A stretch of 64,000 nt of DNA from Blautia sp. (GTDB lineage Bacteria; Bacillota; Clostridia; Lachnospirales; Lachnospiraceae). The notes beneath the pieces are model-generated. The model did no database searches and had not been told where the DNA came from. It saw only the letters and a list, made by a program, of their open reading frames with translations. Shown one piece after another: positions 1 through 64,000 of the stretch. Each line of letters starts with the position of its first letter. Positions within the stretch are counted from its first letter, which is position 1. The translations under genes were made by a program, and so were the position numbers. The stretch lies in assembly GCA_022769545.1 (NCBI GenBank), contig JALEJS010000013.1, positions 124,001 through 188,000 of the forward strand, read 5' to 3'.

Positions 1-1
1 C

Positions 2-208
2 CTGGAAGAGCGGACCCTGCAGCAGGCAGTCCGCCGGGATATCGTCCGCTGCTATGCCCTGGAGGGACGTTATCCGGAAAGTCTGGAATACCTGAAAGAG
101 AATTACGGCCTGCATTATAACGAAGACCGTTTCTTTATTGACTATCATGCCATCGGCAGCAATCTCATGCCCGATGTCACCATCATCGACAGGAGGGCCG
201 CATCATGA
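2..208 (+). CDS. Pilus-operon protein, C-terminal fragment (5' end outside window)
   Basis: The frame is open from the window edge to a TGA at 206-208, giving about 68 residues with no start inside the window. The fragment contains the segment CYALEGRYPESLEYLKENYG and ends in a basic tail. It overlaps the next gene by ATGA, so it is translationally coupled to it. I infer a pseudopilin-like or accessory protein of the type IV pilus-like operon from context alone; I do not recognise a named family. The family could be settled only with the upstream sequence. Confidence 0.6.
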   Translation: MEERTLQQAVRRDIVRCYALEGRYPESLEYLKENYGLHYNEDRFFIDYHAIGSNLMPDVTIIDRRAAS

Positions 209-690
209 AGATTTCTCCGAAGCGACAGCACTCCATTGATCTGATTTTCCCCATTGCTCTTTTCTTCGTCTTTGCCGCTTCGGCACTGATGGTACTGATC
301 CTCGCTGCGGATCTGTACAGCAGTGCGGGAAAACAGCAGCAGAAAAAGGAAGAAATCTATACGCCTCTGTCCTATCTTTCTGAAAAAATCCGTCAGAATG
401 ACACCGGCGGAGCAATCAGAATCATCCGTCTGGAAGACACCGACTGTCTTTCCATTGCCGCAGACTACGACGGCACCGTTTATTACACTTATATTTATGC
501 TTTTGAAAACATGCTGAAAGAGCTGTTTGTCCCGGAACATGCCGATGTATCGCCAGGAAGCGGAACCGACCTCATGCCGGTACAGGACCTCCAGATGGAA
601 GAACTCTCCCCCGGCCTTTTCCGTTTCACGGCGGCAGACAGTGACCATCAGCAGGTATCGGTCATCATTGCACAAAGGAGTCAGCCATGA
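205..690 (+). CDS. DUF4860-type membrane protein of pilus-like operon
   Basis: 161 residues with one N-terminal membrane segment (about residues 11-35) and an extracytoplasmic remainder. The pattern YTYIYAFENMLKELFV after the first third matches what I remember of DUF4860 proteins, which accompany pilin-like genes in Lachnospiraceae. The ATG lies behind AGGAGG and overlaps the stop of the preceding gene; the 3' end overlaps the next gene by ATGA. The role is probably as a minor pseudopilin or assembly factor, inferred from context. No catalytic motif is visible. Confidence 0.7.
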   Translation: MKISPKRQHSIDLIFPIALFFVFAASALMVLILAADLYSSAGKQQQKKEEIYTPLSYLSEKIRQNDTGGAIRIIRLEDTDCLSIAADYDGTVYYTYIYAFENMLKELFVPEHADVSPGSGTDLMPVQDLQMEELSPGLFRFTAADSDHQQVSVIIAQRSQP

Positions 691-1232
691 AAAAAACATT
701 TCTTCTAAGCGGCAGGCGTTCCGGCCTTCTGCTGACAGAAATCATGATCGCGATCCTCTTTTTTTCCGTCATGAGTGCGCTCTGTCTCCAGGTGTTTGCA
801 CGTACTGCCGAACTGAACCGGCAGACCGATGCCCTGGAGCGGGGGATCTATGAAGCCGCTTCTGCTGCCGATCTGCTGAGCTGCGCCGCCCGGGACGACA
901 CCGGAATCCGGTGGCCGGACACGAACGAGGAAGTCCCCGGACAGACAGACTGGAAAAACCGCGGGGAGACCATGGCTTCTCTTGCGGAAATCCTGAAGCC
1001 TTATTCGGATCGGTGCACCGTTCTGGAAAACGAAATCCGGATTCCTCTGGATTCCTTTCGCCTGACGATCACGGTCACTGCCGAAAATTCCCGCATGCTT
1101 TGCTGTACACTGGACTTTTCCGATGATCCGTACGCCTCCCGAAAAGAAGAGGGCTCTTCCGGACCGATTTATCAGACCCGGACGCTGCTGTTCCGCCTTT
1201 GTCCATCGGAGGAAGGAGGCGATGACCTGTGA
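687..1232 (+). CDS. Prepilin-like protein with type IV N-terminal methylation motif
   Basis: 181 residues. A basic leader ends in Gly13, followed by LLLTE and a hydrophobic helix (about 14-36). This is the prepilin peptidase pattern G/xxxxE with Glu at +5, so cleavage after Gly13 is expected. The remainder has paired cysteines and looks like a minor pseudopilin head. The start follows AAAGGAG. No prepilin peptidase gene lies in the window, so processing must depend on genes upstream or elsewhere. Family identity beyond pseudopilin-like is uncertain. Confidence 0.7.
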   Translation: MKKTFLLSGRRSGLLLTEIMIAILFFSVMSALCLQVFARTAELNRQTDALERGIYEAASAADLLSCAARDDTGIRWPDTNEEVPGQTDWKNRGETMASLAEILKPYSDRCTVLENEIRIPLDSFRLTITVTAENSRMLCCTLDFSDDPYASRKEEGSSGPIYQTRTLLFRLCPSEEGGDDL

Positions 1233-1693
1233 AAAAAAGGCGCACCGGACCCGTCTCAAACATCGGAGGCGTCTCGCTTCTTATGACCTTCATCGTCCTC
1301 TGTCTGACGGTCTTTGCCGTGCTTTCCCTGTCCGACGCGGTCAGCGAAGCACACTATGTTCAGAAGCTTGCCGGGGCCCAGGATGCCGCTGCCCGTGCCT
1401 CAGAAGAGGCAACCCGCAGACTGCAGGAAATCTGTATGCTTCTGGAAACCGATCCCGGACGGCTGCTGCAGGAAAAAGGCCTCACGGTTGACTGTGAAGG
1501 TCCGGGGCCTGTCATCGCCTGGGACACCCCTGTGGACGACTCCACCATGCTTCACATAGAGCTCACTTTACCGGAAGGCACATCTCTTTCTTCCGGCCGG
1601 CCCGTCTCAGGGACGCCGCGGATCACCGCCTGGAAAAAGGTGCCATCCGCCGACTGGACTGCCGATCACTCTGTCACACTGCTACAACCATAA
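1229..1693 (+). CDS. Single-pass membrane protein of pilus-like operon, unknown family
   Basis: 154 residues starting with GTG, which overlaps the preceding TGA; GGAAGGAGG precedes it. A basic N-terminus leads into a membrane helix (about residues 13-36), and the adjacent segment is Ala/Glu-rich and probably helical. The architecture (short cytoplasmic tail, one helix, small outer domain) matches minor pilins or alignment proteins, but no prepilin cleavage motif is clear. The function is inferred only from its place between the prepilin-like protein and the PilT-like ATPase. Confidence 0.65.
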   Translation: MKKRRTGPVSNIGGVSLLMTFIVLCLTVFAVLSLSDAVSEAHYVQKLAGAQDAAARASEEATRRLQEICMLLETDPGRLLQEKGLTVDCEGPGPVIAWDTPVDDSTMLHIELTLPEGTSLSSGRPVSGTPRITAWKKVPSADWTADHSVTLLQP

Positions 1694-1706
1694 TCAGGAG
1701 GAAAAC

Positions 1707-2765
1707 ATGGACGCAAAAGAACTGCTGCAGCATGCCATAGACCGGAACGCTTCCGACATTTTTCTGGTTGCCGGTCTTCCCGCATCTGCCCGTATCGATC
1801 ATAAAATTGAACGCTATGATTCACAGAAGCTTCTGCCGGATGACACGCGGGAGCTGATCACCCAGATTTACGAAATGGCTGGAAACCGGTCCACCGAAAC
1901 ACTGATGCTTCACGGAGACGACGATTTCTCCTTTGCCATTCCCGGCCTGTCCCGCTTTCGCGTGAGTGCCTTTAAACAGCGCGGCAGCCTTTCTGCCGTC
2001 ATCCGTGTCATCTCCTTCCGGCTTCCGGATCCTTCCCGGCTGGGAATTCCGGAAAACATCATTGCACTGAACCGTTTTTCCAAAGGACTGGTTCTGGTGA
2101 CCGGCCCTGCGGGCAGCGGAAAATCCACCACACTGGCCTGCTTGATCGACGACATTAACAACCACCTGGAAAAACATGTCATCACGCTGGAGGATCCTCT
2201 GGAATTCCTGCACCGGCATAATAAGAGCATCGTCAGCCAGAGAGAAATCAATGTAGATACCGATAACTATGTCACCGCACTGCGTGCCGCACTCCGCCAG
2301 AGTCCGGATGTGATCCTTCTGGGAGAAATGCGGGATTATGAGACCATTCAGGTTGCCATGACAGCCGCTGAGACCGGCCACCTGATCTTCTCCACGCTGC
2401 ATACCATCGGAACCTCAAACACCATCAACCGGATCATTGACGTATTTCCGCCTGCTCAGCAGCATCAGATCGCCGTACAGCTGTCCATGGTTCTCAATGC
2501 GGTCGTCTCGCAGCAGCTGGTTCCTACGATCAGCGGCGGACTGGTTCCTGCCTTTGAGATCATGACCGTAAACCAGGCAATCCGGAACATGATCCGGGAT
2601 AATAAGATTCCGCAGATTGACGGTATGGTTTATTCCTCCTCCGGTGCAGACATGATTTCCATGGACGCCAGCCTGACACATCTGTACGAGAAGGGCATCA
2701 TCTCCCGGGATACCGCCCTGACCTATGCCACCAATCCGGATATGCTCTCCAGGAGGCTGAAATGA
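1707..2765 (+). CDS. pilT: PilT-like type IV pilus retraction ATPase
   Basis: 352 residues, the usual PilT length. Visible motifs are Walker A GPAGSGKST (about 133-141), the Asp box LEDPLEFLH (161-169), Walker B DVILLGEMRD (201-210) and the His box TAAETGHLIFSTLHT (219-233). In the family the hexamer powers pilus retraction at the inner face of the membrane. CAGGAGG precedes the ATG by about 6 bases, and the 3' end overlaps the next gene by ATGA. A PilB-type extension ATPase is not in the window but may lie upstream. The protein could instead be the only motor of a reduced pilus. Confidence 0.88.
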   Translation: MDAKELLQHAIDRNASDIFLVAGLPASARIDHKIERYDSQKLLPDDTRELITQIYEMAGNRSTETLMLHGDDDFSFAIPGLSRFRVSAFKQRGSLSAVIRVISFRLPDPSRLGIPENIIALNRFSKGLVLVTGPAGSGKSTTLACLIDDINNHLEKHVITLEDPLEFLHRHNKSIVSQREINVDTDNYVTALRAALRQSPDVILLGEMRDYETIQVAMTAAETGHLIFSTLHTIGTSNTINRIIDVFPPAQQHQIAVQLSMVLNAVVSQQLVPTISGGLVPAFEIMTVNQAIRNMIRDNKIPQIDGMVYSSSGADMISMDASLTHLYEKGIISRDTALTYATNPDMLSRRLK

Positions 2766-3430
2766 GTCCCGAAGGTACAGCCTGCATCCGGCTGAAACGG
2801 GAATATCTGAAAATTCCGACCGAAGACGGATATCTCTACGGAGGAAACCAGCGGACCTTCCGGGATGCACGGATCCGCACGGACGGCTGCGGGCTGATCG
2901 CTGCCGCCGATGTCCTCTGGTACCTCCGGGGCGAAAAAGCTCCGGTCTCTGAAGCACAGTATCAGGCATACGTTGCGAAGCTTCGTCCTCTTTTTCACTT
3001 TTTCCCCAACCACGGCATGCCTGGCTGGGCATTGTGCCGGGGCATGAACCGCGCGCTGCGTCAGTTCTCTCTTCCGTATCGGATCCGCTGGGGTGCCTTC
3101 CCGGTCACACGTTATGACGGTATTCTTGAGATGCTGCAGAATGACATTCCGGTCATCACAGCCATCGGGCCGAATTTCCCGAACCGCTCCGGCAAAAAAC
3201 CGGTGGTGTTTTACGAACGAAAAGACGACGGCTCCTTTGAAGCCGCCGCCGAAACCCGCGGTCATTATGTGGTGATCACCGGTGCCTGCAAGGGATGGCT
3301 GCGCATCTCCAGCTGGGGAAAAGAGTACTATATCCGCTGGAGTCAATTTGAACATTACGCAAGAAAACACAGCTTCTTTTTATTCACCAATGTCTGCCGG
3401 ATGACCGGACTGCGAAAAAAATCTTTATGA
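2762..3430 (+). CDS. Papain-fold (C39-like) putative cysteine peptidase
   Basis: 222 residues, no signal peptide. The N-terminal part has RTDGCGLIAAADVLWYL with Cys43, and the C-terminal part has RGHYVVITG with His168 followed by the strand RISSWGKEYYIRW, the order expected of a papain-like fold. The usual Asn/Asp third residue is not obvious; Ser183 or Ser184 lies near that place. It overlaps pilT by ATGA, so it is the last gene of the pilus-like operon. Cleavage of pilin or a bacteriocin-like substrate is only a guess. It lacks transporter domains, unlike true C39 exporters. Confidence 0.55.
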   Translation: MSPEGTACIRLKREYLKIPTEDGYLYGGNQRTFRDARIRTDGCGLIAAADVLWYLRGEKAPVSEAQYQAYVAKLRPLFHFFPNHGMPGWALCRGMNRALRQFSLPYRIRWGAFPVTRYDGILEMLQNDIPVITAIGPNFPNRSGKKPVVFYERKDDGSFEAAAETRGHYVVITGACKGWLRISSWGKEYYIRWSQFEHYARKHSFFLFTNVCRMTGLRKKSL

Positions 3431-3493
3431 TTTTCACTTTTTTTTCAATTTGTCATCACATTTTCTTCACATTTTATTGATAAAGTATGTTTC

Positions 3494-3605
3494 ATAGACA
3501 GGACAAGATCTTGTCTATAAAATTTTTCTTTTTCATACGCGCCGGTACGAAAGTACCGGCCTCCTTCCAAAATGTGTGAATGGCTGCCGGACCCCCTGGC
3601 AGCCA
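3494..3605. repeat. Three successive hairpins between convergent operons
   Basis: The convergent gap 3431-3663 holds no gene. It has three inverted repeats: ATAGACA/TGTCTAT (3494-3500 and 3512-3518), followed by AAAATTTTT and able to act as a weak terminator for the pilus-like operon; GCCGGTAC-GAAA-GTACCGGC (3541-3560), a perfect 8-bp stem with a GNRA loop; and TGGCTGCC/GGCAGCCA (3581-3605). Only the first has a T-run. Confidence 0.55.
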
Positions 3606-3667
3606 TTTCTGATTTCTGATAAACCCGTTGTATTCCTTTCTGATTTCTGAAACTCCGGTTGTATTAT
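3606..3667. repeat. Two 31-bp imperfect tandem repeats after a stop codon
   Basis: The 14-mer TTTCTGATTTCTGA occurs exactly at 3606-3619 and 3637-3650. Each copy is followed by a related 17-base segment ending near TTGTATT, giving a period of 31. The second copy reaches the stop codon of the minus-strand radical SAM gene, so the array is its immediate 3' flank. Confidence 0.6.
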
Positions 3668-4572
3668 ACTCCTTCAAAATCGAATTCCGGAATAAAGCTT
3701 TCCTCTGCCGTCTCCCCTTCCTGAGTGTACGCATTGACAATTCCCAGCGAAATGGCATAGTCCAGCACCTTATTGTACTCTCTCCCGGTGACTCTTCGGT
3801 TCAGTTCCGGAAATTTTTCCTGCGGGTAAACCGGTGTATACTGATTCATGATGCTGATCATAATGTCGTCACCGAAGGTCCGATACAGGTATTCCAGCAC
3901 TTTCCGGGAATTTGTGGTATGCCCCGGAAGGATCAGATGCCGCACGATCATCCCCTTTCTGGCATACCCTTTCGCATCCAGCTTCGGCGGTCCCACCTGG
4001 CGGAACATCTCTGCCAGCGCCCTTTTCACCACCTCCGGATAGTCCGGTGCATGGGAAAACGCCTCTGCCAGCGATGCCTCCATATATTTGCAGTCCGGAA
4101 GATAGATGTCCACATATCCCTCCAGCAGGCGGAGGATTTCCGGACGCTCATAGCCACTGGTATTATAGACCACCGGCAGCTTCATTCCGCGGGCTTTCGC
4201 CCCTTCCAGCGCCGTCAGAATCTGCGGAACATACTGGGTCCCGGTCACAAGATTGATATTGGCCGCACCTTTCTGCTCCAGCTCCAGAAAAATATCTGCC
4301 AGCCGTTCCACGGTAATCGCCTTTCCCTGCCGGCCAAGGGCAATTTCCCTGTTCTGACAGTAAATACACCGAAGGCCACAGCCGGTAAAAAACACGGTGC
4401 CCGAGCCCCGCGTCCCGGAAATACAGGGTTCCTCCCACATGTGAAGCGCCGCCCGTGCAAGGCGCAGCGTACCGTCCATCCCGCAGTATCCGGTCTTTCC
4501 CCGGCTTCTGTCCGCCCTGCAGCTGCGGGGACACAGCCGGCAGGGTTCTGTCATGATCCCGTTTTCCTGCAT
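3664..4572 (-). CDS. Radical SAM protein, PflA-like
   Basis: 302 residues. Cysteines in CRLCPRSC near the N-terminus are followed by the radical SAM cluster motif GCGLRCIYCQNREIALG (CxxxCxxC-type), then SAM-fold segments such as NLVTGTQYVPQI. This matches the putative pyruvate formate-lyase activating enzyme family related to AmmeMemoRadiSam proteins; the real substrate is unknown. The ATG at 4572 is 5 bases after the stop of the upstream aldo/keto reductase, so they form one operon. An internal ATG at 4554 is an alternative start with AGGA 11 bases upstream. Confidence 0.8.
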   Translation of the reverse strand: MQENGIMTEPCRLCPRSCRADRSRGKTGYCGMDGTLRLARAALHMWEEPCISGTRGSGTVFFTGCGLRCIYCQNREIALGRQGKAITVERLADIFLELEQKGAANINLVTGTQYVPQILTALEGAKARGMKLPVVYNTSGYERPEILRLLEGYVDIYLPDCKYMEASLAEAFSHAPDYPEVVKRALAEMFRQVGPPKLDAKGYARKGMIVRHLILPGHTTNSRKVLEYLYRTFGDDIMISIMNQYTPVYPQEKFPELNRRVTGREYNKVLDYAISLGIVNAYTQEGETAEESFIPEFDFEGV

Positions 4573-4577
4573 GATGC

Positions 4578-5726
4578 CTATCGGGAAAACAGCTCTCTCG
4601 TTTTTTCCATGCGGGAGATGACCGGCACCCCAAAGGGACAGCGCTCCTCACATCCGCCGCAGGCGAGGCAGTCCTGCGCGTTTGCATTCAGCTGCTCATA
4701 ATGGGCCCGCAGGGAAGCCGGTACCTCTTTCTGCATCGTCGCAAGATCATACAGTTTATTCACCATCGCGATATCGATATTTGCGGGACAGGGTGCACAG
4801 TGCCCGCAATAGGTACACTGCGCCGCACCAAAGGCATGCTTCGGTGCCTTTGCCAGCACACTGGCATAATCCTTTTCCTCCTGTGTGGCCGTCTCGTATG
4901 CCACCGCCGCCCGCACATGCTCCGGCGTGTCATAGCCAACCATCACACTTGCCACCGCCGGACGTGTAAGGGCATAATGCAGGCACTGCACCGGAGTCAG
5001 CGCCACGCCGAAGGGTGAGGTATGTGCGTGGAACAGACGTCCTCCCGCATAGCCCTTCATCACGGTGATTCCCACATTTTCCTGCTCACATACGCGGTAA
5101 AACTCTTCTCTTTCCGGAGCAATTCCGCCCAGCGCCTCATCATACTGCTCTGCAAAGAGATCATCCAGCTGCTCTGTCGCAGGCATCAGATCAAAGGCCG
5201 GATTGACGCTGAACAGTATCATCTCTATTTCTCCGGACTTTGCAGCCATCTTTGCCACATTGGGATTGTGAGAGCTCATGCCGATGTGACGGATCACACC
5301 GTCTTTTTTCAGCTGGCGCACGTATTCGATAAACGGACCGTTCATGATTTTCTCATATTCCTTCGCCTCATCCACAAAATGAATCATCCCCAGATCGATG
5401 TAATCCGTCTGAAGGCGGTCCAGAAGATCCTGAAAGGCAATCTTTACCTGATCCAGGTCTCTGGTCCGCACGTACTGTCCGTTCTGCCAGGTGGAGCCCA
5501 GATGTCCCTGAATGATCCATTTTTCTCTGTGTCCTTTGATTGCCAGCCCGATGTTGGAGCGCACCTTCGGCTCCGACATCCAGCAGTCCAGGATATTGAT
5601 TCCTTCTTTTTCGCAGGCAAGAATGACTTCGCGCACTTCTTCTGTATTGTGACGCTCCAGCCACTCTCCGCCCAGTCCGATCTCGCTGACGGACAGGCCT
5701 GTCTTTCCCAGTGTTCTGTATTTCAT
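4578..5726 (-). CDS. Aldo/keto reductase with C-terminal 4Fe-4S ferredoxin domain
   Basis: 382 residues. The N-terminal TIM barrel begins MKYRTLGKTGLSVSEIGLGG, the classic aldo/keto reductase opening. The C-terminal third carries two iron-sulfur cysteine groups, CTYCGHCAPCP and CLACGGCEERCPFG. Such proteins are predicted NAD(P)H or ferredoxin-linked oxidoreductases; the substrate is unknown. I place the start at the ATG at 5726, with AAGGA about 10 bases upstream, rather than at a GTG three codons earlier. It is transcribed with the downstream radical SAM gene. Confidence 0.87.
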   Translation of the reverse strand: MKYRTLGKTGLSVSEIGLGGEWLERHNTEEVREVILACEKEGINILDCWMSEPKVRSNIGLAIKGHREKWIIQGHLGSTWQNGQYVRTRDLDQVKIAFQDLLDRLQTDYIDLGMIHFVDEAKEYEKIMNGPFIEYVRQLKKDGVIRHIGMSSHNPNVAKMAAKSGEIEMILFSVNPAFDLMPATEQLDDLFAEQYDEALGGIAPEREEFYRVCEQENVGITVMKGYAGGRLFHAHTSPFGVALTPVQCLHYALTRPAVASVMVGYDTPEHVRAAVAYETATQEEKDYASVLAKAPKHAFGAAQCTYCGHCAPCPANIDIAMVNKLYDLATMQKEVPASLRAHYEQLNANAQDCLACGGCEERCPFGVPVISRMEKTRELFSR

Positions 5727-5844
5727 ATCCTCCACATCCTTTCCGGATCTGCCTGCCGGACCCTTTGTGTCCGGTTTTTTCTGTCACAGTCAGATCCCTT
5801 TATCGCCAAGACTCACTGCCGTTCGACTTGAACTTCGATACCTC

Positions 5845-5874
5845 ATTATTTCACATTCCGCACTGCCTTGTCAA
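5845..5874 (-). promoter_or_regulatory. Sigma-A-type promoter for aldo/keto reductase operon
   Basis: On the minus strand TTGACA (5874-5869) is followed after 18 bases by AATAAT (5850-5845). The -35 is perfect and the -10 moderate. The predicted leader is about 110 bases to the ATG at 5726. Confidence 0.55.
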
Positions 5875-5923
5875 CGTATCCCCGGCTTCTCATATTTTTT
5901 CTGCTTTCCTGCTTTCCTGCTTT

Positions 5924-6655
5924 TCATACTTCTTTCATGATCTCGCGCTTCAGCTTTTTCATGATTTTCTTTTCCAGTCTGGAAATATAGGACTGGGAAA
6001 TTCCCAGCAGGTCTGCCACTTCCTTCTGTGTCTTTTCCCGGCCGTCACCGGAGCCGATGCCAAACCGCAGCCGGATGATCAGCTGTTCCCTGGAGGACAG
6101 TCTCGCGATCGCCTTCAGAAGAAGTGCGATCTCCACTTCGTCCTCCATTTTGCGGGAAATCACATCGTCATCGGTGCCCAGGATATCCGACAGAAGAAGC
6201 TCGTTGCCGTCCCAGTCCACATTGAGCGGTTCATCAATGGATACCTCCAGCCTTGTCTTCGTATTTCGCCTCAGATACATCAGGATCTCATTTTCGATGC
6301 ATCTGGAAGCGTATGTGGCCAGTTTTATTTTTTTCACCGGATTGTAGGTGTTGATCGCCTTGATCAGGCCGATGGTTCCGATGGAAATCAGATCCTCCAC
6401 TCCCACTCCCGTATTGTCAAATTTTTTTGCAATGTACACCACCAGACGCAGATTGTGCTCGATCAGCGTGGCCTTTGCCTCATTTTTCTGATCTGATTCC
6501 AGCCCCCGGATCGCCACAGCCTCCGCCGCCGGCTCCAGCGGAACCGGCAGGACATCGCTTCCGCCGATATAATAGATTGCCTTTTTCCCCGGCCAGATCA
6601 GATGCGAAAAGACCGGTGTATTCTTATCCGCAGATAATGCCTGCATCCCATTCAT
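5924..6655 (-). CDS. sigE: Sporulation sigma factor E, pro-form
   Basis: 243 residues, close to B. subtilis SigE along regions 2-4: [52 protein letters not shown] and the terminal helix-turn-helix [20 protein letters not shown]. The first 28 residues form a pro-sequence ending AIY before [12 protein letters not shown], matching the known cleavage point in pro-SigE. SigE runs early mother-cell gene expression after SpoIIGA removes the pro-peptide at the septum. The ATG lies behind GGGGGA, 14 bases after spoIIGA, so the pair forms the spoIIG operon. Confidence 0.97.
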
Positions 6656-6669
6656 ATATGCATCCCCCT

Positions 6670-7515
6670 TTATAATAATCTGGAATTCAGAAGTACTTCG
6701 TACTCTTTTCCCAAAGCAAAGGGCTCAGCTGTCAGCGCGAATACCGGTCTGTATACATGAACCGCTTCCTTTGGAGCGTGAATCAGAAGATCATCCAAGG
6801 TAACTTCCAGCAGTATCCCTTTTTTCTCCATTGCCGCAAACGGAATGAAACGGGGCTGCAGACATGTCAGTTCCGTATTTTCCCATCCATCCGGTTCCGC
6901 AGACAGATTTTTCAGCAGCTTCAGGGTATCCTCCGAAATCACTCCGCTAAGAGCATCCGCCTGCAATACAGAAACGGGCTGCTGATTCATCGGATCTGTG
7001 AGCAGATTCCCGGTGTCATAATACCCGCAGAGTTTTTTTACCGTTCCCCGAAAAGCGATGGTAACCGGACAGATATGCGGTCTCTGCCTGCATATTCTGT
7101 CGGCTGCGTGTGTGATCCATACTTCAGATACCCCGGCCAGAACAAAGCACAGGACAAAGGATCTGATCCCGAAGGGATGCTGATTTTCCACAGCTTCCAG
7201 AATTCCTCCAAACAAAAACGCCGCCGTATACAGCGCCGTCAATGCTTTCAATCTGAAACTGATTTTTTCCTTTGAAAAAACGATCCAAATCATACATACT
7301 GCACAGCATCCATGAAGAGCACTTCTCAAAACCGGAGCCATATTCCGGCCGGCCAGCATAAGCAGGCAGGAAAAAGCCGCTCCAAAGGCGGATGCCGCCG
7401 CACATCTTACGTATCTCTTTCTGCATCTCAGCACATTTCCAACAATCCGCAGCAGCAGATAGTCTACAAGTAAATTTGTCAGAAAGACTCTATCTATGTA
7501 TACAACCTGATACAT
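6670..7515 (-). CDS. spoIIGA: SpoIIGA, pro-sigma-E processing aspartic protease
   Basis: 281 residues. The N-terminal half is hydrophobic with about five membrane segments (starting [20 protein letters not shown]); the C-terminal half holds the aspartic protease motif YYDTGN (Asp167-Thr168-Gly169). In the family a membrane-embedded dimer cleaves pro-SigE after the forespore SpoIIR signal. I start at the ATG at 7515, behind GGGAGG, not at an upstream in-frame ATG that lies inside the promoter. It is followed at once by sigE. The start region sits inside an unusual promoter/terminator overlap described separately. Confidence 0.95.
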
Positions 7516-7524
7516 AAATAAAAA

Positions 7525-7586
7525 ACCTCCCGCCACCTGTAACTTCTTCACTTTGGTAAGTGAGTTCATTATAGGTGACGGGAGGT
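7525..7586 (-). terminator. Terminator hairpin overlapping spoIIGA leader and SD
   Basis: Read on the minus strand, ACCTCCCG-U-CACCU-A-UAA (7586-7569) pairs with UUA-C-AGGUG-G-CGGGAGGU (7542-7525), with one wobble and one mismatch, and is followed by TTTTTTATTT. The loop holds a small TCACTT/AAGTGA hairpin. The structure would end transcripts coming from aroD and bury the GGGAGG of spoIIGA. A transcript from the spoIIGA promoter lacks the 5' arm. Confidence 0.75.
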
Positions 7587-7632
7587 GCATTTTTTGTCAA
7601 ACGGAGTCGTCGAAACACCAGAACCTGTCGTA
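7568..7632 (-). promoter_or_regulatory. spoIIG-type promoter with wide spacer and Spo0A-box-like sites
   Basis: On the minus strand TTGACA (7600-7595) and TATAAT (7573-7568) are both perfect but 21 bases apart, the abnormal spacing known for the B. subtilis spoIIG promoter that needs Spo0A. Three 6-of-7 matches to the 0A box TGTCGAA lie on the plus strand at 7595-7601, 7608-7614 and 7626-7632. The first overlaps the -35. Spo0A control is inferred from this layout. Confidence 0.75.
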
Positions 7633-7664
7633 AAAAAGCGACACCATTGTTCTTTCCCGGTCAA

Positions 7665-8432
7665 TTATTCACTGATTTTTTCATGGAACGCCAGCAATTC
7701 CTCACGAAGGATCCCGATGGGGAACTGGCCCGGCGCAGACGAGGCCCCTACCACCCCGAAGGTGACCGCGGAGCCGAATTTTTCTCCCTGCAGCCTGCTG
7801 ATTCCTCCCATCTCTCCCATGGACATGGAAATCAGCGGCTTCCGGCAGGTTTTCTGCATCTGTTCGGTGGCCTGCATGATTGCCGACACATCTGCCGGTT
7901 TCCGTGGCATGACTGCGATTTTCAGGATATCCGCTCCCGTCTGATCCATCACACGGAAACGTTCCAGAAGCATCTGCGTCTCCTGTGTTTTTTCAAAATC
8001 ATGGGAGGATGCGATCACACGGACGCCGGTTCTTTGTATCTGCCGGATCAGTTCTTTTTTTTCTTCTTCCCGGCCGAATACCTGGACATCAATGAGATCC
8101 GCACAGCCGCTCCCGGCAGCATCCAGACAGCACTGTCTGTACTGCTCCATGGAAAGCGAGATCTGTCCTCCTTCTTCCTTCGTGCGGATGGTAAAGATCA
8201 GCGGCAGCTGTTCCAGTATCTCGCCCAGCTTCTTCAGAACCGGCAAAAGCCCTCCCGGCTGCAGAAGATTTTCAAAATAATCCGCGCGCCACTCTGCCAG
8301 GTCCGCTCCTGCGTCCACTGCCGCTTCTGCCTCCCGGCAGATCTCTTCTTCGGTGCTCCCGGTGATGGGCACACAGATTTTGGGAATCCCTTCTCCGATG
8401 GCTGTATCCTTTATCAAAATCGGACTGGTCAT
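7665..8432 (-). CDS. aroD: Type I 3-dehydroquinate dehydratase
   Basis: 255 residues. The enzyme converts 3-dehydroquinate to 3-dehydroshikimate through a Schiff base. Conserved features are EWRADYFE (47-54), the catalytic His in VIASSHDFEKT (His144) and the Schiff-base Lys in ILKIAVMP (Lys171). The ATG follows AAGGAG. It is divergent from aroE, the next enzyme of the shikimate pathway, across an 88-base gap. Downstream a strong hairpin separates it from spoIIGA. Confidence 0.96.
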   Translation of the reverse strand: MTSPILIKDTAIGEGIPKICVPITGSTEEEICREAEAAVDAGADLAEWRADYFENLLQPGGLLPVLKKLGEILEQLPLIFTIRTKEEGGQISLSMEQYRQCCLDAAGSGCADLIDVQVFGREEEKKELIRQIQRTGVRVIASSHDFEKTQETQMLLERFRVMDQTGADILKIAVMPRKPADVSAIMQATEQMQKTCRKPLISMSMGEMGGISRLQGEKFGSAVTFGVVGASSAPGQFPIGILREELLAFHEKISE

Positions 8433-8435
8433 TTC

Positions 8436-8464
8436 TTGACATCTCCTTACTGGTAAAATAAAAT
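8436..8464 (+). promoter_or_regulatory. Sigma-A promoter for aroE
   Basis: TTGACA (8436-8441), a 17-base spacer and TAAAAT (8459-8464). The -35 lies just ahead of the aroD start and overlaps the aroD ribosome-site region on the other strand, so the two genes cannot easily be fully active together. The predicted aroE leader is about 50 bases. Confidence 0.65.
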
Positions 8465-8520
8465 ATTGTTGATATTAACCTGACATCATGATGTTGGGGT
8501 CTCATACAGGAGGTATTTTT

Positions 8521-9387
8521 ATGCAAAACATTACCGGACACACCGGATTTACGGCACTGCTGGGAAGTCCTGTCTCTCACAGCATTTCCCCGCTGATGCA
8601 TAATGAAACATTTCGTCTTCTGAATCTGGATTACGTTTATCTGTGTTTCGACGTAAACGAAAGCGGACTTTATGAGGCCGTTCAGGGCCTGAAAACCTGC
8701 GGGATCCGCGGTTTCAACCTGACCATGCCGGACAAGAACAAAATCGTGGAATATCTGGACGAGCTGTCCCCTGCCGCCAGTCTCATCGGCGCTGTGAACA
8801 CCGTTGTAAACGACCACGGGCGCCTGATCGGCCACAACACAGACGGCATCGGATATATGCGCTCCGTCACGGATGCCGGACATGACATCATCGGAAAAAC
8901 CATCACGGTCATGGGAGCCGGCGGTGCCGCAACTGCCATCTGTGCCCAGGCAGCCCTGGATGGTGTGAGGAAAATCCATATCTTCCTGCGACGCTCCAGC
9001 CGTCACTGGGATCGCACCCAAAAGCTGGCGGACAGCATTCACCGCACCACAGCCTGTTCCATCTGTATCCACGAAAATGAGGATACCGCGGCACAAAAAG
9101 CCGCCATCGAAGAAAGTGCTCTGCTTCTCAACGCAACTTCCGTGGGAATGTCCCCGAATACGGACCAGACTATTCTGACGGACACTTCCCTTCTACGGCC
9201 GGATCTGATCGTCTCCGATGTGATCTATCAGCCAAGGGAAACCCGATTTCTCCGTGAGGCCCGGGAAGCCGGCTGCCCCACCTTCAACGGCATGTACATG
9301 CTGCTCTATCAGGGGGCAGAGGCCTTCCGCCTGTGGACCGGCCGGGATATGCCGGTGGATATCATCAAAGAAAAATATTTCCGGTAA
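8521..9387 (+). CDS. aroE: Shikimate dehydrogenase (NADP+)
   Basis: 288 residues. The protein reduces 3-dehydroshikimate to shikimate. The substrate loop LLGSPVSHSISPLMHN, the catalytic Lys in NLTMPDK (Lys72), NTDGIGY with Asp108 and the Rossmann motif VMGAGGAATA are all present. I use the ATG at 8521 because CAGGAGG precedes it; an in-frame ATG at 8488 has no such site. It is divergent from aroD, and its stop codon lies inside its own terminator. Confidence 0.95.
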   Translation: MQNITGHTGFTALLGSPVSHSISPLMHNETFRLLNLDYVYLCFDVNESGLYEAVQGLKTCGIRGFNLTMPDKNKIVEYLDELSPAASLIGAVNTVVNDHGRLIGHNTDGIGYMRSVTDAGHDIIGKTITVMGAGGAATAICAQAALDGVRKIHIFLRRSSRHWDRTQKLADSIHRTTACSICIHENEDTAAQKAAIEESALLLNATSVGMSPNTDQTILTDTSLLRPDLIVSDVIYQPRETRFLREAREAGCPTFNGMYMLLYQGAEAFRLWTGRDMPVDIIKEKYFR

Positions 9388-9405
9388 TATGCCGGAATTA
9401 TTTTT
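9379..9405 (+). terminator. aroE terminator spanning the stop codon
   Basis: TTCCGG (9379-9384) pairs with CCGGAA (9392-9397), followed by TTATTTTT. The TAA of aroE is in the loop, and the T-run overlaps the 3' end of the convergent thrS gene. Confidence 0.55.
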
Positions 9406-11356
9406 CTTCCTGCACTTCGATCTTACGGATGGTTTTATTTTTAATCTCTTCCTTGATCGCACCGATGAATTCTGCCAGTTCCTTGCTTCCTTCATCTCCC
9501 AGATAACGGCTTCTCACGGAAACCCGGTTCTCTTCTTCTTCCTTTGCACCGACGATCAGCATGTACGGAACTCTTGCCAGACGTGCTTCACGGATCTTAT
9601 AGCCCATCTTTTCGGACCGGTGGTCCACACTGCAGCGAATACCGGAATCTTTCAGCTGTGCTTCCACTTTTTCTGCATAATCATGATACTTTTCGGAGAT
9701 CGGGATCACGCGTACCTGCTCCGGACACAGCCATGTCGGGAACATGCCTGCATATTTTTCGATCAGCCATGCAAGCGTTCTCTCATAGCAGCCCATAGAA
9801 GTACGATGGATGATATAAGGACGTTTTTTGGCGCCTTCCTCATCAATATAATACATGTCAAACTGCTCTGCCAGAAGGGCATCCCACTGAATCGTGATCA
9901 TGGTATCCTCTTTTCCGTATACGTTCCGTGCATTGATGTCAACCTTCGGTCCGTAGAATGCAGCCTCTCCCACATCCTCGGTAAACGGAATGTTCAGTTC
10001 TGTCAGCATCTGACGGATGTGTCCTTCTGTCTCTTCCCATACTTCCGGTTCTCCGATGTATTTTTCTCTGTTATCCGGGTCCCATTTGGAAAGATGGTAG
10101 GTTACATCCTCTTCCACGCCAAGTGTCTGGAGGCAATACTGTGCAAGAGCAATACAGTCTTTGAATTCCTTTACCATCTGATCCGGACGGACGATCAGAT
10201 GTCCCTCGGAAATGGTAAACTGACGCACTCGGGTCAGACCATGCATCTCACCGGAGTCCTCATTCCGGAACAGTGTGGAGGTCTCGCCGTAGCGAATGGG
10301 CAGGTCACGGTAGCTGTGCTGTTCTGCCTTGTATACATAATACTGGAATGGGCAGGTCATGGGACGGAGTGCAAACACCTCTTTGTCTTTTTCCTCATCT
10401 CCTAATACAAACATGCCCTCTTTATAGTGTCCCCAGTGTCCGGAAATCTTATAAAGATCGCTTTTTGCCATCAGCGGAGTCTTTGTGCGGACATATCCGC
10501 GTTTTGTCTCTTCATCCTCGATCCAGCGCTGCAGCTCCTGCATCACGATGACACCGTTCGGCATGATCAGCGGAAGTCCCTGACCGATGACATCTACCGT
10601 CGTAAACAGCTTCATTTCTCTTCCAAGCTTGTTATGGTCGCGCTTCTTTGCCTCTTCCATACGCTGAATGTGATCGTTCAGTTCTTCCTTTGTACCATAA
10701 GCCGTTCCATAGACACGTGTGAGCATGGGATTCTTCTCACTTCCTCTCCAGTATGCACCGGAAGCGGAAAGCAGTTTAAATGCCTTGACCCCTTTTGTAC
10801 TCATCAGATGCGGGCCGGCACACAGATCCACCCAGTCGCCCTGGGAATAGAAGGAAATCTCGGATTCTTCCGGCAGGTCCTCGATCAGTTCCACTTTGTA
10901 GGGCTCGTTTTTCTCTTTGAAGAAAGCGATTGCTTCCTCTCTCGGCATGGTATAGCGCTGAATTTTCGCACCCTTCTTAATGATTTTTTTCATCTCTTTT
11001 TCGATTGCATCCAGATCTTCTCTGGAGAAAGGCGGGCAGTCGAAATCATAGTAAAAGCCTGTATCGATGGAAGGACCGATGGTTACCTTTGCTTCCGGAT
11101 AAAGTGTCTGCACTGCCTGTGCAAGTACATGAGATGCGGTGTGACGAAGTACTGCCAGACCTTTTTCATCCTTCGCTGTCAGGATATTCAGCTCACAGTC
11201 CTGATCCAGGACGGTACGAAGATCCTTTACCTCTCCGTTTACCTCACCTGCACAGGCTGCACGTGCAAGGCCTTCGCTGATTTCAGATGCAATGTCAATA
11301 ATTGCCTTTGGCTCCTGATATTCTTTCCGGGAACCATCTTTCAATGTGATAATCAT
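9398..11356 (-). CDS. thrS: Threonyl-tRNA synthetase
   Basis: 652 residues, full length. It has an N-terminal TGS domain (about 1-60), the editing domain with the HTASHVLAQA zinc-type motif, and the class II catalytic core including RTSMGCYERTLAWLIEKY and a C-terminal anticodon-binding domain. It charges tRNA-Thr in the cytoplasm. The ATG follows AAGGAG. Upstream lies a T-box leader, so expression should rise when tRNA-Thr is uncharged. It converges with aroE with a 10-base gap. Confidence 0.97.
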   Translation of the reverse strand: MIITLKDGSRKEYQEPKAIIDIASEISEGLARAACAGEVNGEVKDLRTVLDQDCELNILTAKDEKGLAVLRHTASHVLAQAVQTLYPEAKVTIGPSIDTGFYYDFDCPPFSREDLDAIEKEMKKIIKKGAKIQRYTMPREEAIAFFKEKNEPYKVELIEDLPEESEISFYSQGDWVDLCAGPHLMSTKGVKAFKLLSASGAYWRGSEKNPMLTRVYGTAYGTKEELNDHIQRMEEAKKRDHNKLGREMKLFTTVDVIGQGLPLIMPNGVIVMQELQRWIEDEETKRGYVRTKTPLMAKSDLYKISGHWGHYKEGMFVLGDEEKDKEVFALRPMTCPFQYYVYKAEQHSYRDLPIRYGETSTLFRNEDSGEMHGLTRVRQFTISEGHLIVRPDQMVKEFKDCIALAQYCLQTLGVEEDVTYHLSKWDPDNREKYIGEPEVWEETEGHIRQMLTELNIPFTEDVGEAAFYGPKVDINARNVYGKEDTMITIQWDALLAEQFDMYYIDEEGAKKRPYIIHRTSMGCYERTLAWLIEKYAGMFPTWLCPEQVRVIPISEKYHDYAEKVEAQLKDSGIRCSVDHRSEKMGYKIREARLARVPYMLIVGAKEEEENRVSVRSRYLGDEGSKELAEFIGAIKEEIKNKTIRKIEVQEEK

Positions 11357-11457
11357 GATATATTTCTCCTTTCCTTATCGTTGGTTTCTGGTCTGTGATG
11401 ATAGGCGTTCTGCATAATTGGGAATGAAACGACTGGGGTTACGGGAAAACAGAATGA

Positions 11458-11712
11458 AATAAAAAAACTGCCTGTCTCCTGCATGTCATCATGCAAGGGA
11501 CGGACAGATTTTCTCTGCTCGCGGTTCCACCCTTTTTTGTTTTCGCTGCCCGTTCGGCGGCGTGTCAAACCACTTCATTTATGATGATAACGGAATCACC
11601 GGACCGGATTAGGGCCGCTCAGAGGTGGTCTTCGGCTGGTCTGCGATAAGGCACTTTCACCAGATGTGTCTCTCTCTGAATCACTTGTCAGCTTACTCTT
11701 CTCTTCAACGCG
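11458..11712 (-). promoter_or_regulatory. T-box riboswitch of thrS with terminator
   Basis: The minus strand carries the T-box core AGGGTGGAACCGCG (11533-11520). Downstream, a long stem (CTGTCCGTCCC...GGAGACAGGCAG, about 11507-11467) is followed by TTTTTTATTT, the terminator. Upstream are purine-rich Stem I elements (AGAGAGAGA, GGTG). The segment GAAGACCACCTCTGAG (about 11632-11617) fits the specifier loop; the ACC at 11629-11627 is a threonine codon and would pair with tRNA-Thr(GGU). The specifier assignment is by eye. Confidence 0.92.
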
Positions 11713-11825
11713 TTTCCTGTATATACTGGTTTACAGTTTTGTTCATCATATAACGTTCCGCCGAAAAAATCAAGTCCCAAAATCACACTCGCAGCGAAAT
11801 CACAGGAAAACTCGCGCCAACCGCC

Positions 11826-12566
11826 TCAAACATTCCCCAACGCCCTCTCTTTGACCAGCGCAAATACCTCTCGTACCACATAGTGTACCTGCATGATCCG
11901 GTCAGAGGGTGCCGCAATTCCGCACACATCCTCGTATCCGCACTTTCGGGCCAGAAGAATTGCCCTGCAGATATGAAAATTATTGGACAAAATTCCAACG
12001 GAACGGTTTCTGCATCCGGTCAGCTGATCCGAAAAAATAAGATTTTCTCTGGTCGACACGGAACGGTCCTCCAGAACGATGGGATTCGAAACCGTTCCTT
12101 TTTCCGCCAGATACCGGTTCATGCATTCCGCCTCGCTGATTTCCTCATCTTCTCCCTGTCCGCCGGACAGAATGATAATGGTATCCGGATTCCTGCCTGC
12201 GTATTCGGCTGCGGCATCCAGCCGCTTTTTTAATGCCCGGGACGGACGCGTTCCCCGTACCTGTGCTCCCAGAACAATCACGTAATCAAGCGACGGTCTT
12301 CCTTTCTTTGTCATTCCCAAAAGCACCGGTATCAGCAGTATCAGAAAAATCAGCACGCCTGCTGCCACTATAATCGCTGCCGCCCATTTCAGAGGTTCCG
12401 GAAAAAAGCCGGGATTACTTTTCTCATAATGCATTCCAAGTGTAAAAATCCCCAATCCTCCGGCCGCCAGAAGCCAGATCCAGGCAAAATCGGCACGGAT
12501 TCCCGCACGGATCACCAGAATCAGGTAATAAAAAATGCACAGCAGTGCACCTGCTGTGCAAATCAT
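11826..12566 (-). CDS. YdcF-like (DUF218) membrane protein
   Basis: 246 residues. Three hydrophobic segments come first, then the DUF218/YdcF fold with VIVLGAQVRGTRPS, ILSGGQGEDEEISEA and a late NFHICRAILLARKCG segment. Family members include the ElyC and SanA-type envelope proteins; substrates are poorly known. The ATG at 12566 is 2 bases after the stop of the SEC-C gene with GGAAG upstream; an in-frame start at 12620 would overlap that gene by 52 bases and is less likely. Probably co-transcribed with the SEC-C gene. Confidence 0.8.
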   Translation of the reverse strand: MICTAGALLCIFYYLILVIRAGIRADFAWIWLLAAGGLGIFTLGMHYEKSNPGFFPEPLKWAAAIIVAAGVLIFLILLIPVLLGMTKKGRPSLDYVIVLGAQVRGTRPSRALKKRLDAAAEYAGRNPDTIIILSGGQGEDEEISEAECMNRYLAEKGTVSNPIVLEDRSVSTRENLIFSDQLTGCRNRSVGILSNNFHICRAILLARKCGYEDVCGIAAPSDRIMQVHYVVREVFALVKERALGNV

Positions 12567-12568
12567 AA

Positions 12569-13081
12569 TCAATTTCTTCCGCAGCAATGTTTGTATTTTT
12601 TGCCGCTTCCGCACGGACACGGATCATTGCGTCCGATTTTCTTTTCCTTGACAACGGTTCCGGATTTTTTCTGCTCAAGATACAGCTCTTTTTTTCTTTC
12701 CGGTGTGAAAATGCTGTCCCACTGCGGCAGCTCATACAGCCAGTCTGCCTTTGCATCTACCATGTTCTTATACAGAAGCTCTTTATCAAAGCCAAGATTA
12801 ACCACGGTATTTTCATCCATTGTCTCAATGGGATTCGGTGTCTTCAGGCTGTCATTGATTCCGTCCAGAAATCCGACCATCGTCAGAAGCTCCTGTCCGT
12901 ATTTTTCTGCCAGTTCCTTTACAGTGCCGGTCACAACTTCGTCCGGATTGGTCAGAAGCTGTTCATATATACCTTTTTCAATATTAAAATAGGTAGCCCA
13001 GAATCTCTGCAGTTTGTTTTTGTCTGCCTGCTGGTCGTACGCAATATCACGCCACTGTTCCAAGATTGTCTTATCGCTCAT
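12569..13081 (-). CDS. SEC-C metal-binding domain protein
   Basis: 170 residues. The body is helical and unassigned; the last 20 residues form a SEC-C zinc motif, [18 protein letters not shown], as at the SecA C-terminus. Proteins like this often bind the ribosome or nucleic acid, but the function here is unknown. The ATG at 13081 has AGAGGA 9 bases upstream; a start 24 bases earlier lacks a ribosome site. It is the first gene of a two-gene unit with the YdcF-like gene. Confidence 0.8.
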
Positions 13082-13247
13082 TTGTCTGTTCCTCTTTTCA
13101 ATCATGCGTTTTCAAATAATAGCGAACTTATTATAGCATTATTCTTCCAAAAAGACAATTGATTTTTCTCTGTAATATCAGATGTGTTTTTTATATGTTT
13201 TTTTCAAAGCACTGTATATATCACAGAAGAACGGACATACTGAGAAT

Positions 13248-13271
13248 GTTCACAGAATTACATTTGTGAAC
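13248..13271. promoter_or_regulatory. Inverted repeat, possible operator
   Basis: GTTCACA (13248-13254) and TGTGAAC (13265-13271) form a perfect 7-bp inverted repeat with a 10-base centre. It lies in the 309-base gap 13082-13390, which holds no gene. No T-run follows it, so a protein-binding site is more likely than a terminator. Confidence 0.35.
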
Positions 13272-13312
13272 CGACAAAAGATAAATACGAAATACTTATA
13301 TCCTCCCCTTTC

Positions 13313-13354
13313 AAAAACCCCGCAGTCATGCAAAGACGCATTCTGCGGGGTTTT
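13313..13354 (-). terminator. Terminator of the ATP-grasp/aspartoacylase cluster
   Basis: CCCCGCAG (13318-13325) pairs with CTGCGGGG (13343-13350). On the minus strand it is followed by TTTTT; on the plus strand by TTTT, so it may work both ways. Next to it the 16-base palindrome CAGATCTGCAGATCTG lies at 13366-13381. Confidence 0.8.
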
Positions 13355-13390
13355 CGCATTTCTGTCAGATCTGCAGATCTGCTCTGACTC

Positions 13391-14326
13391 TCAAACAGAT
13401 GATTCTGCAATCAGCTTGATCACGGCGGTATGTCCGTAAGTCAGCGGATCACTGTGTCGGAAGAATACAATTCCGTCCACGGGCGCACTGATGCATTCCA
13501 GCTCCTCGCCGTCCAGCGGATTCAGAATCCGCGCCAGCGGCTGCCCTTTTTTTACCTCCTCTTCCGTCTCCACGAGGGGTTCAAAAAATCCGGCCTCGGT
13601 CGTTCTCACGGATACGATCTCACGGTCATCGATAATCTGGGAGAGATATCTCTTATATTTCCGGTTTTTCACCACACCTATTGCATCCAGGAACATCATG
13701 ACAGCCTCCACACCGCGTCTGGCACTGTCTCTGTTGATCCGGTCCGTGGTAGTAGTATACAGACTGAAAGCTCTGGTTTCCCAAATCTGCCAGTTGTAAT
13801 TCAGGGTCGTGGTATCGTAAGGTCTTGGCGTTCTGCGTACCACATACGGCATGCCGAATTTTTTTGCGAGCTCCACGTATTCCAGATCGGTTTTCATGAT
13901 GTTCACATAGGGCATGAATTCTCCCGGCATATAATTTGAGGCAAACTGAATTCCATACGGATAATCCGAGATCTTTTCAAAGATTCCCCCTGCAATACGC
14001 TGCGTCGTTTCTCCCTCCATATATCCCGGAAACATACGGTTGATATCGGTATTGTCAATGGGCCAGAAACGCTTGCCCACGTTCATGGAATATGGATTTG
14101 CAGAGGGAATCACCAGAATCTGATGCCCGTATGCCAGTCTTCCCTCTTTTTCTGCCCGCTTTAACGTCTGGATCAGCTGGGAACAGGCATAGAGCTGCTG
14201 GTATTCATTTCCACGCATGTTACCCACAATGCAGACAGATTTTTCCCCCTCTCCGAACACATACCCCATGATCTTAAAATCATCCCGATACAGAGAGCGG
14301 TTTTCATATATCACTTCGGTTCTCAT
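13391..14326 (-). CDS. Aspartoacylase-like paralogue lacking zinc ligands
   Basis: 311 residues, aligned by eye with the upstream gene (M14 succinylglutamate desuccinylase/aspartoacylase family). The substrate-side motif DINRMFPG is kept. The metal motif HGxE has become RGNE (Arg38-Glu41), the second ligand His of IDIHAS is Phe128 in QFASN, and the catalytic Glu region is replaced by YTTTTDR. It is therefore probably catalytically dead and may pair with its active sister. The ATG at 14326 overlaps the upstream stop (ATGA) with AAGGAG 10 bases before. It is the last gene of the cluster. Confidence 0.8.
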   Translation of the reverse strand: MRTEVIYENRSLYRDDFKIMGYVFGEGEKSVCIVGNMRGNEYQQLYACSQLIQTLKRAEKEGRLAYGHQILVIPSANPYSMNVGKRFWPIDNTDINRMFPGYMEGETTQRIAGGIFEKISDYPYGIQFASNYMPGEFMPYVNIMKTDLEYVELAKKFGMPYVVRRTPRPYDTTTLNYNWQIWETRAFSLYTTTTDRINRDSARRGVEAVMMFLDAIGVVKNRKYKRYLSQIIDDREIVSVRTTEAGFFEPLVETEEEVKKGQPLARILNPLDGEELECISAPVDGIVFFRHSDPLTYGHTAVIKLIAESSV

Positions 14327-15306
14327 ATCCTCCACTCTCCTTCTTTATATCGTTTTTCTTCCGGATCCGAGCAGTTCAGGACACGGGCGATCAGGGAGCC
14401 TTCATCGACCACCGGATATTCCCGGATGGTAAAGAGGATTCCCGCCCTGGGAGCCGTGATTCTTTCCAGAACCTCTCCCCGCAGCGGATCCACAATTCTG
14501 CCGATTTCTTCTCCCTCCTTCAGGTAGCTTCCGTGTACAGCCGTCTGAATGAAAATCCCGGCCATCGGGGCATTCAGAAAGCTGACATCCTCATCCACAC
14601 CCGTGATCAGCGGAAGCCTGCTTTGCTCTGTGGGGCCGCTCCACATTCCCATTTCCTTCATGACGGAAAGAATTCCGTTTACCAGCTGGCTGCAGTATGT
14701 CTTTGTGATTCTCATGCCGACCCCCATCTCCACCACAAGCGTATTGACGCCCCGGCTGTTCAGGCTGTAGGCCAGCGTGGATTCCAGCACGGTACTGCTT
14801 CCGTGTACCCAGATCAGATCAATGTTCAGGTTTTTCGCAATGGGCACCAGCTGTCTGGCATGAAGCTCATTGATCCGCACCTGCGGAATTTCTGTCAGAA
14901 AAATATTGCTGGCATGAATATCGATACACAGATCCGACCCGGTAAGATCGTCTATGATCCTTGCCGCCACATGCTCTGTCATGGAACCGTCTTCATTTCC
15001 AGGAAATACCCGGTTCATATCCAGATCAAAGGCCGGGATCCCCCTCGTGATCGAATCGATTCCAAGGGGATTCATTGCCGGATAAATGTCCACAATTCCA
15101 TCCAGATATTCCGGGTTTGCCTTCAGAATCTCTGACAGTGCAAAGCACACGTACTGTCCCTCCAGCTCATCCCCGTGAATTCCCGTCACAATGCTGATTC
15201 GTTTTTTCTTTTCTTTCCTGCCCGATTCCACCCGGTTTTTCAGAATTTCCAGTTTCTCCAGTACCGGCAGAGAAATCGATGCCACTCTCTTAATCACCGT
15301 TTCCAC
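14323..15306 (-). CDS. Succinylglutamate desuccinylase/aspartoacylase family protein
   Basis: 327 residues. Zinc-binding residues are visible as TGIHGDELEG (His44, Glu47) and CIDIHAS (His131), with DLDMNRVFPG for substrate binding and VVEMGVG for the catalytic Glu. The family hydrolyses amide bonds of small N-acyl amino acids or removes C-terminal residues. The C-terminal 100 residues form a beta domain seen in longer members. It overlaps the transglutaminase-fold gene upstream by 17 bases and the degenerate paralogue downstream by ATGA, so all are translationally coupled. The substrate is unknown. Confidence 0.88.
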   Translation of the reverse strand: METVIKRVASISLPVLEKLEILKNRVESGRKEKKKRISIVTGIHGDELEGQYVCFALSEILKANPEYLDGIVDIYPAMNPLGIDSITRGIPAFDLDMNRVFPGNEDGSMTEHVAARIIDDLTGSDLCIDIHASNIFLTEIPQVRINELHARQLVPIAKNLNIDLIWVHGSSTVLESTLAYSLNSRGVNTLVVEMGVGMRITKTYCSQLVNGILSVMKEMGMWSGPTEQSRLPLITGVDEDVSFLNAPMAGIFIQTAVHGSYLKEGEEIGRIVDPLRGEVLERITAPRAGILFTIREYPVVDEGSLIARVLNCSDPEEKRYKEGEWRI

Positions 15307-16093
15307 CTCTTATCTCTTCCATTCTCACATACACATTCTGTGTCTGCAGCGCATTTCCCAGAAAGATTCCTCTGTTCAGTCCGCAGTCATGTGCATCCCT
15401 TCCCACCGCAAAACAAATATAATCCTCATCGGTCTCCTGACGGTTTGTGGGATCAAAGCCTTTCCAGCTTCCTTCCTGCCACACCTCGACCCACGCGTGG
15501 GTCTGTCCCTCACCGGGGATGGCTCCCGCCACATATCTGGCAGTCATTCCCTCACGGCGACACAGAGCCAGAAGAATGTGTGCATAGTCCTGACATACGC
15601 CGCAGCCCTGCATAAAGGCCTGCTCCGCTGTGGTGTCTACTCCCGTACTTCCGCGCAGATAACGAAAAGAGTCCCACAAAATGTACATAAGATCACGACT
15701 TCGCTCCCAGGGCGATTTCCCCTGTCCGGGAGGAAGTGTGCGAATAAACGCTTCCAGAGCCTGCCCGACCCGGGTCATTTCTGACTCATACCGGTACATT
15801 CCCAGCTGGTGAAACGGCTTTTTTTCTTCCCGGGTACCAGCCTGCGTGCGCACCCTTGCCTCCACATCAACGGAAAAACAACTGTGCGGTCTTTCCACAC
15901 TGCCTGCCAGAACCGTATTTCCAAAGGCATCTTTTCCGTACATCACCGCATTTTCCGGCAGGATCTGTACCTGACAGGACGTCACCTCCTGATTCTCAAA
16001 GCGGTCCGGAATACAGCGCAGACTGTAATGCTCTCTGCTGACCGGGGAACTGAAAGAAAGAGACAGCTCATATGTCAGTTTCCATTTTTTCAA
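15290..16093 (-). CDS. Transglutaminase-fold cysteine peptidase
   Basis: 267 residues, cytoplasmic. An N-terminal beta domain (about 1-85) precedes the catalytic core with GCGVCQDYAHILLALCR (Cys167), GEGQTHAWVEVW (His199) and GFDPTNRQ (Asp214), a complete triad. COG1305 proteins of this kind are often encoded beside alpha-E and circularly permuted ATP-grasp genes, as here, and are thought to act as peptidases or amidases on the product. It overlaps the alpha-E gene by ATGA and the aspartoacylase gene by 17 bases. Confidence 0.9.
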   Translation of the reverse strand: MKKWKLTYELSLSFSSPVSREHYSLRCIPDRFENQEVTSCQVQILPENAVMYGKDAFGNTVLAGSVERPHSCFSVDVEARVRTQAGTREEKKPFHQLGMYRYESEMTRVGQALEAFIRTLPPGQGKSPWERSRDLMYILWDSFRYLRGSTGVDTTAEQAFMQGCGVCQDYAHILLALCRREGMTARYVAGAIPGEGQTHAWVEVWQEGSWKGFDPTNRQETDEDYICFAVGRDAHDCGLNRGIFLGNALQTQNVYVRMEEIRGGNGD

Positions 16094-16764
16094 GGAGATA
16101 CCTCCAGAATCTGTTCAATTTCCGTCACGATTGCCGGATAATTGATATTTTCCTCCTGAATCAGGCTCTGAAGATGCTCGATCACATCTTTCCGGTATTT
16201 CAGATTGCACCGGTCAATTCTTCCTGCCAGTCTGCAGATTTCCCGGTTCAGATCCTTTCTGCTTCTGCGAAGACGGCCATACATGTCGATCCGCTCCACC
16301 CGTTTTCCCACCTTCAGAATATTCCGGATATTTTCACTGAGAATGATATCGTCACTGACTCCCCAGAAAGCCATGAGGTTATCCAGCACTTTCTGAAATT
16401 CAATCAGCGGGGCATCGCTTTTTGCCGCCTTCTGCATCTCATAGATACTGAGCTGGATATAGCTCAGGGACTCACTCCCGATTTCCTCTCTCAGGACAAT
16501 GGCATTGTCGTAAGCCCGCTTCAGATTGCTGATCATGGAATTGCAGTCCGTCTCATCAAAGGAATATCTCTGACAGAAATCCTCCCTGGAATGATAAATA
16601 TTGGGAATATCCAGCTGCCTGCAGAATTCCGCATATTTTTCTCCCGGCTGATCCAGCATGGAGTCATAAGTTACAAAATACAGCCGCATGGTGGTATAAA
16701 CACGTTCCAGATACCGGCCAAGCCAATATAATTCGTCTGTCTGTTCTACTGAGATAACACCCAT
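16090..16764 (-). CDS. Alpha-E domain protein (DUF403)
   Basis: 224 residues, almost entirely helical, with the N-terminal signature DELYWLGRYLERVYTTMRLY of the alpha-E family. The biochemical role is unknown; the family is a near-constant partner of circularly permuted type 2 ATP-grasp proteins and may carry the growing product or bridge to the peptidase. It overlaps the ATP-grasp gene by 19 bases. GGAGG lies about 12 bases before the ATG, slightly distant. Confidence 0.9.
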   Translation of the reverse strand: MGVISVEQTDELYWLGRYLERVYTTMRLYFVTYDSMLDQPGEKYAEFCRQLDIPNIYHSREDFCQRYSFDETDCNSMISNLKRAYDNAIVLREEIGSESLSYIQLSIYEMQKAAKSDAPLIEFQKVLDNLMAFWGVSDDIILSENIRNILKVGKRVERIDMYGRLRRSRKDLNREICRLAGRIDRCNLKYRKDVIEHLQSLIQEENINYPAIVTEIEQILEVSP

Positions 16765-18065
16765 GTATCTTTAAATCCTCCTCCCTGAGATGAATTGACA
16801 ATGAAAGAATCCGGGTTTCTGGAAAACCTGGTCAGTCCGCTTTTCCATACCCTTGTCTGTTTCCCGCTGAGCACAAACGCACGAAGGTCCGCCTTGCGGG
16901 GCACAATCTCACCGTTGTCCATAATATTCAGATCCTCAAAATCAATAACCTCCTGTGCGATAAACCGTCTCGGCTCTTTTTCCATCATAGCCAGGAAGCT
17001 TTCCTTTTCCTGCTTCGTCATTTTGTCGGCAAATACAACACCATAGCCTCCGGCTTCTGCAACATCCTTCAGGACAAGACGGTCAAAATTTTCCAGGACA
17101 AATTTCTTATCGTCTTCATAGAACGGAAGATACGTCGGTGCGTTCTGCAGAATGGGTTCCTGATCCAGATAATAACGGATCATCTTCGGAACGAAATAAT
17201 AAATTCCCTTGTCATCTGCCACTCCATTTCCAGGTGCATTGAGAAGTGCCACATTTCCCTTCCGGTAAACATCAAAAATATGAGGAATTCCGATCACCGA
17301 TACCGGATTGAAGTTCATCGGGTCCAGATACTCATCGGATATTCTGCGGTAAACCGCGCCCACCAGTTCCTTCCTGCCGGAATAATCCACGAAATACAGA
17401 TGGTCGTCTTCCACCCTCAGCTCACTGCCGTTCACCAGATGGGCGCCTGTCTGCTCAGCCAGATACGAATGCTCAAAGTAAGCCGCATTGTACCGCCCCG
17501 GGGTCAGAATGACATTGATTCCGCCGGTATTGACCGCATCCATCGTCTCCCTGAGAAGCTGTGCATAATTCCGGTTATCCTCCAGATGATATTTCTGAAA
17601 CGTCGATGGCGATGATTTTCTGCAGAGCTCTCTTGCGATCATCGGGTATGACGCACCGGACGGCACCCGCAGATTGTCCTCCAGTATGTACCACTGCCCG
17701 TTCTTTCCTTTTACAAGGTCTATCCCGGAAATATGGGAAAACACGCCAAGAGACGGCACGATTCCCTCACACTGCGCCAGATAGCCGCTGGATGCATAGA
17801 TAAAATCTTCCGGAACCACCTTATCCCGAATGATCTTCTTTTCGGAATATATGTCCTTCAGAAACAGATTCAGTGCATCCACACGCTGTATCAGACCTTT
17901 TTCCAGAACCGCAAATTCCTCCCTGGTAATGATCCTCGGAATCGGATCAAAAGGAAACAGCTGCTCTTTAAATGTGTTGTTTTTATATATACCAAATTTC
18001 ACTCCGTACCTTGCCAGCAGCTCGTTAATGGCATCTGCCCGGCTGTTTAATTCATAATTGTACAC
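16746..18065 (-). CDS. Circularly permuted type 2 ATP-grasp protein (DUF404/407)
   Basis: 439 residues starting with GTG at 18065, 8 bases behind GGGAGG. Conserved blocks are LEDNLRVPSGASYP (128-141), LNAPGNGVADDKG (275-287), VLKDVAEAGGYGV (331-343) and KADLRAFVL near the C-terminus, typical of COG2308. These proteins are predicted ATP-dependent carboxylate-amine ligases that make short peptide-like amides; published comparative genomics (Iyer, Aravind and colleagues) places them with alpha-E and transglutaminase proteins. The gene lies 15 bases after the PEP-synthase-like gene. Confidence 0.9.
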   Translation of the reverse strand: MYNYELNSRADAINELLARYGVKFGIYKNNTFKEQLFPFDPIPRIITREEFAVLEKGLIQRVDALNLFLKDIYSEKKIIRDKVVPEDFIYASSGYLAQCEGIVPSLGVFSHISGIDLVKGKNGQWYILEDNLRVPSGASYPMIARELCRKSSPSTFQKYHLEDNRNYAQLLRETMDAVNTGGINVILTPGRYNAAYFEHSYLAEQTGAHLVNGSELRVEDDHLYFVDYSGRKELVGAVYRRISDEYLDPMNFNPVSVIGIPHIFDVYRKGNVALLNAPGNGVADDKGIYYFVPKMIRYYLDQEPILQNAPTYLPFYEDDKKFVLENFDRLVLKDVAEAGGYGVVFADKMTKQEKESFLAMMEKEPRRFIAQEVIDFEDLNIMDNGEIVPRKADLRAFVLSGKQTRVWKSGLTRFSRNPDSFIVNSSQGGGFKDTWVLSQ

Positions 18066-18080
18066 TCCTCTTTCCTCCCA

Positions 18081-20678
18081 TCAAAGCGCTTCCTTTTCCT
18101 CCTGTGCCAGAAAGCTGCATATGCAGTGATTTTCCACGGCATCCAGACAGTAATACAGTTCTTCTGTTTCCCGGACTGTGATCATTCCCTCCAGCTCCGG
18201 ATACCTGGAGCAGATCTGCGTATATCTGTCCGGAAGCTCTGCAAACAGCTCCGGCTGATAGATTCTGGTCTTTTCATTGTTCCAGATTGCCCCATAGCTG
18301 ATCTGTGCTTCCACCAGATCCTGGAACATATGACTGCCATAGCTTAATTCCGGCATATAACCAGCCCGCTTATCCGATATCTCGCATATTTCCGAAAAGC
18401 CGGAGATATCTCCGAATGTGACCGGCACCCCAAGCTCCGGCGAGGAAGTCCCGATCCTTCCCGGTGTCATCAGCAGGAGATTTTTCCCACTGTTCCGGTA
18501 ATACCGGTTGATCTCACCGATGGCAGAAGCGGCATCATGCTTCTTCACATATGGATATTCGTAATATTTTACAGGATCCACCTGCACGACCACATCCACC
18601 TTGCGTTTTCCGGACTCTCCCATGGAGGAGGCGACAATGTCGAAAAATACCTGTTCCGGTTTCGGATTCAGTGCCTTCAGATCCACCTGTTCTCCTGCTT
18701 CTCCCAGATACAGAGGTCTGCACTGCAGAAGGTTGACCACGAAATCCCCGTCTTCATTCATATTCACCGCAAATTCAATGTCCACCGGATTTTCATATAC
18801 CTTTTCCAGTGTCTTCAGTATTTTCTGCATCAATCCGGTAAATTCTGTCTGTTCCAGAAGCTTCTGACAGCTGACAAACCAGACATCCCGGTAGCGCCCC
18901 ATCTGCCTCAGGCGGTATTCCGCCTCGTAATCATGCTCCAGAACCATTTTTTTGTACCAGAGCGGAAGATTTTCCAGCAGATCGTCCAGTGCCACATCGC
19001 CGAACCGGTTTTCGGAACAGTCCAGAACATCAATATAGCGCTGGGAATACCGGTGCTTCTGCGCCACCGTCGTAAGGACGGTAGCTGCCGGGCGGTCCAG
19101 ATTGGCCAGACGCGGATAATCCTCCTTTGTCCGATCCACCGCCTTTGTTCCAAGTCCCATGACAAGGCGGAGCATCCCCGCATTGGGATCCATATCTGCA
19201 TACCATTTATAGGCACTGTGGCTGTATCCCACACCGGCAGCTCCCGGCATGAAGTATTTTCCGTAATAGGTTCCCGAAACCCGCTGGACCAGAATGGCCA
19301 TCTGCTCGTCCTTTTTTTCCAGTCCCCGCCGCAGCCGGTATTCCAGCGCCGAATAATCCATGGTACTGGCGTAGACTCTTCGCACCGCCTGCTCAAAAGC
19401 TTCCATCCTTTCCTGCGGGCTTCCCTGATTCACGCAGAATACGGATTCATATTTTCCTGCAAAGGCATTTCCAAAACCGTCCTCCAGAAAGCTGGAAGAC
19501 CGCACAATGAACGGACTCTGTCCGAAGTATTCCAGTACATTCAGGAACTGATCCCGGATCTTCGGCGGGAATTTTCCTTTCAGAAGATGTTCCCGCAGCT
19601 CATCGGCTGCCGAGAAATACCCTTCCTCGGTTCTCTGCCGGATACGAAGCTCCCAGTCATCATTGGAAACAATATAGGTATAGAACACATCGGACCCGAT
19701 GTAAAACGAATCGTGCGGTTCACTGTACAGCCGGTACTCCGGAATATCGGTCTTTGCGATTTTCCGGGCCAGCAGCATTCCACAGGCCTTTCCGCCGATG
19801 GCACCGCTTCCGATCATCCGGTCTCTCAGCTTGAAATAGTCTTCCGGGGTAAAATATTCTTTTACCAGTTTTTTCAGCCTGACATCTTTTGTCATGGTGC
19901 TGTCGATGATCTGCTCCTCCATCTCACCGGTAAAGCTTCCGTTTGCATATGCAGCCCTTGCCATATTAAAAAACCGGTCATGGCTGTCGTAATTCTGATC
20001 CTGACTTTTTTCATTGATTTCCTGAATGGTCTGATAATATCGGCTGATGCTCACTCCGTTGTCGATCACGGAAATCGTTCCTGTACTTCGCCTGTATCCG
20101 TGGGGGAGGAACATCTTCTCAGAGTTCCGGTTCCAGACCTTCAGGGGATGAAGATAAATATATGTTTCATTGGAATAGACATCCAGAAGAAGCTGTGTGG
20201 TATCCCGGATCCTGGCCACGGCGTCAAAGGAATGCCGTCCCCGGAGCAGAGGAAAATATGCTACGGTATCCATCACGAACAGATAGGGACAGGTGACCCG
20301 GAAAAAGTTTCCCATCATCAGGTCGGTATACCATACCGACTGAAGCTCTGACAGACAGTCGAATACGTAGAATGCATCCTTCCCCTGTCTTGTGATTTCT
20401 TCATGAATGCCCACCGTAAATCCCTCGAATCCCTCATCCGGATTAAATTCCCTCACCTTGATCCCGGTCAGATCCTTTAGCAGAGGCTCATGCTGTGCAA
20501 ACCGGACATAGATCACATTTCTTCCGTCTTTCACCGCCTGCCTGGCAAAGGCCTCCGCAAAAAAGCAGAATTCCTCAATCTCTGTCACCTGCCAGACCAC
20601 ATTATCTCCCAGACGAATATAGTCCAGAACTTCATCAATCTGCGGATATCCGCAGTGAATCTTATCAAATGCTGCCAA
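18081..20678 (-). CDS. PEP/pyruvate-binding-domain protein without phosphohistidine domain
   Basis: 865 residues from a TTG at 20678 directly behind GGAGGTGAGGA; an ATG at 20717 lies in the preceding terminator region. The first 220 residues resemble a RecA/KaiC-type sheet without a P-loop. From about 285 to 680 it matches the ATP-binding half of PEP synthase: GAIGGKACGM, PFIVRSSSFLEDGFGNAFAGKY, AILVQRVSG and DFVVNLLQCRPL. The phosphohistidine swivel and PEP barrel are missing, so it is not a PEP synthase. It may activate or phosphorylate a substrate for the ATP-grasp encoded next. It is the first gene of the six-gene cluster. Confidence 0.85.
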   Translation of the reverse strand: MAAFDKIHCGYPQIDEVLDYIRLGDNVVWQVTEIEEFCFFAEAFARQAVKDGRNVIYVRFAQHEPLLKDLTGIKVREFNPDEGFEGFTVGIHEEITRQGKDAFYVFDCLSELQSVWYTDLMMGNFFRVTCPYLFVMDTVAYFPLLRGRHSFDAVARIRDTTQLLLDVYSNETYIYLHPLKVWNRNSEKMFLPHGYRRSTGTISVIDNGVSISRYYQTIQEINEKSQDQNYDSHDRFFNMARAAYANGSFTGEMEEQIIDSTMTKDVRLKKLVKEYFTPEDYFKLRDRMIGSGAIGGKACGMLLARKIAKTDIPEYRLYSEPHDSFYIGSDVFYTYIVSNDDWELRIRQRTEEGYFSAADELREHLLKGKFPPKIRDQFLNVLEYFGQSPFIVRSSSFLEDGFGNAFAGKYESVFCVNQGSPQERMEAFEQAVRRVYASTMDYSALEYRLRRGLEKKDEQMAILVQRVSGTYYGKYFMPGAAGVGYSHSAYKWYADMDPNAGMLRLVMGLGTKAVDRTKEDYPRLANLDRPAATVLTTVAQKHRYSQRYIDVLDCSENRFGDVALDDLLENLPLWYKKMVLEHDYEAEYRLRQMGRYRDVWFVSCQKLLEQTEFTGLMQKILKTLEKVYENPVDIEFAVNMNEDGDFVVNLLQCRPLYLGEAGEQVDLKALNPKPEQVFFDIVASSMGESGKRKVDVVVQVDPVKYYEYPYVKKHDAASAIGEINRYYRNSGKNLLLMTPGRIGTSSPELGVPVTFGDISGFSEICEISDKRAGYMPELSYGSHMFQDLVEAQISYGAIWNNEKTRIYQPELFAELPDRYTQICSRYPELEGMITVRETEELYYCLDAVENHCICSFLAQEEKEAL

Positions 20679-20703
20679 TTCCTCACCTCCGGAAATTTTG
20701 AAA

Positions 20704-20748
20704 TAAAAAAAGAACAAAGACGTCCTGTTTTCAAACGTCCTTGTTCTT
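20704..20748 (-). terminator. Terminator between response regulator and ATP-grasp cluster
   Basis: AAGAACAAaGACGT (20710-20723) pairs with ACGTCcTTGTTCTT (20735-20748). On the minus strand the stem is followed by TTTTTTTATTT. It separates the two-component gene at 20777 from the gene starting at 20678, whose GGAGG lies only about 20 bases downstream. Confidence 0.8.
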
Positions 20749-20776
20749 CGTAATTAATAGATTAGCAGAACCTTTT

Positions 20777-22393
20777 TCAATTGTCAATTCCATTTTCGGA
20801 TTCTTCTTCCTCTTCTGCCGCATTGCCGGTACGCAGCCGTCTGCGAAATACCGTCGGAGAATACCCGGTATATTTTTTGAATGCGACAGAAAAATAATTC
20901 GTATCCCGATATCCCACCAGCGCCGCGATCTTTCCGGTCTTCAGATTCGTTGTCTCCAGAAGTCTCTGCGCTGTCTCTATTCTTTTTCTTACAATGTATT
21001 CATTACACCCTTCTCCGGTCACTTTTTTAAACAGCTTCGACAGATAATTGGGCGTAATGTAAAATTTTGCCGCTATGCTGGACACGGACAGGTCCTCCTC
21101 CAGATGATCATCCACGTACCTTCGCACCTTCGGAATCAAGTCGTTGATCACCTCCGTCTCTTCCCCGAACAGATTCACCAGAAAATCCCTGGTAATTTCA
21201 CAGGCATTCGGTCCGTCCACGTTCATGAGATGCTTCATCAGTTCCTCCAGTCTGCCCTGCTGAAGCGTCCCTGCCGTACTGCTGATGTAAGCAAAGCACA
21301 CCGAATTTGCCAGATCAAAGCAGTATCTTCTCACTGCAGTCTCCGTCACATTGTACGATACCACCGCCTGGGTGAACGCATCAAATACCCGCAGTACATA
21401 ATCGGAATTTCCCACATTGGAACACATGGAGGTTTTAAACTCTTCATAGATCTCCCGAAAAAGCATGCTCCGTTTTCCCGTATGGCCAGACTGCAGCACA
21501 TCCTGTGCCTCCCCCTGCTTCCGGTTCGCCAGATAGACGGTGTCATTGTAGGAAATATACAGATTGGAAAAGCCCTTTACCGAGCTTCCGAGAACGATCT
21601 TCGGAACTGCAATAAATTCATCCTTCATAATACTGATCAGTTCCTGTATTTTTTCATAGATCTCATTCACATAACCGTGATTAAAAAACGCGATGAGAAT
21701 TTTTTCCGTTCCTTCATCATCCAGAAAGGTCATTCCCTGCCGCTGCCCATCCACCAGACCGATACAGATCTCCTTGATGGACATCACCCAGTAATGATCC
21801 TCCCGGTCATTGTTTTTTCCGGACTGCTGCGGAAGCAGAATGGCCAGCTGCAGCTCCTGATTCTCTGGCAGAGAGTATTCCCTGCACATCCACTCCAGTT
21901 CTTCCTCATCCACCTCACGGCGGTGAACCAGGCTGCGCAGCAGGCGTTCCAGACGCATCTGCTCCGTATTTCCCTGAACACGCCGCATGGTATTATCCAG
22001 AATCAGGTTCTTTCTCTTCCTGTCCAGAAATTCCACCTGCTTCTTTATGGCTTCTGTCAGGACCTCCTCGTCAATCGGCTTCAGGAACAGATCTGCCACA
22101 TGCATCCGGATGCATTCTCTGGCATAATCAAACCTGTCATATCCGGTGAGTACAATGATCCGGATATCTTCCTTGAGTTCATTTGCTCTCTGGATCAGCT
22201 CCAGACCAGTCATCCCCGGCATGTTGATGTCCGTGATCATGATATCCGGCTGCTTTTCCCCGATGATTTCCAGAGCCTCCATGGCGCTCCCGGCCTGGTA
22301 GACCCCGGTTATGTTTAACTGCGCCCAGGGCAGCCCTTTGCTCATGCCCATCCGAATCATTTTTTCGTCATCTACAATCAAAATTTTATACAT
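20777..22393 (-). CDS. YesN-type response regulator, AraC family output
   Basis: 538 residues. The receiver domain starts MYKILIVDDEKMIRMGM with phosphoacceptor region DIMITDINMPGM and Lys in LFLKPI. A long middle region leads to two AraC helix-turn-helix units at the C-terminus (SVSSIAAKFYITPNYLSKLFK, and KIAALVGYRDTNYFSVAFKKYTGYSP). The ATG at 22393 follows GGAGG; the open frame upstream runs into the kinase gene. Paired with the kinase gene 38 bases upstream, it probably activates the neighbouring sugar transporter. Confidence 0.92.
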   Translation of the reverse strand: MYKILIVDDEKMIRMGMSKGLPWAQLNITGVYQAGSAMEALEIIGEKQPDIMITDINMPGMTGLELIQRANELKEDIRIIVLTGYDRFDYARECIRMHVADLFLKPIDEEVLTEAIKKQVEFLDRKRKNLILDNTMRRVQGNTEQMRLERLLRSLVHRREVDEEELEWMCREYSLPENQELQLAILLPQQSGKNNDREDHYWVMSIKEICIGLVDGQRQGMTFLDDEGTEKILIAFFNHGYVNEIYEKIQELISIMKDEFIAVPKIVLGSSVKGFSNLYISYNDTVYLANRKQGEAQDVLQSGHTGKRSMLFREIYEEFKTSMCSNVGNSDYVLRVFDAFTQAVVSYNVTETAVRRYCFDLANSVCFAYISSTAGTLQQGRLEELMKHLMNVDGPNACEITRDFLVNLFGEETEVINDLIPKVRRYVDDHLEEDLSVSSIAAKFYITPNYLSKLFKKVTGEGCNEYIVRKRIETAQRLLETTNLKTGKIAALVGYRDTNYFSVAFKKYTGYSPTVFRRRLRTGNAAEEEEESENGIDN

Positions 22394-22431
22394 GAATTCC
22401 TCCGCACTGCTGTCCTGTCCCGGCTTCCGCA

Positions 22432-24189
22432 TTATCTGCGGCATGGTACACCGGGAAGATGGACAGTCACTGTCGCGCCCCGATAGGTATTTACATCATA
22501 ATGAAGTCCATATTCCTGTCCGAACAGAAGCTGAATTCTCCTGTTCACATTTCTTACCCCATACCCGAAATCCGCTTCATCTGTGTCCAGATACCGGTTC
22601 ATTTCTTCGGTCCTCTCCTTTGTCATGCCGCTTCCGCTGTTTGCCACCCGCAGCGGAATATCCCCTTCTGTGTTCTCTTCCACCCAGATAAAAATATCTC
22701 CGCTTTTTCCTTCTTTCCGTTCAATACCATGCTCAATGGCATTCTCCACCAGCGGCTGAAGTGTCAGCTTTGGAAGAGAAACCTTCTGATATTTTTCCTC
22801 CACAGAAATTTCCAGATGGATACGGTCGTCATACCGCATGTTCTGTATCACCATATAATACTGAATATGGCGCAGTTCCTCCGACAGAGGAATAATATCC
22901 TTTCCTTTACTCAGACAGATCCTGTAATAAGAAGCCAGTGCTTTTACGAGAGTGGAAATCTCCCGGTTCCCATCTGCGACAGCCTGCCAGTGAATGCAGT
23001 CCAGCGTATTATACAGAAAATGCGGCTGAATCTGCGACTGCAGAGCATTCAGACGTGTCTGGGACAGCTGTTCCTGTTTGATCCGGATTTCCTCCATGGA
23101 TTCCTCCAGCTTATCCATCATCACATTGAATCCCTCTGCCATCTCCTCAAAATCTTCTCCCAGAGGCTCTGCATTGATACGCACATCCATTCTGCCCTGA
23201 GACACGCTGGCCATCTCCCGCACGATTTCCCCCAGCGGTGCATACACTCTGGATAACAGCTTTCCTGCCACAGCCGCACAGAGCAGTATGATAAAGACAA
23301 GAAGAACCGCCACAAACAGAATGGTCCGGATAGCAGAACCGTACAGCTTGGTCAGAGGTGTTACGCTGAGCAGGTAATAATTCCAGGTCCCGATCTTGTG
23401 ATAGCTGATCAGATCACCGTTTTTCTGAAAGGTTCCATGAGTCCCCACCAGATCATCCGTCATGTTTGCCGCACTGCGGACCTCCTCCAGTCCCTGACCG
23501 GAGATGAGATTTCCCTCCAGGTCCACCAGCATCAGTTCTGAAGCATCACTGTCTGAAATCTGTTTTTTTACACTGAGGCTTTCCAGAAACACATCCTGAA
23601 AATTGATACATAATATCCCATAGGATTTCCCGATCACCTGGCTGGAATACGCCGGATAATATACCGACAGCGTATACTGTGTGCCATTGTAAAAATTATT
23701 GCCATAGGAGATCCTCATGGCACCGCTGCTGCCCTTCTGGCTTTCCTTCCAGTCTTTTTCCCAGGAACGTTTAAAATCTGTGTAGGAAATGGAAGTTCCG
23801 CGATAGAGATAGGTACCCTTTTCCTCATTCAAAAGTGCCAGAAAATTGATGTTGTCATTGGAATTGTACAGCTGGATCAGCATCTCCCGCGCTGAGCTCT
23901 CATTCTCCGCCTGTGTGACTGCATCGGAACTGCCCTCCAGATATTTCTGCACATAGGAATTCATGAGGATGGCCTTACAGATATTTTTGTACTGTTCCAG
24001 CGATGCCGTATAATTGGTCGCCAGAAGCTCCAGCTGATTTTCCACCAGTTTCCTCGTCGTATTCAGAAGATGATTGGCCGATATCACGGTCACCAGTATC
24101 AGAACAAGCGAAGAGACCGATACAATACTTGTCAGAAAAAACACCTTCATCCTTTTGGCAAATGATCTTTTTTGTACCAGTCTCTTCAT
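22432..24189 (-). CDS. YesM-type sensor histidine kinase
   Basis: 585 residues. A membrane segment near residues 15-37, an extracellular Cache-like sensor region, a second segment near 280-305, a HAMP linker and the His_kinase domain follow. The phosphoacceptor is in QIQPHFLYNTLDCIHWQ, and the ATP-binding part has LVENAIEHGIE and GSGMT. Kinases of this class usually sense sugars with a substrate-binding protein. AAGGAGG precedes the ATG. The permease genes lie 87 bases upstream in the same direction. Confidence 0.93.
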   Translation of the reverse strand: MKRLVQKRSFAKRMKVFFLTSIVSVSSLVLILVTVISANHLLNTTRKLVENQLELLATNYTASLEQYKNICKAILMNSYVQKYLEGSSDAVTQAENESSAREMLIQLYNSNDNINFLALLNEEKGTYLYRGTSISYTDFKRSWEKDWKESQKGSSGAMRISYGNNFYNGTQYTLSVYYPAYSSQVIGKSYGILCINFQDVFLESLSVKKQISDSDASELMLVDLEGNLISGQGLEEVRSAANMTDDLVGTHGTFQKNGDLISYHKIGTWNYYLLSVTPLTKLYGSAIRTILFVAVLLVFIILLCAAVAGKLLSRVYAPLGEIVREMASVSQGRMDVRINAEPLGEDFEEMAEGFNVMMDKLEESMEEIRIKQEQLSQTRLNALQSQIQPHFLYNTLDCIHWQAVADGNREISTLVKALASYYRICLSKGKDIIPLSEELRHIQYYMVIQNMRYDDRIHLEISVEEKYQKVSLPKLTLQPLVENAIEHGIERKEGKSGDIFIWVEENTEGDIPLRVANSGSGMTKERTEEMNRYLDTDEADFGYGVRNVNRRIQLLFGQEYGLHYDVNTYRGATVTVHLPGVPCRR

Positions 24190-24276
24190 ATATTTCTGCC
24201 TCCTTCTGTCTGTTTCGGAAGCCTGCCTGCAGGCTCTTTCATCCTGCCTTTACTTTACATGATTTTTGCTGTTTCA

Positions 24277-25128
24277 TCAACCTTTTACCGCACCGGCTGT
24301 CATACCCTTGATCAGCTTATCCTGTGCAAAGATAAACATAATCAGCATCGGCAGAAGCGTCAGAACAAGAACTGCCATGATCATCGGAGTATTCATGGAA
24401 TATCTTCCGCGGAATTCCCAGACTGCCAGCGGCAGAGTCCTGTGCTCCGGAGACTGTGTCAGAGTGTAGGCAAAGCTGAACTCGTTCCACATGTTTACAC
24501 CATTGTAAATTGCCAGTGTGGAAAGTCCCGGTTTTGACAGCGGCAAAATCATCTTGAAAAACATCTGAATTTTATTACATCCGTCAATCTCCGCAGATTC
24601 CTCGATTTCTCTCGGAATGTTTTTCATAAATCCTGTGAGAATAAACACGGAAATCGGCACGCCAATGGCCACATAAGGTCCGATCAGAGCCCAGATGCTG
24701 TCATACAGTCCCATGGAACGGGTCATCTTAAAGATCGGAATCAACGTTACGTGAATGGGAATGGACATACATGCAACGATCAGTGCATAGATCGGTGCAT
24801 TCAGCTTAAACTTGAATCTGGACAGCGGATAGGAGGCAAACGCTGCCACCATCAGCAGAATGGCCAGAGAAACTACCAGTACGATCACACTGTTTATGAA
24901 AAAGGATGCGAACTTTCCGCCCAGAACCTCCGCATAATTCTCCAGATACAGCTTGTCCGGCAATGTGAAGACGCCTTTTGTCAGCATCTCAAATTTTTCC
25001 TTAAAGGAATTGAGAACCATGAAGATAAATGGTGTGATGGTCACAACCGCCATGCATACCGCCAGGAAGATGGCAACAGCCCAGCTGATTCTGCTTTTTA
25101 TGATGCTTTTCTTATACTGCTGTTCCAT
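24277..25128 (-). CDS. Carbohydrate ABC permease, MalG-type
   Basis: 283 residues, six membrane segments, with the EAA loop EESAEIDGCNKIQMFFKMILPLSKPGL that contacts the ATPase. It forms the inner-membrane channel of a sugar importer with the preceding permease. Its ATG follows the stop of that permease without a gap. No ATP-binding subunit is encoded in the locus, so a shared MsmX-type ATPase elsewhere is expected. Confidence 0.93.
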   Translation of the reverse strand: MEQQYKKSIIKSRISWAVAIFLAVCMAVVTITPFIFMVLNSFKEKFEMLTKGVFTLPDKLYLENYAEVLGGKFASFFINSVIVLVVSLAILLMVAAFASYPLSRFKFKLNAPIYALIVACMSIPIHVTLIPIFKMTRSMGLYDSIWALIGPYVAIGVPISVFILTGFMKNIPREIEESAEIDGCNKIQMFFKMILPLSKPGLSTLAIYNGVNMWNEFSFAYTLTQSPEHRTLPLAVWEFRGRYSMNTPMIMAVLVLTLLPMLIMFIFAQDKLIKGMTAGAVKG

Positions 25129-26025
25129 TTAATCTTCCTCCTTTCCGTTGATCACCTTCATGGTAAACAGTGCAATGGCCGAAATCAGAAGAAACATTCC
25201 GGCTGCCACTGCAGAACCGTATCCCATGTTAAATTCAGAGAACGAATATTTGTACATATAGGTCGCCATCAGCTCTGTGGACCGCCCGGGGCCTCCGTTG
25301 GTCATGACATAGATCAGATCGAAATATTTCAGCGATCCGACCATGGAAAGAATGGCTGCATTTTTCAGTGTGGGCATCAGAAGGGGCAGTGCGATTTTCC
25401 AGAAGTATTCGCCTCTGGTGGCACCGTCGATTCTGGCTGCCTCAAATACATCTGTGGAAATATTGGTAAATCCGGCCATGGAATAAACCATATAAAAAGG
25501 TGTAAACTGCCATGCAATGATTGCAATGATCGTGTACAGCGCTGTCTTCGGATTTCCGAGAAGGTCAATGTTTCCTCCTCCGAAGAAATTGGAGACGGCA
25601 CTTACGATACCACCCTTGGTAGCCAGTGCATATGTAAAGAGGAAACCGATCGCTACAGAGGAAATCAGCATCGGAATAAACCAGAGTACTTTGAATACAT
25701 TGGCTTTCTTTCCGGCAAAATCGATAAAGGTTGCCATCGCCAGACCCAGCGGTATCTGAATACAGATGGAAAGAATCATGATCACAATATTGTTTTTAAA
25801 AGCAAACCAGAAATTTCCGTCCTTGATCAGCGTTGCCCAGTTTTTCAGTCCGATAAAGGTCTTTTCTGCGGAAATTCCGTTCCACTTATACAGACTTGTG
25901 TGGAATGTGGAAATAATAGGATAAAATACATAAACAGCCAGAATGATCAGAACCGGTGCCAGAAATATGGCGGCAACCTTGTTTGTTTCTTTCTGTCTCT
26001 GGATCAGTAACGAATTTTTGTTCAT
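25129..26025 (-). CDS. Carbohydrate ABC permease, MalF-type
   Basis: 298 residues from the ATG at 26025, which has AAGGAGG 5 bases upstream; an in-frame start 21 bases earlier lacks one. Six membrane segments and the EAA loop FEAARIDGATRGEYFWKIALPLLMP are visible. It pairs with the MalG-type permease immediately downstream. A hairpin between it and the binding-protein gene probably lowers its expression relative to that gene. Confidence 0.93.
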   Translation of the reverse strand: MNKNSLLIQRQKETNKVAAIFLAPVLIILAVYVFYPIISTFHTSLYKWNGISAEKTFIGLKNWATLIKDGNFWFAFKNNIVIMILSICIQIPLGLAMATFIDFAGKKANVFKVLWFIPMLISSVAIGFLFTYALATKGGIVSAVSNFFGGGNIDLLGNPKTALYTIIAIIAWQFTPFYMVYSMAGFTNISTDVFEAARIDGATRGEYFWKIALPLLMPTLKNAAILSMVGSLKYFDLIYVMTNGGPGRSTELMATYMYKYSFSEFNMGYGSAVAAGMFLLISAIALFTMKVINGKEED

Positions 26026-26065
26026 GTGAGCCTCCTTGATCGCCAACTTTCAGGGTTCGTTTTCT

Positions 26066-26099
26066 AAAAAAACAGGATACCCCTGAAGATATCCTGTTT
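26066..26099 (-). terminator. Attenuating hairpin between binding protein and permeases
   Basis: AAACAGGATA (26070-26079) pairs with TATCCTGTTT (26090-26099), followed on the minus strand by TTTTTTT. It is placed as in many ABC operons, where partial termination gives excess binding protein over permeases. Confidence 0.75.
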
Positions 26100-26148
26100 C
26101 TGTTTTTCAGAAGAATCTGACTATCGCTTCAGATACCGGTATTTTCCG

Positions 26149-27441
26149 TTATTCTGCTGCTTCTGCATTGTAGGCTTCCATTGCCTCCTGCATCATAGCC
26201 TGTGCCTCTGCCGGTGTCTTTGTCAGACCAAATACTTCCTGCAGTCCGTCCAGATGTGCATTTGCAACTGCCGGCGGAAGATACTGATCATACCAGAGCT
26301 GAATTGCAGATGCGCCGGAAACAGCAGCCATGATTTCCTGGTCAACCGGATCTTCCACATAATCCATAATGTTGTTTACCGGTCTTAATCTTCCGCGTTC
26401 TGCTGCGAAAGCAACCATATCATCGTCTGCGAACATAGACGCGAACTCAACCGCTGCGTCCAGAGCTTCTCCTTCACAGTTGAAGGAAATAAAGTTATCC
26501 CCTACAGTACCGATGAGAATGGAGTCATCCACATCCGGAGCATCCTCGTATGCCGGGAATTTGAACCATCCGATGTTCTCGCTGAAGAATTCTTCGCTGT
26601 CGTTTTTGATCGTAGATGTATACCAGGAACCGATGCATGTCATGGCAGCCTCACCTGTGTAAAGAAGCTGTCTTGCCTGTCCGTCGTCCTCACTTAAGGA
26701 GTTCACGCCTTCCGGGAAGTATCCCTTTTCAACCCATTCCTGAATCTTTTCACCTGCCCACAGGAAGCACTCGTCTTCGAAGGAGCCTTCTCCTGAAACC
26801 GCTTTCTGGAACGGTTCCAGACCGCCGTAGCGTGCTGCAAGGTTCATGAAATACATGGAGCCTGTCCACTTGGTGGAGTTTGCCAGAGCAAACGGAACGA
26901 TTCCGTTCTCAACCAATGTATCACATGCTGCTTCCAGTTCTCCGATGGTGGTGGGAACTTCGATACCAAGATCTTCAAAGATGGTCTTATTGTAGTAGAT
27001 TCCGGAAACGGTGATTCCGTTAAACGGAACTGCATAAATCTCATCTTTATAGGAAGACTGTGCAATACTTCCTTGCATCAGCTTCTCCGGAAGCTCCGTA
27101 TTGTTAAACTGCTCTGTGATGGGCTGTGCAAATCCGGATTCAATATACTCGTTCATCGGACCGCCGGACCAGCTGATGTACATGTCCGGGCACTCTCCGG
27201 AGCTCATGGCGATTACCAGTTTCTCTTTGTATGCGTCATTCTGTGTCGGTACACCCACGACGGTATATCCGCTCTCTGTCGTGGAATTAAATTTGTCAAT
27301 GACCGCATTCACGACGTCCAGGTCGTTGCCCTCTGCGTTTACATGCCAGAACGTAAGTTCCTCTGCAGATACGCTGATTCCGCACATGGTTGTCAGGGCA
27401 AGTGTTGCTGCAAATAATGCACTGATAAGTCTTCTTTTCAT
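26149..27441 (-). CDS. Extracellular sugar-binding protein of ABC importer
   Basis: 430 residues. The signal peptide ends near VSA before EELTFWHVNAEGN; a Cys occurs at TTMC but does not fit a lipobox well, so anchoring is uncertain. The rest is a family 1 solute-binding fold (ELTFWHVN start, WSGGPMNEYIESG, YAVPFNGITVSGIYYN). GGGAGGG precedes the ATG. Downstream are the two permeases, upstream the beta-helix glycosidase. Substrate is probably a xylo-oligosaccharide, by context only. Confidence 0.92.
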   Translation of the reverse strand: MKRRLISALFAATLALTTMCGISVSAEELTFWHVNAEGNDLDVVNAVIDKFNSTTESGYTVVGVPTQNDAYKEKLVIAMSSGECPDMYISWSGGPMNEYIESGFAQPITEQFNNTELPEKLMQGSIAQSSYKDEIYAVPFNGITVSGIYYNKTIFEDLGIEVPTTIGELEAACDTLVENGIVPFALANSTKWTGSMYFMNLAARYGGLEPFQKAVSGEGSFEDECFLWAGEKIQEWVEKGYFPEGVNSLSEDDGQARQLLYTGEAAMTCIGSWYTSTIKNDSEEFFSENIGWFKFPAYEDAPDVDDSILIGTVGDNFISFNCEGEALDAAVEFASMFADDDMVAFAAERGRLRPVNNIMDYVEDPVDQEIMAAVSGASAIQLWYDQYLPPAVANAHLDGLQEVFGLTKTPAEAQAMMQEAMEAYNAEAAE

Positions 27442-27530
27442 GCCTTATCCCTCCCGTTGATTTATTTGATAGAAAAATCTTATCATCACATTCTGTCAAA
27501 TTCCATTAAATAAACTATCCAAAATATTAG

Positions 27531-27565
27531 AAAAAGTGGGTTCTGGATGGTCCCAGACCCACTTT
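27531..27565 (-). terminator. Terminator of the beta-helix glycosidase gene
   Basis: AAAGTGGGTTCTGG pairs with CCCAGACCCACTTT (27534-27565). On the minus strand it is followed by TTTTTC. It separates the glycosidase from the binding-protein gene, so the latter needs its own promoter; I could not identify a convincing one in the short gap. Confidence 0.78.
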
Positions 27566-27596
27566 ATTCAATATTCTGCACTTTTTCAAAGATTTT

Positions 27597-29600
27597 TTAT
27601 TTCAGACAGATGGTTCCCTCTTTTGTCTCAAAGGGACCGGAAAGCGGATGGATTCCTCTGTGTGTTCCACGATAATCGGAATCAAAGAAAATCGGTGTTC
27701 CGTCCGGATTTTCAAATTTCTGTTCCGGTTCAAATGCCTCTCCCAGGTATTCCGTAGAAATGAACGGAGTCTCAAATTCCGGAAGATACTCATACAGATT
27801 TGTCTCCAGAATCATCGCTCCATCGCTCTCTTTCAGATTCCACCAGATCGGATGTTCGGTATCCACAATGCAGTTTTCCTCTGTATTACAGGGCTGTGCA
27901 CCATTGTAGTATACATTTCCGCCTGTATAAACCGGCATATGATCATAATAGAAGTCCTTGTGTCCGTGATCGACAATGGATTTCGGTGTGAACTGTGCCC
28001 GATAAGCCTCCTCTGTCGGATAACCGTCGTATGGCTTCGTGCCGCACACAAATGTAAACTGTGTCTCCAGATTTTCCGATTTCGCATATTCTGTCAGATC
28101 CTCACGAACCGGCTGCTGTACAAAGACATTATTATAGAAGCGGGCATCTCCGTGCAGGATGGTCATAAACCCGGCAACCTCGGTACGGTGCGGCATATGA
28201 TACGGTGTATAGCGGTTGGACGGAAGTGACTGTGCGCCGTTGTCGGTACCGTCACCCACCCAGGTAAAGGAGCCGGCAATCAGATTATGTACCAGTGCAA
28301 TTCCCTGCGTACTGATCCGGCAGGAACAGTTCGATAACAGCAGATTATTGTCAATCAGTGTCGGACCATGAGACACTTCGATAAAGATATCCTCTGCCAG
28401 TGCCAGGTTATTGCAGATCTTTGTTCCCTTTGGCGGTACATTATCATGGAACAGATTCTGTGTCACACGGGTTCCCTGTGCCTGCCAGTCCAGCCAGAGG
28501 CCGCGGGTACAATGGTGAATATGATTTCTTCTGTAAATGACATCGATGGCCGCATGCATCTTGATTCCGCCGATCTCCGCTCCGGCCAGATCCTGTTTGT
28601 TGTTGATATGATGGATGTGGTTGTCCTCAATTACGGAGAACACACCTCCCAGGTGTCCCACGATACCGGTCTGACCACAGTCATGGATATTGCAGCGGCG
28701 CACAATATGGTGTCCGATATTTTCCTTTGTCCATCCCTCAACCTGTGCCTGACAGATGGCATCTCTTTCGGTCTGTGTTCCGTCTTTGTAATATCTGGTG
28801 GTCCACTTGTTGTCATTGTTCGGCTGCAGATATTTTCCGAGAGAAATGCCGGAGCATCTGGAATCGGAAATTTCACAGTCCTCAATGATCCAGCCCTTTG
28901 ACCAGTGTGGTCCCACCATACCTTCCTGGTATGCAGTGGGCGGTGCCCACTGCGTCGCTGCCTGTTTTACCACAAATCCGGAAAGTGTGATATAGTTCAC
29001 TCCGGTCTTATCCGGGTAGAAGCAGTTTCTGCGCACATTGATCTCCACATTTTCCTTCGTGGGATCTGCTCCCTGGAAATTGGCATAGATCACCGTGTTG
29101 TTTCCCTCCTGAACCGTATACCATGTATACACAGTTCCTTCCGGATCCCAGGAGGAATGATCCACTTCCGGATGCAGTACCTTGTCCATCGTCACCGCTT
29201 CGTACATGGCTTTTCCGTTCAGATAGACTTCTCCCGTATGTACCGGCTTAATTGTTTCATCGTACCAGTCCCCTTTTACCAGAACCGTATACGGATTGTA
29301 TGTGCCGAAAATTCCGTTGGGAATTCTTGCCACCCAGACGTCTCCCTCATAGTTTTCCCAGTTCTTTACTTCCTCCGCTCCGGTAATCACAGCTCCCAGC
29401 GGAACCTCAGAACGATATACGACAGGTGCTCCTTCCACGCCTGCATGAACCGGATTCACATATTCGCGGTAAACCCCCGGCGCTACGATTACTTCATCCC
29501 CTGCCGCTGCAATTTTTGCCGCACAGGTGATTGTCTGAAATGGACGTTCCTTGGAACCATCGCCATTTCTTGCCGCTTTTGCAGAAACATAATATTTCAT
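27597..29600 (-). CDS. GH120-like right-handed beta-helix glycosidase (putative beta-xylosidase)
   Basis: 667 residues, no signal peptide, so cytoplasmic. It opens MKYYVSAKAARNGDGSKERP and has many parallel beta-helix rungs. The region CTRGLWLDWQAQGTRV (Asp371) and DIFIEVSHGP (Glu408) matches, from memory, the nucleophile and acid/base sites of the GH120 xylosidase XylC. The gap between them is 37 residues, about 14 more than I recall for XylC. The ATG at 29600 follows GGAGG; an upstream in-frame ATG does not. Together with the importer it suggests intracellular xylo-oligosaccharide hydrolysis. Confidence 0.75.
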   Translation of the reverse strand: MKYYVSAKAARNGDGSKERPFQTITCAAKIAAAGDEVIVAPGVYREYVNPVHAGVEGAPVVYRSEVPLGAVITGAEEVKNWENYEGDVWVARIPNGIFGTYNPYTVLVKGDWYDETIKPVHTGEVYLNGKAMYEAVTMDKVLHPEVDHSSWDPEGTVYTWYTVQEGNNTVIYANFQGADPTKENVEINVRRNCFYPDKTGVNYITLSGFVVKQAATQWAPPTAYQEGMVGPHWSKGWIIEDCEISDSRCSGISLGKYLQPNNDNKWTTRYYKDGTQTERDAICQAQVEGWTKENIGHHIVRRCNIHDCGQTGIVGHLGGVFSVIEDNHIHHINNKQDLAGAEIGGIKMHAAIDVIYRRNHIHHCTRGLWLDWQAQGTRVTQNLFHDNVPPKGTKICNNLALAEDIFIEVSHGPTLIDNNLLLSNCSCRISTQGIALVHNLIAGSFTWVGDGTDNGAQSLPSNRYTPYHMPHRTEVAGFMTILHGDARFYNNVFVQQPVREDLTEYAKSENLETQFTFVCGTKPYDGYPTEEAYRAQFTPKSIVDHGHKDFYYDHMPVYTGGNVYYNGAQPCNTEENCIVDTEHPIWWNLKESDGAMILETNLYEYLPEFETPFISTEYLGEAFEPEQKFENPDGTPIFFDSDYRGTHRGIHPLSGPFETKEGTICLK

Positions 29601-29665
29601 TGCACTACCTCCTCCACTTTTCAGTCTCACATGCGTTCGACTTGAAATTTCACTGAAATATGTAC

Positions 29666-29694
29666 TTGAATATTAGCATGTGCACTCTTATAAT
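29666..29694 (+). promoter_or_regulatory. Sigma-A promoter of the AraC regulator gene
   Basis: TTGAAT (29666-29671), a 17-base spacer and perfect TATAAT (29689-29694) lie in the 151-base divergent gap between the glycosidase and araC-type genes. The predicted leader is about 50 bases. Confidence 0.7.
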
Positions 29695-29751
29695 GATAGT
29701 CAAAACAGCAATAATTTCAGCCATATATTGCGCTTTTGGAAGGAGTCTTTC

Positions 29752-30531
29752 ATGAACCCGTTTTACGAACAGCAGAAGGGGAAGCTGCATATCGAAATCT
29801 CCCGGAATCTGTCTTTTCCGGAACATCTTCATTCTCACACGGAATTTCTGTATATGCTTGAAGGCGAGACGGAGTTGTCCGTCGGAGAAACCGTCTATCC
29901 CATGCATCAGGGAGACTGTGCCATTATTTTTCCCGGTAAGGTTCACGGCTATCACTCGGTCTCGGACAACCGGATCTGGCTTCTGGTTTTTGACACCAGT
30001 CTGACTGCTTCCTTCCAGTACATCCTGCAGAAGTATTTTCCTGTCTGCCCGTTTCTTCCTGCCGGAACGATTTCCCCGGACGTTCTTCTGGCCATAGACC
30101 GCCTGTACTGCACGGATATGGAAAAGAATTCTGCCCTGGGCTCTGCATGGATTCAGATCATTCTGGCACATACGGTTCCACGCCTGGAGCTGACGGAAAA
30201 AAAACAGCCGGAAAGTGAGAATCTCACTTACCAGCTGATTCACTATATGGCAGAGCATTTTCAGGAGCCGCTGTCTCTGGACTCTCTGGCAAAGGCTCTT
30301 CACGTCAATAAGTATTATCTGTCCCACATATTCTCCGAAAAGCTTCATATGAGCTTTCCCAGATATCTGAATCATCTCCGGATCGAATATGTGTGCAGTA
30401 CCATGAAGGATTCCGGAAAATCTCTTACCAGCATCTGGGAGGAGGCCGGCTTTTCCAGCCAGCGCAGCTTTAACCGGGCGTTTCAGGAACTGAAAGGGAT
30501 GAGTCCTCTGGCATACCGAAAAGCCCTGTGA
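29752..30531 (+). CDS. AraC family transcriptional regulator with cupin sensor domain
   Basis: 259 residues. The N-terminal cupin (about 20-100) includes FPEHLHSHTEFLYMLEGE. The C-terminal AraC domain has the two helix-turn-helix units SLDSLAKALHVNKYYLSHIF and SIWEEAGFSSQRSFNRAFQE, ending MSPLAYRK. The ATG at 29752 follows AAGGAG; the earlier in-frame ATG at 29680 overlaps the promoter. It is divergent from the glycosidase gene and probably controls it in response to a sugar. Confidence 0.93.
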   Translation: MNPFYEQQKGKLHIEISRNLSFPEHLHSHTEFLYMLEGETELSVGETVYPMHQGDCAIIFPGKVHGYHSVSDNRIWLLVFDTSLTASFQYILQKYFPVCPFLPAGTISPDVLLAIDRLYCTDMEKNSALGSAWIQIILAHTVPRLELTEKKQPESENLTYQLIHYMAEHFQEPLSLDSLAKALHVNKYYLSHIFSEKLHMSFPRYLNHLRIEYVCSTMKDSGKSLTSIWEEAGFSSQRSFNRAFQELKGMSPLAYRKAL

Positions 30532-30540
30532 TCCATCTGT

Positions 30541-31320
30541 TTAGCCCAGTGCCACATCCAGAATCATCATCAGGACAAACCCAAGCGCTGCACCGATCGT
30601 GCCGATATTGCTGTGTTCTCCTGTCTGTGACTCGGGAATCAGCTCTTCCACCACGACATAAAGCATGGCTCCTGCCGCAAAGGCAAGAATATACGGGAGC
30701 ACAGGAATCATTTTGCTGACGAAAAGTACCGTGAGAAATCCGGCTACCGGCTCCACCGCTCCGGAGATCGCTCCAAAGAGGAATGCTTTTCCCTTACTCA
30801 TTCCGCCGCTTTTCAGAGGCATGGAAATAATTGCCCCCTCCGGAAAGTTCTGAATGGCAATTCCCAGGGAAAGTGTCAGTGCCGCAGCCATACCGATTCC
30901 GACATTTTGGGTGCCTGCTCCTGCAAACGCCACTCCCACGGCCATTCCTTCCGGAATATTATGCAGTGTCACGGCAAAAAGCATCATCGTGGATCTGGGA
31001 AGCTTTGCCGGAAGTCCCTCCGGCTGGTCACTGTCCATATGAAGATGCGGTATCACCGTATCCAGGATCAGAAGGAATGCCATTCCCAGAAGGAATCCCA
31101 CAGCCGCAGGAATCCACGCCGTCACATTCTGCTCTTCTGCCATATTGATGGAAGGAATCAGCAGCGACCAGACCGAGGCGGCAATCATGACTCCTGCCGC
31201 AAATCCCAGAAGCGCCTTCTCCACTTTTACAGAAAGCTCCTTTTTCAGCAGGAACACCATCGCTGCTCCAAGCGTCGTTCCTGCAAATGGAATCAATAAT
31301 GTCAGCCATTCACTCATCAT
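30541..31320 (-). CDS. ZIP family divalent metal transporter (ZupT-like)
   Basis: 259 residues with about eight membrane segments. The key ZIP motifs are present: TLHNIPEGMAVGVAF with the metal-site His and Glu, and AIQNFPEGAIISMPL. A His-containing loop (HLHMD) lies in the middle. The family takes up zinc or iron and manganese across the inner membrane. AAAGGA precedes the ATG; a second ATG follows at once. A structured RNA candidate lies 112 bases upstream on the same strand. Confidence 0.92.
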   Translation of the reverse strand: MMSEWLTLLIPFAGTTLGAAMVFLLKKELSVKVEKALLGFAAGVMIAASVWSLLIPSINMAEEQNVTAWIPAAVGFLLGMAFLLILDTVIPHLHMDSDQPEGLPAKLPRSTMMLFAVTLHNIPEGMAVGVAFAGAGTQNVGIGMAAALTLSLGIAIQNFPEGAIISMPLKSGGMSKGKAFLFGAISGAVEPVAGFLTVLFVSKMIPVLPYILAFAAGAMLYVVVEELIPESQTGEHSNIGTIGAALGFVLMMILDVALG

Positions 31321-31432
31321 TCTCTATTCCTTTCTTTGCTGAACAAAACGTCCCGGCATTCACACCAATCCCGCTGTTTTCTATTGCCACCCGTTTCATT
31401 CTGCTATATACTGTTCTTATGATATTGAGGTC

Positions 31433-31607
31433 AAAAGATACCGCACGGATTGTTCCGCATTTCATGCTCCCACAATCCTGCAAATCATTCGGAATTCGTG
31501 AGGCCCCTGCCCCACTTCTTTCTCATGTTTTGGCGGGTCCCAAGGTCTTTCATCCACTATCGTGCAGGCACGATGTGGTTTCAGACCTTTTGGCCCTGGT
31601 ATCTTTT
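31433..31607 (-). ncRNA. Structured RNA candidate, about 175 nt, family unknown
   Basis: The 323-base gap 31321-31643 has no convincing gene. AAAAGATACC and GGTATCTTTT (31607-31598 and 31442-31433, minus strand) form a perfect 10-bp closing stem. Inside lie a long hairpin AAGGUCU/AGACCUU with CCAC/GUGG and UCGUGC/GCACGA extensions (31589-31542) and GGAUUGU/ACAAUCC with a GCAU-GAA-AUGC tip (31478-31447). Unpaired stretches are A- and G-rich only on the minus strand, which favours that sense. It lacks the core motifs I know of 6S, SRP, tmRNA, T-box, glycine or SAM riboswitches. It may be a zupT leader or an independent RNA. Confidence 0.6.
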
Positions 31608-31643
31608 TATTACATATTAACATTTTAAAGGGAGGAAAACAAT

Positions 31644-33185
31644 ATGCAAGCACTTTTTGACGCCATCAATGCCGTGTGCGGAAAAATCCAGGTGATCTCC
31701 GATCTTTTCTGGGATTTCCCCACGAATTTTGCGTGGTACGCAAGGATCCCCATTCTGGGGAACTTCTCTCTGGCCATCATTCTTCTGATCGGCTCGGGAA
31801 TCTTTTTCACCTGTCAGCTGCGGTTTATCCAGATCCGTAAATTCCGGTATGGTCTTCACGTTCTGAAGAACAGCAAAAAGAACGAAAAAACAGGTATCTC
31901 ACCGCTGACTTCTTTCTTTTTGTCCACTGCCATGCGCGTCGGCCCCGGAAACATTCTCGGTGTTACCGGTGCGATCTCCGTAGGCGGTCCCGGAGCTCTG
32001 TTCTGGATGTGGGTATCTGCGTTTTTCGGAATGGCAACTGCCTATACCGAATCTACTCTGTCACAGATCTTCAAGGAAAAGAAAAATGACGAATACATCG
32101 GCGGCCTTTCCTTCTACGGAAAACGCCTTCTCAGGGGATCTGCCATCGCAGGCGTGGTTCTCTCCCTGATGTATATTGTTTACGCTCTGCTCTGCTTCCC
32201 GGCACAGGGATTTAACACCGTCTCTTCGGTGGGACAGATTGCCGAGACGCTGACCGGCCACACCATTCCCACCAATTCCGCACTGTACTGGATTTCCTTT
32301 GCCGTGCTTCTGGTGGTTGTAATTGCCGTATCCTTCGGCGGAATCAAGAAGGTAACCAAGGTTACCGACCTGCTTGTTCCAGTTATGGCAGTCGTATATG
32401 TGCTCACCGTCTGTGTCCTTGTCCTTGTAAACTTCACCCGGATCCCGTGGTTCTTCTATGCCGTATTTACAGAAGCATTCAAACCGGAAGCCGTATTCGG
32501 CGGCGCATTCGGTATTGCACTGGTACAGGGTGTCAAGCGTGGTCTTATGTCCAATGAAGCTGGTCAGGGTACCATCACCATGCCGGCAGCTGCATCCAAT
32601 GCAAAGCATCCCTGTGATCAGGGCTGTGTCCAGGCCATCGGTGTCTTCCTGGATACCATTGTCATCTGTACCCTCACCGGATTCGTCGTTGTCATGGGCC
32701 GTGTATGGCAGACCGATGCCGGGGCTGCATGGTTTGAGCTTGGAAAGCTCCCGAAATACCTTGCATCTGCCACAGAGCTGGCTCCCGGAACCGCGTTTAA
32801 CACCATCGTTTCCCTGCTGATTTCCGTCTGCTTCGGACTGTTTGCATTCACTTGTCTTCTGGGCTTTATGTCCTTCACGGAGATCTGTGCAAACCGGATT
32901 TCCACAAATAAGAATTTCATCACTGTGATCCGGATTCTCTGTCTTGTGGTAATCTCTTTCGGTGTCCTCACAAACATCGCCGGAATGGACCTGGGATCTT
33001 TGTGGGATCTTTCGGATTTTGCAAATATTCTGATCGCCTACTGCAATATCCCGCTTCTGTATATCGGCTTTAAGTATGTGAAGAATGCGACCAGACATTT
33101 TGAGAAAAATGACGGTACGCCGTTTACTTCCAGAGAAGCCGGCATTCAGGTTCCCGTCTGGGATCAGAAGGCAAAGGAGAAATAA
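31644..33185 (+). CDS. Alanine/glycine:cation symporter (AgcS family)
   Basis: 513 residues with about eleven membrane segments. Family signatures include GPGNILGVTGAISVGGPGA and WMWVSAFFGMATAYTESTL early in the protein, and NEAGQGT in the middle. These carriers import alanine or glycine with sodium or protons. GGGAGG lies 8 bases before the ATG, and a strong terminator follows the gene. It stands alone as a transcription unit. Confidence 0.94.
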   Translation: MQALFDAINAVCGKIQVISDLFWDFPTNFAWYARIPILGNFSLAIILLIGSGIFFTCQLRFIQIRKFRYGLHVLKNSKKNEKTGISPLTSFFLSTAMRVGPGNILGVTGAISVGGPGALFWMWVSAFFGMATAYTESTLSQIFKEKKNDEYIGGLSFYGKRLLRGSAIAGVVLSLMYIVYALLCFPAQGFNTVSSVGQIAETLTGHTIPTNSALYWISFAVLLVVVIAVSFGGIKKVTKVTDLLVPVMAVVYVLTVCVLVLVNFTRIPWFFYAVFTEAFKPEAVFGGAFGIALVQGVKRGLMSNEAGQGTITMPAAASNAKHPCDQGCVQAIGVFLDTIVICTLTGFVVVMGRVWQTDAGAAWFELGKLPKYLASATELAPGTAFNTIVSLLISVCFGLFAFTCLLGFMSFTEICANRISTNKNFITVIRILCLVVISFGVLTNIAGMDLGSLWDLSDFANILIAYCNIPLLYIGFKYVKNATRHFEKNDGTPFTSREAGIQVPVWDQKAKEK

Positions 33186-33224
33186 ATTCGGTTACATATT
33201 TTCCGCCGTTCTGCGGATACTGAT

Positions 33225-33271
33225 TCTGCAAGGGATATGTTCTTGCCGGCATATCCCCTGCAGATTTTTTT
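33225..33271 (+). terminator. Terminator of the alanine/glycine symporter
   Basis: CTGCAAGGGATATG (33227-33239) pairs with CATATCCCCTGCAG (about 33250-33263), followed by ATTTTTTT. The next plus-strand gene starts 19 bases later. Confidence 0.85.
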
Positions 33272-33289
33272 CGTCCGAAGGAGGGCATT

Positions 33290-33559
33290 ATGACAGACAA
33301 GAACAATCCCTGCAGGAATCCGGATCCGCAGGACACGGACTCCTACGATTATCTGGGGAAGGCAGCCGCCGGCATGGACTGCACCGGTCTCATTCCCGGC
33401 GCACCTCAAAGTCCGGCGGAGCTGGAATTTTACGAACAGCTGTATCCCTATCTACCCCCTCACACCGCAGAAGAAGACGTTTCAAAGGCATGTGTCCAGT
33501 CCGACTTTGCCAGAAACAACGAAAACACAATGGACGTCAGTGACCAGGTAAGCGGATAG
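33290..33559 (+). CDS. Small conserved-looking protein, unknown function
   Basis: 89 residues, AAGGAGG 7 bases before the ATG. The N-terminal 65 residues are polar, with AAAGMDCTGLIPGAPQSPAE followed by LEFYEQLYPYLPP; I recall similar short proteins with a DCTGLIP core in Lachnospiraceae, without a function. The last third lies antisense over the 3' end of the MATE gene (100 bases of overlap) and is probably an unselected tail. No signal peptide or membrane segment. It sits just after a terminator, so its promoter is unclear. Confidence 0.55.
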   Translation: MTDKNNPCRNPDPQDTDSYDYLGKAAAGMDCTGLIPGAPQSPAELEFYEQLYPYLPPHTAEEDVSKACVQSDFARNNENTMDVSDQVSG

Positions 33560-34830
33560 GCACAGGCGATCATCCGAAATTCCGGGATGATTTTCAGAAT
33601 GACGGTGATATATGTAATTCTCACACCGCACCAGAAGGCCAGCATACCGATCATCGGTACAACAGACTTTCCGCATCCCCGGATCACTCCCGCCGCACAA
33701 TGGGAAAATGACAGCAGACAGAAAAACAGGGTGACGGTTTTCGCATGGATCACTCCATACCGGATTGCCTCCGGTGAGCTGATAAAAATCCGCAGCAGGC
33801 GGGCACTGGTCAGATAGAACAGAATCCCGATCAGTTCTGCGGTGACCACCCCGGAGATGATTCCGAAAGCCGCACCTTTTTTTGCCCTGTCATATTTCTT
33901 CGCACCCAGGTTCTGGCTGATAAACGTGGTAAGTGCCATGGACATACTCATAATCGGCAAAAACACAAATCCCTCAATCCGGGAGTATGCGCCCACTCCC
34001 GCTATGGCATATTCTCCAAAGGAGTTGATATTGGACTGCACCACAATGTTCCCGATGCTGATCACAGAATTCTGGATCCCGGTGGGTATTCCCTGATAAA
34101 TCACTTCCCGCATGATGGACGGCTCCAGGCGGAGCTTACGAAAATCCAGCCGGACAGAATCCTTTCCCCGGCACATCCGGATCACGCAGAGCCCCGCACT
34201 GATTCCCTGCGAGACCACCGTCGCAGCGGCCGCACCGGCAACACCGGTATGAAATCCGGCCACCAGAATCAGATCCAGAACCACATTGATGATGGAGGAA
34301 AGCAGCAGGTAGTACAGCGGATGAAGGCTGTCTCCCACAGCTCTCATGATGGACATACAGATGTTGTACATAATGACGGTGGATACTCCCGCACAGTAGA
34401 TCCTGAAATACGTCATGGACTGGGGAAGGACATTCTCAGGCGTTCCCATCCAGCGAAGGATATACGGTACCAGAAGCAGGCCGACCACCGTACATACAAC
34501 CGACGCGATGATCCCGAACAGGAAGTTTGTATGAATGGATTTCTCTACCTCTTTTTCATCTCCTGCTCCAAAATATCTGGAAATCACCACACCGCCGCCG
34601 ATCCCGATTCCGTTAAAAAATCCCACGATCAGGAAAATCAGACTGGCGGAAGAGCTGATTGCCGCAAAGGCAGCATTGTCTGCAAAGTTTCCTACAACCC
34701 AGGCATCCGCCATATTGTACAGCTGCTGAAGCAGCTGTCCCCAGAAAAACGGGATTGCAAAAGACAGCATTCCCTTTACAATAGAACCCTCGGTCAGACT
34801 TACCGATCCGCCGGAAAAACGATGTGACAT
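33460..34830 (-). CDS. MATE family efflux transporter
   Basis: 456 residues, twelve predicted membrane segments in two similar halves. The protein opens GSVSLTEGSIVKGMLSFAIPFFWGQLLQQLYNMADAWVVG, as usual for the DinF/NorM-like branch. It exports drugs or cationic metabolites using a sodium or proton gradient. AGAGGT precedes the ATG by about 10 bases. Its 3' end overlaps a small plus-strand gene convergently. Confidence 0.92.
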   Translation of the reverse strand: MSHRFSGGSVSLTEGSIVKGMLSFAIPFFWGQLLQQLYNMADAWVVGNFADNAAFAAISSSASLIFLIVGFFNGIGIGGGVVISRYFGAGDEKEVEKSIHTNFLFGIIASVVCTVVGLLLVPYILRWMGTPENVLPQSMTYFRIYCAGVSTVIMYNICMSIMRAVGDSLHPLYYLLLSSIINVVLDLILVAGFHTGVAGAAAATVVSQGISAGLCVIRMCRGKDSVRLDFRKLRLEPSIMREVIYQGIPTGIQNSVISIGNIVVQSNINSFGEYAIAGVGAYSRIEGFVFLPIMSMSMALTTFISQNLGAKKYDRAKKGAAFGIISGVVTAELIGILFYLTSARLLRIFISSPEAIRYGVIHAKTVTLFFCLLSFSHCAAGVIRGCGKSVVPMIGMLAFWCGVRITYITVILKIIPEFRMIACAYPLTWSLTSIVFSLFLAKSDWTHAFETSSSAV

Positions 34831-34894
34831 TGTTTTCGTACCTCTTCCATTATTTTCATTGCTTTCTCTCTCACGTGCGTTTAACTTGAACCAG

Positions 34895-36028
34895 TCACCG
34901 TCCGTCGTCCCAGAGTGCTTCCGGCAGCATTTCCAGTTCCTCCGGGGAAATACAGTGTTTCATGGTGTTGTTTCGCACCCGCTCTTTACATTCCTTCAGA
35001 AGCATCCAGCAGACTTCCTCCACCTCATCTTCCTGCAGGGTCATCTCCTCTTCCGGCACATCCTTCCAGATACAGTATACATTGCTGATCTGGTGATCCC
35101 GGAACGGCTCTTTGTAAAAGCAATCCTCCCACCGGATGTTCCGCTGCCCGCAAAACAGAAACTCCTGCGGCTCCGCATCCAGGCCAAGCTCTTCCTTCAG
35201 CTCCCGGATTGCCGAGGGAATCCACTCCACTCCGGCCGGAATATGACCTGCACTGGAAATATCATAACAGCCGGGATGGGAATCCTTTGTCCGGCTTCGT
35301 TTCTGCAGAAGCACTTCCGCGCCCTTCCCCCGGTCTCGCATCAGCCATACATGTGCGGTCCGGTGACGGATTCCTTTTCTGTGTGCCTCTTTCCGTTCCA
35401 CTCTTTCTCCCGTTGGAATTCCCAGCTCATCTACCACATCCAGCCACTCCCCATTGCTTCTGCCGCTTTCCTCCAGATGCTTTTTCAGAGCTGAAACAAC
35501 TTCTCTTAAATTGTCAAGTCCGGTCAGAACATCCCCGGGCTTCTCCAGAGAGTGATTGCATCCCTCATAAATGCCGGCGGCCATTTCCGGATACTCTTTC
35601 GCCGCATTCCTCACCATTTCCGCCAGAATATACGGGTCCTTCGTCCCGGCAAAAAAGACACCCTGCACCGTTCCCAGGAAGGGCAGTGTTGCCGGAATGG
35701 GAGTCATCAGAAACTGATATGCCTGAATTCCCAGCTCCTGTGCTGCCCTGCACGCCACAACCGTTCCGATACTTTTTGACACAAACAGAACATCCTCATA
35801 CGCTTCCCATCGGATGTCCTTCAGCGTCAGAAGTACCCGGCCAAGGGCCGTTTCAATGACAGGCCCAAGCTCCTCCATGCTTCTTCCCCGGAAGGAATGG
35901 ATATCCTCTCCGTAATCCAGGCGAATCGTCTCATAACCGTCTTCTTCCGCTGCAAGTGCCGTATAGTATAAAAGAGGTTTCCGACAGGTATATCCTACTC
36001 CCGGAAACATCACTGCAATTTTCTTCAT
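34895..36028 (-). CDS. Alpha/beta hydrolase-NUDIX fusion protein
   Basis: 377 residues. Residues 1-190 look like a small alpha/beta hydrolase: MKKIAVMFPGVGYTC, nucleophile segment FVSKSIGTVVA and a late EGCNHSLE with the presumptive His. Residues about 200-370 form a NUDIX domain with the box SSAGHIPAGVEW followed by AIRELKEELGL, in the spacing used by Idi/YfcD-like members. The active sites of both halves look intact. Substrates are unknown; I have not seen this fusion described but it may be common in the family. Confidence 0.78.
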   Translation of the reverse strand: MKKIAVMFPGVGYTCRKPLLYYTALAAEEDGYETIRLDYGEDIHSFRGRSMEELGPVIETALGRVLLTLKDIRWEAYEDVLFVSKSIGTVVACRAAQELGIQAYQFLMTPIPATLPFLGTVQGVFFAGTKDPYILAEMVRNAAKEYPEMAAGIYEGCNHSLEKPGDVLTGLDNLREVVSALKKHLEESGRSNGEWLDVVDELGIPTGERVERKEAHRKGIRHRTAHVWLMRDRGKGAEVLLQKRSRTKDSHPGCYDISSAGHIPAGVEWIPSAIRELKEELGLDAEPQEFLFCGQRNIRWEDCFYKEPFRDHQISNVYCIWKDVPEEEMTLQEDEVEEVCWMLLKECKERVRNNTMKHCISPEELEMLPEALWDDGR

Positions 36029-36053
36029 CTGTTCTTCACACTCCTGTCCTCAT

Positions 36054-36545
36054 TCAGGGAAGGATCCCTTCCAGCTTCAAAAGACTCTGTTTTCGGTCAA
36101 GCCCGCCTCCGTAGCCGGTCAGACTTCCGTCTTTTCCTATCACCCGATGACACGGAACCAGTATGCTGACAGGATTGCGTCCTACCGCCTGTCCTACCGC
36201 CTGGGCAGACATCCTGCTCATTCCTCTTTCTGCTGCCACAAGTCCGGCAATCTCTCCATAGGTCCTTACTTCTCCATAAGGAATGGTCCGCAGGATTTCC
36301 CACACGGCTTTCTGAAAATCCGTTCCTGTCTCAAAGGATATTTCCGGCAGAAATCCGGGATCCTTTCCCTGAAAATAGAGTTCCAGCCACCGTACGGTCT
36401 GTGCAAATACCGGAAGCATTCTGTCCGGAAAATCTGTTTTCTGACAGATTCTTCCATCCGCAAACCACAGGCCGGTGAGCACCTGGTCCGTACCGCACAT
36501 GATCATCCGCCCCAGCGGAGTCTGTATTTCATGACGCGCTTCCAT
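36054..36545 (-). CDS. ogt: Methylated-DNA--protein-cysteine methyltransferase
   Basis: 163 residues. The alkyl-acceptor motif is ILVPCHRVIGKDGSLTGYGG, preceded by AVGRNP, and YGEVRTYGEIA marks the DNA-binding helix-turn-helix. It repairs O6-methylguanine by irreversible transfer to the Cys. It follows the ParA unit after a terminator and is 25 bases upstream of the hydrolase-NUDIX gene, so the two may be co-transcribed. Confidence 0.94.
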   Translation of the reverse strand: MEARHEIQTPLGRMIMCGTDQVLTGLWFADGRICQKTDFPDRMLPVFAQTVRWLELYFQGKDPGFLPEISFETGTDFQKAVWEILRTIPYGEVRTYGEIAGLVAAERGMSRMSAQAVGQAVGRNPVSILVPCHRVIGKDGSLTGYGGGLDRKQSLLKLEGILP

Positions 36546-36575
36546 GATTTATTGTTCTCCCTTTTCTTTCCTCCC

Positions 36576-36604
36576 AAAAACAGCCATGAGAAACCTCATG
36601 GCTG
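36576..36604 (-). terminator. Terminator after the ParA/small-protein unit
   Basis: CAGCCATGAG (36581-36590) pairs with CTCATGGCTG (36595-36604) around AAAC; on the minus strand TTTTTGGG follows. It closes the ParA operon before ogt. Confidence 0.82.
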
Positions 36605-36661
36605 CCTGGTATCAGTCTTTACCTGTTTTGACATCTGCATCGCAGACATCCGTATCACGAT

Positions 36662-36835
36662 CTACAGAAGATATGTGGGAAGGTCATCTTTCAGACGTAT
36701 GATTTTATTTTCCCCTGTCACTTCCACATTCGTCGCAATTACGGATTTTTTTACCGCAGGAGCTGTCTTTTTTGCCGGCTTTTTGGCTGCTCCCGTACCT
36801 GCTGCACGTCTGATACTTTCTTTACCTACTGACAC
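36662..36835 (-). CDS. Small Lys/Ala-rich partner of ParA
   Basis: 57 codons from a GTG at 36835, with AGGAGG 9 bases upstream, to a TAG at 36662. It overlaps the parA 3' end by 14 bases. The protein begins SVGKESIRRAAGTGAAKKPA, has a run of Lys/Ala/Pro, and ends with VTGENKIIRLKDDLPTYLL. The N-terminal basic helix followed by a disordered linker resembles the short peptides by which ParB-like partners activate ParA ATPases. That reading is inference; I know no named family. Confidence 0.68.
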   Translation of the reverse strand: MSVGKESIRRAAGTGAAKKPAKKTAPAVKKSVIATNVEVTGENKIIRLKDDLPTYLL

Positions 36836-37613
36836 GTCTCATTACCTCCTCTGCCAATGCAGTGTACTCTTTTGCACTTCTGCTGCTTTTTTTATATTCG
36901 ACTACCGGTGCACTGTTATCCTGTGCCCATTCAATGGAGCTGTCCACCCGTATGAACGAATCAAACAGATAAATATCCGACATTTCCCTCAGAGATTCCA
37001 GTGTCTGTTTGAAATAGCTCTTACGCATATCCACCTTGGTAAGAACGATTCCCAGCACTTCCAGATTTCCCGCGATCTGCTTCACCTCATCCAGAAAATC
37101 AAACATATTGGCCAGACCAAACATTCCCCATGGACTTGCCTCCACCGGGATCAGCACAAGGTCCGACGCACACAGAATATTCATCACCCAGCCTCCCAGT
37201 GTAGGCGGTGCATCAATCAGAATATAATCATAAACTTCCGAGTCTTTTATCTTCTGCAGACATTTTCGAAGAATAAATTCCCGCTGCCATTTGGTAAACA
37301 GCTCATACTCGATCGAACTCATCAACGTGGAGGAGGGAATCAGATCCAGATTTTCATATGACGTATGCACAATATAACCGGTCAGATCCTTCTGTTTCCC
37401 GATGGCATAATACAGATTATCCTCGCCGGACGCCTTCTCGAGAACCCATTCCTCAGAAAAGAAGGACAATGACAGGTTCAGCTGCATATCTCCATCGATC
37501 ATCAGCACTTTTTTCTGGGCCTGTGCCATAGCCGCACCCAGGTTGGAACAGGTTGTGGATTTCCCGCTTCCACCCTTGTTGTTGGTAAAACAGATCACCT
37601 TTGTCTTGCTCAT
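36822..37613 (-). CDS. Orphan ParA/MinD family ATPase
   Basis: 263 residues. Deviant Walker A is KGGSGKSTT (about 14-22), the switch I region has VLMIDGDMQ, and Walker B is YILIDAPPTLGG. No helix-turn-helix or ParB gene is nearby, which argues against chromosome or plasmid segregation. Such orphan ParAs may position cargo in the cell. It overlaps a 57-codon gene at its 3' end that is probably its partner. Confidence 0.88.
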   Translation of the reverse strand: MSKTKVICFTNNKGGSGKSTTCSNLGAAMAQAQKKVLMIDGDMQLNLSLSFFSEEWVLEKASGEDNLYYAIGKQKDLTGYIVHTSYENLDLIPSSTLMSSIEYELFTKWQREFILRKCLQKIKDSEVYDYILIDAPPTLGGWVMNILCASDLVLIPVEASPWGMFGLANMFDFLDEVKQIAGNLEVLGIVLTKVDMRKSYFKQTLESLREMSDIYLFDSFIRVDSSIEWAQDNSAPVVEYKKSSRSAKEYTALAEEVMRRVSR

Positions 37614-37714
37614 GGGGACACCTCCCGGACTTTCTCTCGTACTGCTTTTATTATACGTGTTTTTTCGAGGTTTTTCAATACATGGCTGCGATTTGAAGCG
37701 CGATGACTGTAACT

Positions 37715-38923
37715 CTACATCCGGTATACCAGCTCTTTCAGAATTTCCACTGCCTGATCCATCTGCTCGGCAACTGCATGCTCATATGGACCATGGTAGG
37801 CATAACCGCCGGTTCCCAGATTCGGACAGGGCAGTCCCCGGAAGGAAAGCTGTGACCCGTCTGTGCCTCCGCGGACAGGCTCTGTGACTGGTGTCAGTCC
37901 CACAGCAGCTGCCGCATCTTTTGCCATCTGAATCACCTCCGGACAATCCTTCAGGACCTCCGCCATATTCCGGTATTCATCCCAGATGGTCAGCTTTGCC
38001 GTTCCCTCTCCGTATTTTTCATTGATCCGCTTCTCTATCTCTTCCATCTGCTCCTTACGGCGGGCAAATTTCCCGGCGTCATGATCACGGATAATATAAT
38101 CCAGTCCTGCCCGGGAAACATTTCCCTCCATGGAACACAGATGGAAAAAGCCCTGATAGCCTTCCGTCTTCGCCGGTATCTCATCCTCCGGAAGCATATG
38201 GATGATCTCTGCCGCCACCAGCGAAGCATTGATCATCACATCCTTCGCACTGCCCGGATGTGTCTCAAATCCCCGGATCTCCCATTTTGCTCCTGCCGCA
38301 TGAAACGTCTCATACTCAATCACTTCCGGTGCAGAACCATCCACCGTATAGGCGAACTTCGCGCCAAACCGTTCCAGATCCAGCAGTGCAGCTCCATGTC
38401 CGGTCTCCTCATCCGGTGTAAAGCAGATACAGATCTCCCCGTGAGGCTGCTCGGATGCCAGAACCTGTTCGCACATGGTCATGATTTCCGCAACACCGGC
38501 TTTGTCATCTGCGCCGAGAATCGTCGTGCCGTCTGTCGTGATCAGGGTTTTTCCTTTCATTTCCCGCAGATGCGGAAATTTTTCCGGAGTCAGAACCCTT
38601 CCGCTGTCTCCCAGCACGACAGATTCTCCGTCGTAATCCCGAATAATCTGCGGCTTTACCGGATGAGCCGGAAACTCACTCACAGTATCCAGATGAGCAA
38701 TAAACCCAAATGGCGTACGGCCCTCCACACCCTTTGCGGGAATCTTCCCATAGACATAGGCATGTTCATCTACCGCAACCTGTGAAAGGCCGAGCTGCTT
38801 CATCTCCTCTGCCAGTGCCTCCGCCAGCACTCTCTGTCCCTCTGTCGTCGGTGTCTTTTCCACCGTTTCGTCACTTGCGGTATCGTAAGTAATATAATTC
38901 AGCAAACGCTCATATGCTCTCAT
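37715..38923 (-). CDS. pepT: Peptidase T (tripeptide aminopeptidase)
   Basis: 402 residues, typical length. M20 zinc residues are seen in GFIAHLDTVSEFP, LGADDKAGVAEIM and CFTPDEETGHG, and the C-terminal part has EPVRGGTDGSQLSFRGLPCPNLGTGG. It removes the N-terminal residue of tripeptides in the cytoplasm. The gene stands between the ParA unit and a HAD gene, with no sign of functional coupling. Confidence 0.96.
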   Translation of the reverse strand: MRAYERLLNYITYDTASDETVEKTPTTEGQRVLAEALAEEMKQLGLSQVAVDEHAYVYGKIPAKGVEGRTPFGFIAHLDTVSEFPAHPVKPQIIRDYDGESVVLGDSGRVLTPEKFPHLREMKGKTLITTDGTTILGADDKAGVAEIMTMCEQVLASEQPHGEICICFTPDEETGHGAALLDLERFGAKFAYTVDGSAPEVIEYETFHAAGAKWEIRGFETHPGSAKDVMINASLVAAEIIHMLPEDEIPAKTEGYQGFFHLCSMEGNVSRAGLDYIIRDHDAGKFARRKEQMEEIEKRINEKYGEGTAKLTIWDEYRNMAEVLKDCPEVIQMAKDAAAAVGLTPVTEPVRGGTDGSQLSFRGLPCPNLGTGGYAYHGPYEHAVAEQMDQAVEILKELVYRM

Positions 38924-38988
38924 ATTTCTCTCCTGCCTCTCTCAGAAATTCCCGGACCTCATCCAGCCGGGCTGCAAATACAAAATAT

Positions 38989-39810
38989 CTATTTTACCCC
39001 CAGTTTCTCCAGCTCCTTCGCCGCCTGCTTCATGCTGAAAAACTGTATGGCATGAAGTCCGGCCGCTCTGGCTCCCTCACAGTTTTCTGCACGGTCATCC
39101 AGAAATACCGTTTCCTTTCCGTCAATTCCGCACTGCTCCATCAGTGTTTCATATATCTCACGTTCCGGCTTCAGAAGCTTCACATCACAGGAAAAAACCG
39201 TCCCGTCCATATAAGGAAGAAATTCCATTCTGTCTATAGTCTGCTGCCGCATATATTCACTGTAATTGGAAAGAATGTACAGGTGATATCCTCTTTCTTT
39301 CAGATATTTCACCCAGGTAACGGCATAATCCATCAGCGATATGGTTTCCCCGCTTCTTCGCATCACTTCCCGGATGTCTTTTTCATATTCCGGCGCAAGA
39401 GAAACCATCTGGTTTACATATTCCGGCTCCGTCAGACATCCCCGGTCTCTCTGATCCCACACCGGTCCCCGGAAAACCGCATCTGCAATTTTCTCATATT
39501 TTTCTTCCGGAAATCCATAGCTTTTCAGATATCCTTCCCAGTCAAACCGCATCAGCACCTGTCCGATGTCAAATACCACATTCTTAATTTCACCGGACGG
39601 GCGGGATGCCGTTCGCCTGTCCAGAACCCGATACACAAGCATCATCAGATATGCGAAGCATGGTATCAGAATCACTGCCCCTACCGAAGCCCGGAACCAT
39701 GCCTGGGAATCCTCTCCGTTCCCCAGTGCAAATATCATGGGAAGAATAAATAATATCAGCAGCAGGATCACACCTGCTATGGCTGCTGTCCTCTTCATAT
39801 TCTTTTTCAT
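38989..39810 (-). CDS. Membrane-anchored HAD-family hydrolase
   Basis: 273 residues. Two membrane segments (about 9-30 and 40-60) precede a HAD domain with motif I VVFDIGQVLM, motif II LSNYS and motif IV FLDDRAEN. The nucleophile Asp is kept, but the usual second Asp of DxD is Gly (DIG), so phosphatase chemistry may differ or use a different acid. HAD domains of this type (YihX-like) normally lack the membrane part. The substrate is unknown. Confidence 0.83.
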   Translation of the reverse strand: MKKNMKRTAAIAGVILLLILFILPMIFALGNGEDSQAWFRASVGAVILIPCFAYLMMLVYRVLDRRTASRPSGEIKNVVFDIGQVLMRFDWEGYLKSYGFPEEKYEKIADAVFRGPVWDQRDRGCLTEPEYVNQMVSLAPEYEKDIREVMRRSGETISLMDYAVTWVKYLKERGYHLYILSNYSEYMRQQTIDRMEFLPYMDGTVFSCDVKLLKPEREIYETLMEQCGIDGKETVFLDDRAENCEGARAAGLHAIQFFSMKQAAKELEKLGVK

Positions 39811-39866
39811 TTTTCAATTCCCCTCACATCAAAGCACGCCGGAGAATCCTCCCCGGCGCATCATGG

Positions 39867-41147
39867 TTATCTGTTTCTGTAAATGATATCGTTTCTTCCC
39901 GGTCCGTTGGAAACCATGGTGATCGGGAATCCGATTTTTTCTTCGATGAACTCCACATATTTCCGGCAGTTTTCCGGAAGTTCCTCGTATTTTCTGATTC
40001 CGCGGATATCGCATTTCCAGCCCGGAAGTACTTCCAGAACCGGTTTTGCTTTTTCCAGAAGCGCTGTTGTGGGGAAGTCTGTGGTGATCTTTCCGTCGAT
40101 CTCATATCCGGTACATACCGGGATCTCATCCAGATACCCCAGTACATCCAGAACGGTAAAGGCCACATCGGTTGTTCCCTGAATACGGCAGCCATATTTG
40201 GATGCCACACAGTCAAACCATCCCATACGTCTCGGACGGCCGGTCGTCGCACCGTACTCTCCTCCATCTCCGCCGCGTCTTCTCAGCTCATCTGCCTCAT
40301 CTCCGAAAATCTCGGAAACAAACGCGCCGGCTCCCACAGCACTGGAGTATGCTTTGCATACCGTAATGATCTGCTTGATTTCATAAGGCGGAACACCTGC
40401 ACCGATCGCTCCGTATGCTGCAAGCGTGGAAGAAGAGGTAACCATCGGATAGATTCCGTGATCCGGATCCTTCAATGATCCCAGCTGGCCCTCCAGAAGG
40501 ATTTCCTTTCCTTCCTGAAGTGCGTTCCACAGATACAGAGACACATCTCCCACATAAGGCTCCACCATCTTTTTATATTCCATCAGCTCTGCATAAATCT
40601 CATCCGGATTCAGAAGCGGTTTATGATAGAGATGCTCCAGCGTAACATTTTTCATCTCGCAGACACGCTCTACCTTTTCCTTCAGGGATTCCTCATCGAA
40701 AAGCTCGCTTACCTGGAAGCCGATCTTTGCGTATTTGTCAGAGTAAAACGGAGCAATACCGGATTTTGTGGAACCAAAGGATTTTCCGCCCAGGCGCTCT
40801 TCCTCATACTGATCAAACAGAATGTGATATGGCATTACCATCTGTGCTCTGTCGGAAATCATGATCTTCGGAGCCGGAACGCCTCTGGATACAACTTCAT
40901 TATACTCCTTAAAGAATACAGGAATGTTCAGCGCCACTCCGTTTCCGATAATACTGGTGGTATGATCATAAAAAACACCGGAAGGAAGAGTATGAAGCGC
41001 AAATTTACCATAGTCATTTACAATCGTATGACCGGCATTCGCCCCTCCCTGAAAACGGACAATGATATCGGCCTCCTGTGCCATCATATCGGTAATCTTG
41101 CCCTTACCTTCATCTCCCCAGTTTGCTCCAACAATTGCTTTTACCAT
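39867..41147 (-). CDS. purA: Adenylosuccinate synthetase
   Basis: 426 residues. It joins IMP and aspartate using GTP, in AMP synthesis. The P-loop-like GANWGDEGKGKITD and the IMP loop FQGGANAGHTIV, followed by GVPPYEIKQI, are clear. AGGAGG precedes the ATG. purB, the next step, lies 2.7 kb upstream on the same strand, separated by the DUF2207/LemA pair. A GC-rich stem with no T-run follows the gene. Confidence 0.97.
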   Translation of the reverse strand: MVKAIVGANWGDEGKGKITDMMAQEADIIVRFQGGANAGHTIVNDYGKFALHTLPSGVFYDHTTSIIGNGVALNIPVFFKEYNEVVSRGVPAPKIMISDRAQMVMPYHILFDQYEEERLGGKSFGSTKSGIAPFYSDKYAKIGFQVSELFDEESLKEKVERVCEMKNVTLEHLYHKPLLNPDEIYAELMEYKKMVEPYVGDVSLYLWNALQEGKEILLEGQLGSLKDPDHGIYPMVTSSSTLAAYGAIGAGVPPYEIKQIITVCKAYSSAVGAGAFVSEIFGDEADELRRRGGDGGEYGATTGRPRRMGWFDCVASKYGCRIQGTTDVAFTVLDVLGYLDEIPVCTGYEIDGKITTDFPTTALLEKAKPVLEVLPGWKCDIRGIRKYEELPENCRKYVEFIEEKIGFPITMVSNGPGRNDIIYRNR

Positions 41148-41238
41148 AACACGTTTCCTCCTGTGCCTATTTGTTTCAAAACGGACATGTCTGCCAGCGC
41201 AGACATCACCATAATTTTAAATCGATTGCTGTAAATCC

Positions 41239-43212
41239 TTACCAGCTTCCGCCGCCTCCGCCGCCGAAGCCGCCTCCGGAAAAGCCACCGCCTCCGGAAA
41301 AACCTCCCCCTCCGGAAAAGCCGCCTCCGCTGCTTCCGGAGGACTTCGGCGGTTCCGAAACCGTCAGGGTTGTCGAGATTTTATCCATGCTGCCCATCAG
41401 GCAGTGATGGAAATGATAATAATTCCATCCATAAATACTGTCTCCATATCCAGTATACCACTCAGGTGCCGGGATTGCCAGTCCTTCCAGCTTTTTCCCG
41501 AAAATATCTGACAGACCGAAAACATACGTATACGGCAGGATATGGTAAAACCATTCCGGATTGTCCTCTGCGAGGACCTTCAGTCGATCCAGCTCCGCTG
41601 TCTGGATAAAATCCCGGAGTCCTGTCAGTCTTCCCATCCATTCCACGCACTGCGCCGTTCTCTTTTTCATAAAGCCGCTCAGCACCACACCCGCTACAGA
41701 CGCAGCTGCCATTGCCGCAAGTGCCGGAAGAAAGCGGAACACTTCCCCCTGCCATACCTGCACCAGATAGCTTCCTGCCATGGTTCCCACGGAAAGCATG
41801 GCCAGCCCGAGTCCCAGCGCCGCCATAGCCGTTCTGTGACGATCCGATCTGGCATACCAGCGATCCACCACATGATTAAAGATCAGTATAGCGGCAGCAA
41901 GCAGAACCACATCTACCACATAAAGAATCAGCCTTGGTGTGCTTAATTTTGTATAGACAGACAGAATCCCCAGAAACAGACACATGGGCACCACCGTCAG
42001 TATACTGCTGACCACTCTGGCCGCTTTCGATGTTCCTGAGTAGATTCCGCCCTTATTTTTGTAATACTTCCGGATCAGTTCTCCGGATGCCTGTATGGTA
42101 TCTGTACATTTATATTTCAGTGATTCCAGACTCTGGCTTTTGCTCTTCAGCAGTTTCCGATAGAGAATCTGCTGATACCTGGGCGCATCTGCCGGAAGCG
42201 TCTTATCTGTTCTGCACAGATAAATCTTTCCGTCCTGTTCCTCCCGGATGGTCAGATAGCCTTTATCCGCCCAGTATATGATCAGAGAAAGTACATCTTT
42301 CGCATCCACTGTACCATCGATAATATATCCCACTGCCGCGCTGTCAATCCCCTCCGGCGGCTGGTACTGTATGGAGGGAATACTCTCCCTGTCACGGCCG
42401 AAAAGCAGAAACAGTACTATGATCAGAACCAGTATCAGAAGCGAAACTGCAGTCACTGCTGCCCCCACCTTCGGGATAGTATGTGTAATACTGAAATATC
42501 CGTCTCCCAGCGGGGCAAACAGCGTCACGCCGCTGAGAAACTCCATATCCTCTTTCAGGACACCGTTCAGTGTGTTTTCACTCCAGGTCAGTTCCAGATG
42601 TTCCGAGGCATTCTCTGTGGAACCATAGCTGCCCATATACAGCCGGATACCGCTCTTGTCAAATTCCTTCGGAAATGTAAAGCTGAAACGGCTGCCTGCC
42701 GGAATCTCATTCTGCCAGCATATGGGAAACAGATTGAAATACGCATAATTAAAATCATCCTGCTGAAACTGCGGTGTGATGCGGTACTGCAGCTTGTACT
42801 GCTGCGGTCCGTAGACCGTCTCATACTCACTTCCCAGACGTATCACAAAATATCCGTCTGATTCTTCTGTCTGAGCCGGAACACTGGAGCCAAGCAACTC
42901 CACCTTTGCATAATACGGCACACGGACCGTTTCACCATTTGCATTATATGCCTCTGTGTAGCCCTTCTGCGGAATGTAACGGTAAATCCCGTGGCGCGTC
43001 GTGTTCATGGTCACATCGATCGTCTCCGTCACCAGATAGCTGTTCTCATCGGAAAGCTGTACATCTGTCTGAAAACAGTCTGTGGTCATATTGTAATCAT
43101 ATTCCACCTCTGCGCTGACCGTATCCATTCCCTCAAAAAGGCTGCATCCCACACCGGCCAGCAGTACCATGACCCAGATCAGAATATTTGAAACGATTAA
43201 ACTTTTTTTCAT
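41239..43212 (-). CDS. DUF2207 membrane protein with glycine-rich tail
   Basis: 657 residues: signal or anchor helix at the N-terminus, an extracytoplasmic DUF2207 beta domain (TTDCFQTDVQLSDENSYLVT, then GIYRYIPQKG), further membrane segments in the middle, and a C-terminal GGGFSGGGGFSGGG repeat ending in SW. This family often neighbours LemA proteins, as here (55 bases upstream), and both are linked to envelope stress or surface maintenance without a proven role. An imperfect hairpin (ATGTCTG/CAGACAT, 41190-41210) follows the gene. Confidence 0.88.
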   Translation of the reverse strand: MKKSLIVSNILIWVMVLLAGVGCSLFEGMDTVSAEVEYDYNMTTDCFQTDVQLSDENSYLVTETIDVTMNTTRHGIYRYIPQKGYTEAYNANGETVRVPYYAKVELLGSSVPAQTEESDGYFVIRLGSEYETVYGPQQYKLQYRITPQFQQDDFNYAYFNLFPICWQNEIPAGSRFSFTFPKEFDKSGIRLYMGSYGSTENASEHLELTWSENTLNGVLKEDMEFLSGVTLFAPLGDGYFSITHTIPKVGAAVTAVSLLILVLIIVLFLLFGRDRESIPSIQYQPPEGIDSAAVGYIIDGTVDAKDVLSLIIYWADKGYLTIREEQDGKIYLCRTDKTLPADAPRYQQILYRKLLKSKSQSLESLKYKCTDTIQASGELIRKYYKNKGGIYSGTSKAARVVSSILTVVPMCLFLGILSVYTKLSTPRLILYVVDVVLLAAAILIFNHVVDRWYARSDRHRTAMAALGLGLAMLSVGTMAGSYLVQVWQGEVFRFLPALAAMAAASVAGVVLSGFMKKRTAQCVEWMGRLTGLRDFIQTAELDRLKVLAEDNPEWFYHILPYTYVFGLSDIFGKKLEGLAIPAPEWYTGYGDSIYGWNYYHFHHCLMGSMDKISTTLTVSEPPKSSGSSGGGFSGGGGFSGGGGFSGGGFGGGGGGSW

Positions 43213-43267
43213 AGGAATCCCCTGTTGCTTTTCCTTTATTTTATACCGTTCACATACTGCAAAATAA

Positions 43268-43822
43268 TCAGAAGGAAACCTTTACATTCTCACGTTCTTC
43301 TTCTGAATTCACCTCATAGAGCGGCTTTCTTCGGAAGCCGAAAAGATTTGCGAGAATGACGCCTGGAAACATTTCAACTTTTGTATTATATTTGTTTACA
43401 ACGCCGTTGTAATAGCGTCTGGAGCCTGCAATTTCCTCTTCCACTCTGGAAAGCTGGCCCATCAGCTCATTAAAATTCGTATTTGCCTTCAATTCCGGAT
43501 AGCCTTCTGCCACCGCATAAAGCGAGCGCAGCGCACCGTTCAGCGCACTGTCTCCTGCAATTCTCTGTTCTGCTGTGGTTGCTCCTGCCGCTTTGTTCCG
43601 CGCTGCGATCACAGCCTCCAGTGTCCCTCTCTCATGCTTTGCATAGCCCTTCACCGTTTCCACCAGATTCGGGATCAGATCGTATCTCTTTTTCAGAGAT
43701 ACGTCCATCGCAGAAAAGGCCTCTTCGCTTTTGTTGCGCAGACGTACAAATCCGTTGTAGGATGCTGCCATCCAGACTGCAAGGATAATGATAACTGCCA
43801 AAACAATACCCAAAACTGCCAT
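43268..43822 (-). CDS. LemA family protein
   Basis: 184 residues. One N-terminal membrane helix (VLGIVLAVIIILAVWMAA) with an outward N-terminus, followed by the LemA helical bundle: YNGFVRLRNKSEEAFSAMDV, KRYDLIPNLVETVKGY, and FPEL-like YPELKANTNF. The function is unsettled; a Listeria LemA homologue relates to antigen display. It is next to the DUF2207 gene in the same direction and probably forms a complex with it. Confidence 0.93.
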   Translation of the reverse strand: MAVLGIVLAVIIILAVWMAASYNGFVRLRNKSEEAFSAMDVSLKKRYDLIPNLVETVKGYAKHERGTLEAVIAARNKAAGATTAEQRIAGDSALNGALRSLYAVAEGYPELKANTNFNELMGQLSRVEEEIAGSRRYYNGVVNKYNTKVEMFPGVILANLFGFRRKPLYEVNSEEERENVKVSF

Positions 43823-43866
43823 ATTTACCTCCTTATCACTTCCGGCTCGTCCTTGCGGAATACCTG

Positions 43867-45300
43867 TCAGACATTGATTTCCGCTTTTACACCCAGAAGA
43901 TCTCTGTGTTCATCCAGAACCGGGCGAACCACATTTGCAAGAAATGCATCGGTCTGTTCTTTCGCACGGCCCACATATTTTGCAGGATCCATGGTCTTCT
44001 GCAGCTCTTCCAGCGTGAGGTTAAATGCCGGATCTGCGGCGATCAGTTCCAGAAGATTGTTGTCTTTTCCTTCCACCTTCACATTTTTGCCGGCTTCCAT
44101 GGAAAGCTCGCGGATACGCTCATGCAGTTCCTGACGGTCGCCGCCTGCCTTTACCGCATCCATCATGATATTCTCCGTTGCCATGAAAGGAAGCTCTGAC
44201 ATCAGACGCTTTTCGATTACCTTCGGATATACCACAAGCCCGTCCACCACATTCAGGCACAGATCCAGAATACCGTCCACGGCAAGGAAGCCCTCTGCGA
44301 CGGAAAGACGTTTGTTTGCAGAATCATCCAGCGTTCTCTCAAACCACTGTGTTGCCGAAGTGATCGCCGGATTGAGTGCATCGATCATCACATATCTGGA
44401 AAGAGATGCAATGCGCTCACTTCTCATCGGGTTTCTCTTATATGCCATTGCAGAAGAACCGATCTGTGACTTCTCGAAGGGCTCTTCCACTTCCTTCAGA
44501 TGCTGAAGAAGCCGGATATCATTGGACATTTTGTGTGCGCTTGCCGCAATGCCGGCAAGGATGTTCAGCACTCTTGTATCCACCTTGCGGGAATAGGTCT
44601 GTCCGGATACCGGATAGCATTCTTTAAAGCCCATTTTCTGTGCAATCATAGGATCGATTTTATCGATGGTTTCCTGATCCCCGTCAAACAGTTCCAGGAA
44701 GCTTGCCTGCGTTCCGGTCGTTCCCTTTGATCCCAGAAGCTTCATCGTGCCGAGCACATATTCCAGGTCCTCAAGATCCATCAGAAATTCCTGGGTCCAA
44801 AGCGTTGCTCTTTTTCCCACGGTGGTGGGCTGTGCCGGCTGGAAATGGGTAAATGCCAGCGTAGGCTGTGCCTTGTACTGTTCTGCAAAATCTGCCAGCT
44901 CCGCAATCACATTCACCAGTTTTTTGCGCACCAGTTTCAGAGCCTCTGTCATTATGATAATATCTGTGTTATCTCCTACGTAGCAGGAGGTTGCGCCCAG
45001 ATGAATGATTCCCTTGGCTTTCGGGCACTGCACACCATATGCATATACATGAGACATGACATCGTGACGTACCTGACGCTCCCGTTCCTTTGCCACATCA
45101 TAGTTGATGTCCTCTGCGTGCGCCTTCAGTTCATCGATCTGCTCCTGGGTAATGTTCAGCCCCAGTTCCTTTTCTGTTTCTGCAAGGGCGATCCAAAGCT
45201 TTCTCCAGGTGCGGAATTTCATATCCTGAGAGAAAATATACTGCATCTCTTTGCTTGCGTATCGTTCGGATAACGGACTTGTATATCTGTCTGTACTCAT
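43867..45300 (-). CDS. purB: Adenylosuccinate lyase
   Basis: 477 residues. The family signature SSAMAYKRNPMRSERI lies in the middle, with catalytic His in TSCYVGDNTD and TFVHFQP-like LAFTHFQPAQPTT regions. It cleaves SAICAR and adenylosuccinate. CAGGAGA precedes the ATG. It lies 44 bases upstream of lemA, so lemA, the DUF2207 gene and purA may be on the same transcript. Confidence 0.97.
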   Translation of the reverse strand: MSTDRYTSPLSERYASKEMQYIFSQDMKFRTWRKLWIALAETEKELGLNITQEQIDELKAHAEDINYDVAKERERQVRHDVMSHVYAYGVQCPKAKGIIHLGATSCYVGDNTDIIIMTEALKLVRKKLVNVIAELADFAEQYKAQPTLAFTHFQPAQPTTVGKRATLWTQEFLMDLEDLEYVLGTMKLLGSKGTTGTQASFLELFDGDQETIDKIDPMIAQKMGFKECYPVSGQTYSRKVDTRVLNILAGIAASAHKMSNDIRLLQHLKEVEEPFEKSQIGSSAMAYKRNPMRSERIASLSRYVMIDALNPAITSATQWFERTLDDSANKRLSVAEGFLAVDGILDLCLNVVDGLVVYPKVIEKRLMSELPFMATENIMMDAVKAGGDRQELHERIRELSMEAGKNVKVEGKDNNLLELIAADPAFNLTLEELQKTMDPAKYVGRAKEQTDAFLANVVRPVLDEHRDLLGVKAEINV

Positions 45301-45382
45301 CTTTGTTCTCCTGTTTTCTAAGATTTTGATTTGTGATCGTATACGATTGCATTATATAACATCATACTGTTAAAAACAAGAC

Positions 45383-46069
45383 TCAGTCCTGATGGAATTT
45401 CCCCAGGAATTCGCGTATCCGGCCATTGTCCGTATTGAAAATCTCATCCGGCGTTCCCTCCATGGCAATCACTCCCTGATCCATAAAAATAATGTGATCG
45501 GAAATATTCCGCGCAAAGGACATTTCGTGAGTCACGATCACCATCGTGATATGTTCTGCTGCCAGATCCCGGATTACTTTGAGGATCTCACCGGTGAGCT
45601 CGGGATCCAGCGCGGATGTCGGTTCATCAAAGAACAGAATCCTCGGGTTCATGCAAAGTGCTCTTGCAATGGATACTCTCTGCTGCTGTCCCCCGGAAAG
45701 CTGATAGGGGTACGCATGCTCCTTATCGGAAAGCCCCATCTTTGCCAGAAGCTCCTTTGCCTGAGCATACACCTCTGATTTTTTCCGTTTCTGAACCTTC
45801 AGCGGTGCATCCATAATATTCCGGATCACAGAATAATGAGGAAACAGATTAAAGTTCTGGAATACCAGCCCCACCTCTCCTGTTTTTATGATCTCTCCGG
45901 AATCCGGCTTCTCCAGCCCGGTGGCACAGCGCAGAATCGTGGATTTTCCGGAACCGGAGGGTCCGATAATGCTCAGTACCTGGCCTTCTTCCACAGAAAA
46001 AGAAATGTCCTTCAGGACCTTAAGGTCCCCAAAGCTTTTCCTGATATGCTTCATCTCAAATAATTTCAT
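45383..46069 (-). CDS. Polar amino-acid ABC transporter ATPase
   Basis: 228 residues, short GlnQ-type subunit. Walker A GPSGSGKST, signature LSGGQQQRVSIARAL, Walker B ILFFDEPTSALDP and the His switch VTHEM are intact. It drives uptake of an amino acid with the permease 24 bases upstream. The terminal gene of a three-gene operon. Confidence 0.95.
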   Translation of the reverse strand: MKLFEMKHIRKSFGDLKVLKDISFSVEEGQVLSIIGPSGSGKSTILRCATGLEKPDSGEIIKTGEVGLVFQNFNLFPHYSVIRNIMDAPLKVQKRKKSEVYAQAKELLAKMGLSDKEHAYPYQLSGGQQQRVSIARALCMNPRILFFDEPTSALDPELTGEILKVIRDLAAEHITMVIVTHEMSFARNISDHIIFMDQGVIAMEGTPDEIFNTDNGRIREFLGKFHQD

Positions 46070-46093
46070 GTTTTTTTCCTCTCCAGTGCACCG

Positions 46094-46744
46094 TTAACGA
46101 TAGTAATTCAGTGATTTTTCGATTTTTCCCATCCCCACAGCAACCAGCAGATTAAACACATAATAGAACACAGCGGCTGCCACAAAGGGCATCATCGTCG
46201 TCTGGGAGCTTGCGATCTGTTTGGCGATGGTAAACATTTCGGAGACGGCCACCACAAACGCAAGAGATGTATCTTTTACCAGGGTGATCGTCTCGTTCGT
46301 CACCGCCGGCAGAATCCGTTTGATCACCTGCGGAAGGATGATCCGAAGGAAGGTCTGCGCCTTGCTGTAGCCGAGAATTTTTGCCGCCTCGTACTGCCCT
46401 ACCGGCATGGATTCAATTCCTCCGCGGAATATTTCCGCAAAGTATGCGGCATAGTTTATGGAAAATGCGATAAATACAGCAATGAGCTTATAGCTCTGAG
46501 ATATCCGGATTCCGAAAATAAAATACGGTCCGAAGTAAACTACCATAAGCTGCAGCATCAGCGGCGTCCCGCGCATGATGGATATATACGCCTTGGTAAT
46601 GGTACTGATCACCCGGTTCTTCGCCATCCGCCCAAAGCAGACAAACAGTCCCAGGGGCAGGGAAAACAGCATGGTCACAAAAAAGATTTCCACTGACACC
46701 ACCATACCGGATGCAAGCTGCTTCAGCATCACCTCTAAGGTCAT
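46094..46744 (-). CDS. Polar amino-acid ABC permease
   Basis: 216 residues, about five membrane segments, with the HisM/GlnP-type loop GQYEAAKILGYSKAQTFLRI. A homodimer is expected since only one permease gene is present. It lies between the binding-protein and ATPase genes, and a hairpin precedes it. Confidence 0.94.
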   Translation of the reverse strand: MTLEVMLKQLASGMVVSVEIFFVTMLFSLPLGLFVCFGRMAKNRVISTITKAYISIMRGTPLMLQLMVVYFGPYFIFGIRISQSYKLIAVFIAFSINYAAYFAEIFRGGIESMPVGQYEAAKILGYSKAQTFLRIILPQVIKRILPAVTNETITLVKDTSLAFVVAVSEMFTIAKQIASSQTTMMPFVAAAVFYYVFNLLVAVGMGKIEKSLNYYR

Positions 46745-46766
46745 GATTCTTTCCTCCTAACAGTAA

Positions 46767-46795
46767 GAAAAGAGGGTGCAGTATCTGTACCCTCT
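46767..46795 (-). terminator. Attenuating hairpin after amino-acid binding-protein gene
   Basis: AGAGGGT-G-CAG (46771-46781) pairs with CTG-T-ACCCTCT (46785-46795), followed on the minus strand by TTTTCTT. Like the sugar operon, it probably lets only part of transcription reach the permease. Confidence 0.7.
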
Positions 46796-46820
46796 GTCTC
46801 TTATTTTTTATCAATTACAA

Positions 46821-47630
46821 TTACTCAGCTGCTTCCTCTGTGCTGATGCAAAGCATATCCTTGTCAATGTCATAGGCATCTGCGATCTTCTCGATCTCGC
46901 CTGCCTCATTCAGCTTCAGAACTTCTGCCCATACGATATCGCGAAGCTCTTCTCCGCCGTCCTTCGCAAAACCGATGGCATACTGCTCACTCTGAATCGG
47001 CTCATCCAGAATGATGTATTTTCCTTCTTCTCTCTGTGCCAGCTGATAGTTTGCAACACCGATGTCCACTGCAACCGCATCTGCCGCACCGGAGTCAATA
47101 TTCATAAATGCAGTATTGTAATCCGGATTCTCGGTAAGAGATGCAAAGGTTGCGGTCAGGTCTGCATTGTCCTCGCTGTTTAATGCGTCCAGAGCTGCGG
47201 ATGCCGCCTGAACAACCACATTCTTTCCGGCAAGATCTTCCAGCTTCTCAATTCCGGAATCTGCAGCTACAACAATCACCTGCTCATTGTTGATATACGG
47301 CTCTGTCCATGTATAATCATCCTCACGGCCGTTTAATGTGAAGCCGTTCCAGATACAGTCAATGTTTCCGGAATTCAGTTCCATATCCTTGGAATCCCAG
47401 TTGATGGGCTGCTTTACCAGCTCCCAGCCAAGGTTGTCACATACCATCTGCGCGATATCCAGGTCAAATCCCACATATTCGCCATCATCGTTCATATATC
47501 CGAACGGAGGATACTCTGCGTCAAATCCAACAACCAGTGTCTGATCCTCAACACCTGCCTGTACAACTGCTCCTGTCATTGCAGTCACTGCTGCTGCGGC
47601 GATCACTGCCGCCATTACTCTCTTTTTCAT
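46821..47630 (-). CDS. Amino-acid-binding protein of ABC importer
   Basis: 269 residues. A signal peptide ends near AGV or VQA before EDQTLVVGFDAEYPPFGYMN, the standard opening of family 3 binding proteins. GFDLDIAQMVCDNLGWELV and the ligand-pocket segment NGFTLNGRED follow. No lipobox Cys is visible, so surface attachment is uncertain in a Gram-positive cell. The substrate cannot be told; Arg, Gln or Cys-like amino acids are all possible. Confidence 0.92.
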   Translation of the reverse strand: MKKRVMAAVIAAAAVTAMTGAVVQAGVEDQTLVVGFDAEYPPFGYMNDDGEYVGFDLDIAQMVCDNLGWELVKQPINWDSKDMELNSGNIDCIWNGFTLNGREDDYTWTEPYINNEQVIVVAADSGIEKLEDLAGKNVVVQAASAALDALNSEDNADLTATFASLTENPDYNTAFMNIDSGAADAVAVDIGVANYQLAQREEGKYIILDEPIQSEQYAIGFAKDGGEELRDIVWAEVLKLNEAGEIEKIADAYDIDKDMLCISTEEAAE

Positions 47631-47698
47631 TTTATGTACTCCTTATGTAATTTTCTGTATTATCACACAGTCACTCTACCGTATGAAAGTGTACAGTC

Positions 47699-47727
47699 AT
47701 AGTAGCACACATATAATAAACTGTCAA
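47699..47727 (-). promoter_or_regulatory. Sigma-A promoter of the amino-acid ABC operon
   Basis: On the minus strand TTGACA (47727-47722) is followed after exactly 17 bases by TACTAT (47704-47699). The leader to the ATG is about 60 bases. Confidence 0.75.
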
Positions 47728-47749
47728 GCCAATTCCGTCATTCTTATCG

Positions 47750-48532
47750 TCAGGAACCGGTACTTCTGTGATAGTCTGTCATAAACTGCTCCAGAAGCCC
47801 GTCCACATGCTGGGAATACACCGGTGTCTCCGGTTTTCTGGCAAAATGATTCAGAGTCTCAGCGATCTCTCTGCGCACATCCTCCCCGACCTCCAGCTCT
47901 GTCAGCCTGCTCTCGTATTCAATGGGCGTCCGAATGCTTTTGTATGCAATGAGATACGTTTTCAGCGCATCCTTCGTGTTTCCGCACAGATACTCTTTTT
48001 CAAAACAGTCCACCGCTTTTTCCATCTGAAACAGATAGCTGTAGGCACAGCCGAGATTATGCCAGAGCTCCCTGGTGATTCCCTCCCTGACAGCCTCCAG
48101 ATCCTTTCTTTCCAGCAGCTTCTGATAGACCCGGATTGCATTCACATACATTCCGTTTTCCGCGAGGGCATCCCCCTTTTTCTTTTCCCTGATCAGCGGT
48201 GCTTCCTTGTCATATTTGATCAGCTTCACATTTAAGGCGCGAAGCTCCTCATAGGTCAGATAATTGATTTCCTTGAAAATCGGATAAAGAAAATCCTCTG
48301 CCGATGCAAATTTTCCCACCTTCGGCCGCAGCTTTGCGGCAAGGGAATGCAGCTGCAGCTCCTCATCCAGCCAGTCACACAGTCCTTCATTCATGATGCT
48401 GTCATCCACCAGATACAGATTGTGATACAGGTAATAACAGAGCTCTTCGATGGAATAGATATTTGTGCTGATATTTTCCACATAATACGGCACATCTGCC
48501 TTTTTTGTCTGACATAATATATATCCGCTCAT
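47750..48532 (-). CDS. TPR-like protein of DUF5716/DUF5717 module
   Basis: 260 residues from the ATG at 48532, with GAGGAGG 4 bases upstream. The N-terminal half has NIYSIEELCYYLYHNLYLVD; the C-terminal half shows a TPR-like pattern (NGMYVNAIRVYQKLLERK, LWHNLGCAYSYLFQMEKAVD). No catalytic motif or membrane segment. It starts 10 bases after the DUF5716 gene, so they are co-translated. The role is unknown; a scaffold for the module is the likeliest reading. Confidence 0.75.
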   Translation of the reverse strand: MSGYILCQTKKADVPYYVENISTNIYSIEELCYYLYHNLYLVDDSIMNEGLCDWLDEELQLHSLAAKLRPKVGKFASAEDFLYPIFKEINYLTYEELRALNVKLIKYDKEAPLIREKKKGDALAENGMYVNAIRVYQKLLERKDLEAVREGITRELWHNLGCAYSYLFQMEKAVDCFEKEYLCGNTKDALKTYLIAYKSIRTPIEYESRLTELEVGEDVRREIAETLNHFARKPETPVYSQHVDGLLEQFMTDYHRSTGS

Positions 48533-48542
48533 ACTGCCTCCT

Positions 48543-49790
48543 CTACCACTGTACCGTTTCTTTCCATACTTTTCCACTGGAAGGATACAGATCCCCGAAT
48601 CCAAGGTCCCGCACCGTCACCTGACAGTCTTTCGCGGAGATGTATTCCAGCTCCAGAGACAGTCTGGTGGTTTTATTCGGACGTGACGGCAGACCGGTCA
48701 GTGCCATTGCCACCTTTTTTTTCTGTGCCTCGCCCATCGTTTCCACCGTAAACACAAGCTCCTTTTTCTCATCCAGAATCAGCTCACAAAATGCCTTGCA
48801 GTCATACCAGTTGTTTCCTGCCTGGATCAGGGGATAATACGCCGGGGCTCCCATGATACGCATTTCCATTCCCACATCCGTCAGAACCAGTGCGTCGCTC
48901 ATGTAAAGATATCCTTTCAGCTTCCTGTCCTCCAGACGTTCTTTCCCGGCGGCACAGGCGCCTCGCGCAAACAGATTGTTTCCATAAAATACTTTTCGCT
49001 TCTGATAACAGAGCTGTCTCACGGATTTTCTGGCCCAGGACTGATCAAACCCTTCTCCGGTCAGCTGAATACTGGAAAAAAGCTCTGTCCCCAGCGTTTT
49101 CTGAATCAGCTCGCAGAATTCCAGATCCCGGAGGTCGGCCTCACTGCTCAGCTGCGCCTGTACCGGTTCTTCCAGACGTACCAGAACCGGTGTCACAGAA
49201 CCGTTCATTGCCAGCTTCCGGAAAGTCACCTGATTGCCTGCAAAGTCATACCATCCCACACTGCGATTCCAGATTTCTGTTTTCTGACTCAGTGCATAAT
49301 AGAAAAAGCTCTCCCCGTAATCCATCAGCATACACTGCTCCGGCGAAAAGCCGATATGGGCGCACGCCTTACGAAAGTTTTTCACCTGTTCCGCCTCCAG
49401 CGACGGAACCGTAATGACAAGACACTTCGTATTTCTGGGCAGATCCATGATGCCCAGAAATTTCAGCATTCCTTTCAGAAAGGCAGCTGTCAGTTCCCAA
49501 GGCTGCTTTTCCTCTCCTGCAACCGGAACCGGAGCACTTGTCTTCGTAATTTCGTACAACTGATCGATCAGGAATCCGTCTTTTTCTCTGGCAAAATATT
49601 CCGCCTCGATTCCGACACAATAGTCCCCCTGATCCAGCCTGCGGCAAAGGCAGGTTGGCACCTCACTAAGGCTGCTCCCCGCTTTTACCGAGAGCGAGCG
49701 CGGCTCCTGTGCCTTCCGGTCATAATAACAAATCTGCGTTTTTTCTTTTCCAAAATCCAACCCGATAATCAAATCGCGTATTTCATTCAT
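48543..49790 (-). CDS. DUF5716-type protein with actin/Hsp70 fold
   Basis: 415 residues. The ATPase-fold signatures are a phosphate-1 loop LIIGLDFGKEKTQICYYD, a connect region LVITVPSLEAEQVKNFRKAC followed by MDYGESFFYYAL, phosphate-2 SVGWYDFAGNQVTFRKL and a late LVLTDVGMEMRIMG. It is shorter than DnaK and lacks a substrate-binding domain. The function is unknown; I recall the DUF5716 name but no experiment. It lies between the DUF5717 and TPR-like genes. Confidence 0.78.
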   Translation of the reverse strand: MNEIRDLIIGLDFGKEKTQICYYDRKAQEPRSLSVKAGSSLSEVPTCLCRRLDQGDYCVGIEAEYFAREKDGFLIDQLYEITKTSAPVPVAGEEKQPWELTAAFLKGMLKFLGIMDLPRNTKCLVITVPSLEAEQVKNFRKACAHIGFSPEQCMLMDYGESFFYYALSQKTEIWNRSVGWYDFAGNQVTFRKLAMNGSVTPVLVRLEEPVQAQLSSEADLRDLEFCELIQKTLGTELFSSIQLTGEGFDQSWARKSVRQLCYQKRKVFYGNNLFARGACAAGKERLEDRKLKGYLYMSDALVLTDVGMEMRIMGAPAYYPLIQAGNNWYDCKAFCELILDEKKELVFTVETMGEAQKKKVAMALTGLPSRPNKTTRLSLELEYISAKDCQVTVRDLGFGDLYPSSGKVWKETVQW

Positions 49791-49822
49791 TCTTTTGCTT
49801 CCTCATCACCGCAATGGCTGCG

Positions 49823-52800
49823 TTATTCTTCCACATTCATGACAAACATTTCTTTTACATACCGTTCCTGACGCAGATACTGCCTCAGTTTTTTTATCAC
49901 CTCGGAATCCTTTTCCAGCTTCCGCGCGCACAGGATCTGATTCAGCATCTGGTATTTGCTTCCGGCTGTACTGTCCACTTTGTTCATGGAAATTACCCGT
50001 TCGGAAGTCTTCCTTGTTTTTCCGTTCTCCTCGATCCGGAAATAATAATGAAGGGATTCCCCATAAAACAGTGTGAAGGTTTTTACAAAAATACCTTCAT
50101 AAACATTCCGCATGGGTTCCACCCGGTATTCCTTTTCCAGGCCGAGCCCCGTATCCAGCGCATAATGCAGCGTAACCTTCGCACCCGGATCTGCATGACA
50201 TTCCACAAAGGTTTTGTCATCCAGCTGACATGGCTCCAGAAGCGTGCGCGGCAGCTTGCGGAAAAAGGAAAACATCATACTCTGAGCGGTACATTCGCCA
50301 AGAAGCGTCTCTTCCATCTGCAATGTCTGCGCATCCGGATTTTTTTCTCTGGAAAGTGCTTTCAGAAGTGTCAGGCGGCATATTTTGTCCACCGGCCAGT
50401 TTTCCTGATAAGCTCGCTCAAGCATTGTCCGGATGAAAGGACTCAGGGCATATTCTTTCACAAAAATCCCATACGACGTATGGGTCAGAAATGCCGCCAT
50501 CAGATCCTCTCTGCCAAAATGACGGACATAATCCTCAAAGACTGCTTCGCCCTCCTTGCGGTAATCCCCGGTAAGCATCAGCAGCTTCAGAACCTGTTCC
50601 TCCACATCATAGGTATCCATGCCAAAGCCCTTCTGGCTTTTCCAGAGTGAAATCATCTGATCCACGCCCAGTCTTTTGCAGTCTGTCAGGCGGCGCAGAA
50701 TCAGTTCATCATATATCCCGCTCTGATATACCTCCTGTGCGAGAACTGTCAGCTGCGGATCTTCCTCCCCTTCTTCCAGCATAATCATTCTGCTGACCAC
50801 CTTCAGAAGATCGGATGGCTGAACATTCTCTGTCCCGTAAGTCCTGATCACTTCATAAGCCTGAGGAATCCGCCCGGAAGATATCAGAATATCCAGAACC
50901 GCCTTCTTATCCACCCGCGCGTATTCCCGGTAGTCCAGCTGGTCCAGATGACGTTCCAGATCCTCTCCTTTTTCATGGAGAGAATAATATTCCAGGATTT
51001 TCTTCCGGATCGTTTCTTTGTAGGAATCGGTAAATGCATCCTGGCGGACCAGCTGCTGGAACACACTCAGATTTTCCGCACTGATGGGATTTGTCTCACA
51101 ATAATTCAGAAGTACCCCGGGATCCTCTGTTCCCAAAAGAGCCACCTGTTCCCCTGCCGGCTGATCTTCCATCATTTTCTTTATGTTATAGTCTACTGTC
51201 TGGACATAGCGCCTCTGTTTCTCATCCTGAAACAGAATCGCTGCATCCTCGGTATAAATTCTGGGATACGCCACGCCCTGCACACAGGGATACACAGCCT
51301 CCTCCTTCATCTGGCTGTGACGCACGACTACATAGCGGATCTTTGGGGCATCACAGTAAACACGGCGGGTAAACAGACAGGCTGTCGTTCTCTGAGCCTC
51401 TTCCCGGTTCCCGGGATGGCTGAAAAATTCCTGATAGCATACTGCATAATCCTCATCCATCCGGCCTTCCGCCAGCTTCTGCCGGGCAAACGCCTTCATG
51501 TGATCATAGTATGTCTCATATGTCTGCGGATCATGCTCCTTATTGGCAATCACACAGGCATAAATATACGCTCTCCTGGCATCTCCCAGGGAATCATTGT
51601 TATATGTGAAATACATCAGCAGTGATTTCGGCAGTTCTCTGTGGTATGAAGTATCCATGGTTTCCACATAATACTCAAACAGTCTGGTCAGCCGAAGCCC
51701 GCGATCCACCGCCTGCGCATACCATCGGAAATATTCCGGCCGTCTGGGATTCCCCTTCATAATGTATTTACAGATTCCTTCCACGGTATCATCCGAAGGA
51801 AACGCATCACAGATCATTGCAAGCGCACGGTAGGTACTCTCCGAAAAACCTTTTTCATAACCGGAAAGGTATGCAAACCGCATGGACAGTTCCTCTGTCA
51901 GAAGGCCGTTTTTCCCTGCATACAGAAACACCTGCACCCAGAACCGGTTCAGGCGGTGAAGCACGGAGATTTCTCTGGTGACCGTCTCCCACGCCAGCTG
52001 GTAAAGCAGAGGGCTTCTGCAGCCCTTTTCAAACAGTTCTTCCATCATAAAAACCGCATTGGACGACGAAGTGTACACGGCGGGATCCAGTCTGGATAAG
52101 ATCCAGAACAAAATGACACTGTCACTTTTCTGCATATAAAAATTCTGTATTTTTTTCAGTGTCAGAGAACGGTCTTTATACAGTCTGGTAATATTGCACA
52201 GATACAGATATATCCCTGCAAATTCCAGTTCCTCTCTGGTAAACACCCGGTTCTGGTATTTTTTCAGAATCTCCTTTGCTTCCTCCACACGGTCACTCAC
52301 AAAAAGGAGATATGCCTCATACACCTGATATTCCGGGTAGTCACAGCCTTCCTGAAACAGCTTCTCCAGTCGGTCCATACTGTCGGAAATCCAGGTATCC
52401 CTCGTTGTTTTCCCCATACTGCAGGAAAGATAATCCTGCATAAGAGCGATCTTTGTCCGCTTTTCCAGCAAAGACCTGTTTCCATTCAGCTTTGACCCCA
52501 GCGACGCTGTCACATGGTAGTGCAGCTCCTGATAAGGGCTTCGGATCACAATTTCCCCGAACTGATTGCCTTTCCCCAGAAGCTCTCTGTGGACAATATA
52601 ATCCACCTGATAACAGCTTCCGATGAAATCATCCTCGGTAACCACATGGCGGTTTACCTCCAGAAAATCCCCGACCGTCTCAATTTCAAACCGCATATGT
52701 CCCCAGCAGCTTCTCTGCACCACAAAAGATTCCTGTATGGTTTCTTTCATATCATAATAGCTGGCCCCGGGTGTTTTCAGTGACAGACGCACCGCGTCCT

Positions 52801-53362
52801 TCAGGTGCATGCCAATGAGAAATTCTTCCACGTGCTGGTATGTCACCGGCTGTCTGGACATTCCCAGATAGACTGCCTTCTCTGTGGTTGCGGCATCCTT
52901 CAGAATCCCGAAAAAACTGCTGTCCGTAAAAATCCGGTATGCTTCCCGGAAATTATCTCTGGCCACATCCCGGAACGCCTCCAGGCTGACCACTTCCCCG
53001 GAAGTGCTGCGAACCTCTTTTCTGGGAGTACGCACTTCAAAAGAGAACCGGTATTCCCCGATGCTGGTGGTAAAGCAAAGTGCCCCCTGGAAGCTCTCAC
53101 CGGGCTGCAGGCCTCTGGTATCCACATCGTAGGGAATGCATACCGTTGTCCCCGAAAATTCCTCCACAGACAGAATCAGCCGTCTGGAGGAGGATGACAC
53201 ATAACCGTATATTTCCCGATTCTCCTCCGTCCCGATATACAGTTCTCCATGATATGGTTCTCCCGCCTTTAATGTGAGAGATATCTTTTCCTGGGAAAAC
53301 AGAAGCCGTGGCTGTTCGTATTCAAATGTACCTTCCAAAAGCTGTTCAATCTTTTTTTCCAA
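49823..53362 (-). CDS. DUF5717-type giant helical-repeat protein
   Basis: 1179 residues, no signal peptide or membrane helix. Residues about 15-115 form a beta, Ig-like domain (PRLLFSQEKISLTLKAGEPY, GESFQGALCFTTSIGEYRFS). The long middle is helical repeats in TPR style, with pattern EELYLLRR- and YEAYLLFVSDRVEEAKEILK-type helices. The C-terminal 150 residues return to a beta domain (VTLHYALDTGLGLEKEYRVE). It fits a scaffold that holds the DUF5716 ATPase and TPR-like protein encoded downstream. The ribokinase gene is 27 bases upstream. Confidence 0.75.
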   Translation of the reverse strand: MEKKIEQLLEGTFEYEQPRLLFSQEKISLTLKAGEPYHGELYIGTEENREIYGYVSSSSRRLILSVEEFSGTTVCIPYDVDTRGLQPGESFQGALCFTTSIGEYRFSFEVRTPRKEVRSTSGEVVSLEAFRDVARDNFREAYRIFTDSSFFGILKDAATTEKAVYLGMSRQPVTYQHVEEFLIGMHLKDAVRLSLKTPGASYYDMKETIQESFVVQRSCWGHMRFEIETVGDFLEVNRHVVTEDDFIGSCYQVDYIVHRELLGKGNQFGEIVIRSPYQELHYHVTASLGSKLNGNRSLLEKRTKIALMQDYLSCSMGKTTRDTWISDSMDRLEKLFQEGCDYPEYQVYEAYLLFVSDRVEEAKEILKKYQNRVFTREELEFAGIYLYLCNITRLYKDRSLTLKKIQNFYMQKSDSVILFWILSRLDPAVYTSSSNAVFMMEELFEKGCRSPLLYQLAWETVTREISVLHRLNRFWVQVFLYAGKNGLLTEELSMRFAYLSGYEKGFSESTYRALAMICDAFPSDDTVEGICKYIMKGNPRRPEYFRWYAQAVDRGLRLTRLFEYYVETMDTSYHRELPKSLLMYFTYNNDSLGDARRAYIYACVIANKEHDPQTYETYYDHMKAFARQKLAEGRMDEDYAVCYQEFFSHPGNREEAQRTTACLFTRRVYCDAPKIRYVVVRHSQMKEEAVYPCVQGVAYPRIYTEDAAILFQDEKQRRYVQTVDYNIKKMMEDQPAGEQVALLGTEDPGVLLNYCETNPISAENLSVFQQLVRQDAFTDSYKETIRKKILEYYSLHEKGEDLERHLDQLDYREYARVDKKAVLDILISSGRIPQAYEVIRTYGTENVQPSDLLKVVSRMIMLEEGEEDPQLTVLAQEVYQSGIYDELILRRLTDCKRLGVDQMISLWKSQKGFGMDTYDVEEQVLKLLMLTGDYRKEGEAVFEDYVRHFGREDLMAAFLTHTSYGIFVKEYALSPFIRTMLERAYQENWPVDKICRLTLLKALSREKNPDAQTLQMEETLLGECTAQSMMFSFFRKLPRTLLEPCQLDDKTFVECHADPGAKVTLHYALDTGLGLEKEYRVEPMRNVYEGIFVKTFTLFYGESLHYYFRIEENGKTRKTSERVISMNKVDSTAGSKYQMLNQILCARKLEKDSEVIKKLRQYLRQERYVKEMFVMNVEE

Positions 53363-53389
53363 AATTTTTCTCCTAAAGAAATTTGTTTC

Positions 53390-54274
53390 TTAAAGTTTAA
53401 TCTTTTCTACTTCCTCACGAAGCGGAATGGATGCCGTGGCACCCGGTCTGGATACGGCAATGGCAGATGCCTTCGCAGCGAGCTCCAGACCTTCCTGTAC
53501 CGGCATTCCATCCAGAATAGAGGAAATAAAATAGCCGGTAAAGGTATCCCCCGCTGCAGTGGTATCCACTGCTTTCACCTTGAAAATTCCCTGATGATAG
53601 ATTCCTGTCTCATCCTGATAAACCGAACCGTCTCCTCCCAGTGTCAGAACGATTTTGGCATGGGGATAGAGGGTTTTGATTTTTTCCAGAATTTTCTCCG
53701 GTTCCTTCTCCCCGGTAATCTGAAAGCCTTCGATCTCATTTACCAGAAACAGGCTCACCCTGGACAGATCACATGCATCCAGTGCACTGTCATAAGGAGA
53801 CGGATTCAGAATGATCATCATTCCTTTTTCGTATGCTTTGTCAATGATATAGTCCAGTTCGTTGATCTCATTCTGAAGAAGAATGATATCTCCCTTTTCA
53901 AATTCCCCAAGAACCTCATCCACAAATTCCCGGGTGATCATCCGGTTGGAGCCTCCAAACAGCAGAATGCAGTTCTGCCCGTTTTTATCCACCTGAATCA
54001 TGGTGTGACCACTGGGAGCATCGATTTTTCGGATAAATTTTGTATTTACACCATTCTCCCTGCAGGTTTCCAGAAGAATCTCGCCGCCTTCGCCGATCAT
54101 CCCCGCGTGATATACCGGAATTCCTGCCTTTGCCAGAGCAATGGACTGGTTCAGTCCTTTTCCTCCGCTGAAAACATTACGTTCCTTCGAAGCCTGTGTC
54201 TCTCCCGGAATCAGGATACTTTCCATCTGATATACATAATCTACATTTAATGACCCAAAATTCAATACTTTCAT
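53390..54274 (-). CDS. rbsK: Ribokinase (PfkB family)
   Basis: 294 residues. The start is at the ATG 54274, 8 bases after GGGAGGG, giving MKVLNFGSLNVDYVYQMESI. Substrate and ATP signatures are NVFSGGKGLNQSIALAKAG and TTAAGDTFTGYF with the catalytic Asp. It phosphorylates ribose to ribose-5-phosphate. No ribose transporter is nearby. It is divergent from sigK and may co-transcribe the DUF5717 module. Confidence 0.9.
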   Translation of the reverse strand: MKVLNFGSLNVDYVYQMESILIPGETQASKERNVFSGGKGLNQSIALAKAGIPVYHAGMIGEGGEILLETCRENGVNTKFIRKIDAPSGHTMIQVDKNGQNCILLFGGSNRMITREFVDEVLGEFEKGDIILLQNEINELDYIIDKAYEKGMMIILNPSPYDSALDACDLSRVSLFLVNEIEGFQITGEKEPEKILEKIKTLYPHAKIVLTLGGDGSVYQDETGIYHQGIFKVKAVDTTAAGDTFTGYFISSILDGMPVQEGLELAAKASAIAVSRPGATASIPLREEVEKIKL

Positions 54275-54374
54275 GAAATACCCTCCCATTTTGTCCTTTC
54301 TGTCTATTTTGCCACACTTTTCACCAAAACACAATGTTTGTATGAAATGGAAAAGCACAAAAAATGTTTTTGCT

Positions 54375-54382
54375 CATAAACT
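54375..54382 (+). promoter_or_regulatory. Sigma-E-like -10 of sigK
   Basis: CATAAACT resembles the B. subtilis SigE -10 consensus CATACA-T and lies about 30 bases before the sigK start, fitting the known dependence of sigK on SigE. The -35 region is not convincing, so this rests on the -10 and position only. Confidence 0.4.
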
Positions 54383-54411
54383 GTAAAGAAACCCCTTTTT
54401 GAGGTGCCGCC

Positions 54412-55035
54412 TTGAAGACTTTCCCTCCACCACTGACCTCTGCCGAAGAACAGCATTTTCTTCAGCTGTATCTGAACGGTGATCCGGAGGCTAAAAATAT
54501 TCTTATCGAACGGAATCTTCGTCTGGTTGCGCACATTGCCAGGAAATACCAGTGTTCCGACGAAGAGCTGGACGATTTGATTTCCATCGGTACCATCGGG
54601 CTGATCAAAGCCATCTCAACCTTTAATTCCGGAAAATGTACCCGTCTGTCCACCTATGCTGCCCGCTGCATCGAAAATGAATTGCTGATGATGATGCGTT
54701 CCAAAAAGAAATATGCCCGGGACACATCTTTATACGAACCCATCGGGACGGATCGGGAAGGAAACGAAATCAACCTGCTCGATGTCATTGAAAGCCCTGC
54801 GGCGGATGTGGTGGAAAACTGTTATCTGCAGGAAAATCTCCGGCTTCTTCTGTCTTCTCTTGGCAATACCCTTTCCGACAAAGAATATCAGGTCATCTGC
54901 TTCCGATATGGTCTTTTCCGGTATCCGGAGCTCACCCAGAGGGAAATCGCCGGCCGGCTGAACATTTCCCGTTCCTATGTTTCCCGCATTGAAAAAAATG
55001 CGATCCGCAAATTAAAGACTCTTTTCCGGTTGTAA
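54412..55035 (+). CDS. sigK: Sporulation sigma factor K, no pro-sequence
   Basis: 207 residues from a TTG at 54412, 5 bases behind GAGGTG. The protein starts MKTFPPPLTSAEEQHF, matching mature B. subtilis SigK from FPQPLSSSEE onward, then [30 protein letters not shown], and the C-terminal QREIAGRLNISRSYVSRIEK. An in-frame TGA at 54400-54402 excludes an N-terminal pro-peptide. SigK directs late mother-cell genes. The gene is intact, with no skin element insertion. Confidence 0.95.
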   Translation: MKTFPPPLTSAEEQHFLQLYLNGDPEAKNILIERNLRLVAHIARKYQCSDEELDDLISIGTIGLIKAISTFNSGKCTRLSTYAARCIENELLMMMRSKKKYARDTSLYEPIGTDREGNEINLLDVIESPAADVVENCYLQENLRLLLSSLGNTLSDKEYQVICFRYGLFRYPELTQREIAGRLNISRSYVSRIEKNAIRKLKTLFRL

Positions 55036-55058
55036 ATAAAAAGCGGTTCCCTTATAAT
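55030..55058 (+). promoter_or_regulatory. Sigma-A-type promoter for wall-binding transglutaminase gene
   Basis: TTGTAA (55030-55035), 17 bases, then perfect TATAAT (55053-55058), at the end of sigK. The leader to the ATG is about 40 bases. The -35 is weak. Confidence 0.5.
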
Positions 55059-55109
55059 ACATTTAACAGCTTTCCAACCATGGAAGAAATAAACAAAGGA
55101 GACACAAAA

Positions 55110-55922
55110 ATGAAAAAGAACAGCAAATTCAAACTTCTCCTCAGTGTTCTTGCAATCTGCGGTGCTCTTTTTTTCAGCTCTGTCACAGTCCTGGCTGCAT
55201 CAAAAAATGTCAATAAATGGTATACTACGCCGGCGAAGCACGTATACTATTTTGACGCAAAAGGCAAGATCACAAAGGGCCTGAAAAAAATCGGAAATTA
55301 TTATTATTTCTTTGACCAGAACGGGCGGCAGCGCTCCGGCTGGCAGAAAATCGGAAACCAGTATTACTTTTTCCGCATTTCCACCGGCAAGATGGCGTAT
55401 ATGTACAAATCAACAAAGGTGAACGGCATCACCCTCGACCGGTACGGAAGAGCTGTTCAGACCTCCTATGCCAAACGAAAGCTTGCCGTGATGTACAAAG
55501 TCAATCTGATCATGCAAAGTATCACAAAACCCTCCGACACGTATCGGGAACGTCTCCTGAAATGCTTCAACTATATCAGAAAAACCTACCGGTGTTCCAA
55601 CATCGGCAGCTTCCGGGGCTATACCGGAGACCGTAACTGGGATCTGTACTACGCGGAGCGGATTTTCATTAGCGGATTTTCCACCTCCGACTGTCACAGC
55701 GACGGTGTTCTTTTCGCCTATTTCACCAACGCAGTGGGATACCCGGCGAAGGCAGTCTCTTCCGGCGGTCACGGATGGGCAGAGATTGGAAATTATGTTT
55801 ATGATGTGAACTGGTCACGCAATTATCCCAGCTACAATTTCTTTGGTCTGCATCTCAACACCAGACCCACCAGCGTGATCCCGAATTACCGCAATAACCG
55901 CCGTTATGTAATCAACATCTGA
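55110..55922 (+). CDS. Secreted wall-binding transglutaminase-fold protein
   Basis: 270 residues from an ATG with AAAGGAG 7 bases upstream. A signal peptide ends near VLAA at 30. Residues about 35-115 contain cell-wall binding repeats (KHVYYFDAKGKITKGLKKIGNYYYFF style). The C-terminal half is a transglutaminase/protease core with Cys195 in STSDCHSDG, His221 in GGHGWAEIG and Asp232 in VYDVNWS, a full triad. It may cross-link or cleave surface or spore-coat proteins. Position after sigK suggests, but does not prove, late sporulation use. Confidence 0.8.
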   Translation: MKKNSKFKLLLSVLAICGALFFSSVTVLAASKNVNKWYTTPAKHVYYFDAKGKITKGLKKIGNYYYFFDQNGRQRSGWQKIGNQYYFFRISTGKMAYMYKSTKVNGITLDRYGRAVQTSYAKRKLAVMYKVNLIMQSITKPSDTYRERLLKCFNYIRKTYRCSNIGSFRGYTGDRNWDLYYAERIFISGFSTSDCHSDGVLFAYFTNAVGYPAKAVSSGGHGWAEIGNYVYDVNWSRNYPSYNFFGLHLNTRPTSVIPNYRNNRRYVINI

Positions 55923-55939
55923 TCCGTATCCGCATACCT

Positions 55940-55977
55940 AAAAAGTCCCGGAGGCTTTCCCCCCGGGACTATATTTT
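55940..55977. terminator. Bidirectional terminator between convergent genes
   Basis: AGTCCCGG (55944-55951) pairs with CCGGGACT (55963-55970). The plus strand continues ATATTTTTT and the minus strand TTTTT, so it serves both the secreted protein and trhP. Confidence 0.85.
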
Positions 55978-55978
55978 T

Positions 55979-57205
55979 TCAGTTTTCGGATCGTCTCAGA
56001 ATATCATAGCGCTCCGCTTCCCCGTCCAGCTTCACAAAAAGCTTCTGCCTTGGATGGGGTGCGCTCTCTGCAGCATTTCCGTCCTCATCGTAAATTGCCT
56101 GAACGGTCACCTCCAGATTTCTTCCGTCCGGCTTCATAATTTCGATACTTTCCCCCACGGAGAACTTATTCCTCTGGGTAATCTGCACCAAGCCTCTCTC
56201 ATCGACGGTCTCTGCATATCCCAGATACGTATATTCCTTCACATAGGTATTGTTGTCATAAATCTGTGCGTTCTGGTCCGGTTTCCCGTAGAAAAATCCG
56301 GTGGTAAACTGACGGTAGGTACAGTTTGAAATCTGATCCAGATACCACGGCAGATTTTCTTTATATTTTTCCGGGCTTTCCAGATAATCATCGATCGCTT
56401 TCCGGTAGGTGCGGGCCACCGTCGCCACATACAGCGCCGTTTTCATTCTGCCTTCGATCTTCAGGCTGTCGATTCCGGAATTCAGAAGGTCCTCCAGATG
56501 CTCCACCATACACAGATCCCTGGAGTTGAAAATATAGGTTCCCCGCTCGTTTTCAAACACGGGCATATATTCCCCGGGCCTGGTTTCTTCTACGATAGAA
56601 TATTTCCACCGGCACGGATGGGTACAGGCTCCCTGGTTGGCATCTCTTCCCACCAGATAATTGCTCAGAAGGCAGCGTCCCGAATAGGAAATGCACATTG
56701 CCCCATGCACAAACGTCTCAATTTCCAGATCCTCCGGAATGTGCTCCCGGATCTCACGGATTTCCTGAAGCGACAGTTCCCTGGCTGTCACGACGCGCTT
56801 TGCGCCAAGACGATGCCAGAACAGAAAGGTTTCATAGTTTGTATTGTTTGCCTGCGTGCTGATATGACATTCAATTTCCGGACAGATCTCCCGGGCATAG
56901 GTAAAAATTCCCGGATCTGCGATGATCAGCGCGTCCGGTTTCAGTTCCTTCAGCTCTTTTAAATACTCGCGCACACCAGACAGATCGTAATTATGTGCCA
57001 GGATATTCACAGTCACATATACCTTTACGTGATGGGCATGGGCAAAAGCAATGCCCTCGGCCATATCCTCAGGGGAAAAGTTTTTTGCCTTTGCCCTGAG
57101 GCCAAAGGCTTCCCCACCGATATAAACCGCATCTGCGCCAAACATCACTGCGATCTTCAGCACTTCCAGGCTGCTGGCCGGTACGAGCAATTCCGGTTTT
57201 TTCAT
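55979..57205 (-). CDS. trhP: tRNA hydroxylation protein TrhP (peptidase U32 family)
   Basis: 408 residues. The U32 signature ETFVHGAMCISYSGRCLLSN is followed by the iron-sulfur Cys positions GACTHPCRW. The opening KPELLVPASSLEVLKIAVMFGADAVYIGGE is typical. In B. subtilis TrhP proteins (YrrN/YrrO) help form 5-hydroxyuridine at tRNA position 34. The gene lies 5 bases from trmR, whose product methylates this base. Only one U32 gene is present here, against two in B. subtilis. Confidence 0.9.
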   Translation of the reverse strand: MKKPELLVPASSLEVLKIAVMFGADAVYIGGEAFGLRAKAKNFSPEDMAEGIAFAHAHHVKVYVTVNILAHNYDLSGVREYLKELKELKPDALIIADPGIFTYAREICPEIECHISTQANNTNYETFLFWHRLGAKRVVTARELSLQEIREIREHIPEDLEIETFVHGAMCISYSGRCLLSNYLVGRDANQGACTHPCRWKYSIVEETRPGEYMPVFENERGTYIFNSRDLCMVEHLEDLLNSGIDSLKIEGRMKTALYVATVARTYRKAIDDYLESPEKYKENLPWYLDQISNCTYRQFTTGFFYGKPDQNAQIYDNNTYVKEYTYLGYAETVDERGLVQITQRNKFSVGESIEIMKPDGRNLEVTVQAIYDEDGNAAESAPHPRQKLFVKLDGEAERYDILRRSEN

Positions 57206-57209
57206 GTTC

Positions 57210-57854
57210 TCACTCCTGTTTTATGCTTAACGTAACACCATCCCCCAATGGCAGCACGGAGGTCACCAGTGACGGATGATGCGTCAGTTCAAATAGATAT
57301 TCTCTCATTCTTTTATATATGGTACGGTTTCTCCGTTCCACCAGATAGTGGGATTCGATCAGATCTCCCTCCTGCAGAACATTATCGGAGACCAGCACCC
57401 CTCCTATCTTCATCAGGCGAAGCACATCCGGCAGCCAGTGAATATACTGCCCTTTTGCCGCATCCATAAAAATCAGATCAAACTCTCCCTCCAGATTTTT
57501 CAGTATTTCTCCCGCATCTCCTTCCAGAAGCGTAATCTGATCCTGTCTTCCTGCTTTTGCAAAATTATTTTTTGCCAGCAGGATCCTCTTTTCATAATTT
57601 TCTATGGTGGTAATCTGCGCATCCTCCGGTGCATACTCGCAGAAAAGAAGCGTGGAAAAGCCCACTGCCGTCCCAACCTCAAGTATCCTGCGCGGCTTAT
57701 GCAAAGCCAGCAGCGTTCTCAGAAAAGACTGCATTTCCCTGCGTACGACGGGAACCCCCTGCTGAAGTGCCTCCTTTTCCAGATTTTCCAGAAACGGGGG
57801 ATGCCCTGTGTCAAGAGAGTTGATGTATGTCCGCATCCGTTCTTCTACAATCAA
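57210..57854 (-). CDS. trmR: tRNA 5-hydroxyuridine methyltransferase TrmR
   Basis: 214 residues, Rossmann SAM-binding motif ILEVGTAVGFSTLLF and the metal/SAM segment FDLIFMDAAKGQYIHWL. It resembles B. subtilis YrrM, which makes 5-methoxyuridine at the wobble position. The likely TTG start at 57854 overlaps the mltG-like stop (TTGA) behind AAGGAG; the first ATG is 18 bases later and has a weaker ribosome site. It is coupled to trhP. Confidence 0.88.
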   Translation of the reverse strand: MIVEERMRTYINSLDTGHPPFLENLEKEALQQGVPVVRREMQSFLRTLLALHKPRRILEVGTAVGFSTLLFCEYAPEDAQITTIENYEKRILLAKNNFAKAGRQDQITLLEGDAGEILKNLEGEFDLIFMDAAKGQYIHWLPDVLRLMKIGGVLVSDNVLQEGDLIESHYLVERRNRTIYKRMREYLFELTHHPSLVTSVLPLGDGVTLSIKQE

Positions 57855-58255
57855 GACTCTCCTTCTCCCCCTTCCTCCGTATCACCGGACATGATCGCCA
57901 TCATTCTCGTCGGTGTGTAGGCAGTACTGAGAAGATACGTTCCGGGTTTCATCTGATTATGGTAATTGGAGCACAGCTCCTGAATCACAAACACCTTTGC
58001 ATCTTCGATAAGACCTTTGCTCTGAAGAACCTTCCCGATCTCATAAACCGATGAGCCCTCCTGAATGACGACGGTCACTTCCTGTCCTTCCCCCGGACTC
58101 ATGGCGCGCTGATTAAAAATGTTATAGCCGAACTGATAGGTGCTTTTCCCGATCCAGAAGATCAGAACTGCCACACAGATATATAATACACATCTGAAAA
58201 AACTGCTGGCCAGAATCACACCCAGCTTGCCGACCTTGTCTCTTGTGCTTCCCAT
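57851..58255 (-). CDS. MltG-like protein, N-terminal part only
   Basis: 134 residues. One membrane helix (about 20-42) is followed by a LysM-like segment VTVVIQEGSSVYEIGKVLQS and GLIEDAKVFVIQELCSNY, then KPGTYLLSTAYTPTRMM. This matches the N-terminal domain of the MltG/YceG endolytic transglycosylase, but the catalytic domain with its Glu is absent. The gene stands where yrrL/mltG occurs in B. subtilis. It may be a natural short form or a regulator. Confidence 0.75.
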   Translation of the reverse strand: MGSTRDKVGKLGVILASSFFRCVLYICVAVLIFWIGKSTYQFGYNIFNQRAMSPGEGQEVTVVIQEGSSVYEIGKVLQSKGLIEDAKVFVIQELCSNYHNQMKPGTYLLSTAYTPTRMMAIMSGDTEEGGEGES

Positions 58256-58278
58256 AAACTGCTCCCTTCTCAGGAATA

Positions 58279-58617
58279 TTACAATTCCGGTATATGCATT
58301 CTCATTTCATCTGTCACCCTCAGAAATATTTTCTGCATAAGCTTACACAGCGCCAGCTCCGCATCCAGGTATGCATTCACCTGCGGATCCTTTCGAAGCT
58401 CCCGGGATTCTGCGTACAGCTGTTCCAGAATCATCGGAAGATCCTCTTTCTCTGCCTGCTGCTGCAAACGATAATTGTTTTTCCGAAACTGATCCACACG
58501 CTCCTTAAGCTCCGTATTCTCCATCAGTTTCTGTTCCTGTTCCGTATATTGCCGGTAAATCTCTGTCTCCATCAGCGTCTTTATCAGAAGATCTACGCTT
58601 TTGTTCAGTTCTTCCAT
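58279..58617 (-). CDS. YlbF family regulator
   Basis: 112 residues, entirely helical, with ETEIYRQYTEQEQKLMENTE and KEDLPMILEQLYAESRELRK and PQVNAYLDAELALCKLMQKI. B. subtilis YlbF and YmcA act with RicT on RNA processing and developmental phosphorelays. The gene is 10 bases downstream of RNase J, which fits an RNA-processing role. Family call is good; precise role unknown. Confidence 0.85.
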   Translation of the reverse strand: MEELNKSVDLLIKTLMETEIYRQYTEQEQKLMENTELKERVDQFRKNNYRLQQQAEKEDLPMILEQLYAESRELRKDPQVNAYLDAELALCKLMQKIFLRVTDEMRMHIPEL

Positions 58618-58627
58618 CCCTTTTTCC

Positions 58628-60526
58628 TCATGCTTCCATGATAATCGGAAGAATCATCGGTCTCCTCTTTGTCCGTTTCCAGACATAATCTCCAAGAGCA
58701 TCTCTCACATTGTTTTTAATCTTTCCCCAGTCGGTAATGTTCCGGTCCAGACAGTCCTCCAGTACCTCTTCCACCGCCTCCCGGGCGTGCTCCATCAGAT
58801 CCTCGGATTCTCTCACATACACAAACCCTCTGGAAACAATATCCGGACCGGAAAGTACGATGTTGCTGTGACGCTCCAGCGTCATCACAACGATCATAAT
58901 TCCGTCCTCTGCAAGATGCTGGCGGTCACGCAGCACGATGTTTCCGACATCTCCCACGCCAAGTCCATCCACCAGGATTCCGCCGGTCTGAACCGTACCG
59001 GTAATCTCTGCCGTCTGACCGTCCATCTCCAGCACATTTCCCGATTTCAGAATAAAAATGTTTTCCTTCGGAATTCCAAGCTCCTGTGCAATATGCTTAT
59101 GTGCCACCAGATGTCTGTATTCTCCGTGCACCGGAATGGCATACTTCGGCCGGACCAGAGAATAGATCAGCTTGATTTCTTCCTGACAGGCATGTCCGGA
59201 AACATGCGCATCCTGGAAAATTACTTTTGCACCCTTGGAGTATAACTCATTGATCACCTTGGATACCGCTTTTTCATTTCCCGGAATAGGGTTGGAACTG
59301 AAAATGATCGTATCATTCGGCTTGATCGTAATCTTTTTGTGGATATTCGCCGCCATCCGCGACAGTGCCGCCATGGATTCTCCCTGACTTCCCGTGGTGA
59401 TCAGAACAATCTTATCATCCGGGTAGTTTTTCACCTGATCAATCTCGATCAGTGTATCATCCGGAATACGCAGATATCCCAGCTCCGCTGCAGTACCGAT
59501 TACATTTACCATGCTCCGGCCTTCCACGGCAACCTTTCTTCCAAATCGATATGCCGTATTGATAATCTGCTGCACACGATCCACGTTCGATGCGAATGTG
59601 GCGATGATAATACGGGCATTTTTGTGTTCGTTAAACAGATTGTCAAAAACCCGTCCCACCGTTTTTTCAGACATGGTAAATCCGGGGCGCTCAGCGTTTG
59701 TGCTGTCTCCCATCAGCGCCAGCACACCCTTCTTTCCGATTTCTGCCAGACGCTGCAGGTCAATGGCGTCGCCAAATACCGGGGTATAATCCACCTTGAA
59801 GTCCCCTGTGTGTACAATAATTCCCACCGGAGAATAGATTGCCAGTGCGGAAGCATCCTGAATGCTGTGATTCGTCTTGATAAATTCAATGGAAAAAGCG
59901 CCCAGATTGATAACCTGGCCATGCTTTACCTCTTTCATTTTCGTGGTCTGTACCATACCATGCTCTTTCAGCTTGTTGGTAATCAGAGCCAGCGTCAATT
60001 TTGTAGAATATATGGGCACATTGACATCCTTCAGAACATACGGAAGCGCACCGATATGATCCTCGTGTCCATGCGTGATCACAAAGCCTTTTACCTTGGA
60101 AATATTTTCTTTTAGATAGGTAACATCCGGAATCACCAGGTCAATTCCCAGCATATCATCCTCCGGGAAGGAAAGGCCGCAGTCTACCACAACAATGCTG
60201 TCTTCATATTCAAAAGCAGTGATGTTCATTCCGATTTGCTCCAGACCGCCAAGCGGGATGACTTTCAATTTGGATATCTCTCTGCGGTTTCGTTCATTCT
60301 TTCCCTGGAACGCGAGCTTGTCTCCCCGCTTTAATCCCGACTGCTTGGTCGGAAGCTGACTCTGCGCCTGCTTTCCGTTCTTTGCGGATTTACCGGAACC
60401 CGGCTTACTCTGCTGTGTCATATACTTCTGGTTTGTATTTTTTGCCCGGTTGTAGCTGTTTTTTCCGTTTACCGGACTCTTGCGGCGTTTGCCGCCGCCT
60501 CTGTAATTACTGTTATCATTTTTCAA
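58628..60526 (-). CDS. rnj: Ribonuclease J
   Basis: 632 residues. A basic, low-complexity extension of about 85 residues precedes a metallo-beta-lactamase domain with THGHEDHIGA (His152-His157), beta-CASP and KH-like C-terminal parts (GHACQEEIKLIYSLVRPKYA). RNase J has 5' exonuclease and endonuclease activity on mRNA. The extension has many Lys, Gly and Asn and may bind RNA. YlbF lies downstream. Confidence 0.95.
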   Translation of the reverse strand: MKNDNSNYRGGGKRRKSPVNGKNSYNRAKNTNQKYMTQQSKPGSGKSAKNGKQAQSQLPTKQSGLKRGDKLAFQGKNERNRREISKLKVIPLGGLEQIGMNITAFEYEDSIVVVDCGLSFPEDDMLGIDLVIPDVTYLKENISKVKGFVITHGHEDHIGALPYVLKDVNVPIYSTKLTLALITNKLKEHGMVQTTKMKEVKHGQVINLGAFSIEFIKTNHSIQDASALAIYSPVGIIVHTGDFKVDYTPVFGDAIDLQRLAEIGKKGVLALMGDSTNAERPGFTMSEKTVGRVFDNLFNEHKNARIIIATFASNVDRVQQIINTAYRFGRKVAVEGRSMVNVIGTAAELGYLRIPDDTLIEIDQVKNYPDDKIVLITTGSQGESMAALSRMAANIHKKITIKPNDTIIFSSNPIPGNEKAVSKVINELYSKGAKVIFQDAHVSGHACQEEIKLIYSLVRPKYAIPVHGEYRHLVAHKHIAQELGIPKENIFILKSGNVLEMDGQTAEITGTVQTGGILVDGLGVGDVGNIVLRDRQHLAEDGIMIVVMTLERHSNIVLSGPDIVSRGFVYVRESEDLMEHAREAVEEVLEDCLDRNITDWGKIKNNVRDALGDYVWKRTKRRPMILPIIMEA

Positions 60527-60672
60527 TCATTACACCTCCATAGGCCGTGCATTCTTCAAAACAACGATAATTTTTTCACCAAAAAAAGCATACCCGTCCC
60601 GTCTCCGTGCCAGGTACTAAAAAATCATTGCACGTCCTTTCACTAACATAACGAATTCATTTCACTTCAAAT

Positions 60673-60933
60673 TCATTCCATTTCAAAATCAACATCTTCC
60701 AGCATCTGTTCAAAAACCTTAAATACCGCCTCAAGCTCGTTCTCATCCTCAACCATCTCGTAGCAGGCATCTGCGCTGTTTTCCTCTGATACATCCTTCA
60801 GAATATAGGCGGTTGCTTCCTCTTCCAGTGAGTCGGATACCAGCAGATAACTGATTCCTCTGATTTTTGTCTGTTCTTCAATATAAAACTCTTCGATTGC
60901 TCCATCTTCCGACTCAAATCTGATTTTTTCCAT
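60673..60933 (-). CDS. DUF1292 protein (YrzB-like)
   Basis: 86 residues, acidic, with KIRFESEDGAIEEFYIEEQT and SYLLVSDSLEEEATAYILKD, characteristic of DUF1292. The ATG at 60933 overlaps the ruvX stop (TGATG) after GGGAGG. The family is conserved beside ruvX and ireB; the function is unknown. Downstream is a 146-base AT-rich gap before RNase J in which I see no gene or clear signal. Confidence 0.88.
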   Translation of the reverse strand: MEKIRFESEDGAIEEFYIEEQTKIRGISYLLVSDSLEEEATAYILKDVSEENSADACYEMVEDENELEAVFKVFEQMLEDVDFEME

Positions 60934-61370
60934 CAAACTTCCTCCCGGTTTAAACGCAGATAATCCAGATACCCCTGCAGAATAAATACTGCTGCCAGGC
61001 CATCCAGACACTGCTTGCGATTCTCTCTGCGCACACCGGCCTCCATCAGAGTACGGTTTGCCTCCAGTGTCGTCAGCCTCTCATCCCACATCACAACCGG
61101 CAATCCTGTGCGGGACTCCAGTTTCTCTTTGAATTCCAGTGCCTTTTCTGCACGTTCTCCCACTGTATTGTTCATGTTTTTGGGATATCCCACAACAATG
61201 GTCTCAACCTGATATTCTTTGGTCAGTTCCTCAATCCTTGCCAGCGTCTGACGAAGTTTGTTTTCCTGTTTTCTCCAGATCGTCTCAAGATTCTGAGCGG
61301 TCAGTCCGAGGGGATCACTCAGTGCCACTCCCACTGTCTTTGATCCGTAATCCAGTCCGAGAATTCTCAT
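60933..61370 (-). CDS. ruvX: Putative pre-16S rRNA nuclease / Holliday junction resolvase RuvX (YqgF)
   Basis: 145 residues from the ATG at 61370. The RNase H-like fold is marked by [19 protein letters not shown] and [18 protein letters not shown], then [12 protein letters not shown] with catalytic Asp and Glu. The family trims pre-16S rRNA 5' ends in bacteria; older names call it a resolvase. The start is 1 base after the ireB stop, and the stop overlaps yrzB. Confidence 0.93.
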
Positions 61371-61371
61371 C

Positions 61372-61644
61372 TTACCGTTCCCAGGATTTGTTCCTGATGT
61401 ACTCATTCAGAAGCTCTTCCACGAGTTCATCCCGCTCAACCTTCATGATCATGCTTCTTGCGCCTTTATGGCTTGTAATGTATGTGGGATCTCCGGACAT
61501 AATATATCCGACAATCTGATTCACCGGATTGTATCCCTTCTCATCCATTGCATTATAAACCAGATCCAGCACTTCTTTTACCTGAAGCTCCTGCTCCGGC
61601 ATTGTCTTGAAATATTGGGTGCTTCCCAAGTTGTTCTCTGCCAT
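61372..61644 (-). CDS. IreB family regulatory phosphoprotein (UPF0297)
   Basis: 90 residues, beginning [13 protein letters not shown]. The tract [20 protein letters not shown] followed by [20 protein letters not shown] is nearly invariant in the family. In Enterococcus IreB is a substrate of the PASTA kinase IreK and affects cephalosporin resistance. A GTG three codons upstream is an alternative start. First gene of the ireB-ruvX-DUF1292 unit. Confidence 0.93.
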
Positions 61645-61699
61645 TTTTCTCACGTCCTTACATGTATTTCTTTTCTATTCTAATATATATTTGTACAAA

Positions 61700-63028
61700 T
61701 TACAACGAAAACTTTACCTCTCCCAGGAGAGTATGTTTTTCCAGAAACGACTGCGGGACCATCGTCACGATATCATTCACCGCGATTCCCTCCTGTTTTT
61801 TCACCGCCGCGCGGACATATTCCCGGCTGTGTCCCACCAGATAGGTTTCCTGTTTCACACAGATTTCCTCTTCCAGAAGAACCTCCAGTTCATTTCCCAG
61901 CATGGCTTTTTCATACTCCGCTGCCCGCTTTTCATGCAGCTGAAGCAGAATGTCACTGCGCCTTCCCTTTTCCTGTTCCGTCAGCTGTCCGTCCATGGCC
62001 GCTGCCTTCGTTCCCTGTCTGCGGGAATATTTGAAAATGTGCGTCTCGTAAAAACGGATTTTTCTGACAAACGCCTCCGATTCCCGGAAATCTTCTTCCG
62101 TTTCCATCGGGAAACCGACAATCACGTCTGTAGTCAACGCCGGATTCCCATAATATCTGCGCAGAATCTTGCAGCGCTCCTCATATTCCCCGCTGCGGTA
62201 TCTCCGGTTCATCCGCTCAAGAGTCCGGTCGCAGCCGCTCTGCAAAGACAGGTGAAAATGCGGGCAGACCTTGGGCATGGCAGCAAGCTCCCGCACAAAA
62301 TCTTCCGTCACGATTCCCGGTTCCAGCGATCCGAGCCGGATTCTCTGAATTCCGTCCACTCCGTGGACCTTCCGGATCAGTGTCAGCAGATTTTCTCCTT
62401 TTTCCGGGAAGTCTGCTCCATAGGAACTCAGATGAATTCCGGTAAGCACCACCTCTTTATAGCCTTTTTTTGCAAGTGCCCCAACTTCCCGCACCACAGA
62501 ATCCACGCTGCGGCTTCTCACTCTGCCGCGAGCGTAGGGGATGATACAGTAGGTACAGAACTGATTGCATCCATCCTGTACTTTTATATATGCGCGCACA
62601 TGCTCCGCAGTCCGGTCAATGGACAGATCCTCATATTCTCTGGTTCTGCCGATCTCAATCACCCTGGTCTGCCTGCAATGCTGTTCCTCATATTCCTGCA
62701 GCGCTTCCACAATGTTCTTTTTCTGATTATTGCCCAGAATCAGATCTACGGATTCATCCTGATCCAGTTTTCCTGTACCGGTCTGCGCATAGCAGCCCGT
62801 CGCCACCACGATCGCATCCGGATTCATCTTTTTTGCCTTATGGAGCATCTGCCTGGACTTGCGGTCTGCGATATTGGTTACTGTACAGGTATTGATCACA
62901 TAGATGTCTGCCCCCGGTTCAAAGGGAACGATTTCATATCCGGCAGCTTCCAGAAGCTGCTGCATGGCCTCTATCTCATAAGCATTCACCTTGCATCCCA
63001 GGTTGTGTAATGCAACTTTTTTCTTCAT
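61700..63028 (-). CDS. mtaB: tRNA t6A37 methylthiotransferase MtaB
   Basis: 442 residues. N-terminal UPF0004 domain with Cys in NLGCKVNAYE, TCTVTNIAD and ATGCYAQ, then the radical SAM motif VQDGCNQFCTYCIIPYARGR and a C-terminal TRAM domain. It adds a methylthio group to t6A at tRNA position 37 for ANN codons. The LGCKVN opening distinguishes it from MiaB and RimO. It is 45 bases upstream of ireB. Confidence 0.93.
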   Translation of the reverse strand: MKKKVALHNLGCKVNAYEIEAMQQLLEAAGYEIVPFEPGADIYVINTCTVTNIADRKSRQMLHKAKKMNPDAIVVATGCYAQTGTGKLDQDESVDLILGNNQKKNIVEALQEYEEQHCRQTRVIEIGRTREYEDLSIDRTAEHVRAYIKVQDGCNQFCTYCIIPYARGRVRSRSVDSVVREVGALAKKGYKEVVLTGIHLSSYGADFPEKGENLLTLIRKVHGVDGIQRIRLGSLEPGIVTEDFVRELAAMPKVCPHFHLSLQSGCDRTLERMNRRYRSGEYEERCKILRRYYGNPALTTDVIVGFPMETEEDFRESEAFVRKIRFYETHIFKYSRRQGTKAAAMDGQLTEQEKGRRSDILLQLHEKRAAEYEKAMLGNELEVLLEEEICVKQETYLVGHSREYVRAAVKKQEGIAVNDIVTMVPQSFLEKHTLLGEVKFSL

Positions 63029-63115
63029 ATTACCACTTCACTCCTGCTCAAAAAAACATACTTCAAAAATATTTATTTAAAATAATTAACACACACAAAT
63101 TTTACGTTTTAAATC

Positions 63116-63144
63116 TTGACTTTTATCCTCCAGGTTAGTAAGAT
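63116..63144 (+). promoter_or_regulatory. Sigma-A promoter of the HPr-like gene
   Basis: TTGACT (63116-63121), 17 bases, TAAGAT (63139-63144), about 40 bases before the start. It is in the 155-base divergent gap to mtaB, which otherwise is AT-rich without features. Confidence 0.6.
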
Positions 63145-63183
63145 GATAACTGTGAACACAAATTGGCAAGGGAGGTATAAAAC

Positions 63184-63420
63184 ATGAAGACAGCTAAGAT
63201 CTCACTGAACTCCATCGATAAAGTGAAAGCATTTGTGAATGAAATCAGCAGATTTGACTGTGATTTTGATCTGGTATCCGGCAGATATGTTATCGACGCA
63301 AAATCCATTATGGGTATTTTCAGTCTGGATTTGTCCAAACCGATCGATCTGAATATCCATGCAGACGGTTCTGTACTGGATGAAGTAATGGCAGTCATCG
63401 ATAAATACACCGTAGCTTAA
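63184..63420 (+). CDS. HPr-like protein lacking the phosphocarrier histidine
   Basis: 78 residues. The core VIDAKSIMGIFSLDLSKPID matches HPr around the regulatory Ser46 (Ser41 here). The active-site loop GLHARPA is missing: the segment is SLNSIDKVKAFVNEIS, without His. It cannot carry PTS phosphate but could still be a target of HPr kinase or a CcpA corepressor. GGGAGG precedes the ATG. A strong terminator follows. Confidence 0.85.
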   Translation: MKTAKISLNSIDKVKAFVNEISRFDCDFDLVSGRYVIDAKSIMGIFSLDLSKPIDLNIHADGSVLDEVMAVIDKYTVA

Positions 63421-63436
63421 CCATAGCTCAAATCGG

Positions 63437-63466
63437 GAGGAACCGGAAGCCGGTTCCTCTTTTTAT
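63437..63466 (+). terminator. Terminator of the HPr-like gene
   Basis: GAGGAACCGG (63437-63446) pairs perfectly with CCGGTTCCTC (63450-63459), a loop of AAG, then TTTTTATT. Confidence 0.88.
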
Positions 63467-63484
63467 TCCATTTTCCCGTATCTC

Positions 63485-64000
63485 TCAGGAAATCTCCAGG
63501 ATTTCCGTTGTCCGGAATGCCTCTTCCATCAACGCGTCAATCTTCTCATTCAGTTTTTCCTCCGAACGGCGAATCACCTTCAGGTTAGGTTTCGTCACCG
63601 GATGCTTCGCCACAAAAATGGTGCAGCAATCCTCGAACGGCTGAATGGAAGTCTCAAAGGTATCAATCTCTCTGGATATTTCCACAATTTCCTGCTTGTC
63701 AAAGCCGATGACCGGGCGATATACCGGAAGTGTACACACCTCGTTCGTCGCAGCAAGGCTCTGCAATGTCTGACTTGCCACCTGACCGATGCTCTCGCCC
63801 GTGATCAGACCCAGGCAGCCGCTTTCCTGTGCAAAATGCTCTGCAATACGCATCATATAACGGCGCATGATGATCGTAAGCTCCTCGTGGGGACACTGAT
63901 CATAGATATACAGCTGGATATCCGTAAAATTCACAATGTGAAGTCGGATCGGACCGCTGTATCTTGCCACCAGACGGGCAAGATCCACCACCTTCTGCTT
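63485..64000 (-). CDS. thiI: tRNA 4-thiouridine synthase, C-terminal part (5' end outside)
   Basis: About 171 residues, in frame to the window edge. The PP-loop ATPase part of ThiI is seen in CLGLITGESIGQVASQTLQSL, then PVYRPVIGFDKQEIVEISRE and CCTIFVAKHPVTKP. The Cys pair CC is at the position of the first catalytic Cys of Gram-positive ThiI without the rhodanese domain. The protein thiolates U8 of tRNA. The N-terminal THUMP domain is outside the window. Confidence 0.9.
   Translation of the reverse strand, partial: KQKVVDLARLVARYSGPIRLHIVNFTDIQLYIYDQCPHEELTIIMRRYMMRIAEHFAQESGCLGLITGESIGQVASQTLQSLAATNEVCTLPVYRPVIGFDKQEIVEISREIDTFETSIQPFEDCCTIFVAKHPVTKPNLKVIRRSEEKLNEKIDALMEEAFRTTEILEIS

Follow-up and report, generated by a model that had tools for sequence, protein, structure and literature searches.

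Organization of the locus

The window, the whole 64,000-nucleotide stretch of Blautia sp. DNA analyzed here, contains six genes in a tight run on the minus strand (Table 1). The six reading frames are open at the coordinates claimed in the preliminary description, and its picture of one compact run agrees with the spacings and the Pfam families. PEPS is separated from ATPG by 15 bp, and the following genes overlap by 19 bp (ATPG-ALPE), 4 bp (ALPE-TGAS), 17 bp (TGAS-M14A), and 13 bp (M14A-M14B). Scores above the curated Pfam cut-offs were obtained for PPDK_N (154 bits), CP_ATPgrasp_2 (445 bits against a cut-off of 32), Alpha-E (86 bits), Transglut_core and Bact_transglu_N in TGAS (62 and 49 bits), and AstE_AspA_cat in the two M14 genes (81 and 55 bits).

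Table 1. Genes and hairpins of the locus (positions in the window).
Feature	Position	Strand	Description
PEPS	18081..20678	-	865 aa; single PPDK_N ATP-binding domain, residues 293-658
ATPG	16746..18065	-	439 aa; circularly permuted ATP-grasp ligase (predicted)
ALPE	16090..16764	-	224 aa; alpha-E protein, short form
TGAS	15290..16093	-	267 aa; transglutaminase-fold cysteine protein
M14A	14323..15306	-	327 aa; aspartoacylase/DoeB-type zinc hydrolase (predicted)
M14B	13391..14335	-	314 aa; predicted M14 pseudoenzyme
Terminator-like hairpin, 17 pairs	20709..20749	-	between upstream response-regulator gene and PEPS
Terminator-like hairpin 3' of M14B	about 13313..13354	-	scan gave part of stem; remainder by eye

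The bounding terminators proposed earlier are recognizable as terminator-like hairpins on both sides of the run. The upstream hairpin is the strongest site listed by the scan. The scan gave 12 terminator-like sites in the region, where 7.0 were expected; therefore, a single site of this kind is weak evidence. The list of open reading frames starts PEPS at an upstream TTG (20717). The alternative TTG at 20678 is preceded by a ribosome-binding site that is good by eye, and at least 13 of 14 family sequences share the residues MAAF at the start of PEPS (14 recovered from 32 tried).

A five-gene core with an occasional sixth gene

The 80 loci compared with the window are those of the nearest relatives of its ATPG (77–87% identity), and they are therefore not independent. 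The order of the circularly permuted ATP-grasp, alpha-E, transglutaminase-fold, and two M14 genes, hereafter the core, is intact in 72 of them; of the remaining eight, seven stop close to the end of a contig and the eighth is broken. This recurrence of the five-gene order exceeds chance. The core is also present in further Bacillota families. One carrier, Butyrivibrio sp. AE3009 (locus L041), is a named isolate. Its distribution is patchy, with ATPG matched in 34 of 200 genomes of the family.

The preliminary description treated all six genes as one system. This holds for the five core genes, which stay together, but not for PEPS, which is mostly found elsewhere. Separation of the six genes in most genomes, named there as the observation that would speak against a single system, was found for PEPS and not for the other five. 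Besides the window, PEPS adjoins the core in two of the 80 loci: in L056, it follows M14B by 38 bp and is cut by the contig end, and in L062, it lies upstream of the core with a RelA/SpoT-type gene between them. A C-terminal PEPS fragment lies beside the core in G133. PEPS was not found beside the core in the other 78 loci, although the flanking sequence is often truncated (it exceeds 3 kb upstream in 62 loci and downstream in 55). Conversely, none of 31 other PEPS loci adjoins a core, several of them being cut by contig ends, and their neighbors amount to apparent local synteny only, with any one neighbor shared by at most eight of the 31.

Co-presence was also compared at two taxonomic levels. 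In the family sample, PEPS occurs in 10 of 30 genomes with ATPG and in 35 of 170 others, a weak association (p = 0.10). In the genus of the window, the corresponding counts are 7 of 7 and 19 of 53 (p = 0.0017, uncorrected for kinship), and two of the seven ATPG matches are pieces, one at a contig end (G047) and one with two stops (G010). The window genome itself carries a second PEPS copy elsewhere. A conserved six-gene unit was rejected because PEPS stands apart from the core in nearly all of the loci examined. Judged from gene order, the six genes comprise a conserved core of five and PEPS as an occasional neighbor rather than a conserved member.

PPDK_N is the sole Pfam domain of PEPS above cut-off. 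No phosphohistidine or PEP-utilizer domain was found in its N- and C-terminal parts searched separately or in two relatives searched whole. The best PEP-synthase equivalog in NCBIfam scored 55.6 bits against a cut-off of 883, and PEPS was rejected as a PEP synthase, with PPDK_N present and the phosphohistidine and PEP-binding domains missing. PEPS gave no match to PDB sequences. By eye, its N-terminus is RecA/KaiC-like; the only Pfam match there is a sub-threshold DUF5647.

The ATP-grasp, alpha-E, and transglutaminase-fold trio

ATPG is the most conserved core member (median pairwise identity 82%, 80 sequences). Residues D116, E129, N131, and K333, which we take to be candidate ATP/Mg positions, are present in all 80 sequences. 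The nearest structure, and the sole sequence homolog in the PDB at E < 0.01, is 3n6x (E 5e-123, near-full-length alignment), which its depositors named a putative glutathionylspermidine synthase. A possible analogy is glutathionylspermidine synthetase/amidase, which combines a ligase with a cysteine amidase. ALPE is a short form because the Alpha-E match (85.6 bits, cut-off 20.8) covers positions 7–168 of the 294 in the profile; the median length in these loci is 222 aa, whereas the full-length form in G514 has 330 aa. Its E-R pairs, E20-R21 and E157-R158, are present in 77 of 77 sequences, and Cys167, His199, and Asp214 of TGAS in 70 of 70.

With each protein matching its family, the trio of the window can be assigned by sequence to the ATP-grasp/alpha-E/transglutaminase amidoligase system. 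This system is known, often with Anbu, and has been predicted to make amides or peptides (PMC5666114, PMC6376114, PMC3597751, cited here and below from excerpts; original proposal, Iyer 2009), in agreement with the earlier description of the trio as makers and trimmers of amides. The ATP-grasp protein of a related operon frees phosphate from ATP, and pull-downs of the Yersinia operon proteins gave no specific interaction with Anbu (excerpts of PMC6376114). The excerpted open-access literature reports no product of the trio.

As in Anbu operons, the circularly permuted ATP-grasp, alpha-E, and transglutaminase-fold genes are adjacent in the window, but a tandem pair of M14 genes, apparently enzyme and pseudoenzyme, takes the place of Anbu. 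None of the six genes encodes Anbu. There is no sign of it in the window genome because PF00227 has no match there, an absence weakened by the draft state of the assembly (91% complete). PF00227 matches were obtained in 7 of 11 genomes searched, none of them at the position of the core. An Anbu/proteasome partner was rejected on the lack of a match in the window genome. The cluster is a variant of the known amidoligase system. No published account of this exact cluster was recognized in the open-access literature searched, which does not cover Iyer 2009; the words transglutaminase, ATP-grasp, operon, and alpha-E are all absent from PMC8665760.

The rlo operon of Pseudomonas aeruginosa also brings together an ATP-grasp gene, a peptidase gene, and a transglutaminase-fold gene whose transglutaminase domain is inactive. 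Unlike the window, it has a RimK-like ATP-grasp, a membrane-bound transglutaminase fold, and a retropepsin, and the excerpt of PMC12239564 that describes it does not mention alpha-E.

An intact-looking M14 enzyme and its predicted inactive twin

The AstE/AspA M14 fold is common to M14A, M14B, the N-acetyl-diaminobutyrate deacetylase DoeB (EutE), and the beta-Asp-Arg hydrolase CphZ. As in DoeB and CphZ, the HxxE...H zinc ligands and the catalytic Glu are conserved in M14A: His44, Glu47, His131, and Glu193, which align with 3cdx, are present in 73 of 73 sequences. By these residues, M14A appears to be an intact enzyme of the aspartoacylase/AstE type. M14B, in contrast, has Arg41 where the first zinc His would be, lacks the third-ligand His (none at positions 129–133), and carries Tyr193 instead of the catalytic Glu, each in 73 of 73 sequences; it is thus predicted to have no metal site. 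Asn99-Arg100 is kept. The two proteins had been described as aspartoacylase-like and as a pair of turnover enzymes; both indeed carry AstE_AspA_cat, but the second role does not fit M14B. Despite its predicted loss of the metal site, M14B is retained, with a median pairwise identity of 61% (66% for M14A) and a median M14A-M14B overlap of 4 bp in 71 pairs. Among the more distant relatives of M14B, those in L161 and L164 have His at the position of Q130 but Arg at the first site. On plasmids, M14B matched nothing closer than remote AstE/AspA relatives; no match reached 60% identity, and the ten listed had 30% or less.

The predicted model of M14B (pLDDT 84.7) matches DoeB (6twm, E 7e-20) and CphZ (8ein, E 4e-19), two of its best-scoring structures. 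The M14A profile has a weak sequence match to CphZ (E 2e-5) and is closer by sequence to other AstE/AspA and DoeB-type chains. Both proteins were rejected as DoeB deacetylases, as they score far below the cut-off of TIGR02994 (53.8 bits for M14A and 49.9 for M14B against 402.7); with such a score, the substrate class of M14A is uncertain.

AEBP1, CPXM2, CPD-III, Ecm14, and M16 MPP are likewise described as having lost metal ligands or the general-base Glu while keeping the fold. AEBP1, CPXM2, and CPD-III have Glu replaced by Tyr at the equivalent place, and metallopeptidase pseudoenzymes can serve as partners or scaffolds (excerpts of PMC11266112). The M14 cases in these excerpts are from vertebrates, Drosophila, and yeast, whereas M14B is a bacterial protein of the AstE/AspA type, encoded in tandem with an active-looking relative.

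Neighboring genes and nitrogen context

In 9 of the 80 loci, a polar amino-acid ABC permease is encoded no more than 6 kb from the core. The nearest NCBIfam models are GltK for one permease and an Asp/Glu-binding family for one binding protein, both below cut-off. A FUSC/HAD membrane protein (domains tested for two) lies near 12 of the 80 cores, six times within 35 bp. Only a minority of loci have flanking transporters, and the presence of these genes is due in part to common descent. In Pseudomonas putida, PP_2688 and PP_2685 change by log2 values of 3.99 and 4.44 with nitrate versus ammonium (PMC8050072), and a related Burkholderia cluster is NtrC- and sigma54-dependent (PMC5491218); these excerpted data on related clusters all come from Proteobacteria, not Bacillota.

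Possible function of the core

The operon appears from its gene content to be built to make and trim an amide compound. Our main reading, to which we give a probability of about one half, is a five-gene operon that forms and trims an amide, with an optional sixth gene in front and M14B as a non-catalytic partner. ATPG, with alpha-E as a dedicated partner, would convert a carboxylate and ATP to an acyl phosphate and couple this to an amine, and the transglutaminase-fold protein would cut or transfer that amide via its cysteine. M14A would be a zinc amidohydrolase that takes an acyl group or side-chain amide off an amino-acid-like end with a free carboxylate. M14B, probably a subunit of a mixed complex with M14A, would bind the carboxylate end through its kept Asn-Arg pair or switch M14A on. 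The most likely substrate would be a small conjugate of an amino acid or an amine, linked to the nitrogen economy, and PEPS would be accessory.

The ligase and the hydrolases could instead act on a protein, ATP-grasp and alpha-E attaching an amino acid or short tag, which would then be removed or edited by M14A and the transglutaminase-fold protein. Anbu operons have been proposed to tag proteins or synthesize peptides (PMC6376114, PMC5666114), and PMC12239564 describes ribosomal proteins whose tails are edited by a RimK-type ATP-grasp and a peptidase (all three as excerpts). We consider this rather unlikely, however: the matches of M14A and M14B are to deacylases of small molecules (DoeB) and to a hydrolase of dipeptides (CphZ), the amino-acid importer near 9 of the 80 cores fits a small molecule, and no constant neighbor that could be the target was seen among the loci. 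Nitrogen salvage, in which an external amide is degraded and the ATP-grasp step conditions the substrate with no product made, seems doubtful to a similar degree. The two hydrolase folds, the same importer, and the induction of related clusters at low ammonium (excerpts of PMC5491218 and PMC8050072) are consistent with it, but ATPG as the most conserved member would be unexpected in a purely degradative set, and the FUSC/HAD protein near some cores is a possible exporter.

That PEPS is intrinsic to a six-gene pathway, activating or phosphorylating the substrate for ATPG, is improbable. Its 15-bp distance from ATPG in the window, its presence by the core in L056, L062, and, as a fragment, G133, and its occurrence in all seven ATPG-positive genomes of the genus (two with pieces of ATPG) point that way, as do the two of 80 loci, where a rough estimate made post hoc gives 0.1 (P about 0.005). 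Against this stand the 78 loci with no PEPS beside the core, often with cut flanks, the 0 of 31 PEPS loci adjoining a core, several also cut, the weak family-wide link, and the other PEPS copy in the window genome. Least probable is metabolism of a cyanophycin-like polymer, with M14A as the isoaspartyl dipeptidase still missing in Firmicutes. CphZ is a structural match of M14B and a weak match of the M14A profile, but M14A is nearer in sequence to other chains, and cyanophycin synthetase (TIGR02068) exceeded its cut-off in none of 12 genomes, the window genome included, with weak matches below cut-off in all 12; the cyanophycin reading was set aside as unlikely on this result.

Under the reading of a five-gene operon that forms and trims an amide, the link of the trio to a zinc amidohydrolase and its conserved dead twin gives a concrete experimental handle. 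The class of M14A has known small substrates, and an assay of the hydrolase could trace back to the product. The core is thus a testable lead in some gut-associated bacteria rather than a solved pathway. As a more tentative extension, a Bacillota trio, found elsewhere with Anbu, may have acquired a two-subunit M14 hydrolase, one copy of which lost its Glu and then its metal site and came to serve as a subunit indispensable for substrate binding or gating; in gut bacteria, the five proteins would together produce and reset a so far undescribed amide metabolite linked to nitrogen. All six B-type M14 sequences from an outgroup order keep the zinc ligands but have Met in place of the Glu. Because the ligands are kept without the Glu, these sequences suggest a possible intermediate and a stepwise decay of M14B, and the half-decayed outgroup twin offers a natural series from enzyme to partner protein.

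Conservation of a five-gene core

The system is real, conserved, and under-described, and it is built of known families around a trio (ATPG, ALPE, and TGAS) already predicted to make amides. What is new is that it comprises five genes, not the six taken as one system in the preliminary description, and that its M14 pair includes a predicted conserved pseudoenzyme, for which another lineage shows a possible intermediate stage. The window lies at 124001–188000 of contig C50 in a draft genome of 2.96 Mb with 91% completeness. The described run of six genes between terminators was confirmed: the six ORFs are open on the minus strand, and their products have the Pfam domains PPDK_N (PEPS), CP_ATPgrasp_2 (ATPG), Alpha-E (ALPE), transglutaminase core with a bacterial N-terminal domain (TGAS), and the AstE_AspA catalytic domain (M14A and M14B). 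The intergenic gaps are 15, −19, −4, −17, and −13 bp in this order, and terminator-like hairpins flank the run on both sides.

Scanning of the ATP-grasp protein against genome contigs gave 255 relatives. The best 80 of the 255 loci were analyzed; therefore, close relatives (77–87% identity) are overrepresented in the sample. Most records with the nearest relatives are labeled Lachnospiraceae, Clostridiales, or similar, and a few labels are odd (e.g., Treponema). The order ATPG-ALPE-TGAS-M14A-M14B (the core) was found in 72 of these best 80 loci. Seven of the eight exceptions (L013, L017, L020, L027, L070, L071, and L078) stop no more than ~120 bp from a contig end; the other (L046) seems broken. 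One gene was matched as two pieces in seven of the 72 ordered loci (L011, L016, L021, L028, L029, L031, and L077), possibly because of frameshifts or inserts. The median overlap across loci is 19 bp for ATPG-ALPE, the same as in the window, and 4 bp for M14A-M14B. The core was also found in a genome from another family of the same taxonomic order (G087), in two genomes of the class (G588 and G631), and in one of the phylum (G542). Its distribution is patchy. ATPG was matched in 34 of 200 family genomes (30 at E < 1e-20) and in 8 of 98 relatives, including the window genome, and alpha-E in 7 of the 398 genomes of the phylum sample.

PEPS, an occasional partner

PEPS was matched in 35 of 98 relatives, including the window genome; four matches are weak (E > 1e-10). 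The core was beside PEPS in none of the 31 fetched PEPS loci other than that of the window, among which one is a second copy from the same genome and several end soon after PEPS. Among the best 80 of 255 ATPG loci, PEPS adjoins the core in two. It lies 38 bp after M14B in L056, where it is cut by the contig end, and upstream of the core in L062, where a RelA/SpoT-type gene separates it from ATPG. Assuming 3 Mb genomes and PEPS in a third of carriers, a rough, post hoc estimate for the available flanks is 0.1; thus, the two neighbors exceed expectation (P ~0.005).

In the window's genus, PEPS is present in 7/7 ATPG-positive genomes versus 19/53 others (p = 0.0017), and in 6/6 when the window genome is removed (p = 0.004), both uncorrected for kinship. 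Two of these seven ATPG matches are partial: that in G010 contains two internal stops, and that in G047 lies at a contig end. A PEPS fragment in G007 was left out. In 200 family genomes, the numbers are 10/30 versus 35/170 (p = 0.10, uncorrected for kinship; p = 0.16 without the window genome). These counts include only ATPG matches < 1e-20 and PEPS matches < 1e-50, leaving out weak matches of ATPG (G180, G226, G262, and G266) and PEPS (G101, G114, G157, G188, G222, G253, and G267). The most fitting description of PEPS is an occasional partner of the core. Its domain content is not that of a PEP synthase.

M14A and M14B

Residues were counted in complete, single-piece genes (79 ATPG, 76 ALPE, 69 TGAS, 72 M14A, and 72 M14B) and the window. 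His44, Glu47, His131, and Glu193 of M14A are all kept in 73/73 sequences. M14B has Arg41 instead of the first zinc His and Tyr193 instead of the catalytic Glu in 73/73; the Glu at position 44 is kept. The third-ligand region consists of Gln130, Phe/Leu131, mostly Ala/Thr/Ser132, and Ser133; the ligand His aligns to Gln130 or position 132, depending on the program, and no His was found in either column in the 73 sequences. Two more distant M14B relatives (L161 and L164) have His at the Gln130 position but Arg at the first site. Of the two aspartoacylase-like proteins proposed previously, M14A keeps the zinc ligands and Glu, whereas M14B lacks both zinc His residues and the catalytic Glu.

The N99-R100 pair of M14B, corresponding to the substrate-binding Asn-Arg pair of aspartoacylases, is kept in 73/73. 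The median pairwise identity of M14B, 0.61 compared with 0.66 (M14A) and 0.43 (transglutaminase-fold protein), indicates that it is not decaying. Its predicted model (pLDDT 84.7; < 50 at residues 87–92 and 94–99) matches the DoeB and CphZ structures. From its zinc-site and catalytic positions, M14B is predicted to be a conserved pseudoenzyme. The M14 pseudoenzymes AEBP1, CPXM2, and CPD-III are likewise listed with Tyr for the general-base Glu (PMC11266112).

Another lineage shows what may be an intermediate stage of an M14B-type pseudoenzyme. In the order of G597, A-type and B-type M14 genes lie side by side in six of nine genomes, and in G597, the genome checked, the trio is beside them. The B-type gene shares a GETTQRIA stretch with M14B and keeps both His and Glu of the zinc site, with Met at the catalytic Glu (6/6); the A-type gene retains the zinc-site residues and the catalytic Glu (6/6). 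In G514, the trio includes a full-length alpha-E, whereas the genome gave no AstE/AspA match. The simplest reading is that the trio was joined by tandem M14 genes, one copy of which lost its Glu and then its metal site; this direction is inferred.

Proposed function and neighboring genes

The ATP-grasp protein would make an amide by way of an acyl phosphate. Direct support for this reaction is limited to phosphate release from ATP by the homologue in the Yersinia Anbu operon (PMC6376114). Amide cleavage would be expected of both the cysteine protein and M14A. Genes within 6 kb of the core include a polar amino-acid ABC permease in 9/80 loci and a FUSC/HAD fusion in 12/80, six of the latter within 35 bp; the families were tested on one or two representatives each. 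Related clusters are reported to be under nitrogen control in P. putida (PMC8050072) and B. cenocepacia (PMC5491218). This control and the nearby permease and FUSC/HAD genes point to a small nitrogenous amide without proving it.

Coordinates of the gene run and associated features
Feature	Location	Strand	Remark
Six-gene run	window 20678–13391	−	
Clostridiales-1 RNA	window 31436–31604	−	126.8 bits
Second PEPS protein of the window genome	L125:3809–6349 (G000:C41)	−	49% identical; away from core
RelA/SpoT-type gene	L062:2186–3247		between PEPS and ATPG
C-terminal PEPS fragment only (G133)	L158 ~4620–3930	−	directly after M14B
M14B-type protein (G588), one open frame into class I methyltransferase domain	L161:5672–7204	−	Methyltransf_11, 79 bits
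FUSC/aromatic-acid-exporter domain and Cof-type HAD hydrolase fusion	L051:8654–9982; L079:14766–16055; ten more loci		domains tested in L051 and L079
Cytidylate-kinase-like gene	L042:6567–7223; also L043, L050, L068, L076		directly before ATPG, after amino-acid ABC transporter; family tested in L042 only
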